Of a stretch of DNA of 36,388 nucleotides, positions 1 through 36,388 are shown piece by piece. The position numbers were made by a program, and so were the translations under genes. Position 1 is the first letter of the stretch, and each line of letters begins with the position of its first letter. Origin of the DNA: Oscillatoria sp. (GTDB taxonomy: Bacteria; Cyanobacteriota; Cyanobacteriia; Cyanobacteriales; Laspinemataceae); assembly GCA_011390515.1 (NCBI GenBank), contig JAABSJ010000033.1, forward strand, positions 1 through 36,388. Reading direction: 5' to 3'. The notes under the pieces were generated by a model. It saw only the letters and a program-made list of their open reading frames with translations. It had not been told where the DNA came from and ran no database searches.

Positions 1-402
1 TATCGTCGGGATACGGTGGATGCCACTCATGCGGCAGTGTTCCATCAGATTGAAATTTTGGCTATAGATAAGGGGATTACCTTCACGGACCTCAAAGGCA
101 CGTTGAAAGAGTTTGTCCGCCAAATGTTTGGGGAAGATTTACCCTTGCGCTTCCGTCCGAGTTATTTCCCGTTCACTGAACCTTCTGCTGAGGTGGATGT
201 GCAGTGGAAAGGGAAATGGTTGGAGGTGTTAGGATGCGGCACTGTTGACCCGAATGTGTTAAAAGCGGTGGGTTATGATCCGGAGGTTTATACAGGATTT
301 GCCGCTGGATTTGGGGTGGAACGGTTTGCGATGGTGTTGTATCAAATTGATGATATTCGCCGAGTTTATAGCAGTGATTTGCGCTTTTTGCGGCAATTGT
401 AG
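1..402 (+). CDS. pheS: Phenylalanyl-tRNA synthetase alpha subunit, C-terminal part (cut by window start)
   Basis: Charges tRNA-Phe with phenylalanine as the catalytic subunit of the cytoplasmic alpha2beta2 PheST enzyme. The reading frame is open from base 1, so the N-terminal part lies outside the window and only about 133 C-terminal residues are visible. They contain class II synthetase motif 2 ([17 protein letters not shown]) and motif 3 ([13 protein letters not shown]), followed by the usual short end [17 protein letters not shown]. Both motifs look intact. The gene ends with TAG at 400-402 and is followed by a repeat hairpin, not by another gene on the same strand. The family call is secure; only the missing 5' part is unknown. 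Confidence 0.96.
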
Positions 403-431
403 GGCGTTTAAATCATTGGGATAGAAAGTGC

Positions 432-494
432 GGAGTGGGAGCGAGACGGTCTATTTTACATATTTTGCAGTAGGGAGCGAGACGCTCCCACTCC
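432..494. repeat. Inverted repeat downstream of pheS
   Basis: GGAGTGGGAGCG at 432-443 is the exact reverse complement of CGCTCCCACTCC at 483-494. A tighter alternative hairpin, GGGAGCG-AGA-CGCTCCC, sits at 473-489. The direct repeat of the GGGAGCGAGACG word gives two mutually exclusive folds. It lies 30 bases after the pheS stop and before the convergent gene that ends at 539, so it could act as a transcription end on either strand. There is no T-tract on the plus strand, so it may simply be a dispersed repeat. Confidence 0.55.
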
Positions 495-538
495 CACAAG
501 AATTTCTAAATCCTATAGCGCATTTACCGGGCAATCTT

Positions 539-1552
539 CTAAGCCAGAATTGCTTCTATCCCCTGTCGCACCTGCTGGATCTGCTGATGTTGTTGTTCGA
601 TCCATGCCTTTTCTGCCTCCCGTTGTTCCGGGGTTTCCTGCTGATAGCGTTCCTGCTTTTCGAGCAATTCGTTATAAAAGGTCATGCGTTCTTCGATCGC
701 CTCAAGCGCGATTTGGATGCGATCGCTAAATAGGGCTTTAATCCTTTCCTCCAGAATGGGAACAAACTTTTCGCAGAATTTTTCTAACCCGTCTACATTC
801 ATGCCAAGCATATTCTGCTTGCCGAAATTATTTAACTCTTCATTATAAATTTCGGTAAAATCTCGAATACCATTCGGTAAATCTTTCGTGGGATCGCTGA
901 ACTTCTGTTCAACCTTGCTCTCGGTTGAGTTAATCCGCTCTTGCCAGTTTTCTTTATTTCGTTGGTCTAGGCGAGTGATACAGTCATTCAGGGTATCAGC
1001 CGTGATGGATTCCAGTTCTTGATAAATTAGGTTTAACCCCGCTGGGGTAATTTCAAGAAAATTTTGGTTCAAGGCTTCTAGCGCAGAACGTAACTCTTTA
1101 AGCAAATCCTCTTTTTCAAATACATTAATTGATTTTTTATATTCCTTCTTTTTGTCATCAAAAAACCATTTATTCTGGAGTTGAGTTGCCTTTTTACTCC
1201 ACAAGTCGTTAATTTTTGTAACAACTTCAAGTTGAGATTGCTCACCTAAGTGACGAATTCTGAAATTGCATCCACTCAGTTCGCCCACTTGTTCCCAAAT
1301 TTCAGGTCTAGGTGCTTGACTAATCCAGGGTTTGCTCAACCAAACATCGTTAGCCCCCTCCAAATCCGTGACACAAACTTGGGTCAAGCCGTGGAGTCTG
1401 GCTGCCGATTGCCGTAACTCCTCAAAACAGGGTTGCAGCGATTCAGATAGCCGTTTTGCTGAGTTCTTGAGATCTAACGAACGTGACTGATCGCTCCCAA
1501 TCTGATCAATAGCCTCGTTAATAGCCTGAAAGGTCGCCATGTATTCATTCAT
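539..1552 (-). CDS. Uncharacterised helical/coiled-coil protein (337 aa)
   Basis: I do not recognise a family. The 337-residue product is almost entirely helical in character, rich in Glu, Gln, Lys and Leu, with no signal peptide and no membrane segment. The C-terminal third is strongly charged and coiled-coil-like, with runs such as QERYQQETPEQREAEKAW and EQQHQQIQQVRQGIEAI. No nucleotide-binding or catalytic motif is visible. ATG at 1550-1552 is preferred because AAGGA lies about 11 bases upstream on the minus strand; an in-frame ATG also exists at 1538-1540. It is transcribed divergently from the gene at 1631, with only about 80 AT-rich bases between them, so the two are probably co-regulated. 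It runs convergently into the pheS 3' region. It could be a scaffold or a partner of its neighbour; no function is assigned. Confidence 0.75.
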   Translation of the reverse strand: MNEYMATFQAINEAIDQIGSDQSRSLDLKNSAKRLSESLQPCFEELRQSAARLHGLTQVCVTDLEGANDVWLSKPWISQAPRPEIWEQVGELSGCNFRIRHLGEQSQLEVVTKINDLWSKKATQLQNKWFFDDKKKEYKKSINVFEKEDLLKELRSALEALNQNFLEITPAGLNLIYQELESITADTLNDCITRLDQRNKENWQERINSTESKVEQKFSDPTKDLPNGIRDFTEIYNEELNNFGKQNMLGMNVDGLEKFCEKFVPILEERIKALFSDRIQIALEAIEERMTFYNELLEKQERYQQETPEQREAEKAWIEQQHQQIQQVRQGIEAILA

Positions 1553-1581
1553 ATCAGAGCTTTTCCTTATTACTCATAACG

Positions 1582-1589
1582 ATTATAAT
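1582..1589. promoter_or_regulatory. Possible bidirectional -10 element between divergent genes
   Basis: The word ATTATAAT at 1582-1589 reads as a TATAAT -10 box on both strands: 1584-1589 on plus and 1582-1587 on minus. It sits centrally in the short AT-rich gap between the two divergent genes. No good -35 box is evident on either strand, so this is a weak prediction. Confidence 0.3.
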
Positions 1590-1630
1590 AAAACAATCAT
1601 CACTAAATCTAGCCCAATTTGGTAAAAATT

Positions 1631-2908
1631 ATGATATTCGTCTTTCCTCCCAGCATTCAGGCCGCGATCGCCTCCGGTGCCTATGAAGTTGTCAAGAATA
1701 ATGCAGGGGTTGCCCTGGGTATGGCACGAGACAAGGTGACGGGTCAATTCGTTGCTCATGCCGTTGGGGTCACAGCGCAGCCATTTTTATCCTTCGCACC
1801 CCTACAAATAGGATTAAGTGGGATGCAAATGGCTCAAACCCATCTCGGTTTTCAAAAAACATACAGTATGCTTAATGATGTGCTAAACAGTGTAGCAGTG
1901 CTGCAAGCGAGTACAGCTTTGATTGGAGTCGGTACGTTAGCCGGAGTAGGATTGTCAGCAGTCAACATTTGGCAAACTTTGAAGTTGCGGGAAGATATTA
2001 AGCAACTCCGGTTAGAAGTCAAAGACGGTTTCATTGACCTGAAACGCGCATTGCATGACCAGAGTGAAGAAATTCTCCAACGCATTGACCGAATGTCTGA
2101 AGATATTGAATTTAAACATCATCGGACGATTTTATCCGTGTCTTATGGGGAATTTACAGCAGCAATTAATTGGCTAGGGAATGCCTTGAAGGTTGAGGAT
2201 CCCGATGCGCGAAACTCTGCTCTGTCTGGGGTGGAAAATATGTTGCATCATGCTCTAGCCAATTACAACAATCCAGCTTTATACCAACAGACTTCGGCGG
2301 CTGGACAACTGCGCCGGATGGAATGTAGTTGGGTGATTGATCAAACAATTACTACAATTTACCAGATCCGAGGGGAGCATCAAGTGGTGAGTGCGCGCCT
2401 ATCTGATTTACGAAAAAAAATCCGAGACAGTTCTCTCCAAATTATTGAGTTATGCGAATGTGACAATGAACTCGATTTTCTGTTTCCGGAAGTCACGCGG
2501 ATTCATACCCAGGATTTACCATTATTAGAATCTTGGCAAAATCAAGTGGATTGGATGAAAAGCCTATCGCCCTCGGAACTCAAAGAATTAGCCAGCTTAG
2601 AATTACCGGATGAGGAGAAGTCAGCCACGACAGCAAATACCAATTTAGCTGAACCGCCCGTGGAACTGTCCTTTTATGAAACATTAAAGCAAAAATCGCA
2701 TTATGATTCTCTGCGGGATCAACTTCGCTTTATTGTGAAACCGGAATTGCGCCAACAACATGAATCTTATGTATTTCAGCGCGCCAATGCTACGGGATAT
2801 CCGGCTTTAGCGCCCTCAAATTGGCAAGAAGTCCCCGATTTGACGGTGGCGAATCTTTATCACTATTTTAAACAACAAGAGAAGTACGCATACTCTGCAA
2901 TGCTCTAA
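1631..2908 (+). CDS. Uncharacterised protein with hydrophobic glycine-rich segment and coiled coil (425 aa)
   Basis: No family recognised. From the ATG at 1631 the product is 425 residues. A TTG at 1619 would add four residues, and neither start has a good ribosome site. Residues about 50-115 are hydrophobic and glycine/alanine-rich, with the second part (TALIGVGTLAGVGLSAV) long enough to cross a membrane. An amphipathic heptad-like stretch follows directly (LREDIKQLRLEVKDGFIDL, then ILQRIDRMSEDIEF). The remaining two thirds is soluble and helical. A hydrophobic hairpin next to a long amphipathic helix is the general plan of alpha-helical pore-forming proteins, but no such family can be named here. 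The gene shares its promoter region with the divergent coiled-coil gene. The possible membrane activity is inference only. Confidence 0.75.
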   Translation: MIFVFPPSIQAAIASGAYEVVKNNAGVALGMARDKVTGQFVAHAVGVTAQPFLSFAPLQIGLSGMQMAQTHLGFQKTYSMLNDVLNSVAVLQASTALIGVGTLAGVGLSAVNIWQTLKLREDIKQLRLEVKDGFIDLKRALHDQSEEILQRIDRMSEDIEFKHHRTILSVSYGEFTAAINWLGNALKVEDPDARNSALSGVENMLHHALANYNNPALYQQTSAAGQLRRMECSWVIDQTITTIYQIRGEHQVVSARLSDLRKKIRDSSLQIIELCECDNELDFLFPEVTRIHTQDLPLLESWQNQVDWMKSLSPSELKELASLELPDEEKSATTANTNLAEPPVELSFYETLKQKSHYDSLRDQLRFIVKPELRQQHESYVFQRANATGYPALAPSNWQEVPDLTVANLYHYFKQQEKYAYSAML

Positions 2909-2919
2909 TAAAGTAACGG

Positions 2920-2960
2920 GCGATCGCAAGCAATTTTGGGGTAGATTCGGTTGCGATCGC
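2920..2960. terminator. Hairpin between convergent genes, built from two HIP1 sites
   Basis: GCGATCGCAA at 2920-2929 pairs exactly with TTGCGATCGC at 2951-2960, leaving a loop of 21 bases. It lies between the stop of the plus-strand gene at 2908 and the end of the minus-strand GGDEF/EAL gene at 2986. A short tandem array of an ATCAC unit follows at about 2968-2989. A terminator role is plausible from position, but no T-tract follows. Confidence 0.4.
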
Positions 2961-2985
2961 TGTTATCTCATCACATCACATCACA

Positions 2986-5900
2986 TCATAACCAATCATT
3001 ATTTTCAGCCAGCAGGCGGGTAGCCTCCTCCGAACCCAGAGATGGACTAAACAAATATCCCTGCATTTCATAGCAGTTGAGATTCAGCAAACAATCCCGT
3101 TGGACCGATGTTTCCACCCCTTCCGCCACCACACTCATATTCAGCTTTTGTCCGAGGGTAATAATCGCTGAGACGATCGCCGCTTCTTTGGCATTGAGTG
3201 CCACATCCCAGACAAAAGACTTGTCAATTTTCAGGGTTTGGAAGCAAAATTTTTTTAAATAATTCAGGGAAGCATAGCCAATCCCAAAATCATCGATCGC
3301 CGTGGAAATTCCCATTGTGCGAAACTGACGCAAAATGCTATCCGTTAAGTTTGGGTCATGCATCGCCGTAGTTTCGCTGATTTCCAACCCCAACCAATGG
3401 GGGTCTAGCTTCGCCTCCCCGAGCATTTGAGAGACTCTTTCGGCTAAATCCGGATGGTAGAACTGACGAGTCGAGAGATTCACCATCATCCGAATCGGAG
3501 GTAATCCGGCATCTTGCCATGTTTTGTTTTGGACGATCGCCTGCTGTAACACCCACCAGCCTAAATTGATAATCTCACAGTTGTCTTCAGCGATCGGGAT
3601 AAACGTATGGGGAGGGACTAATCCCAAATTAGGGTGTTGCCACCTCACCAGGGCCTCCATCCCTGCCACTGCGCCGGTTTTAAGATTCACCTGGGGTTGG
3701 AATTCCAAAAAAAACTCTTCTTTTGTTAACGCCTCATGGAGTGAATTGTCCAAAACCAGTAACTCAGACGCTTCCGAACTCATAGCGGGAGAGTAAATCT
3801 GGTAGTGATTTCGGCCTTGTTCTTTGACGCGATAGAGGGCGGTATCCGCATTTTTAATTAAGGTTTCCGGGTCCTCCCCATCCTGGGGATAAAGTGCCAT
3901 ACCAATACTGCCGGTAATATAGAGTTGATTGCCTTCAATCTCAAAAGCCGGACGGAGACATTCTAGGAGACGTTGAGCAATCTGGGAAGCATCTTCCGTA
4001 CTGGTAATTCCTTCTAACAACAGGATAAATTCATCTCCACCCCATCGCACAATAATATCACTCTCGCGCAGACAACTTCGCAGGCGTAAGGCAGCGGTGA
4101 GGAGGAGTTCATCACCCACGGCATGACCGAGGGTATCGTTAATGATTTTGAAGCGATCGAGGTCCAGAAACATCACCGCTAATTGGTCTTTTTCCTGTTT
4201 AGCAATTTCGATCGCCATCGGCAGGCGTTCATCCAACAGTTGCCGGTTGGGTAAACCCGTGAGACGGTCATGATAGGCTTGATGGCGAATCATTTCCTCT
4301 TGGTGATGACGGTGGAGTGCACCGCCTATACTCGCGGCGATCGCACTTAAAATCGAGACTTCGCTTTTGGACCAAGGACGATCAACTTCAATGTCATCAA
4401 AGCCGATGTATCCCCAAAATTCATTATTCACCAGGATCGGAACCATCAAACTCGATCGCGTTCCCTCTTGAGCAAACAGTTGTTGTTCGGCTGGATTCAA
4501 GTTCTGAGCCATCAAACTGACCGTTTCACCGACTAACAAAGTATCGAGCAGACTGGAGCGCAACTGGACGACGGAACAGGCCCCATTTTTAAACCCAACC
4601 TGGGGAGTTCGGGTCCACTCAAACCGAATCCACAGTTGACACTGTTCCCGAGAGGTACAGTCGGAACAAGAGGAGAGGATCGGGTGGGATTCCGAGGAAC
4701 TGCCGAAGTTGTAGGGTGTGGTGGGATTGGATAACTCACAGATATAGACGCGATCGACCCCTGCCGCTTCTCCGAGGGTGGCGAGAGCATCCAATGCCGC
4801 TTGAGCGGTGTTGGTATTGGTCAGCAGGTGATTCATTGCTTGGGCGACCCCCAGCAATAAGTTATCCCGTTGATGCAGTTCGGCTTCGGCTTGTTTGCGC
4901 TGGGTGATATCGACCACAGTGCCTTCATAGCCGATGATTTCACCGTGGCTATCGCGAATGGTCCGCGCACATTCAGAAATCCAGATGATGCGGCGATCGC
5001 GGCGATAAACCTGGGACTCAAACCCCCAGACAGTTTCTTGTTCTTGTAACAAGCGGCGAAACTCCGACCGGCGCTGGGGGTCCACATACAATTGATGCTC
5101 GATATCGGTCAAGACTTGGATTAATTCGTCCGGGGAATTATATCCATAGATAGAGGCCAACATGGGATTGGCGGTGAGGTACTGTCCATCGGGGGTGGTT
5201 TGAAAAATCCCCTCCACGGCATTTTCAAAAATGCTGCGATATTTCCGTTCCGCCTGCCGCAGGGCTTCTTCGGTTTGCTTACGTTGATAATAACTGGAGA
5301 GCATTTGGGCAATTACGCGCAGGAGTTGAGCATGGCTGGCGGACCAATTGGGTTGGATTTGGCGATCGTCAAATCCTAGAAATCCGACTAATCGTTCTTC
5401 CTGGGAAAAAAGTGGGACAATCAGCAATGATTGGATATTTTGAGAGAGCAAGAAGGCTTTTTCGGCATGGGCGGCTTTGGGTAGCCATTCGACATTGCAG
5501 ATATCTAAGAGTTCCAGGACCGTGAGTTGGTCCATCAGCCAAGGGAAATCGGCAACTTGCAGGTTTTGGCGGTTTTGGATTTGCGAGATGGCTGGAGTGG
5601 AACACCATTCATAAGTGTTGCTAAATTGACTGAGGCGATCGTCGAACTCGAAAATGTAGGCCCGTTCTACACCGGCAGCAATGCCGACTCGGGCGAGGAT
5701 TTTATGGAAGTTGGGTTCTCGGGTGGAGACGAACAAGCGGGAAATTTGAGATAATGCTGCTTCGATGACCAGTCGCTGATGGAGTTGTTCTTCGGCTTCT
5801 TTGCGTTGGGTGATATCCCGCGAATTGATGACAATTCCTTGGATGCTGGGATCATCTAGGCGGTTATTGGTTACGGATTCTAAGTAGACCCAAGTTCCAT

Positions 5901-7254
5901 CGGCATGGCGAAACCGATATTCAATGGGTTTTAAGGAGAAGTCCGGGCGAGTATTTAGGGTGACGGGGGAAAAATCTGCCATGATTTTGGAGGGGTGCGG
6001 GTTATTGAATTTGGAGGGGTGCAGCGATCGCTTTGCTTTGGGGGCTTTGGGTCGAGGCATGATCACTTCGCGAACCATTGCCACATCTTCGGGATGGACG
6101 TAATCCAGGAGGCAGTGACCGAGTAAGCTATCGGGTTGATATCCTAAAATGCGATCGAGGGAGGGAGATCCATATATAATTTTGCCGTCAGCGGATAAAA
6201 TGGCGATGGTGTCTGAGGAGTTCTGGACCAACGCTGCAAACCGTTCTTCTGCCTGTTTGCGATCGGTAATATCTTTTACGGTGCCTTCATAGGCAATGAT
6301 TTTGCCCTTGGCATCCCGGATCGTCCGCGCATTTTCAGAAATCCAAATGATGCTGCCATCTTTGCGATAACACTGGGATTGGAAGTCCCACACCGCATCT
6401 TTTTCTTGTAACAGGTGATTGAGTTCGATCCGTCGCGATGGGTCCACATAAAGCTGATGTTGGATATCCCTAATCGAGTTCATCACTTCCGTTGGTGAGT
6501 CGTACCCATAAATATGGGCTAGGGTGGAGTTGACGAGGAGGTACTCCCCGGATGGGTTACTTTGAAACATTCCTTCGATGGAACGCTCAAAAATATTCCG
6601 ATATTTTTGTTCGGCTTTTCGCAAGGCTTCTTCTGAGCGTTTCTGGAACAGTGCGGATCCCAGTCCCCGGAGCATTTCCGAGACCAATTCAACGGTCTGC
6701 CGATCTTCTGGGTGGGACTCTACCATGAAGAAGACCAGGACGGTCAGAATTTCGTTGTTAGCAAGAATCGGTACACCCAGGGCTGCTTTGATGCCCAGTT
6801 TGCGGGCGAGTTTGGCCCGATGAAAAATGGCCTGGGGCAGTTTCGATACATCTTTGGCCCATTCTGGCTTTTGTTGAACCCAGACCCGTCCCGGTAGACC
6901 GATTCCCGGTAAAAATGTTAGGGTTTCGCTTTGTTGGCGGAATTTTTCTATCTCTGGCAAGGGTCGCCCGAGGGCGTTGATTTTTCCGGCGTACCATGAG
7001 GGGCTACATTCAAGGTATCCGCCTTCGCAATTGAAGGACCACGCTTCTCCATAATCCCATCCGGCGATTTCGCAGACTCGTCGCAGGGCCCAGCTTAATG
7101 CGGTGTCAAAATCCTCAGCTTGTGCAACGCCGAGGGTCAGTTGTTGTAAAACAGAGGCGCGGCTTGGGTTCATGAGTTGTTTGCTGGATTCCCGTTTGCT
7201 GATCTCTTGGCATAAGCCAAGAATCCCGCAAATGCTGCCTTCTAGGTTTTGCAT
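2986..7254 (-). CDS. Multi-sensor c-di-GMP protein: GAF-PAS-PAS-GAF-PAS-GAF-GGDEF-EAL
   Basis: Bifunctional-type cyclic-di-GMP enzyme (diguanylate cyclase plus phosphodiesterase), probably cytoplasmic since no membrane segment is seen. Numbering uses the ATG at 7252-7254 (1422 aa); the frame stays open to an ATG at 7497, but that extension looks unlike protein, and a further ATG lies at 7173. Order: GAF near the N-terminus, PAS (IFERSIEGMFQSNPSGEY), PAS (LVQNSSDTIAILSADGK), GAF, PAS (IFENAVEGIFQTTPDGQY), GAF, GGDEF, EAL. The cyclase motif is intact (RWGGDEF, 1072-1076). The EAL motif (1200-1202) is intact, with NLST, EISE, DDFGIGYAS, KIDKSF and AEGVET all present, so both activities are possible. 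The second PAS carries an insertion of about 30 residues with a repeated HPSK word. Ligands of the GAF domains cannot be read from sequence. Confidence 0.93.
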   Translation of the reverse strand: MQNLEGSICGILGLCQEISKRESSKQLMNPSRASVLQQLTLGVAQAEDFDTALSWALRRVCEIAGWDYGEAWSFNCEGGYLECSPSWYAGKINALGRPLPEIEKFRQQSETLTFLPGIGLPGRVWVQQKPEWAKDVSKLPQAIFHRAKLARKLGIKAALGVPILANNEILTVLVFFMVESHPEDRQTVELVSEMLRGLGSALFQKRSEEALRKAEQKYRNIFERSIEGMFQSNPSGEYLLVNSTLAHIYGYDSPTEVMNSIRDIQHQLYVDPSRRIELNHLLQEKDAVWDFQSQCYRKDGSIIWISENARTIRDAKGKIIAYEGTVKDITDRKQAEERFAALVQNSSDTIAILSADGKIIYGSPSLDRILGYQPDSLLGHCLLDYVHPEDVAMVREVIMPRPKAPKAKRSLHPSKFNNPHPSKIMADFSPVTLNTRPDFSLKPIEYRFRHADGTWVYLESVTNNRLDDPSIQGIVINSRDITQRKEAEEQLHQRLVIEAALSQISRLFVSTREPNFHKILARVGIAAGVERAYIFEFDDRLSQFSNTYEWCSTPAISQIQNRQNLQVADFPWLMDQLTVLELLDICNVEWLPKAAHAEKAFLLSQNIQSLLIVPLFSQEERLVGFLGFDDRQIQPNWSASHAQLLRVIAQMLSSYYQRKQTEEALRQAERKYRSIFENAVEGIFQTTPDGQYLTANPMLASIYGYNSPDELIQVLTDIEHQLYVDPQRRSEFRRLLQEQETVWGFESQVYRRDRRIIWISECARTIRDSHGEIIGYEGTVVDITQRKQAEAELHQRDNLLLGVAQAMNHLLTNTNTAQAALDALATLGEAAGVDRVYICELSNPTTPYNFGSSSESHPILSSCSDCTSREQCQLWIRFEWTRTPQVGFKNGACSVVQLRSSLLDTLLVGETVSLMAQNLNPAEQQLFAQEGTRSSLMVPILVNNEFWGYIGFDDIEVDRPWSKSEVSILSAIAASIGGALHRHHQEEMIRHQAYHDRLTGLPNRQLLDERLPMAIEIAKQEKDQLAVMFLDLDRFKIINDTLGHAVGDELLLTAALRLRSCLRESDIIVRWGGDEFILLLEGITSTEDASQIAQRLLECLRPAFEIEGNQLYITGSIGMALYPQDGEDPETLIKNADTALYRVKEQGRNHYQIYSPAMSSEASELLVLDNSLHEALTKEEFFLEFQPQVNLKTGAVAGMEALVRWQHPNLGLVPPHTFIPIAEDNCEIINLGWWVLQQAIVQNKTWQDAGLPPIRMMVNLSTRQFYHPDLAERVSQMLGEAKLDPHWLGLEISETTAMHDPNLTDSILRQFRTMGISTAIDDFGIGYASLNYLKKFCFQTLKIDKSFVWDVALNAKEAAIVSAIITLGQKLNMSVVAEGVETSVQRDCLLNLNCYEMQGYLFSPSLGSEEATRLLAENNDWL

Positions 7255-8439
7255 GGGTCGTCGTCTCACGCTATTGGTTTGGGATAGAGAAATCGGCAGG
7301 CAGGATTGGACTAGAGTTGGTGTAGATTGCACAATTAAGCGGTTTTTCCTGCCTTTGGCTTCTAGGGAGAAGCCGGTCCTTAAAACTCTGGACTCACCAG
7401 ATGCGATCGGGCTGGGCTGCCAGTGAACAGGGTTGAGGAAACTGAGGGTCCGTTCAGGTCGCCTCTTTTCTGGGGAGAAGCCTGCTGGAGTCGGCATTCA
7501 GACAGTCCCCTGAATGCCTTTCTTCCCTTCAGCAGTGCCGCACTTGTGGGGTCTGAACTGTTGGCCGCAATCCCGCAAAATTTCCCTTCAACTGATTTGG
7601 GTCTCTCAATGGCTAAATCGGAAGCAGCATCATCCCTCCCGAGTAACCAGAACCCTTGCGGGAACTGTTCTAGCCTTGAATCACTTGAATCGGTTAGGTT
7701 TCCGATTGCAGTATTGACATCATTGGGCTGAACCCCGGCACTGACTGCATCTGAATGAGACATCTGAAGGGCCAATGCTAACTGACTAGAGAAAGATTTT
7801 AACTTCTCTAAAAGAATGTATCCTATATCTCGTTGTAATTTCGGCAACAAATTACACAAAAGAACAACTATTTTTAACTTAATCTTAAAGAATTAGGCTC
7901 TTACCTCAAAAGGGGATTTTTGGCAATATTTAATTTTTTTAAAAAAGGTAAACTTTTGTCAAGAAAATGTTGCGTCAACTCAGCAGGGAAAGAGCAGGGA
8001 AAGCCAAAGTTATCCCCACAATTGCTGGGAATGATGGCATTGGGTTGGGATTCCGGAGCCTGATTGCTCTGCGATTGGCTGTGATTGAGCTAGAGGGTTT
8101 ACAAATTTTTTGCAATCCATTTAATCCAAATCAAGGCCGTGAAATACAGGGATAAATGTCAGGAAGGAAAAGCTTTTCAACCCCCATGCCTGGGCAGAAA
8201 GCCGCTCCCCTTCATGGGGCTGAACTTTTGCATTCATAAAGTGAAGGTTTCCCTGATTTCCTCCCTCTACTCCCCTTTCATGCCGGGGGAAAACACCAGG
8301 AAGCCAGGGACTTGTTGTTATTTGTAGTGTAAGTGAATCCCAGTCACTTCCGTGATTTCTACAGATTTAATTCATAATTGGGGAGGAGCATCTCGGGTGT
8401 AAGGGCCGATCGCCTTTGCAGTCGAGATAGAATACACTC
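7255..8439. other. Long spacer without a convincing gene
   Basis: About 1.2 kb between the start of the GGDEF/EAL gene and the first inverted-repeat element. Several short frames are open on both strands, the longest about 159 codons on minus (7380-7859), but they overlap one another and look low-complexity (Ser/Asp/Ala-rich), with no recognisable domain. 7860-7970 is very AT-rich, with A- and T-runs, and is a reasonable place for promoter activity. Nothing else supported. Confidence 0.5.
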
Positions 8440-8561
8440 ATACTCCATCCAATTGTCAAAGGTCTATAAAAACCCGCACCCTAAAGGGTGGGGCTATACG
8501 GACGAAGCCCGCCTGCGCGGGCTAAAAGCGAAAACCGACTTTTAACAACCGGATTTGGTAT
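8440..8561 (+). repeat. 122-bp inverted-repeat element, copy A
   Basis: Full-length copy of a MITE-like element. Its left end (8440-8464) and right end (8537-8561) are imperfect inverted repeats of about 25 bp, matching ATACnnAATCCGGTTGTnAAA in the family. Inside are two hairpins: CACCCT-AA-AGGGTG, then AGCCCGC-CTGC-GCGGGCT. The 34-base core at 8490-8523 is identical in copies B and C. No reading frame is encoded, so any movement would depend on a transposase elsewhere. It ends 30 bases before the next gene's ATG and must therefore lie in or next to that gene's promoter. Confidence 0.8.
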
Positions 8562-8591
8562 CATCCCCTCTAAGCCCCGTCTCCTTGAATC

Positions 8592-9173
8592 ATGTCTCTT
8601 GCACCGTGGCGATCGCCCCTATCCCATGCCCTTGAGCGCAACCGTAGCAGCCCCGAATCTTGCTACTTCCAACTCGCCACCATCCGCCCAGACGGAACCC
8701 CCGCGAATCGCACCGTGGTCTTTCGCGGCTTTTTAGACGAAACTAACCAACTCAAAATCGTCACCGATGCCCGCAGCCAAAAAGTCAAGCAAATCTCCGC
8801 CCTTCCTCATGGCGAAGTCTGCTGGTACTTCCCGATCACCCGGGAACAGTTCCGCCTCCAGGGTCCCCTGACCTTAGTAGACTCTTATACCCCTAACCGG
8901 GCCTTACAACAAGCCCGTTGCCGGGAATGGCAGCAACTCTCCGACAGTACCCGACGCCAGTTTTCTTGGCCCGATCCCGCTGCACCCTGTGGCGATCGCG
9001 ATGATTTCTCTCCCCCAGTCCTGGATACCACTCAACCCCTGCCCCAGTTTTGTTTAATCTTACTCAATCCCATTACCGTGGATTGGTTAGAATTGCGCTC
9101 AGAACCCCACAACCGCTGGTTCTATCAATTGAATGGCGATCGCACCTGGTCTCAGCAAGCCATTAATCCTTAA
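8592..9173 (+). CDS. Alr4036-type FMN-binding protein (pyridoxamine 5'-phosphate oxidase-related)
   Basis: A 193-residue soluble protein of the split-barrel flavin-binding fold, of the Alr4036/Pyridox_oxase_2 type common in cyanobacteria. Typical features are the N-terminal SLAPWRSPLSHALERNRS, then YFQLATIRPDGTPANRTVVF (the substrate/FMN-binding strand pair), DARSQKVKQI, and GEVCWYFPITREQFRLQG. The C-terminal part ends in VDWLELRSEPHNRWFY. Members bind FMN, but their substrate is not established, so a role in vitamin B6 oxidation should not be assumed. ATG at 8592 is chosen because it begins the conserved N-terminus; no clear ribosome site precedes it. The 122-bp element copy A lies just upstream. 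moaA follows after 140 bases on the same strand. Confidence 0.85.
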   Translation: MSLAPWRSPLSHALERNRSSPESCYFQLATIRPDGTPANRTVVFRGFLDETNQLKIVTDARSQKVKQISALPHGEVCWYFPITREQFRLQGPLTLVDSYTPNRALQQARCREWQQLSDSTRRQFSWPDPAAPCGDRDDFSPPVLDTTQPLPQFCLILLNPITVDWLELRSEPHNRWFYQLNGDRTWSQQAINP

Positions 9174-9316
9174 ACATCAGGCTCACCCCCAATTATAAAA
9201 AATTTTGACAGCAACTCATCAAAATTTTGATAGGTCAAACCCCAGACTTGAATGAGAGTCTCGAAGGGTCTTCGTTAGAATAGGCACGATATCCGATGAA
9301 AGCATCTAGGGGTCAA

Positions 9317-10372
9317 ATGGGCAATCTTGTTGAAACTAACCCGTTACAAAATACCACTCAGACGATTGAAGTCCCACCACAGCGAAACCGAGTGGATTAT
9401 CTGAGGATTAGTTTAATTGACCGCTGCAACTTTCGCTGCCAATACTGTATGCCAGAAGGGGCAGAACTGGACTATATCCGGCAACAGGATTTACTCACTC
9501 GGGAGGAACTGTTAACGTTACTCCAAGAAGTGTTTATCCCCGTCGGATTTACGCGGTTTCGGTTAACCGGAGGGGAACCCCTAATTCGGGCGGATGTAGT
9601 GGAAATTGTCCAGGCGATCGCTAATCTACCCCAAACCCAAGATTTAGCCCTAACCACCAATGGCTTTTTCCTAGCCCAAAAAGCCCAAACCCTCTATGAT
9701 GCGGGACTGCGCCGGATTAATATTAGCCTCGACTCTCTGGACGCTCAAACCTTTGATTTTCTAGCCGGAACTCGGGGAACTAGCCGCTGGCAACAAGTTT
9801 GGGATGGAATTCAGGAAGCCTATCGGGTTGGATTTAACCCTTTAAAATTAAATGTCGTGGTGATTCCCGGCGTGAACGATCGCGAAGTTTTAGATTTAGC
9901 TGAATTAACCATTGCCCGAAATTGGCACGTTCGCTTTATCGAATTCATGCCGATCGGGAATGGGGAATTATTTGGCGATCGGGGTTGGATTCCCTCAGAA
10001 GAACTGCGCCAACGCATTCGCGATCGCTGGGGATTAAGCACAGGACAAGTCACCGGAAATGGTCCAGCAGATGTGTTTCAGATCCCCAACGCCAAAGGCA
10101 CCGTGGGATTTATTTCTCAGATGTCCGAATGTTTTTGCGATCGGTGTAACCGAATGCGCCTCAGTGCCGAAGGCTGGTTAAGGCCCTGTCTCCTCAACGA
10201 AACCGGCCAAATCAACCTCAAAACCGCCCTCCGCAACGGCACCCCCCTCCCCGAACTCCGCCAGCAAGTCGCCCATTTACTCGACCTCAAACCCGAAATC
10301 AACTACAAACAGCGAGACTCCGGCACCGAAACCGGCAGCTACAGCCGTACCATGTCGCAAATTGGAGGATGA
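9317..10372 (+). CDS. moaA: GTP 3',8-cyclase MoaA (molybdenum cofactor biosynthesis)
   Basis: Radical-SAM enzyme that rearranges GTP to 3',8-cyclo-7,8-dihydro-GTP, the first committed step of molybdenum cofactor synthesis. The ATG at 9317 (351 aa) is preferred over the one at 9296 because AGGGG lies four bases upstream. The N-terminal SAM-cluster cysteines are C37, C41 and C44 (CNFRCQYC). The SAM-binding GGEP follows in [10 protein letters not shown]. The second cluster cysteines are C274, C277 and C291 in [18 protein letters not shown]. The protein ends in MSQIGG, the conserved C-terminal Gly-Gly tail needed for MoaA activity. The last eight codons and stop are part of a 72-bp tandem duplication (see repeat at 10345). 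No other moa genes are in the window. All key residues are present. Confidence 0.96.
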
Positions 10373-10488
10373 GGGATGGAAGTTCAAGTTTGTAGTAACG
10401 ACTTCAGTCGTTTCCTCCGTACCATGTCGCAAATTGGAGGATGAGGGATGGGGGTTCAAGTTTGTAGTAACGACTTCAGTCGTTACCG
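10345..10488 (+). repeat. 72-bp tandem duplication including the end of moaA
   Basis: Two near-identical 72-base units, 10345-10416 and 10417-10488. Each contains the codons for RTMSQIGG plus the TGA stop and then the palindromic word GTAACGACTTCAGTCGTT. The moaA frame ends in the first unit (stop 10370-10372); the second carries an untranslated copy of the same gene end. The units differ at only a few positions, so the duplication is probably recent or actively homogenised. Confidence 0.85.
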
Positions 10489-10517
10489 CGTGGCGTAAGC
10501 GTTAGCTTACGTCACGC
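10488..10517. repeat. Hairpin repeat
   Basis: GCGTGGCGTAAGC (10488-10500), a four-base loop, then GCTTACGTCACGC (10505-10517) form a 13-bp stem with one mismatch. It directly follows the tandem duplication and could end moaA transcription, though no T-tract follows. Confidence 0.55.
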
Positions 10518-10539
10518 CCCTGTGGATGCTCTGCCTCCA

Positions 10540-10714
10540 GTCCCCAATCAGGCACTTTAGCCGCCAATCGTGCGTGTCACGGCTTCCTCCGTGACACGAG
10601 AGTAACGACTGAAGTCGTTACTACAAACATCTAGTGCCTCTAGTCCCCAATCAGGCAGTTCACTCTCCAATTGAGCGTGTCACGGCTTCCTCCGTGACAC
10701 GAGAGCAACGACTG
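10540..10714. repeat. Pair of direct repeats, each with a perfect 10-bp hairpin
   Basis: Two units of about 72 bases start at 10540 and 10643 (offset 103) with GTCCCCAATCAGGCA. Each includes CGTGTCACGG-CTTCCT-CCGTGACACG (10573-10598 and 10676-10701) and ends with a GTAACGACTG-type word. After the first unit the palindrome is complete (AACGACTGAAGTCGTTACTAC, about 10604-10624). In the second it is cut off exactly where the 122-bp element copy B begins at 10715. Confidence 0.75.
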
Positions 10715-10836
10715 ATACCAAATCCGATTGGTAAAAGTCGGTTTTCGCTTTTAGCCCGCGCAGGCGGGCTTCGTCCGTATAGCCCCAGGCTTGAGCCTGC
10801 GGGTTTTAACAGACCTTTGACAACCGGATTCCGTAT
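10715..10836 (-). repeat. 122-bp inverted-repeat element, copy B
   Basis: Full-length copy in the opposite orientation to copy A and of identical length. Its outer ends are ATACCAAATCCGATTGG (from 10715) and, read on minus, ATACGGAATCCGGTTGTC (from 10836 inward). The core at 10753-10786 is the exact reverse complement of the copy A core. Its first hairpin is CAGGCT-CA-AGCCTG where copy A has CACCCT-AA-AGGGTG; two paired positions changed together and the stem is kept. Confidence 0.8.
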
Positions 10837-11218
10837 GACCAGTCAACTCGCCCCAATCATGGATCCACCTAAACGGAAAGCTCCCTTTTTGCGACGTTCA
10901 TCACTCCTCAAATACAATAAGAATTTAGAGATGCAAGGATTTTTTCCTGCTATCTCTTCAATTATTTATTCAATCTATTCTCGATTATTGAAGCCCTGAT
11001 TAATTTTGAGCCTGGGTTGAGTGAAAAACATTTTAGCTTTATATCGGGCAAATACACTGTAAATTATTTGTAAAATCTGTTGGGAACGCCGGAAAAATTG
11101 GCGATCGCCTTCTCTAGGGCAATTGGAGGGTCTGACCCCTCATTTCTGGTTAAAATCATGTCATACTGTCAAAAAAATAGGGGTATCCTGGGTTGACCAT
11201 TCGGGAATAATCGCTGCT
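10837..11218. other. AT-rich spacer upstream of the cyclase gene
   Basis: No convincing gene. The frame open across 10634-10999 runs through repeats and has no recognisable product. 10900-11080 is AT-rich and is the likely promoter region for the cyclase gene, but I cannot pick a firm -35/-10 pair. Confidence 0.4.
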
Positions 11219-13204
11219 ATGGTACGCCAAAATCAAGAGTTTCTTGATCAAACCCACAAATTTAAAAGATTAAATCACAGTAGGAGATCTGTGTTTGCCA
11301 AGTTCTTGCGCCAGATTCAGAAAAAACTGCCCGATTTGACGGGGGTAGCAGTGGTCGGGATGGCGACCCTTTGTACCTCCGGTGTTGTGTTGGGAGTCCG
11401 GCAACTCGGCGGGTTCCAACATGGGGAACTGATGGTTTATGATCGGCTAGTGCAGTGGCGTGTCGATGAACCCCCAGATCCTCGGATTGTGATCGTAAAG
11501 ATTTCTGAAGAAGATATCCAGGCCGAGGGATGGCCCCTATCCGATCGCACCCTGGCCGAGGCATTGGAGAATTTGCAACGATATGAACCCGTGGCGATCG
11601 GCTTGGACCTCTATCGGGATCTCCCCGAACCCCCGGGACATCCTGAACTGCTCAAAGAATTAGACGCCCCGAATATCATCGCCATTAGAAACGATTCCCC
11701 CGGGGTCAACCCTCCCCCGACTGTCCCGGCAGAACGCATCGGCTTTAATGACTTGGTAAGCGATCCCGATGGACCGATTCGCCGCAATTTAATGAGCTTC
11801 GTACTCAATGGGAAGACTAACTATTCTTTTTCCCTCCAACTGGCGATGCTCTATCTAGGGGAACAGGGATTTTCTCCCCAACCCAGTGAAACCCAACCCG
11901 GTCACATCGTCTGGGGAAAAGCCGTATTAGCGCCCTTGGAGTCCAACTCTGGCGGTTATACCCACCTCGATGCTCAAGGCTTCCAGATTCTCCTCAATTA
12001 TCGGTCTCGAAAGGAGGTCGCCCCATCGATTCCCTTGTCTGAAGTCCTGGCCGATCGCCTAGAACCCGAATGGATCCGGGATAAAATTATTGTCATCGGC
12101 ACCACCGCCCCCAGTATTAAAGATGTCCACCAGACCCCCTATAGTTCGGTCGAGAACAATCCCTTTATGCCCGGGGTATTGATTCATGCCCAAATGCTCA
12201 GTCAGTTGTTGAGTGCCGTCTTAGACGGGCGGCCTTTATTTTGGGTGTGGCCGGAGTGGGCCGAAGTCCTCTGGGTGATTGGCTGGATCACCGTGGGAGG
12301 GACTACCGCTTGGCTAATTCGGCATCCCTTAATTTTGCCCGGGGTCACTGGTGCGGGCGCTGGGAGTTTATTTTTAGCCAGTTGGATTCTGTTTAGCCAA
12401 GCGGGTTGGGTGCCGGTGGTGGCACCCCTGGTGGGTTTGGCGATCGCTGTAGCCGGGGTGGTCGCGTTTCGGGCTTACCAGTCCGGACAGCAACAGCAGA
12501 TCGTCATGCAACTTTTAGGACAAAATGCCTCTCCAGAAGTCGCCGATGCACTGTGGGAAAACCGCGATCGCCTCCTCAAAGATGGCAAACTTCCCGGTCA
12601 AAAACTGACCGCCACCATGTTATTCACCGACCTCAAGGACTTCAGCACCATCTCGGAACAAATGCCCCCCGAAGCCCTCCTGGAGTGGTTAAACGAATAC
12701 TTGGACGTTTTGAGTCAAGTGGTCCAAGAACATCACGGAATTATTAACAAGTTTACCGGGGATGGCATTATGGCGGCGTTTGGGGTTCCCCTGCCTCGTC
12801 AGTCCAATGCAGATATCGCCCGGGATGCCCGCAATGCTGTCGCCTCGGGTCTGGCAATGGCCGATCGCCTCCAAGAACTCAACCGCAACTGGCAAAAACG
12901 CGGCTTACCCGTGATTCAGATGCGGGTCGGAATTTTTACCGGGGCCGTGGTTGCCGGTAGTCTAGGGGGAAAGGAACGCCAAGAATACGGGATTATCGGC
13001 GATAGCGTTAACATTGCCTCGCGCTTAGAAAGCTGTGAGAAAGACCGACAATCGAGTATTTGTCGCGTCCTGATCGCCCACGAAACTCTCATTCATATCC
13101 AGGACGAGTTTTTTGTGGAACACTGGGGACCCTTGGCCCTCAAAGGGAAACAGCAAACTGTTGATGTTTACCGGGTGGTCGCTCGTCGCCACGCGACTCC
13201 CTAG
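11219..13204 (+). CDS. CHASE2-domain class III adenylate/guanylate cyclase
   Basis: Membrane-bound nucleotide cyclase with an extracytoplasmic CHASE2 sensor (661 aa from ATG 11219; an ATG at 11123 would add 32 unlikely residues). Order: cytoplasmic N-terminus, TM1 near residues 38-60, CHASE2 to about residue 335 (RIVIVKISEEDIQ, then KIIVIGTTAPSIKDVHQTP), three clustered TM helices (WAEVLWVIGWITVGG; LILPGVTGAGAGSLF; VVAPLVGLAIAVAGVV), a short linker, and the catalytic domain. Metal-binding aspartates are D471 (FTDLKDFS) and D515 (FTGDGIMAAFG). The purine-contact lysine is K511. The second base-contact position, Asp or Thr in well-studied adenylate cyclases, is G591 (EYGIIGDSVNIASRLES). The transition-state N598 and R602 are present. 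cAMP is the likelier product because of K511, but this is inference. The ligand of CHASE2 is unknown. Confidence 0.9.
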   Translation: MVRQNQEFLDQTHKFKRLNHSRRSVFAKFLRQIQKKLPDLTGVAVVGMATLCTSGVVLGVRQLGGFQHGELMVYDRLVQWRVDEPPDPRIVIVKISEEDIQAEGWPLSDRTLAEALENLQRYEPVAIGLDLYRDLPEPPGHPELLKELDAPNIIAIRNDSPGVNPPPTVPAERIGFNDLVSDPDGPIRRNLMSFVLNGKTNYSFSLQLAMLYLGEQGFSPQPSETQPGHIVWGKAVLAPLESNSGGYTHLDAQGFQILLNYRSRKEVAPSIPLSEVLADRLEPEWIRDKIIVIGTTAPSIKDVHQTPYSSVENNPFMPGVLIHAQMLSQLLSAVLDGRPLFWVWPEWAEVLWVIGWITVGGTTAWLIRHPLILPGVTGAGAGSLFLASWILFSQAGWVPVVAPLVGLAIAVAGVVAFRAYQSGQQQQIVMQLLGQNASPEVADALWENRDRLLKDGKLPGQKLTATMLFTDLKDFSTISEQMPPEALLEWLNEYLDVLSQVVQEHHGIINKFTGDGIMAAFGVPLPRQSNADIARDARNAVASGLAMADRLQELNRNWQKRGLPVIQMRVGIFTGAVVAGSLGGKERQEYGIIGDSVNIASRLESCEKDRQSSICRVLIAHETLIHIQDEFFVEHWGPLALKGKQQTVDVYRVVARRHATP

Positions 13205-13543
13205 AGTGTCGGTAACCTCCGGGGAAGACAAACTGGGATTCTGTACCAAATTTTTGCCTAGTCCTAACTTTTTCTGGGCCACCAACCCAGTTTCTTGTCC
13301 TTTGGCTCTAAAAACCCATGCCCCAGAGGCACCCTCCCCTATTCGGCGAGTTCTCTTCCGGAGGATTGCCCGATCTCCAAAATTAATCCTGGAGCGGGGA
13401 GGAACATTTTCCCAAATCATCCGTCAACAATTAATAGACTTTTTAATAGTTTCAAAGAAATGCTCATAATTTAAAATCCCATCGGCAGATTCCCATCCCA
13501 TCGGAATGCTCTGCACTGCTTACTGCTTAAGGGAACTCCAACC
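13205..13543. other. Spacer after the cyclase gene
   Basis: No gene supported. Overlapping frames on both strands across 13025-13469 are shadows of each other and of the cyclase. A short direct repeat (ATCCCATCGG, twice between about 13476 and 13504) is visible. Nothing else. Confidence 0.4.
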
Positions 13544-13642
13544 AAAAACCCCGCAGCGTCAAGCCTGGGGCTATACGGACGAAGCCCGCCTGCGCGGGCT
13601 GCAAGAGACTTGTTAGGTCCTTAATCATCGGATTTGGATGAT
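13544..13642 (+). repeat. Degenerate copy C of the 122-bp element
   Basis: The 34-base core at 13567-13600 is identical to copies A and B, and the first hairpin is partly kept (CAGCGT-CA-AGCCTG, one arm changed). Both terminal inverted repeats have decayed; the right end survives only as something like ATCGGATTTGGAT. It looks like an old copy. Confidence 0.65.
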
Positions 13643-13926
13643 TTATTTGTTGGAATACCCTAAGGGAGTGGAACGGGGTGTAACTCGGATGCGGCAGGGA
13701 ATGCCTCGTCTGGTTAGGGGAAGACTGAAAGCAACCGACTCAACCGGGACCCAACGGTGAAATCATCATCAGGGCAGGGGGGGTGAACCGAAGAATTGGG
13801 ACAAACAGAGTTGTGGAGATCGCCCCGGTTCAATGCGATGATAATAGAATGAGTAATTTTTTGATGACTTGATTGCCCAAAAGATGTTTATAGAAAGCTC
13901 TTTTGAGCGATCGCCACAGCAGAGCT

Positions 13927-13942
13927 TATGACATAAGTCACA
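13927..13942. promoter_or_regulatory. Possible CRP-type cAMP-receptor site
   Basis: TATGA-CATAAG-TCACA differs at one base from the CRP-family consensus TGTGA-N6-TCACA, which also describes sites of cyanobacterial SyCRP1. It lies 85 bases before the DUF928 start and downstream of a cyclase gene, so the location makes sense. One match at this degeneracy can arise by chance. Confidence 0.3.
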
Positions 13943-14026
13943 GTCTGATTCAATAGAACTACTAGAATTAATTTAGTCATTCACTCAATCCAATCAATCG
14001 ATCTGTACCTGAAGGGAGACCCGAAT

Positions 14027-14887
14027 ATGATTAAAACAAAATATTGGACTCCATCAATACTGGCTAGTATTGCAGTAACTCTGCAATTATTAACCGGGGG
14101 AGGCATACCAACCTCTGCCGCCGAATTTGTCCCCCCGGATAATGTGGGCGCACCTAGAGGGCGGGTTGGCGGAGGTACCCGGGGCGGAAGTCCCTTTGAT
14201 CAGGTAGATCCTGGAGCGCCCGGACGACGGATTGGAGGGGGTAGTCGGGGTTGTAGCGTCACCGGCGATGGTCCGACAGATCAGGCGTTAACAGCGTTGG
14301 TCCCTGAAACCACAATGGGATTAACCCTAGAAGCCTATCCCACATTCTTTTGGTACTTACCACCGACTTCAGCCACGGGGGTAGAATTTGTGCTGATGGA
14401 TGAAAAGGGTGAAAAAGTCATTTACGAAACTACATTTCGCACGAAAGGCGAAGCAGGAATCGTGAGCTTGAACCTGCCGGAAAATGCGAGTTTACCCCCA
14501 TTAGAAATTAATGATAGTTATCGCTGGTACTTTTCTATTATTTGTAACCCCGAAGATCGGGCAGCAGATGTTTATGTCCAAGGTTGGATTCGCCGAGTAG
14601 AAGCCAGCGCAGGTTTAACGGAACAGTTAGCCACCACCACCTCGGACCTAGAACGGGCTCAAGTTTATGCTCGCAACGGCATTTGGCATGAGGCGATCTC
14701 CGTGCTGGCTAAACTGCGCCGAAGCAATCCCAATAATGCCGAAATTAGAAGTGAGTGGCAAGAACTGATCACTTCGATTGATCTCCAAAATGTAGCGGAG
14801 GTCCCCCTCGTTCAAGAGATCACCGTGGAAGTCCAGGAGGATCAACAAAGCCACTCCACAGAACCTAACTCTGAAACCACCCGATGA
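14027..14887 (+). CDS. Exported DUF928-family protein
   Basis: A 286-residue protein of the cyanobacterial DUF928 family, function unknown. The N-terminus is a signal peptide (basic start, hydrophobic run ILASIAVTLQLL, cleavage likely near TSAAE at 30-33), so it should act in the periplasm or at the outer membrane. Residues 41-53 (GAPRGRVGGGTRG) and 63-75 (GAPGRRIGGGSRG) are two copies of an Arg/Gly-rich motif typical of the family's start. The conserved body follows: LVPETTMGLTLEAYPTFFWY, then a beta-rich part, then YRWYFSIICNP and VQGWIRR. A helical tail resembling one TPR (ARNGIWHEAISVLAKLRR) precedes an acidic C-terminus. AGGGAGA lies about eight bases before the ATG. DUF928 genes often sit near CHASE2 genes in cyanobacteria, as here; the link is contextual only. 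Confidence 0.88.
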   Translation: MIKTKYWTPSILASIAVTLQLLTGGGIPTSAAEFVPPDNVGAPRGRVGGGTRGGSPFDQVDPGAPGRRIGGGSRGCSVTGDGPTDQALTALVPETTMGLTLEAYPTFFWYLPPTSATGVEFVLMDEKGEKVIYETTFRTKGEAGIVSLNLPENASLPPLEINDSYRWYFSIICNPEDRAADVYVQGWIRRVEASAGLTEQLATTTSDLERAQVYARNGIWHEAISVLAKLRRSNPNNAEIRSEWQELITSIDLQNVAEVPLVQEITVEVQEDQQSHSTEPNSETTR

Positions 14888-14984
14888 AAGGGGTAATTCT
14901 CACGGGGGACTTTTAAAGGATGAAGGATGAATTTTTCCATCTCCCGCATCCTCCCCCGCTTCCCCCTTTCGAGAGTGATGAAAA

Positions 14985-16100
14985 TTAAGGCTGAAGCGCC
15001 CGCAAAAGCACCTCGACTTTTTCCAATCTGTCATTTTCACCCTGCTGCTGATAAAGCTCTTGGGCTTTTTTCAATTGCTCGATCGCCTCGGAAATGCGAT
15101 TACGACCTCTTAAGGCCAAGGCGAGATTATAATAAGCATCACCATTGTCTGGAGTCAGTTCTGTTAATCGACGATAGGCGACGATCGCCTGTAAATAGTC
15201 TTCCTGCTGGAGATGAATCGCGGCGATCGCCGCGTGGGGTTCTATTAAATCCGGCGCTAAACTCGCGGATCTTTGATAAGTGACGAGGGCCTCGATCATC
15301 TGCCCTTGGTTCTGGAGCAGTTTGCCGATCGCTAACTGAAGTTGAGCATTTCGCGGTTCAAATTGTGCCGCTTGTTGAAACGTTGCCAAGGCTTCATTGG
15401 TATTTCCTTGAGTCAGAAGAGCCACCCCTAAAATCATTTGAATACTGCCTTGTCGGGGAGCCAACGCTGCGGCTTGTTGGAGTGCTGTAATTGCCTCATC
15501 AATCCGTCCCTGCTGGAGTAACGCCGTCCCAATCGACTCGTAGGCTTGCCAGTATCTCGTATCGCGACTGGTCACCTGTTGAAACGCCAGTAATGCTCCA
15601 TCATAGTCTTGTTGGCGCAACAGAACCACCCCTAACCCAATTTGAGCGTTCAGGTTCTCCGGATCCAGTTGTGCTGCTCGTCGGTAGGCGACAGATGCCG
15701 CCTCATTATTGCCCAAATTCGCCAAGGCATAACCCAGAGCATATTGGAAATCTGCATTTTCCGGTTCCAGAGCAGTCGCCTGCTGAAAAGCATTCACTGC
15801 CGCTTCAAAGTTTTGCTGGGTAGCTTGTAAAAAGCCAATTCCCGAAAAAATCCGGGCATTTTCACCATCTAAGTTGGCAGCTTGTAAATAAACCTGGATG
15901 GCGTTGGCATAATCCCCCGCATCCACAAATTCTCGCCCTTGTCGCAACAGTTCATTAACCTGGCGGTTGAGATTCTGATTATTTTGGGCCGACTGCGCTA
16001 ACAATAGAGGGTCGGTTGCCCCCAGGGTAGCCGATGGGGTGATCAGGCTGATTCCGCCTAACAACAGGAGACTCACGAATACAGGGTTCAGTTTTTGCAC
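14985..16100 (-). CDS. Exported tetratricopeptide-repeat protein
   Basis: A 371-residue protein with a signal peptide (LNPVFVSLLLLGGISLITPS, cleavage near residue 28) followed by about nine TPR units from residue 40 to 360. Clear units include NAIQVYLQAANLDGENARIF, AFQQATALEPENADFQYALG, AYRRAAQLDPENLNAQIGLG and YRRLTELTPDNGDAYYNLAL. The product is a periplasmic or outer-membrane helical solenoid, probably a protein-protein scaffold; no enzyme domain is present. The start is GTG (CAC at 16098-16100 on plus) with AGAGAAG upstream. The gene converges on the DUF928 gene with about 100 bases between stops. No specific partner can be inferred. Confidence 0.88.
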   Translation of the reverse strand: MQKLNPVFVSLLLLGGISLITPSATLGATDPLLLAQSAQNNQNLNRQVNELLRQGREFVDAGDYANAIQVYLQAANLDGENARIFSGIGFLQATQQNFEAAVNAFQQATALEPENADFQYALGYALANLGNNEAASVAYRRAAQLDPENLNAQIGLGVVLLRQQDYDGALLAFQQVTSRDTRYWQAYESIGTALLQQGRIDEAITALQQAAALAPRQGSIQMILGVALLTQGNTNEALATFQQAAQFEPRNAQLQLAIGKLLQNQGQMIEALVTYQRSASLAPDLIEPHAAIAAIHLQQEDYLQAIVAYRRLTELTPDNGDAYYNLALALRGRNRISEAIEQLKKAQELYQQQGENDRLEKVEVLLRALQP

Positions 16101-16566
16101 GGCCTAACTTCTCTTGTTTGACGATAATTGCTAGAGATTACAAGAATGCTTCTCTGTTACCGGGAACAGAGCAACCCACAGGAGACCCCTGGACACCCCT
16201 AGGGCGAACAGGCTGGTGCACACAGGAGCCAGGGATTGGAGGGGCCAGGAGCAAGGCCACCTCTCGGGACTCTGATTCTAACAACAATGGATCTCATGTT
16301 GAAGATGGGGTTGTAGAATCCTATTCTAGGGATTTTAATGGCAAAAGTCTGAGATGATCGCCATCAACTTGGAAATTTTTCGGGAAAGATTCAAGATGGG
16401 ATTGCAGGAAGCATCCGCGCAGTTCGGAAACGGTCTCTGCGCCGGGATACAAGGGCCGATCGCCGAACCGTCAAAACTCCCTTAACCTTGGCTAATCCCA
16501 GGGCTCAGAGGCAGGCCCTGGGACTGGCTCAATTTCGATTCCCCCAGGCGTTAAAGGCGATCGCCT
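16101..16566. other. Spacer between two minus-strand genes
   Basis: About 465 bases, presumably holding the promoter of the TPR gene at its left edge. Short frames on plus show no recognisable product. The part near 16450-16565 has two GCGATCGC-like sites. Nothing else supported. Confidence 0.4.
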
Positions 16567-18456
16567 TTACCGATTTTGCTCTTCCCGATTTCGGGAGAAT
16601 CGGCTCTCTTGGAACGAACTACCAATCCCTTGAAGAATCCCTCGCCCAATTAAACCAATGCCTTTCCCCAATTGAATCAGCAAATATCGCGCACTATCCC
16701 CCACGGAGAGCAAAACCGCTTTGACTCGCGGGGAAATGGCATCGCGGGTTTCTAACAGCAAGGTCACCCAGAGTCGTGGTCCTTTGAGTCCGACTAATTC
16801 TTGCCGTCGTGGGGAATAAATTTGAATTCTTTTAATTCCCCGGTCCTCCAAGATATAGAGCCAATGTCGGCTTTCAAAGATAGCTTTCGGTTCTACCCAG
16901 AGATTTTGACGACGATATTTCCAGGATAAATCATTTCTAAATCGCTCAAGTTCTCGGGTGGATAGCCAGTGCTTATCTAAAAAGTTGAGTTTAATTTCTT
17001 CTACATCTGCGACGCGATTTAAGAGGGGTTGAATGACAGCATTGGCAACCTGAATGATCAGGTTTTCCAGTAAGGCAGTGGCGCGCTCGATGGATTGCGG
17101 GTCTTCCGGGGGGTAGATCACATTTTCGATCGCCAAGGGAATTTGATAGAGGAGATAGGCTAATAAATCCAGAACGAGAGGGATTTTATTTAATAAAGCA
17201 CCTTCGACAATCTCTATTTCTTCCAGTAAAAAGGGTACTAGGTCAAACTCACCGAGGGCATTAGGGGAGGAATTCCTTAATTCGAGGGTGATGGAATAGT
17301 ATTTACCAAAATAGGCAGTGACGGACATTTCCCATAAATCGCGGATGATGCGATCGCGTTTTGAGGGCAGTTCCGTAGCCTGGACTTGAGCATACCGCAG
17401 TTGGGCCAAAATTTCCTCAAATTGGTGCAGAACTGTATAGAGCAATTCTTGCTTTTTGTCAAGGTACAGGATATCAATTTCTAGGACAGTATCCGTGAGG
17501 TTTGCTAAGGGAGTATCGATTTTCTCGGCGATCGCCTCCAGTAATGGGCGAGGCTGATGAATCGGGCTCAGTTTTGAACCGCTCAGGGGTAACAACTCGG
17601 ACGCAGAAGCTCTGACTAGGCTAGTGCGATCGCTCGATGTTCCGGGGCGATTGGGGCGTTCTGGGGGTGCAGGGATGCGGTTAGGTTGCCGGGGAGAATT
17701 GACTGGAGGACGGAACTCGCCAAGGTTCGCAGACAGAGGAGGTGGCGGTTCGCTCACTGGGGGAGCCAACAACTTATTCACCATCCAACGAGCGGTGAGG
17801 AGTTCCCGGCGGCGGCCCTGCCAAAACAAGCGGTCAAAATCCGATAAGCGATCGCCTTGCAGATACTGATCAACCTGGCGAATTTCGGCATCAATTTGAC
17901 GCAAACCCGAGAGGCGCAGGTCTTCGAGCAGAACGCCAATGAGTCCACCCCGCCTAGAAATTCCGCGACTTGGCCCCGTCAAGACCCGAAGATTGCCCCC
18001 GCTCCCCCAATAGGTTTCCCCCGATGCCACAGTCCGGATCGCCTGAAGCAGTTCTGATCCGGCTATCCCTTTCGGACAGTATCCTTTGACATTCCCGGGA
18101 TACTCGGCCCCTCCCGGGTTAGGGGCTGGCGATCGACCCAACAACAACAGAGACACCCGAGGGTATCGTTCCCAGAGTGTTGCCATCAAGGTGAAACTCG
18201 TGACCCCAGAGGGTTCGGTGCGGCCTAACTCCAAGTCCAACAAGACCACATCCACCGGGCGATCGGCAGGAGGTGGGGCACTCGCCGTAGGCGCTACAGG
18301 AGGAGCTAGAGTAGAGAGGGTCTCTAAGGCACGAGTCCCGTCAGTGGTTTGACCCACCACTTGCAGATCCGTTGATTGCTCACACAAGCTGGACAGACCC
18401 AATAAGAAAATCGGGTCTTGATCAATCAATAGCAGTTGAAAAGGGGGCTGACTCAC
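16567..18456 (-). CDS. Receiver-like domain fused to DUF3685
   Basis: A 629-residue protein of the cyanobacterial DUF3685 type. Residues 1-165 resemble a response-regulator receiver: LLLIDQDPIFLLGLSSL with the acidic pocket, VDVVLLDLELG with the likely phospho-acceptor Asp, and GYCPKG with the conserved Lys. The receiver is stretched by Pro/Ala-rich inserts. A Pro/Arg-rich linker follows, and the C-terminal 300 or so residues form DUF3685, with features such as YFGKYYSITLELRNSS, LNFLDKHWLSTRELERFRN and a final hydrophobic segment (VKAVLLSVGDSARYLLIQLG). There is no output DNA-binding helix-turn-helix. The start is GTG (CAC at 18454-18456 on plus) without a clear ribosome site, chosen because it begins the receiver fold. 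Function of DUF3685 is unknown. The upstream minus-strand gene ends 170 bases away; an operon is possible. Confidence 0.85.
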   Translation of the reverse strand: MSQPPFQLLLIDQDPIFLLGLSSLCEQSTDLQVVGQTTDGTRALETLSTLAPPVAPTASAPPPADRPVDVVLLDLELGRTEPSGVTSFTLMATLWERYPRVSLLLLGRSPAPNPGGAEYPGNVKGYCPKGIAGSELLQAIRTVASGETYWGSGGNLRVLTGPSRGISRRGGLIGVLLEDLRLSGLRQIDAEIRQVDQYLQGDRLSDFDRLFWQGRRRELLTARWMVNKLLAPPVSEPPPPLSANLGEFRPPVNSPRQPNRIPAPPERPNRPGTSSDRTSLVRASASELLPLSGSKLSPIHQPRPLLEAIAEKIDTPLANLTDTVLEIDILYLDKKQELLYTVLHQFEEILAQLRYAQVQATELPSKRDRIIRDLWEMSVTAYFGKYYSITLELRNSSPNALGEFDLVPFLLEEIEIVEGALLNKIPLVLDLLAYLLYQIPLAIENVIYPPEDPQSIERATALLENLIIQVANAVIQPLLNRVADVEEIKLNFLDKHWLSTRELERFRNDLSWKYRRQNLWVEPKAIFESRHWLYILEDRGIKRIQIYSPRRQELVGLKGPRLWVTLLLETRDAISPRVKAVLLSVGDSARYLLIQLGKGIGLIGRGILQGIGSSFQESRFSRNREEQNR

Positions 18457-18626
18457 GGCAGAAATGAGTTAAAGGGCTGGGATAGGGGAGCCAGAACAGA
18501 GCGGGTCGGGGAAAGCCCCGAAAAAATCAGCCTTTTCCAGACCCCCCGAGTGTTCTCTGGGGTGACTAGATCCCATTGTAAGCTAACCTCTCAATTTCAA
18601 TCCGACGCGACCCCAGGAAAGGGATT

Positions 18627-20999
18627 TTATTCAATCCCATCAATAGGCAAGGGAGCATAAGAGTCTTCAGGGTTGGAGGCTGGAACCGAGTCTTGATAGG
18701 CCGGTGCGGGTTCCTCATAGTAAGAACTGGGTTGTTCATAGTAGGGTTCGGGAGCTTGATAGGCTGCTGCCGGTGGCTCCTGATAAACGGGTTCCGGCTC
18801 ATAGTAGGGTTCCGGCTCATAGTAGGGTTCCGGCTCATAGTAGGGCTCCGGCTCATAGTAGGGCTCGGGAGCTTGATAGGCTGCTGCCGGTGGCTCCTGA
18901 TAAACGGGTTCCTGATAGACCGGAGCCGGTTCCTGATAGACCGGAGCCTGGTCTTGATAGACCGGAGCCGGTGCTTGATAGACCGGAGCCGGTGCTTGAT
19001 AGGCGGAGCGGGCCGCTTCCGCTTCCCGGGCGGCATAGATGGCATCGAGTTGGGCATTCCAACGAGCGATCGCCGTTCGCGCTTCAGAATACAAAGCACG
19101 ACCGGAGCCAATTTTAGAGGCCGTATTGATTGCCTTGGTGAGACTGCCCTGGGCCGCCAATGTGGCGGCTTGGTCGAGAATCGGTCGGTCTTCAGCAATT
19201 TGAATCTCGCTGACCCATTTTCCGATATTTTCTGAGGCTTCTTTATGTAAAGCTCGACCCTCCGCAATTTTTTTGGCTTCGTTGACGGCTTCTTGGAGTT
19301 GACCGGCTTGGGCGAGAGCCTGGGCGCTCGCCAGGATGGGTCGATCTTCAAGGGTTTCAACCTGTTTGTTCCATTTGGCAATCAGGGTTTGGGCTTCAAT
19401 CCGCAGGGGCCGTCCTTGGGCGACCTGTTGGGCCGAGGAGATCGCATTTCTCAATGCCACAATATTATTGGAGTCCGCGATCGCCTTGGCGGCGACGACA
19501 TAACCTCGGTCTTCAATTTGTTCAATTTCCTTGCGCCATTGGGCGATCGGGGTTTGAGCATCGAGACGTCCGGGGCGATCCATTGCCACCATTTCAGCTT
19601 GGGCGATCGCCAACTGCATCAGCATGGGGTGACGGAAACTGGCCACAGCTTGGGCCATCTGAACCTGAAACAGGTCCTGTTTGTGCTGATTCCATCGGAC
19701 CAAGTTTTCTTGAGCTTGGCTGTACATCGGACTGTCGGATTGGATCTGACCGGCGATCATAGAGGCTTCTAGGAACGCAAACAGGCGATCGGGGATGGGT
19801 CCGGCGGGTTTGTCATTTTGGACCAGGGCTCGGGCTGAGCTCAGGTGAATCAAGTCCTGACTTTCCCCATAAACCGTGGTATCGGAGGGAATCCACTTGG
19901 CTGCGGAGATGGCTCCATCAAAATTGCCACTTTGGAAGCGAGTTTTGGCGATCGCCAGCAATTCGGCACTCCATCGGTTAATCTCCTGATTCGCCTGCTC
20001 TCGAACATATCGTTGGGGGTTAATTTGTCGCGCCAGGTCGATGGCGCGGACTAACTCCTCTGCGGTCCGGTTATAGACCAAATAGCGGGCATCTTCTAAC
20101 TGTTTCCAAGCTGCCTTTTCAGCGACAATTCGCTGCTGTAGTTCTCCATAGCGGGTGGAACGCCAGTGGACGTTATCCAATTTAAGCAAATCTCGCATCT
20201 GATCCTCGACTCCGCTCCAGTTACGAGCTTTCAGTGCGGCTTGAGCTTGATCGTAGATCCCTTGACCCTGGTCCCAGTCAGCCTGCCAAATTTGTAATTC
20301 TTGTTCGACTTGGGCGTACACTGGGTTGGTTTTAGGAATTTTTTCGACAATGGCATTGGCCCCGTTTAAATCCCCGGCCATAAATTTCTGCCGTGCCAAG
20401 TCTAGAATTAGAGCGGACCATTCTCCGACTAATTTATCTCCCTGACCTCGGAGGGGATGGTCTGCGGGCCAGCTTTCCACCAGTTCGATTCCCGCGACCA
20501 GCCGGTCTAAGTCCCCGGTTTTGGCCGCATTTTGAGCACAGTAGAGGCGATCGCGCTCGGTGGACCCAACCCCGAGAGCATCACAATCAATCGGTGGGGG
20601 CATGGTGAGTAACCACCGCAGGGATACGGCTCCCATGCTGGTACAAGCGACCAGCAGACTCAGCCAGAGTAAATGCCATCCCCATAAAAGACTTCGACCC
20701 TTTTCGGTTCGAGGTTTCTGTTCCGTGGCGACTAGCGCCCCTGTCTGATTCTCGTCCTGATTTTTCGGCTTTTTCTGGACCGGAAGGCGGAATTTCCAGC
20801 CCCACCCCTTGACGGATTTGGGGGGGTGTTGGGCCAGTTCCCTGCCTTGGGTTAATGTATCGCCGGTTTCTGATTGATTGCGCTGCGATCGCCCACCCCA
20901 TAACCGAGCGGCGATCGCTGCTTTAATACGTCCATCCCGCCGTCTGCGAATGCGGTGGTTTGGCTGTGTACTGGATTGGTCAAATTGTTTTCTCACCAT
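18627..20999 (-). CDS. Single-span membrane protein with helical repeats and Tyr/Pro/Glu-rich repeat tail
   Basis: A 790-residue protein similar in plan to cyanobacterial proteins often labelled 'chromosome segregation ATPase', although no ATPase motif is visible. The basic N-terminal region (1-100) is followed by one TM helix near 104-131 (LLWLSLLVACTSMGAVSLRW). Charge distribution puts the N-terminus inside and the bulk outside. The middle consists of repeated helical units with a recurring pattern (IAQWRKEIEQIEDRGYVVA; LIAKWNKQVETLEDRPIL; NIGKWVSEIQIAEDRPIL; AIARWNAQLDAI). The last 125 residues are low-complexity: several YQAPAPV/YQEPAPV units, four consecutive YYEPEP units, two copies of PPAAAYQAPEPYYE. 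ATG 20999 has AGG about ten bases upstream. The repeat tail suggests an extended spacer or binding arm in the periplasm. Function unknown. Confidence 0.82.
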   Translation of the reverse strand: MVRKQFDQSSTQPNHRIRRRRDGRIKAAIAARLWGGRSQRNQSETGDTLTQGRELAQHPPKSVKGWGWKFRLPVQKKPKNQDENQTGALVATEQKPRTEKGRSLLWGWHLLWLSLLVACTSMGAVSLRWLLTMPPPIDCDALGVGSTERDRLYCAQNAAKTGDLDRLVAGIELVESWPADHPLRGQGDKLVGEWSALILDLARQKFMAGDLNGANAIVEKIPKTNPVYAQVEQELQIWQADWDQGQGIYDQAQAALKARNWSGVEDQMRDLLKLDNVHWRSTRYGELQQRIVAEKAAWKQLEDARYLVYNRTAEELVRAIDLARQINPQRYVREQANQEINRWSAELLAIAKTRFQSGNFDGAISAAKWIPSDTTVYGESQDLIHLSSARALVQNDKPAGPIPDRLFAFLEASMIAGQIQSDSPMYSQAQENLVRWNQHKQDLFQVQMAQAVASFRHPMLMQLAIAQAEMVAMDRPGRLDAQTPIAQWRKEIEQIEDRGYVVAAKAIADSNNIVALRNAISSAQQVAQGRPLRIEAQTLIAKWNKQVETLEDRPILASAQALAQAGQLQEAVNEAKKIAEGRALHKEASENIGKWVSEIQIAEDRPILDQAATLAAQGSLTKAINTASKIGSGRALYSEARTAIARWNAQLDAIYAAREAEAARSAYQAPAPVYQAPAPVYQDQAPVYQEPAPVYQEPVYQEPPAAAYQAPEPYYEPEPYYEPEPYYEPEPYYEPEPVYQEPPAAAYQAPEPYYEQPSSYYEEPAPAYQDSVPASNPEDSYAPLPIDGIE
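18654..19006 (-). repeat. Tandem coding repeats in the membrane-protein tail
   Basis: In-frame minisatellite encoding the Tyr/Pro/Glu tail. Four consecutive 18-base units encode YYEPEP (about 18795-18866), flanked on both sides by a longer repeat encoding PVYQEPPAAAYQAPEPYY, with 15- to 24-base YQxPAPV units further upstream. All units are multiples of three, so unit number can change without a frameshift. Confidence 0.8.
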
Positions 21000-21477
21000 T
21001 GCTTCAGCCTGTCCCTACAATGCCGACTTGTATTGGCACATCTTTCTAATTCTTGATTACCGGGTAGAGACGGGAAAATATGGGGTCTCTCCACTGTAGT
21101 TGCTGTTCGATTGAGTCTATCCTTGAGGGTCACACTTGCAAGCGATACCCACCCCCTAGGATATAAACTGTGCTTGCTCCCTTGGGGATCACCCTAGATT
21201 CTACCTGAGGGCTTAGATTCATGCTAAAAACAGAGTCTTTTAAATACATCCGTACCAAATGCTTTTACCGTTTGCCTGATGCCTCAGATCCAGATTGAAT
21301 TCGAGATCATCTGTTTGTCTCAATGACAAGCCTCTTGCGGGATATATCCTGGATTGCTCATCCTAGAAATTTATAAGATAAAGGATCAATTTAGAAGATA
21401 GATTGTCCTCTTGGTTGATGCATCACTTCCCAATCGTGATTTTCCGGTTTAAAGGAGCTAGAGTTTTTCTGGCTTCG
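21000..21477. other. Spacer upstream of the membrane-protein gene
   Basis: No gene supported on either strand. The left part should hold the promoter of the minus-strand membrane-protein gene. I see no clear RNA gene or operator. Confidence 0.4.
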
Positions 21478-21505
21478 GACCCCGTGGGCGATCGCCCACG
21501 GGGTC
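21478..21505. repeat. 28-base perfect palindrome centred on a HIP1 site
   Basis: The 14 bases GACCCCGTGGGCGA are followed directly by their exact reverse complement, with no loop. The centre is GCGATCGC. Short flanks GGCT (from 21471) and AGCC further right extend the symmetry loosely. Such a strong cruciform-capable site could be a protein-binding site, a transcription end, or a repeat remnant. Confidence 0.8.
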
Positions 21506-21732
21506 TATGATGGAGCCCCCTGAACTGTTATCAAAATTCATCCCCAATTTCAAAACCGTGCTAAAAGTCTAAACTCTATAGCGATTTTGTTCCACTTTTC
21601 AAGCAGTTTAGCTTGAAGTTTTGGGAACGGGTATCAAAAACTCATGGAGTGGGGGCATTTCCCTGGAGACTAGGACTGGGTAAAGCATTCAATCACAGCA
21701 ACAAGAAACGGGAGCATCTCAATTTGTTCAAG

Positions 21733-21795
21733 AGACCTAACCCCCCAGCCCCCTGCCCACCTCTCCGGTGGGGAGGGGGGCAGGGGGGAGAGGTC
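21733..21795. repeat. GC-rich inverted repeat
   Basis: A long imperfect hairpin runs from GACCTAACCCCCCAG to the matching GGGGGGAGAGGTC, with an inner stem CCTGCCCACC / GGTGGGGAGG. It belongs to a type of C-tract/G-tract dispersed hairpin common between genes of filamentous cyanobacteria (recognised by appearance). Confidence 0.6.
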
Positions 21796-21828
21796 CGATT
21801 GGTTTTTAGGCAACATTGAGATGGTCCC

Positions 21829-21859
21829 CAATCCACAGGGTTTCTAGCCCTGTGGATTG
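21829..21859 (-). terminator. 12-bp hairpin after the Fur-family gene
   Basis: CAATCCACAGGG (21829-21840), loop TTTCTAG, CCCTGTGGATTG (21848-21859): a perfect 12-bp stem 20 bases beyond the Fur-family stop on the minus strand. Position fits a terminator for that gene, but no T-run follows on minus, so it is not a classic intrinsic terminator. Confidence 0.5.
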
Positions 21860-21878
21860 AATGCTGTACCCGGAAGCT

Positions 21879-22364
21879 CTAGGCGATCGCCCCAGGGTCT
21901 GTAGCCTTCTCGGTTTGTTCATGGGATTGCTGATAACGATATCCGAAAAAATTAATTTGATATTCCACAATCCGGACCCCAGTTTGGGCTTCGACTTGTC
22001 GGATTAACTCATCGGGTAATTCGATCTGAACGTCCAGCAGTTGATTGGTGTCGATGCAGTTAACGTGACTGTGAGCATCGCTGATATTCCCATACAACCG
22101 ACCATCTGAGCGTTCGATGCATTCGATAATCCCTTGGTTTGAGAGGGCTTCGAGGTTTTGGTAGACGGATGTATGTCCGATCGCCTTCCCCCCACGATTG
22201 AGGCGATCGTAAATTTCTCTAGCAGAAAGATGCTCTTGCTCGGTCCAGAGCAACTCTAGGATAAAGCGCCGCTGTCGCGACAGTCGCATTCCCAAACTTT
22301 GGCAGCGATTGAGGGCATCTTCTAAGGAGCGAATGGGTTTAACGGATACTACCTGTTTTTTCAT
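21879..22364 (-). CDS. Fur-family metalloregulator, FurC/PerR-like
   Basis: A 161-residue DNA-binding regulator of the Fur superfamily. The N-terminal winged helix carries RCQSLGMRLSRQRRFILELL and the recognition region SAREIYDRLNRGGKAIGHTSVYQNLEALSNQGII. The metal/dimer domain contains RLYGNISDAHSHVNC. The N-terminal SVKPIRSLEDALNRCQ and the core strongly resemble what I recall of cyanobacterial FurC (PerR) proteins, which sense peroxide. The CxxC pairs that form the structural zinc site in many Fur proteins are missing. PerR-type function is thus likely but not certain; Fur or Zur roles are less likely. The ATG at 22364 begins the conserved N-terminus; no strong ribosome site is seen. No target gene is adjacent. 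Confidence 0.88.
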   Translation of the reverse strand: MKKQVVSVKPIRSLEDALNRCQSLGMRLSRQRRFILELLWTEQEHLSAREIYDRLNRGGKAIGHTSVYQNLEALSNQGIIECIERSDGRLYGNISDAHSHVNCIDTNQLLDVQIELPDELIRQVEAQTGVRIVEYQINFFGYRYQQSHEQTEKATDPGAIA

Positions 22365-22998
22365 AGTTTTGTGTTGAGTTATTCATTTAATGGCAAAATT
22401 AATTAAGGATGTATCCTGTCCCCTTTAATAGTTATAGCGGGTTTCACCGAACCTGGAAGTTAGGGATTGGGGCGATGAAGGTCGGCGAGGATCTCGTCAC
22501 TGGGAGGGGGAACCGGACTCATGGTGTTGACAGGATTGAGATCATTCTATCGTAGGCTTCGTTTGTCCGTGGGCGATCGCCAAGGAGATGACCCGGGTCA
22601 GCCACAGTCTTGCTTCAGTTGGCTGCGGTTGTGGACCCTGGTGCATCCTCACCCTCTGTGCATCCTCCATCTGCAACCCCTCAAGCCGATGCTGCTCCTG
22701 TAGAATAGGTTACCGATTCACCCCCTGGGTTACAGTTTTCTGATTTTAGCTAAAACAGCAGAAGCCCCGGGATCTATCTGAAAGATGAGCGTCGGGATGA
22801 ATGGGAGTGAGTTGATGTGGGATGGTTAACCATCAGGGCTTGACAACCACCCACCCCGACACCACCGAACCCTAAAACTTGTTGCATTGTCAATTGCATT
22901 CCTGATATGATAACGATCTGGTCGTTGACCAACTAGAGTGACTAAAACGCCCATAAGGTAGTAGCACAATCTAGAAAGCCAATCCGTCACTGTAAGCC
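22365..22998. other. Spacer upstream of the Fur-family gene
   Basis: The first 50 bases, AT-rich (ATTAATTAA near 22397-22405), should contain the Fur-family promoter and possibly an autoregulatory site, but no clean inverted repeat is seen. Further right, short frames encode Ala/Pro-rich stretches without recognisable identity. No gene supported. Confidence 0.4.
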
Positions 22999-23264
22999 AT
23001 GAGCAACCCATACGGAAAGGACGTAAAGCAATTAAACTCCTTGGGACGCAGGGAGTCTGCCCGGTGGATGCCCGAAATACAGTAGGGCCAGCCAAAGAGT
23101 CAGTAGCAGTGTGTTGCAGAGCAACCATTGACTAAAACCTCCATTCGTTGTGTAAGACCGATATTGTTCTTTGACAGTAAAGGCGACGGCGGATGAAACG
23201 GGAAGCCTACTCTGTAATCTTTGATTCAGAGTCGGGTACGTCACTTCTACCTCCTGCCCCTGGT
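22999..23264 (+). pseudogene. Possible decayed 3' ends of IS200/IS605-type tnpB
   Basis: Two short plus-strand frames resemble the variable C-terminal tails of cyanobacterial TnpB-like proteins as I recall them. One is 22999-23085 (NPYGKDVKQLNSLGRRESAR...MPEIQ then stop). The other is 23184-23255 (GDGG, then after a frame change MKREAYSVIFDSESGTSL). The second runs in frame into the CRR6 gene and explains the meaningless 25-residue extension before its conserved start. No catalytic part of a transposase remains, and the assignment rests on tail resemblance only. Confidence 0.3.
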
Positions 23265-23267
23265 TTA

Positions 23268-23753
23268 ATGACAATTACCATCGCCCTCAATTCCGAGTCT
23301 TTGCTCAATTTGGACCTATCCCCCGTCCAAGGGGCGATCGCTAAATTATCCGCAGATCAACCCTTCACGGACCCGGATCTGTCCTTGCAGTTTGAAATCG
23401 ATTATCCCCGGGATCCGTCGGACCCCCGCGAGCTCTCGGAAATTCCCGAGATCCGTCTGTGGTTTATCCGATTAGATGCCACCTATCCCTGGTTGCCTTT
23501 GCTACTCGATCGCAAATCCGGCGAATTCGCCCGCTATGTGGCGATGTTGGTCCCTCATGAGTTTCATCGCACTGAGGGCATTCAATACAACCCGGAAGCG
23601 TTGGAAATTTTTTTGATGAACAAAATTTTTACCCTCGCCAACGTCTTGCAGGAACATGGCGTACCCAGTAAGTCTAAGCTAATTTCTCTGTCTCAGATGC
23701 TGGGTTACGAACTGGATGATGGCTTTTTTGAGTTGCTGGGGATTCACTCTTGA
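23268..23753 (+). CDS. CRR6-family NDH-1 assembly factor (DUF1817)
   Basis: A 161-residue soluble protein of the chlororespiratory reduction 6 family, found in cyanobacteria and chloroplasts. In plants CRR6 is needed to assemble the NDH subcomplex containing NdhI; the cyanobacterial member is thought to act likewise. Recognisable parts are the acidic FEIDYPRDPSDPRELSEIPEIRLWFIRLDA, then YPWLPLLLDRKSGEFARYVAMLVPHEF, and the C-terminal MNKIFTLANVLQEHG. The start is placed at the ATG at 23268 (MTITIALNSESLL); the frame is open from 23193, but the extra residues look like unrelated sequence. No ribosome site is evident. It stands alone, with no ndh genes nearby. Confidence 0.88.
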   Translation: MTITIALNSESLLNLDLSPVQGAIAKLSADQPFTDPDLSLQFEIDYPRDPSDPRELSEIPEIRLWFIRLDATYPWLPLLLDRKSGEFARYVAMLVPHEFHRTEGIQYNPEALEIFLMNKIFTLANVLQEHGVPSKSKLISLSQMLGYELDDGFFELLGIHS

Positions 23754-23813
23754 GCGTTTTCTCCCTCCAGTCAGCCCCTTACTGCCTTCATTCAATCCCG
23801 GGAGTTCGGTATA

Positions 23814-23843
23814 TTGTAGGTCCGTCTCAATCGTGAGTACAAT
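23814..23843 (+). promoter_or_regulatory. Candidate sigma-70-type promoter
   Basis: TTGTAG (23814-23819), an 18-base spacer and TACAAT (23838-23843) form a good housekeeping-type promoter directed into a region with no protein gene. It is the main reason to consider an RNA gene downstream. Confidence 0.45.
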
Positions 23844-23849
23844 AGAATT

Positions 23850-24066
23850 CAGGAGAAGGAGCATCTGACTCCGTTATTGCAGCAGGGAACAGGATACTCC
23901 CTGTGGGTTTAAAGTTCCCCCTTGCTCAGGGCTGGAATCCCGTCAACCCTGAGCTCAATCTAACCCACAAACTCATGACCCTCGAAAAGCGGACTCCACG
24001 GATTCACCCAAACTGTTAGCGCTTCATTGGCAATGCTCGATACTCAACAAATTTGGAGCAATTTTT
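23850..24066 (+). ncRNA. Candidate structured RNA, about 215 nt
   Basis: Downstream of the candidate promoter the plus strand folds into nested stems. The outer stem is TGTGGGTT (23902-23909) with AACCCACA (23962-23969). The inner stem is GCTCAGGG (23924-23931) with CCCTGAGC (23947-23954). Between them are asymmetric internal loops. A weak TGCTC/GAGCA stem (24034-24038 with 24056-24060) followed by a T-tract at 24062-24066 could end the transcript. No conserved protein frame lies here. The length and bubble-like shape recall regulatory RNAs such as 6S, but I cannot match the sequence to 6S RNA or to any named family. Confidence 0.35.
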
Positions 24067-24796
24067 CGAGATTTTCTCTCCCATAAATTATAATCAGGAT
24101 GAGCAAAAAATAAACTGGGTTCGGATCGTTGCAGGCTGGCTATCCCAGCTTCGGAATTGGCAAATCCCGGAGAAAAATTCACCTAAAAATTTTCCATTTT
24201 TTCCATCTATAGGCATAGGGCAAGCCGATTCACCTTACAACTAAATGTAGGGAATGCAGGAGAGGATCAGTGATATGATTTCCGGAAAGTTGGGAAACTC
24301 TTGCGAGTTGGGTAACTAGAGAGAATGCTCTTTAGATCATAGCTAGAGACAATTCTTTTAGAATCAGTCTCCTCAAGGCAGTCTACTCCATCGCCCAAGT
24401 GCGTGACTGGCATAAGTGACCCAATCTGCCCCTCGGAAGGAATTCCACGGCAACATTCGATATTACTTCGGTGCGATCGCCAAGTTGGGGCGAGTCCTTC
24501 CATTGGCGATCGCCCTCTCAAAACCGCGATCCTCAAGGGGATGGCAACGATCCCCTACAATGGGTCAGATGATCCCGGTCAAACTCTCGAAGGATAGTCA
24601 CCTTGAGCCATCAACAAAAAAGATTTAAAAATGGAGTTGGAGGATACATAATGACCTGAGCTATCTAAGGAGCGTGGATAATTGAGTGCCATTGTATTTA
24701 TGGATGGATCTTTTTCAACCCAAACTCACCAGGTTGTGTATGCTAAATAACGAACGGGTTATCGACTGCCAAACCGTGATCAATAGCGGGAGTGCT
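24067..24796. other. Spacer upstream of the pentapeptide-repeat gene
   Basis: No supported gene. Short frames on both strands have no recognisable product. AT-rich stretches at 24050-24250 and 24600-24650 may include promoter elements. Two GCGATCGC-type sites occur near 24475-24512. Confidence 0.4.
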
Positions 24797-25285
24797 ATGA
24801 AAGAAGTAATTGCCATGACCGTCATGCTACTGACTTCCGTATCTGTAGCGATTCCAGTGGGAGCAGAACCGAATGCGACCGACCTCCAACAGTTGCGAAT
24901 GACCAAAGTCTGTCCCCGGTGTAATCTCAATGGTGCGGATTTGAGTGGCATCGACCTACAGGGTGCGGTATTAACTGATGCCAACTTGATTGGTGCCAAC
25001 CTCAGTGGGGCGAACCTGAGTACAGCAGACTTGAAAGGTGCGGATATGACAGGTGCTAATTTTCAACTGGCTAATCTGTCTGAGGCGAATCTGAATGCCG
25101 CTAATTTAAGTACCGCCAATCTGCTTGGGAGCGTACTTTTAGATGCAAACCTCAACGCGGCGGATCTGAGTAAGGCCAATTTTTATGGCGCGGATTTGAG
25201 GCGGGCCAATTTTTATGGCGCGAATCTCAATGAGGTGAATCTATTTGGTGCCGATGTAGAAGGAGCTAGAGGTTTGAGGCCCTAA
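24797..25285 (+). CDS. Exported pentapeptide-repeat protein
   Basis: A 162-residue protein. The N-terminus is a signal peptide (MTVMLLTSVSVAIPVGAEP, cleavage near VGA-EP), so the mature protein is periplasmic or thylakoid-lumenal. Then comes LRMTKVCPRCNLNGADLSG, a CxxC-containing cap common at the start of cyanobacterial pentapeptide-repeat proteins. About 22 A(D/N)LxX repeats follow to the end (GANLSGANLSTADLKGADMT ...), predicted to form a right-handed quadrilateral beta-helix. The ATG at 24797 is chosen over one at 24686 because it begins the signal peptide and has GGGAG four bases upstream. The specific function of such proteins is generally unknown. Confidence 0.9.
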   Translation: MKEVIAMTVMLLTSVSVAIPVGAEPNATDLQQLRMTKVCPRCNLNGADLSGIDLQGAVLTDANLIGANLSGANLSTADLKGADMTGANFQLANLSEANLNAANLSTANLLGSVLLDANLNAADLSKANFYGADLRRANFYGANLNEVNLFGADVEGARGLRP

Positions 25286-25852
25286 CTGGGTAACTAACTC
25301 TCTAACTGGCGATTTTCCGTCCGAAGTTAGCCACAGAGGGGGGACGGTCCGCATCGGTTTTTTGCTCTGGTGTCAATGAACTCAGAGGAAAGGGCTTACA
25401 GGTGGGAACCAGAATCAAGGTGATCGGGAGAGAGTAATAACGATCGCCTTTCTGAGATTTTGCGATCGCTTGATGACAATCGGAAATTTTTTCTGGATGA
25501 CCGAGATTGACCCCGCGCTCAGATCCAGGTTTGATCATCCTGCGGCCCTGTTTTCACTCCAGTCTCAGCCGCAGAATGGCGATCGCAAAAACATCTTTTT
25601 CGCTGTTAAATTTTATACAGTTTACAAACCCTATCCCCGCTAAACCAGTGGGGTAGAGTTCCGGGGGGCTGTTCCTCAAACTGGGCGTCATCGGAATAGG
25701 AGGTAAAAGAGGAAGGAGTCCTCAACCTTGGGCGATCGGCTCCCTTTCCCTCAATTTCATGCAAACCCCCAAAGGTAACTCACTTGATATGATTTACTCT
25801 TGGCAGGCGGTGACAAGTGAGGACCACAAAAGTGAGATTAAAAGCCAAGACT
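25286..25852. other. Spacer between convergent genes
   Basis: About 570 bases between the ends of the pentapeptide-repeat gene and the hsdM-like gene. A minus-strand frame of 78 codons (25302-25538) has no recognisable features and lacks a good start. No clear terminator hairpin is visible for either flanking gene. Confidence 0.4.
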
Positions 25853-27394
25853 TTAACACCTGAGTCTTTTAAAATCTTGCAAAAGCTCAGATAACTCCCG
25901 GTTTTTAACCTCTAGGAGTGCTAAGAGTTCTTCTCGACTCCGAATTTCTGGGGTCACCTTCCTCTGAGGATTAACAGCTTTGAGGTCAAAATTTTTTGCC
26001 TCTATTTGTTCTCGGGAAATGGTCCAACTATGAGAACCAATGCTTTGGGTCGGTAACCGCTTGAAAAAATCTTCAAAATCCTCCAGACTTAATAATTTTT
26101 TTTTGCTTACTTTCAAATCAGAAAGATCATAATACCAGATTTTTTCCGTGGGTTTACCCTTGGTAAAAAACAGCAAATTCGTTTTCAACGTTGTTCCCGC
26201 ATTTGCAAATACCCCTTCAGGTAAACTAACAATACACCAGACATCACATTCTTGGAGTAACCGTTGCTTAATTTGGACAAATGCTGCCTCACTCGTCCGA
26301 AACAGAACCCCTTCATCCAGGACAATTCCACAGCGTCCACCGGGTTTAAGACTATTCAGGATATCTTGCAAGAAAAGGACCTGGGTTGAACTGGTTTTGA
26401 ATGCAAAACGACTCTGAACCTCTTTCCCTTCTTTCCCTCCAAATGGGGGATTCGTTAAGATAATATCAAAGTGATTGGGTACATCTTGAAATAAGTCCTC
26501 ATAAATCCCCTGTCTCGTCAGGGTATTGCCATGCCATAAATGGGGTTCATCCAGTCCATGAAGGACCAAATTGGCTAAGGCGATCGGGTAAATTAAATTC
26601 TCTTTTTCTCTTCCATAGAAGGTGTTTTGGATAGGTTCTAAGTCTTGATGCAGATGTCTGTCCCGATTTTGATGGATAAAGGCGTAGGATTCAGCCAGAA
26701 AACCGCCTGTTCCACAGGATGGGTCATAAACCGTTTCACCATTTTGGGGGGCGATCGCCCTCACCATCGCCCGCACAATTTCACGCGGCGTAAAAAATTG
26801 CCCCCCATCGTTTGACTTTTCTCCCATTTTGAGCAGCAGTCCTTCATAAAGCTGTGAAATGGGAAAAATATGCGTTTTATCTACATTGTCACAACGGATC
26901 TCATGGACTTTATCCAGAATTTCTATCAAATTCTCTTCCGTATCAATCTTCACTGTATCGACACTCGATACAATCTGGCTAACGACCTTCTGCCGTGATG
27001 TGACATTGGGTTGGTCTTTAAGCGCTTTGAGATAGGGAATTAACTGCTCATTAACAAACCTAAACAAGGCTCCGACCGAACTAAGCTGTAATTCCAACCG
27101 CTTTGTTCCAGTCGGATTGCCCCAATCTTGCCAGCGATACGGTGAGGGAATCGAAAAAGGGTAGGGTTTTCCTGTACCCTCAATGTTCTGCGCCTCATGG
27201 GTTTCTTGTTCATCCAAAATCCGTAAGAACAGAATCCAGGTCAATTCGGGAATATATTGCATCGCACCAGCACAATTGGAGCGTCGCATGACGTCACAAA
27301 TGCTCTTAATAGCCGCATTGAGTTCCTGGGGCTTCTTGAAAATCTTACCCTTGCTACCCTGCCGATTTTGAGCCATTTTATCCGGATTCCTCAT
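25853..27394 (-). CDS. hsdM: Type I-like DNA adenine methyltransferase subunit (HsdM)
   Basis: N6-adenine DNA methyltransferase of the HsdM family (513 aa), the modification subunit that works with an HsdS specificity protein. The N-terminal helical HsdM domain (ELNAAIKSICDVMRRSN ... ELTWILFLRILDEQE) is followed by GQFFTPREIVRAMV. SAM-binding motif I is DPSCGTGGF (224-232) and catalytic motif IV is NPPFGG (315-320), both intact. A C-terminal coiled coil (SREELLALLEVKNRELSELL) probably contacts HsdS. The ATG at 27394 overlaps the TGA of the upstream gene (ATGA) and has AGGGA just upstream, indicating translational coupling. It is the last gene of a three-gene operon with a nuclease-like protein and a half-size HsdS. 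No helicase-containing HsdR is found on either side. Confidence 0.93.
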   Translation of the reverse strand: MRNPDKMAQNRQGSKGKIFKKPQELNAAIKSICDVMRRSNCAGAMQYIPELTWILFLRILDEQETHEAQNIEGTGKPYPFSIPSPYRWQDWGNPTGTKRLELQLSSVGALFRFVNEQLIPYLKALKDQPNVTSRQKVVSQIVSSVDTVKIDTEENLIEILDKVHEIRCDNVDKTHIFPISQLYEGLLLKMGEKSNDGGQFFTPREIVRAMVRAIAPQNGETVYDPSCGTGGFLAESYAFIHQNRDRHLHQDLEPIQNTFYGREKENLIYPIALANLVLHGLDEPHLWHGNTLTRQGIYEDLFQDVPNHFDIILTNPPFGGKEGKEVQSRFAFKTSSTQVLFLQDILNSLKPGGRCGIVLDEGVLFRTSEAAFVQIKQRLLQECDVWCIVSLPEGVFANAGTTLKTNLLFFTKGKPTEKIWYYDLSDLKVSKKKLLSLEDFEDFFKRLPTQSIGSHSWTISREQIEAKNFDLKAVNPQRKVTPEIRSREELLALLEVKNRELSELLQDFKRLRC

Positions 27395-28200
27395 TCTTCC
27401 CTTTGATTTTTTAAGTTGTACTTTCTTCTAGATTCAACGATGTCAGTAAATTGAAGATAACGTTGAATATACAGAGAAAGCTTAAAAGGTTCTTTTTTCC
27501 TTGTAGTATGTACCAACCTAAGAATTTTTCCAGCATTGCCTTCATCTTGTTTTAGCTCCCCGGGCTGTCCCTTTTTCGGAACCAATATCCTGTCAATTTC
27601 TACTCGACCTCCTCGTAATTTAACACTTTCATCTCTTTCTCGGGCCAATTCCGATGCTGGGACAACAACAAACGAAAAAATGCTGGGATATTCGCAGAGC
27701 GTTCCATTTTCTAACTTGTTCTTAAACCACTCCCATCCGATGAGAATAACCACATCTTTCTCACCTTGAATTAGGCTATTTAAAACTTCAAAGCGAGCAG
27801 ACTGTTCATCCGAATCTGCATCGACTGCTTTCATTTCAATTCGGACTGAAGGTTGTAACCAGCGATCACGCATTAAAAAATCAGGATACTTATGTGCTAC
27901 CTCGAAGGTTAGGCGCAAATCCTCTTCAAACGCTTGATGAATCAGCCAGTCCATTGTAGCACTCACGGCATATTCCAGAATCGTGCCTAACCGGGTTCTA
28001 TACGATGAGAGTTGCCGCTTTTCTAAAGGGAGAGGCTCGGTTATGCGATCGCGTTTGACCAACTGTCTAGGAGCAAAACTATCATTAACTTCCTGCACCG
28101 CCGTTTGCATCAATAGGCTGACAAACAGGGTTATTCCATCTAAATTGGCCTGATTTTCTGCAATTTTCTGGCCCAGGTTTTTAATTTTTGCTGTCGTCAT
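27391..28200 (-). CDS. PD-(D/E)XK nuclease-like protein of a restriction-modification operon
   Basis: A 269-residue protein with no family name I can give. It contains a credible PD-(D/E)XK signature: PDFLMRDRWLQPSVRIEMK, in which D107, E122 and K124 (from the ATG at 28200) would bind metal and activate water. It is preceded by an acidic helix (RTRLGTILEYAVS) as in many restriction nucleases and followed by a hydrophobic strand (DVVILIGWEWF). No helicase or DNA-binding domain is visible. AAGGAG lies four bases before the ATG at 28200; a GTG at 28203 is less well spaced. It overlaps the hsdS stop (TGATG) and its own stop overlaps the hsdM start, so the three proteins are probably made together. 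The natural reading is the cutting subunit of the system. The nuclease call is inference from motif and context. Confidence 0.75.
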   Translation of the reverse strand: MTTAKIKNLGQKIAENQANLDGITLFVSLLMQTAVQEVNDSFAPRQLVKRDRITEPLPLEKRQLSSYRTRLGTILEYAVSATMDWLIHQAFEEDLRLTFEVAHKYPDFLMRDRWLQPSVRIEMKAVDADSDEQSARFEVLNSLIQGEKDVVILIGWEWFKNKLENGTLCEYPSIFSFVVVPASELARERDESVKLRGGRVEIDRILVPKKGQPGELKQDEGNAGKILRLVHTTRKKEPFKLSLYIQRYLQFTDIVESRRKYNLKNQREE

Positions 28201-28844
28201 CACTCTCCTTCAGATGCCAAAACTTGGAGCGAAAAATCCATGAGAATCCTGTGGGACAACTCTTCGATTAAAGTTAGTTGTTCTTGCAGTGCTTCTTTCA
28301 TTTTTTTAATTTTCATCATTTCTGCATCGATTTCATCGGCTAATTGTTCTTGGGTTTCAATATCGTTGGGAATTGGCACCGGGAGGGTTAACAGTTCTTT
28401 CAGATTGGCCCGGGGCATTCTTGAACCCGTTTTTCCTTGCATCGCAAAGGCAACCGTCTCCGGACGCCGAAATAACCATCCTAGATAACGTCGGGAGACA
28501 TTAGGACGAGGCAACAATGGAATCAATTCTGTGGTACAGCGCCCCGAGAATGTGGGTAATGCAACTTTATTGAGATAGGGGCGTAACTTTCCATAAAGAA
28601 TATGTCTGGGGTCAAACGCAAAGGTTGTACTTTGCCCTTCATCCAATGCTAACTCTGCGCGGTCCCGCAGGAGACGCCCCGTATTGCTTTCTATATGTTC
28701 TAAACTTAAATAGGGTAACTGTTGAGCCTGTGCAGACTTTGGATCTATAATAGTTCTATCTTCAGAACATAAATCACTCAATTTCATCCAAGACCATCCC
28801 TGGACCATTGGCCGGGTGGAAGCATTCATGATTTGGGGGTTCAT
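28200..28844 (-). CDS. hsdS: Half-size restriction/modification specificity subunit (HsdS)
   Basis: A target-recognition protein of the HsdS family, only 214 residues against the usual 400 or so. It has one target-recognition domain (WSWMKLSDLCSEDRTIIDP, YLSLEHIES, HILYGKLRPYLNKVALP, RMPRANLKELLTLPVPIP) and one conserved helical spacer (LADEIDAEMMKIKKMKEALQ...LIEELSHRILMDF). Half-S proteins are known to dimerise through the helices and then recognise a two-part palindromic site, so a symmetrical target is expected here. ATG at 28844 is the first of three possible starts (28829 next); ribosome sites are weak. First gene of the operon, overlapping the nuclease-like gene. A truncated full-length hsdS is less likely, because the gene ends cleanly within a coupled TGATG overlap. 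Confidence 0.9.
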   Translation of the reverse strand: MNPQIMNASTRPMVQGWSWMKLSDLCSEDRTIIDPKSAQAQQLPYLSLEHIESNTGRLLRDRAELALDEGQSTTFAFDPRHILYGKLRPYLNKVALPTFSGRCTTELIPLLPRPNVSRRYLGWLFRRPETVAFAMQGKTGSRMPRANLKELLTLPVPIPNDIETQEQLADEIDAEMMKIKKMKEALQEQLTLIEELSHRILMDFSLQVLASEGE

Positions 28845-29020
28845 TGGGTTTGTTCACGATCTTGTTTTCGCCTCACTGTGCAGGAACGAGTTAGTTTCCC
28901 TCATTTGCACCGTTAAAGCCTATCATAAAATTGATCGTCCAACTCTACTCGATTTTTGTACAATTCGTAATGCTCCAACTGAGATTGGATAGACTGCTAA
29001 ACTCTCAAAATCCGATGGCA

Positions 29021-29049
29021 AAAGAAAAGGACACGGCACTGCCGTGTCC
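29021..29049 (-). terminator. Intrinsic terminator of acnB
   Basis: GGACACGGC (29029-29037), loop of three, GCCGTGTCC (29041-29049). Read on the minus strand the hairpin is followed by TTTTCTTTT, and it begins 14 bases after the acnB stop. Stem plus T-tract is the classic Rho-independent form. It also separates acnB transcription from the downstream restriction-modification operon. Confidence 0.88.
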
Positions 29050-29063
29050 CTAAAAGTTATGAG

Positions 29064-31673
29064 TTATTTACCCGCGCCGACAGGCATTCCCAAAATATCC
29101 TCAATCTTGGGCAACTCTTCCAATGGAATAACTCGACCTTCATCCTCAAATCCTTGGATTTGGTCAAAGTTCAAATACCGATACAAATCATCAGCAAAGG
29201 GATTAATTTTCTCGGTGACAATTGCTTGGTATTCTTCCACTGTGGGAATTCGTCCGAGTAAGGCACAAACTGCTGCTAATTCCGCTGAACCGAGATAGAC
29301 TCGCGCATCTTTGCCCATGCGATTATTAAAGTTGCGGGTGGAGGTGGAAAACACCGTTGCTCCATCGTCAACTCGGGCTTGGTTGCCCATGCAAAGGCTA
29401 CAACCGGGCATCTCCGTCCGGGCATTGGCTGCCTCGAAAATCTCGTAAATCCCCTCGGCTTTTAACTGTTCTTCATCCATCCGGGTGGGAGGACAAATCC
29501 ACAGGCGGACCTTGACTAATCCCGCTCCTTCTAATACCTTGGCAGCAGCGCGATAATGGCCGATATTGGTCATGCAGGACCCGATGAAGACTTCATCAAT
29601 TTTATCTCCGGCACATTCGGACATTAATTTAATGTTGTCCGGGTCATTGGGTGCCGCAACAATGGGTTCCTTAATCTCGTTCAAGTCGATTTCTAGGGTT
29701 TCCACATACTCGGCATCGGCATCGGCAGACATGAGTTGGGGATTCTCTAACCATTGCTCCATTTTGGCAACCCGGCGCAAGATGGTGCGAGGGTCTTGAT
29801 AGCCTCGGGCGGCCATATTTTTTAACAGAGTAACGTTCGATCGCAGATATTCGGCGACGGTTTCCTCACTCAGTTTAATAGTAGAACCGGCACAGGAGCG
29901 TTCTGCGGTGGCATCGGTGAGTTCAAAGGCTTGTTCGACTTTCAAATCCGGCAAGCCTTCCATTTCCATAATCCGCCCCGAGAACACATTCTTTTTGTTC
30001 TGCTTCTCGACGGTGAGCAATCCTTTTTGGATGGCAACATAAGGAATGGCATTGACGATATCCCGCAGGGTAACACCGGGTTGCAATTCCCCTTTAAACC
30101 GGACTAACACCGATTCTGGCATATCTAAGGGCATGACGCCTAAAGCCGCAGCAAAGGCGACTAAGCCCGAACCTGCGGGGAAGGAGATTCCCAGGGGGAA
30201 ACGGGTGTGAGAGTCGCCTCCGGTGCCGACGGTATCCGGGAGTAGCATCCGGTTTAGCCAGGAGTGGATGATGCCGTCTCCGGGACGTAATGCCACGCCG
30301 CCTCGGGTGGAAAAGAAGTCGGGGAGTTCTTTTTGGGTGGTGATATCCACGGGTTTGGGATAGGCGGCGGTATGACAGAAACTCTGCATGACTAAATCGG
30401 CGGAGAAGCCGAGACAGGCGAGTTCTTTGAGTTCGTCCCGGGTCATGGGTCCGGTGGTATCCTGGGAACCAACGGTGGTCATTAGGGGTTCGCAGGCGGT
30501 GCCCGGACGGACGCCAGAGACGCTGCAGGCTTGTCCGACCATTTTTTGGGCAAGGGTGAAGCCTTTGCCGGAGTCGGTGGGGATTTCGGGACGGGTGAAG
30601 ATGGGGCTGATGTCGAGTCCGATCGCCTTGCGGGTTTTGTCGGTGAGCGATCGCCCGACAATCAGGGGAATCCGTCCTCCTGCGCGCACTTCATCCAGGA
30701 TGGTGTTGGGTTTGAGGGTGAAGGTGGAAATTACCTCTCCGGCTTCGTTGGTGATTTGTCCTTTGTAGGGATGGATGGTAATCACCATGCCGGTTTCCAG
30801 GTTGGTGACGTCGCACTCGATGGGGAGGGCACCGGAGTCTTCGGCAGTATTGAAGAAAATCGGGGCGATCGCACCCCCTAGGATATAGCCCCCAGCCCGT
30901 TTATTGGGAACGCAAGGGATATCATTGCCGATATGCCAGAGTACGGAGTTAATGGCAGATTTACGGGAGGACCCGGTTCCCACCACATCCCCAACATAGG
31001 CGACGGGATGCCCTTTGCCTTTGATTTCGGCTAGGGTTTCTAGGGCCCCTTCCATGCGGGATTCTAACATTGCTAGGGCGTGGAGGGGAATATCTGGGCG
31101 CGTGGTGGCATGAGAGGCGGGGGACAAGTCGTCGGTGTTGGTTTCCCCGGGGACTTTGAAGACGGTGACGGTGATGGTTTCAGGGACGGGAGGGCGAGAG
31201 GTAAACCATTCGGCATTCGCCCAGGAGTCGATCGCCTGTTTGGCATAAGGGTTGGTTTCGGACAACTCCAGAACATCATGCATGGCGTCAAACACCAGCA
31301 GGGTTTTCTTGAGGGCATCCGCAGCAGCTTGGGCGATGGTGTTGTCCCCAGATTGCAGCAAATCGATTAAGGATTGGACATTGTAGCCGCCCAACATGGT
31401 CCCGAGGAGTTCGATCGCCTCCAAGGGGGAAATCAGGGGAGAGGTGACTTCGCCTTTGGCAATGGCGGTTAGAAACCCGGCTTTGACGTAGGCAGCCTGA
31501 TCTACTCCGGGGGGGATGCGATCGCGCAGCAGGTGCACCAGGGTTTCTTCTTCTCCCGGTGGGGGATTTTTCAGCAATTCACAGAGTTCAGAGGTTTGCT
31601 GGGCATCTAAGGGCAGGGGCGGAATGCCTTGACTGGTCCTAGATGCTGCCTGTTGACGGTAGGATTCTAGCAT
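29064..31673 (-). CDS. acnB: Aconitate hydratase B
   Basis: Converts citrate to isocitrate via cis-aconitate in the cytoplasmic TCA pathway, and may also act on 2-methylisocitrate. The 869-residue length matches AcnB. The N-terminal HEAT-like helical domain specific to AcnB is present ([20 protein letters not shown]), followed by the swivelling domain ([19 protein letters not shown]) and the core. The [4Fe-4S] cluster cysteines are C700 ([12 protein letters not shown]), C758 and C761 (GCSLCMGNQ), with spacing equal to the E. coli enzyme. [17 protein letters not shown] and the arginine-bearing loops are intact. AGAGGAGA lies eight bases before the ATG at 31673. It is monocistronic, with its own terminator. 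No sign of transfer or damage. Confidence 0.97.
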
Positions 31674-32344
31674 TGCAGGTGTCTCCTCTAACGGTATCGC
31701 TCATTTTAGTGTAGGAATGGGTTGGATTCAGTAGGCACTTTGACAGGATGAGGGATTGTTGCTGGGGGGAGGGGATAAGTTGTTCGTCTGGCCCCTACGG
31801 ACTGGGTTATATCTCAAAAGCTTATGGGTAAATCGTTCTGGCTGTAAAGATTTATGTACAATCCTTAACTTTTTTGGATAACTCTTACAATGATTGGAAC
31901 CCGTTCAACCTCCAGCCCCATCTATCGACCTCAACGGGAGGGTGAGGAGGGTGAACCCGGTTAGGCGATTGACATTGCATCTCGTTAGGACCGGATTTCT
32001 TGCATCACTCTGATGATTTCCGGGTTACTCAGCGCTATGTTTAATCGGCCAGGAAGTGGCATGGGAGTGAGCAGCTACATCAGGGTAATCTAGGTACAGA
32101 GGCTGGGAGAGTACAGGGGTTTTCCTCAACAACGACCGGGTGAAGTGTCTTTGGGCCCGAGTCACGGGCTTTGTTGTTAAGTATTGGCACAAGTTCTGTC
32201 TGCCAAGCCGATGGGCTGGAATGAATTTTAATGACAACGGTTTTACAAAAGGCTCACCGAATATTAAGATTAGTTAAAAAATGTTCATACAATTTTTAAG
32301 ATGAGATGGGCAGGGAGTTTCCCAACGAGAGGGAAGGAGCGCGG
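31674..32344. other. Divergent promoter region between acnB and the LOV-GGDEF-EAL gene
   Basis: About 670 bases without a supported gene. A TACAAT -10-like word at 32288-32293, in an AT-rich stretch 52 bases before the start at 32345, may serve the plus-strand gene, but its -35 is poor. Promoter elements for acnB must lie toward the left end. A frame of 70 codons on minus (32025-32237) is not convincing. Confidence 0.4.
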
Positions 32345-35300
32345 ATGAGCTTAGGGAAACAGAACGAAGAGATAGAATGGATTAAGGAAGATCAGGACAA
32401 GCAGCAGTTAGAACGCCAACGGGTCAAGGAGGAAGCTACCCTGAGTTACATCAACCCGGACGGGTCTATGTCGAGTGATTTGCCCGTCTCCCTAGAGATT
32501 TGCGGGACCAACTGTCTGTTTGAGGCGATCGCCGCACGGATTTCTGTGCCGATCGCCTTGACCCATTCTACGGATGGCAAGATTGTCTATGTTAATGATT
32601 GCTTTCGGGAACTGTTCGGCTTTAGAGGCACTGAGCCGATTAATCGCCACCAAGACTGTTTTTATTATAACTTAACGGAAAGAAAAAAACTCCTCGATAC
32701 CCTCCAGGGTGAAGGGGTCATCAAGAACTATGAACTGGTGGCGAAGAAAGCTGATGGCACACCTTTATGGGTGAGTGTGTCCATTGAGGCATTGACGGTG
32801 GGAAAGGACCTCCTGTACTTTCAAACCTTCAAAGACATTACCGAGTTCAAGGAAGTCGAGAACATCCTGCAATCCCTGGACAACGGAAAAGCCCCTGTGA
32901 CGGGAGAGCAGTTTTTTCCAGCCTTGGCTTGCTATCTTGGGTCATTATTGGGGATGCGCTACGTCTTTATTGGGGAGGTGGTGGGTAACAAAGCTTCCGT
33001 GGTGAAAGTTCGGGCATTCTGGGAGGGAGGCGAACTGACGGGTCCCAGCTTGAATGAGCAATTGTGCGAACTGGAATATCCGATCGCCGGGACCCCTTGG
33101 GCCAAAGTCCTGCAATGTGGAAGCGACTGGATTGCCAATCATTTTAAGTCGCACCTGTCTCCAGGCAATCCCCTGGGTAAGCTAGAAGCTTGCAGCTACT
33201 TGGGAGTCCGATTGGTGGATATGCAGGGCAAGGCGATCGGGTTAATCTGTGGATTCGACGATCGCCCGTTAATCGACGTTCACCGCGCCCAATTGGTCTT
33301 GAGTATATTTGCGGGACAGGCAGCAGCCGAACTCGATCGCCAGCGGACACAACGGGCATTGCAGCAAAGTGAAGGGAGATTGCTGGCGGCGTTTAAAGCG
33401 GCTAAAATGGGAGTTTGGGAGTGGGATTTGAGATCGGGAAATGTTACCTGGTCGGATGAAGTTCACGCCATTTTAGGAGTCGCCAAGGGCCGCTATAACC
33501 CCACCATTGGCAATTATATTAAGGCCATCCAACCGGAAGACCGCCCCATTGTCCACAGCACAATTGTCCAGGCGATCGCCGCTAAAACCAACTACGAAAG
33601 TGAATACCGGATCCTGCACGATCAAACGAACTCCATCCGCTGGGTTGTCAGTAAAGGAGAAGTCCTCTGCGACAGTAGCGGCCAAGTCGTGCGGTTAATC
33701 GAAACCCTGACCGACGTGACGGAACGGAAGCAAACTCAGTCGGCCTTAATTGAATCCGAAGCCAATTTAAGGGCAATTTTCAATTCATCCGCTCAATCCA
33801 TTGTTCTAATTGACCGCAATTATAAAATTAAAGATGTTAATAAAACCGCCCGGGAAACGGTGAAAACTTTATGGGATAAAACGATTCAGCCTGGAGATTT
33901 TGCCTACGAATATGTATCCCGCAATGGGTTGGAAGTCTTCAATAAAAGTTTTCATCAATGCCTTCAAGGGATGCCCGTCCAACTCCAGCAGAAAATCTTA
34001 GGCAATACCGGAACCGAATACTGGTTTGAAATTAACGGACAACCTGTTTTTGATGAAAGAAATCAGATTATTGGTCTGTGTCTGAGTGCCTTTAATATTA
34101 CCGAAAAGAAAAATGCGGTAGAAGCCCTGGCCAAAAGTGAAAAACGTTTTCGGTCTTTAGTCCAGAACTCATCGGATATTATTACCATTTTAGAAGAAGA
34201 TGGAACGATTCGTTACCAAAGTCCAGCGGTAGAAAGAATTCTCGGCTATCAACCCCAAGATTTAATCGGTGACAATGGGTTTAACTACATTCACCCCGAA
34301 GATAAAGCGGTGATTTATAATTTGTTTACCCAAGCCTTGGAACAACGAGGCGGGGTTGTGGAAAGTGAGTTTCGCTTTCTTCATGCCAGTGGAAAATGGG
34401 TCACCCTAGAGTCGGTGGGCAGCAACCTGCTTCAGGAACCGGGAATTGCAGGATTTGTGATCAATTCCCGGGATGTCACGGAACGCAAAGAACAAGAAGA
34501 ACGCCTACGACTCTTTGAACGAGCGATCGCCGCTAGTAGCAATGGCATCGTCATCTCTGAGTATAATAAAGATAATGCCGTGGTGTACGTCAATCCCAGT
34601 TTTGAAAAAATGACCGGGTATTCTTACGCCGAAGCGACAGGACGCAATTGCCGATTTCTACAAGGACGCGATCGCCATCAACCGGCATTACAAGAATTGC
34701 GAAAGGCCATTCGCCACGGACATGATTCCAAAGTTACCTTACGCAATTATCGCAAAGATGGGACGTTATTTTGGAATGAACTGAGTCTGTCTCCCGTTGA
34801 AAACGAACGGGGGGTAATTACCCACTATATTGGGGTTCAAACCGACATCAGCGATCGCAAACGGACAGAAGAAGAACTCATTCATCAAGCCTATTATGAT
34901 CCATTAACCGGACTCCCGAACCGGGCCTTTTTAATGGAACGACTCCGGGAAGCCAGTGCCCGCAAAAATCTCCAAAGCGATCGGCAAATCGGGGTTTTAT
35001 TTATCGATTTGGACCGCTTTAAACGAGTCAATGATAGCTTAGGTCATGCGGTGGGGGATATGCTCTTAATTGCGATCGCCTTCCGCCTAGAACGCTGTCT
35101 GAATCCTCAAAATACAATTGCCCGTCTCGGGGGCGATCATTATGTCATCCTCTTAGAAGATGTCCCAGGCATTGAACAGGTTAGCGAGGTTGCAGAAAAA
35201 ATCCACCAACAACTTAAAGCACCTTTTACCTTTGAAGGACACGCTGTCTTTATTACCGTTACCATCGGCATCGCCCTCAGTTCCATCGAGTATGAAGTCA

Positions 35301-36208
35301 GCGCCGATTTACTCCGGAACGCAGATATCGCCATGTATCACGCCAAACGCAGTGGTAAAGCTCGAACTGCTATTTTCGATAAGGCAATGCATGACCGCGC
35401 TGTGGAACTCTTACAGTTAGAAAATGATTTGCGCCGAGAACTCCATGAAGCCGAAAGCCTCAATCAAACCTCCCTCAAACTCGCCTATCAACCGATCGTC
35501 TCTTTATTCGACGGTAAAATCGTCGGATTTGAAGCATTGTTGCGCTGGCATCACCCTCAACGAGGCTTTATTTCCCCTGGCGAATTCATTCCCCTGGCAG
35601 AAGAAACGGGCTCAATTGTCCCCTTGGGCATCTTAGTCCTGCGGGAAGCTTGCCGACAACTCGTGGAATGGCAAACCCGATTTCCTTCCCTCCGTAAAAG
35701 CGGCATCTTAAAAATGAGCGTCAATTTATCCGGCAAACAATTTCTCCAACCGGATTTAGTCGAGCACGTCGATCTCATCCTCCAAGAAACCGGGCTCAAT
35801 CCGGCTTTCTTAAAGCTAGAAATTACCGAAAGTGTCCTGATTGAAGATACCCAAGCCGCCAATCAAACCCTCTGGCAACTTAAAGAACGAAACATTCATT
35901 TATCCTTAGATGACTTTGGCACAGGCTATTCTTCCCTCTCTCATTTAGCTGAGTTTCCGATTGATACCTTAAAGATTGATAAATCATTTGTCCAACGGAT
36001 CGGCACTGAAGGTAAAAATTTGGAAATTATTCAGGCGATCGTGACTTTAGCCCACGGTTTGGGCATGGATGTCACCGCAGAAGGGGTTGAAACCTCTGAA
36101 CAATTAGCTGAACTCAAGTCCTTGGGGTCTGAAGATGGACAAGGTTATTTTTTCTCTAAACCCTTGTCCGCAGAAAAGGCCACCCTGTTGCTGAGACAGT
36201 CTATGTAA
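32345..36208 (+). CDS. LOV photosensor/PAS/GAF protein with degenerate GGDEF and intact EAL domain
   Basis: Cyclic-di-GMP signalling protein of 1287 residues, no membrane segment. Start at ATG 32345, five bases after AAGGAG; an ATG at 32306 has no such site. Order: PAS (VPIALTHSTDGKIVYVND), GAF, PAS (AAFKAAKMGVWEWDLRSGN), PAS (IFNSSAQSIVLIDRNYK), PAS (LVQNSSDIITILEEDGT), LOV, GGDEF, EAL. The LOV domain has the signature GRNCRFLQ at 766-773, with C769 in the position that forms the flavin adduct in blue light, and the later flavin-contact Gln in YIGVQTDIS. The cyclase motif reads GGDHY (929-933) instead of GGDEF, so diguanylate cyclase activity is probably lost. The EAL domain is complete: FEALLRW, NLSG, EITES, DDFGTGYSS, KIDKSF, AEGVET. 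Likely a blue-light-regulated phosphodiesterase. Confidence 0.93.
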   Translation: MSLGKQNEEIEWIKEDQDKQQLERQRVKEEATLSYINPDGSMSSDLPVSLEICGTNCLFEAIAARISVPIALTHSTDGKIVYVNDCFRELFGFRGTEPINRHQDCFYYNLTERKKLLDTLQGEGVIKNYELVAKKADGTPLWVSVSIEALTVGKDLLYFQTFKDITEFKEVENILQSLDNGKAPVTGEQFFPALACYLGSLLGMRYVFIGEVVGNKASVVKVRAFWEGGELTGPSLNEQLCELEYPIAGTPWAKVLQCGSDWIANHFKSHLSPGNPLGKLEACSYLGVRLVDMQGKAIGLICGFDDRPLIDVHRAQLVLSIFAGQAAAELDRQRTQRALQQSEGRLLAAFKAAKMGVWEWDLRSGNVTWSDEVHAILGVAKGRYNPTIGNYIKAIQPEDRPIVHSTIVQAIAAKTNYESEYRILHDQTNSIRWVVSKGEVLCDSSGQVVRLIETLTDVTERKQTQSALIESEANLRAIFNSSAQSIVLIDRNYKIKDVNKTARETVKTLWDKTIQPGDFAYEYVSRNGLEVFNKSFHQCLQGMPVQLQQKILGNTGTEYWFEINGQPVFDERNQIIGLCLSAFNITEKKNAVEALAKSEKRFRSLVQNSSDIITILEEDGTIRYQSPAVERILGYQPQDLIGDNGFNYIHPEDKAVIYNLFTQALEQRGGVVESEFRFLHASGKWVTLESVGSNLLQEPGIAGFVINSRDVTERKEQEERLRLFERAIAASSNGIVISEYNKDNAVVYVNPSFEKMTGYSYAEATGRNCRFLQGRDRHQPALQELRKAIRHGHDSKVTLRNYRKDGTLFWNELSLSPVENERGVITHYIGVQTDISDRKRTEEELIHQAYYDPLTGLPNRAFLMERLREASARKNLQSDRQIGVLFIDLDRFKRVNDSLGHAVGDMLLIAIAFRLERCLNPQNTIARLGGDHYVILLEDVPGIEQVSEVAEKIHQQLKAPFTFEGHAVFITVTIGIALSSIEYEVSADLLRNADIAMYHAKRSGKARTAIFDKAMHDRAVELLQLENDLRRELHEAESLNQTSLKLAYQPIVSLFDGKIVGFEALLRWHHPQRGFISPGEFIPLAEETGSIVPLGILVLREACRQLVEWQTRFPSLRKSGILKMSVNLSGKQFLQPDLVEHVDLILQETGLNPAFLKLEITESVLIEDTQAANQTLWQLKERNIHLSLDDFGTGYSSLSHLAEFPIDTLKIDKSFVQRIGTEGKNLEIIQAIVTLAHGLGMDVTAEGVETSEQLAELKSLGSEDGQGYFFSKPLSAEKATLLLRQSM

Positions 36209-36289
36209 TAGATCTCTTGCAAAATTCTCTAAAGCCCCCCTTCTTAAGGGGGGTTGGGGAGATCAATCCGTTATTTTGCAAGAGGTCTA
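36209..36289. mobile_element. 81-bp MITE-like element with 17-bp terminal inverted repeats
   Basis: Ends are TAGATCTCTTGCAAAAT (36209-36225) and, on minus, TAGACCTCTTGCAAAAT (36289 back to 36273): 16 of 17 identical, both starting with TA as in IS630/Tc1-like insertions that duplicate a TA target. The interior is a hairpin, CCCCCCTT-CTT-AAGGGGGG (36235-36253). It begins immediately after the stop codon of the LOV-GGDEF-EAL gene, may act as its terminator, and encodes nothing. Confidence 0.65.
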
Positions 36290-36388
36290 ATACGGAATTC
36301 GGTTGTCAAAGGTCTATAAAAACCCACACCCTAAAGGGTGGGGCACTCGCGGACAAAGCCCGCCTGCGCGGGCTAATCCAGGAAATCG
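36290..36388 (+). repeat. 122-bp element, copy D (cut by window end)
   Basis: Begins with ATACGGAATTCGGTTGTC (from 36290) and carries the first hairpin CACCCT-AA-AGGGTG and the second AGCCCGC-CTGC-GCGGGCT. The core diverges from copies A-C (CACTCGCGGACAAAGC in place of CTATACGGACGAAGC). It abuts the MITE-like element with no base between them. The right end lies outside the window or has decayed. Confidence 0.7.

What the first reader, a model, noticed from the sequence alone, without database searches (positions are those of the whole stretch)
25853..28844. Restriction-modification operon with half-HsdS, stand-alone PD-(D/E)XK protein and HsdM, but no HsdR translocase
Seen: three genes overlapping by a few bases (TGATG and ATGA junctions), encoding a one-TRD HsdS, a 269-aa protein with PD...ExK spacing (D107, E122, K124), and a complete HsdM. 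No helicase domain is encoded on either side (acnB upstream, a spacer and pentapeptide-repeat gene downstream). Known: type I systems need the HsdR helicase-nuclease. Type IIB enzymes such as BcgI use a nuclease-methylase fusion plus an S subunit and cut without translocation. Inference: this is an unfused, type IIB-like system, possibly cutting at or beside a palindromic bipartite site set by an HsdS dimer. The split architecture could represent an undescribed or poorly described class.
Basis: partly seen in the sequence, partly recalled or inferred. Interest (0 to 1): 0.75.

Follow-up and report, generated by a model that had tools for sequence, protein, structure and literature searches.

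The report
DrdI-like enzyme within type I operon
A cyanobacterium carries a DNA-cutting defence operon that pairs a type I-style methylating pair with a simple, motor-less cutter related to the restriction enzyme DrdI; hybrids of this kind are already known, but the relatives found here suggest how they may arise from type I systems.

Summary
The three genes are as described: half-HsdS (214 aa), a 269-aa nuclease and a full HsdM, overlapping by 1 and 4 nt. No HsdR or SWI2/SNF2 motor was found in the 87.5%-complete genome. The middle protein is a homologue of the presumed DrdI endonuclease (31% over 217 aa). E76, D107, E122 and K124 are kept in 10 of 10 aligned rows, window included, and its model most resembles SwaI, HincII and EcoRV. 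Half-S plus HsdM-like M plus stand-alone type II endonuclease is the published plan of AhdI, Type IIH or 'type 1½'. So the class is known, and type IIB is the poorer comparison. Unusual is the parentage: M is of type I lineage, its nearest kin mostly in R-S-M operons, two with half-size S, while R belongs to a family beside fused M~S methylases in 12 of 19 loci examined. S-R-M recurs in Phormidium and an Anaerolineae MAG; a same-genus genome lacks it. dN/dS is 0.11-0.29. Whether R acts alone or on the M2S2 complex is open.

The parts
28200..28844 (-). half-HsdS, one target recognition domain plus C-terminal helix, 214 aa
   Evidence: 28.8% identity over 170 aa to the C-terminal TRD of the pDrdI methylase; the AF2 model was poor (pLDDT 56.7), the helix 162-203 is its best-predicted part
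27391..28200 (-). DrdI-family type II restriction endonuclease (R), PD-(D/E)XK, 269 aa; E76, D107, E122, K124
   Evidence: PADLOC REase_II PDLC03462 E 2.9e-20; the pDrdI protein scores 943 bits on the same profile; AF2 pLDDT 78.2, pTM 0.79; SwaI Z 8.7, HincII 7.1, EcoRV 6.6
25853..27394 (-). HsdM, N6-adenine methyltransferase of type I lineage, 513 aa, NPPF motif
   Evidence: Pfam N6_Mtase 2.3e-59 and HsdM_N 7.5e-11; PADLOC MTase_I PDLC03036 569 bits; trees
28198..28202 (-). S/R junction TGATG, 1-nt overlap
   Evidence: sequence read
27391..27394 (-). R/M junction ATGA, 4-nt overlap
   Evidence: sequence read
25668..28958 (.). stretch carrying the operon that is absent from a same-genus genome (empty site between acnB and the pentapeptide gene)
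   Evidence: blastn of the window against G449 (L099): matches end at window 28959 and resume at 25667, with 100 bases between them in L099
29027..29051 (-). terminator-like hairpin after acnB (11-pair stem), so the operon probably has its own promoter (inference)
   Evidence: consensus scan; 5 terminator-like sites found in the region, 4.0 expected in shuffles

Best explanation
A Type IIH-like ('type 1½') restriction-modification system. Two HsdM and two half-HsdS form an M2S2 methyltransferase that recognises a bipartite palindrome (half-site, gap, inverted half-site) and puts N6-methyladenine on each strand. A separate DrdI-family PD-(D/E)XK endonuclease, probably a homodimer, cuts the same unmethylated site, within or close to the gap, without ATP, translocation or HsdR. 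The operon is a hybrid: M (and probably S) descend from a type I locus, while HsdR is gone and a DrdI-type endonuclease sits between S and M. Shown: the genes, their order, selection, the homologies and the absence of a motor from the held assembly. Inferred: stoichiometry, the palindromic site, cutting inside the site, and restriction activity.
For: R is a homologue of the 396-aa protein on plasmid pDrdI, the plasmid to which M.DrdI (GACN6GTC) is assigned (PMC6430315, whole text). E76/D107/E122/K124 are kept in 10 of 10 rows, window included. The model is closest to EcoRV-like type II enzymes. R stands beside, or is fused to, a methylase with a TRD in 18 of 19 examined loci, window included. 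Half-S and M match type I subunits by profile and solved structure. AhdI is the functional precedent. No motor in the held assembly. Purifying selection on all three genes. The nearest M kin lie in type I operons, order R-S-M, and trees put the window M among them.
Against: No activity or methylome data. Foldseek alone is weak (best E 3.6e-3, SwaI); the tool's own note says that a Z of 7 to 8 is typical of the best match of models without a clear Foldseek match, so Z 8.7 is only just above that. R is 127 aa shorter than the pDrdI protein, so recognition could differ. R lies between S and M with overlapping ends, an odd place for an autonomous nuclease, and one relative has M~S~R in one chain, which fits a complex at least as well. 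The genome is 87.5% complete, so a missing hsdR is not excluded. S also matches a type II half-S profile (PDLC03590, E 4.3e-19), and TRDs are variable, so the type I descent of S is less sure than that of M.
Confidence: 0.75

Rival explanations
1. Motor-less type I / unfused type IIB-like: R has no useful site recognition of its own and is docked on the M2S2 complex, which supplies specificity and decides between cutting and methylating.
For: S-R-M with 1- and 4-nt overlaps; a relative in the same order (G638) carries MTase, TRD and the same nuclease in one 1041-aa chain; the short R forms lack the C-terminal 127 aa of the pDrdI protein; G278 keeps an R with intact catalytic residues and no DrdI-type methylase in the genome at E 1e-20, odd for an autonomous nuclease (it does hold an HsdM of another kind, 36% identical).
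Against: DrdI is described as a prototype type II enzyme (PMC6430315) and AhdI's REase as Type IIP-like (PMC4081073). In 17 of the 18 loci with a methylase R is a gene of its own, and in the nine fused-type loci L022-L030 it points against the methylase gene. Model residues 22-250 align with EcoRV-like enzymes that bind their own site.
Confidence: 0.18
2. Incomplete type I system whose HsdR is encoded elsewhere or was lost in assembly; the middle gene is an accessory nuclease.
For: M is of type I lineage; the assembly is 87.5% complete with 376 contigs.
Against: No TIGR00348 or PF18766 match in the held assembly. In the Phormidium genome TIGR00348 gave one 19-bit match under the cut-off (E 6.7e-4), and none in the Anaerolineae MAG. 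The middle gene is conserved in place in three loci and belongs to a restriction-enzyme family.
Confidence: 0.03
3. Methylation-only (epigenetic) operon with a dead nuclease.
For: No restriction activity has been shown.
Against: R has the lowest dN/dS of the three genes (0.11) and E76, D107, E122 and K124 are intact.
Confidence: 0.04

Closest known systems
AhdI R-M system (Type IIH, 'type 1½'; M.AhdI 2M+2S, GACN5GTC)
   Same: Separate half-S and HsdM-like M plus stand-alone type II REase, no HsdR; M.AhdI has S of 25 kDa and M of 60 kDa (PMC2878638, part 1 of 4 read), sizes like the 214- and 513-aa proteins here.
   Different: M and S here score best on type I profiles (PDLC03036, PDLC03194), not on the type II M and half-S profiles PDLC03218 and PDLC03590. 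R sits between S and M. The AhdI sequences were not at hand, so homology was not tested; AhdI's controller protein C.AhdI (seen as a reference title) has no counterpart among the three genes.
DrdI R-M system (GACN6GTC; methylase listed as two gamma-M~[GAC] chains in PMC3874165)
   Same: Homologous endonuclease (31% over 217 aa) and a homologous TRD (28.8% over 170 aa).
   Different: The pDrdI methylase is one fused M~TRD chain of another lineage, its presumed REase is 396 aa, and the two genes are divergent, about 2.3 kb apart.
Type I R-S-M operons of Carboxydocella (pCCELLA01) and Meiothermus (pMtWR-220)
   Same: HsdM 64.7% and 60.2% identical.
   Different: They encode a helicase HsdR and an HsdS of 418 and 399 aa, the size of two TRDs.
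BcgI / BsaXI (type IIB)
   Same: Type I-like M and S architecture and a PD-(D/E)XK nuclease without a translocase; the half-S matches S.BsaXI (E 6.9e-5).
   Different: There the nuclease is fused to M, and S of BcgI, CspCI and BsaXI has two recognition domains (passages of PMC3874165 and PMC4081073); here R is a separate DrdI-family protein and S has one TRD.

Membership tests
Type IIH / 'type 1½' (AhdI-like) | type I-like M subunit and separate S subunit | tested here: met
Type IIH / 'type 1½' (AhdI-like) | S is a single TRD (half-S) | tested here: met
   214 aa, aligns to one half of full S subunits
Type IIH / 'type 1½' (AhdI-like) | stand-alone type II (IIP-like) REase in place of HsdR | tested here: met
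   homology to the pDrdI protein, fold, conserved residues; by homology only, activity not tested
Type IIH / 'type 1½' (AhdI-like) | M2S2 methylating a symmetrical bipartite sequence | not testable with these tools
   needs purification and methylome calling
Type IIH / 'type 1½' (AhdI-like) | sequence homology to the AhdI proteins | not tested
   the AhdI sequences were not at hand
DrdI-family endonuclease | sequence homology over the catalytic region, with E, PD and ExK positions kept | tested here: met
   31.3% over 217 aa, E 5.6e-24 in a set of 10 proteins; E 9e-18 against 72,556 plasmids; 10 of 10 rows keep E76/D107/E122/K124
DrdI-family endonuclease | specificity GACN6GTC | not testable with these tools
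   TRD only 28.8% identical, too far to transfer specificity
Type I R-M | HsdR helicase-translocase | tested here: not met
   (assembly 87.5% complete)
Type I R-M | S subunit with two TRDs | tested here: not met
   two half-S type I operons were found in G109, so this feature is not strict
Type IIB (BcgI-like) | nuclease fused to the methyltransferase chain | tested here: not met
   R and M are separate ORFs
Type IIB (BcgI-like) | cleavage on both sides of the site | not testable with these tools
   needs a cleavage assay
EcoRV-like (SwaI/HincII/EcoRV) nuclease fold | fold match well above background | tested here: inconclusive
   SwaI Z 8.7, rmsd 4.4, 156 aligned; HincII 7.1, 3.5, 140; EcoRV 6.6, 4.7, 149; Foldseek best E 3.6e-3

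The most novel reading that the evidence does not exclude
The S-R-M operon is the product of a natural path from type I to type II: R-S-M, then R-½S-M (as in G109), then loss of HsdR and capture of a DrdI-type nuclease. The nuclease now works as a motor-less replacement for HsdR, taking its specificity from the M2S2 complex. This runs against the published suggestion that 'type 1½' methylases represent the ancestral form of type I enzymes.
Probability: 0.18. Interest if true: 0.65.

Novelty: new variant of a known kind. Interest (0 to 1): 0.42.

Why it matters
It gives a natural series, in one HsdM clade, from type I operons through half-S type I operons to a motor-less hybrid, which makes the direction of evolution between type I and type II systems testable. 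[quoted passage not shown] PMC6158711 proposes a pathway from type I to type II (passages). It also offers a 3-gene system for asking whether a DrdI-type nuclease needs the methylase, and an uncharacterised specificity.

Tried and rejected
Pfam and NCBIfam gave no family for the middle protein at E up to 1, nor did a PDB sequence search at E up to 10; only a PADLOC profile and the pDrdI hit named it. Phage records and one viral-contig scan gave no relative. Transfer of the GACN6GTC specificity to the window was rejected: the TRD identity to the pDrdI methylase (28.8%) is no higher than to a type I TRD of Salinivibrio (29.9%). The AF2 model of S (three rows) was too poor to use (pLDDT 56.7). 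The first M tree (26 rows, with 8 of the 12 fused methylases) had long branches and put the Anaerolineae M outside the window/type I group (93/90). A second tree (15 rows: all fused rows, G340, the own-genome C312 row and one of the two near-identical G109 rows left out) made the three S-R-M methylases one clade at 90/96, not starred; a single origin is therefore favoured, not shown. Terminal repeats that would mark a mobile element: nothing convincing; no tRNA in the window. VIA-align gives the human Rep15 chains, which are not restriction enzymes, Z 5.9-6.0, near EcoRV's 6.6, so the fold match is supporting evidence only. No tree of R was built; its grouping rests on identities. Literature: the listings showed no title or abstract start describing an S-R-M operon with a DrdI-type nuclease; I read only PMC6430315 whole, part 1 of 4 of PMC2878638, and passages of PMC3874165, PMC4081073, PMC6158711, PMC12602166 and PMC12707154. 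Use of 'Type IIH' varies: PMC12602166 gives BcgI and Sau42I as examples and speaks of fused genes (passages), and PMC4081073 calls the term rarely used. REBASE could not be searched and may list these genes as putative.
Full report
What is there. Three minus-strand genes, S (28844-28200), R (28200-27391) and M (27394-25853), overlap by 1 nt (TGATG) and 4 nt (ATGA). acnB lies upstream with a terminator-like hairpin after it; a pentapeptide-repeat ORF lies downstream on the other strand.

What the parts are. M is an N6-adenine methyltransferase with an HsdM N-terminal domain, nearest in the PDB to type I M subunits (5ybb, E 8.2e-91). S aligns to one half of type I S subunits. R has no Pfam, NCBIfam or PDB sequence match, but matches the PADLOC type II REase profile PDLC03462 (E 2.9e-20). 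Its only relative among plasmids (1 of 72,556 records at E 1e-3) is a 396-aa 'hypothetical protein' on plasmid pDrdI of Deinococcus wulumuqiensis NEB 479, about 2.3 kb from a 703-aa N-6 methylase. The genome paper assigns M.DrdI, GACN6GTC, to that plasmid (PMC6430315, whole text). That the 396-aa protein is R.DrdI is an inference from its neighbourhood and from its 943-bit match over the whole 396-position profile; the paper's table names methylases only.

Fold. An AF2 model from 11 rows has pLDDT 78.2 and pTM 0.79. VIA-align gives SwaI Z 8.7, HincII 7.1, EcoRV 6.6, SfiI 5.7 and BglI 5.5; the unrelated human Rep15 scores 6.0. Foldseek alone is weak (best E 3.6e-3). E76, D107, E122 and K124 are kept in 10 of 10 aligned rows, window included; P106 is N in two of them (G470, G711). 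Together with the homology this makes a PD-(D/E)XK restriction nuclease likely.

No translocase. TIGR00348 and PF18766 each gave 0 matches in the window's own genome, while ringing in 10 of 14 control genomes (for TIGR00348 5 of the 10 pass the cut-off). PF04313 gave two matches in short stand-alone ORFs. The assembly is 87.5% complete.

Survey of R. The scan of genome contigs gave 11 loci out of 79 candidate stretches. Profile searches gave 4 of 386 genomes of the window's phylum (PDLC03462), 9 of 388 of its order and 2 of 400 of the phylum of L021, own genome and L021's genome counted; viral contigs and phages none. Of 19 distinct loci examined, window included: 12 have R beside a fused M~TRD methylase (L022-L030, pDrdI, G149, G579); 3 have S-R-M with a type I-like HsdM (window, L020 Phormidium pseudopriestleyi, L021 Anaerolineae MAG); 2 have M plus half-S with R convergent (G470, G711); 1 has M~S~R in a single 1041-aa chain (G638); 1 is a lone R (G278). 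G357 is the same contig as L025 and G526 the same as L020, and were not counted again. One weak hit (G087, E 3.5e-4) was not examined. R in L022 is broken into two frames and in L030 cut by the contig end. Identities to the window: Phormidium S 84, R 94, M 90%; Anaerolineae S 53, R 63, M 58%; R of the fused-type loci L022-L030 40-46%.

Parentage. The window M is 65% and 60% identical to HsdM of type I operons on Carboxydocella and Meiothermus plasmids and 59-60% to those of G109 (two loci) and G060; G245 is 56% over part of its length. A helicase HsdR lies upstream in 5 of these 6 loci (truncated in one, L065); none was found in the 17-kb G245 stretch. Where R is present the order is R-S-M. 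In both G109 loci S is half-sized (239 and 205 aa) and no second half is found in the gap: natural half-S beside R, which is full length in L066 (819 aa). Of the 59 of 386 phylum genomes with an M relative at E 1e-60, I looked at the surroundings in 9 (10 stretches); the six more distant ones (35-38%) also have a type I R. Trees place the S-R-M methylases with the close type I clade (98/98; 100/100), far from the fused DrdI-type clade. Whether the three S-R-M methylases form one clade is favoured by the second tree (90/96) but not by the first. By profile, G470 and G711 match type II M, S and R profiles (PDLC03218, PDLC03590, PDLC03408), whereas the window M and S score best on type I profiles (569 against 84.5 bits; 104.8 against 67.3 bits). 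That the former set is the AhdI-like lineage is inferred from profile sizes only. The type I descent of S is less sure than that of M.

History and selection. acnB is followed by S-R-M in the window and in G526, a same-genus genome whose three proteins are identical to L020's. R was found in 2 of the 8 same-genus genomes listed. G449 shows an empty site: matches stop at window 28959 and resume at 25667, with 100 other bases between. G472, G503 and G427, and G229 of the same family, show no match after acnB in the stretches fetched; G482's contig ends there; G461 was not fetched. dN/dS between the window and L020/G526 is S 0.29, R 0.11, M 0.16, acnB 0.08; dS is 0.27-0.29 for all four, which fits joint inheritance with the surroundings, and all three genes have been kept under purifying selection.

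How it works. Best reading: M2S2 methylates, a DrdI-type dimer cuts the same bipartite palindrome, no motor. This is the AhdI plan, called Type IIH or 'type 1½' (passages of PMC4081073 and PMC3874165; PMC2878638 part 1 of 4); the name is used differently elsewhere (PMC12602166 passages). Observations that fit a docked nuclease instead: overlap of R with S and M, the single-chain M~S~R relative, and the lone intact R in G278 without a DrdI-type methylase at E 1e-20. I give that 0.18.

Verdict. It is a new variant of Type IIH whose methylase comes from type I and whose nuclease comes from the DrdI family, with relatives that lay out a plausible path. The direction of that path is inference.

Noticed in passing
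L085:3496-6621 (G638): A single 1041-aa chain with methyltransferase, TRD and DrdI-type nuclease at the C-terminus, unlike type IIG enzymes, whose cleavage domain is N-terminal (PMC3874165).
   Followed up: partly
L066:3641-9190 and L065:4065-9355 (G109): Type I operons with half-sized S (205 and 239 aa) between HsdR (819 aa in L066, a 478-aa piece in L065) and HsdM; in L066 two small ORFs (86 and 148 aa, toxin-antitoxin-like by eye) lie between R and S.
   Followed up: partly
L013:8992-10023 (G278): A lone DrdI-type nuclease with intact catalytic residues; no relative of the methylases tested in the 20-kb stretch and no DrdI-type methylase in the 99%-complete genome at E 1e-20.
   Followed up: partly
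L011:3752-4207, L003:690-1100, L085:6949-6599: A small protein (136-151 aa) shared by the pDrdI and G149 loci (32% over 79 aa) and by G149 and G638 (55% over 119 aa), not found in the window or the other 18 loci searched: a possible accessory gene of DrdI-type systems.
   Followed up: partly
L088:4434-7979 and L105:6065-9330: M + half-S with a convergent R, matching type II M, S and REase profiles: probable further AhdI-like systems in G470 and G711.
   Followed up: partly
L032:3315-5716: Meiothermus type I operon with a TnpB gene and a PDDEXK-annotated gene between R and S; homologues of the latter sit between S and R in L069 and L072.
   Followed up: no
G000 contigs C312, C317, C261, C7, C354: The window's genome has three further N6_Mtase loci and two stand-alone HSDR_N ORFs; no HsdR motor was found in the assembly.
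   Followed up: partly
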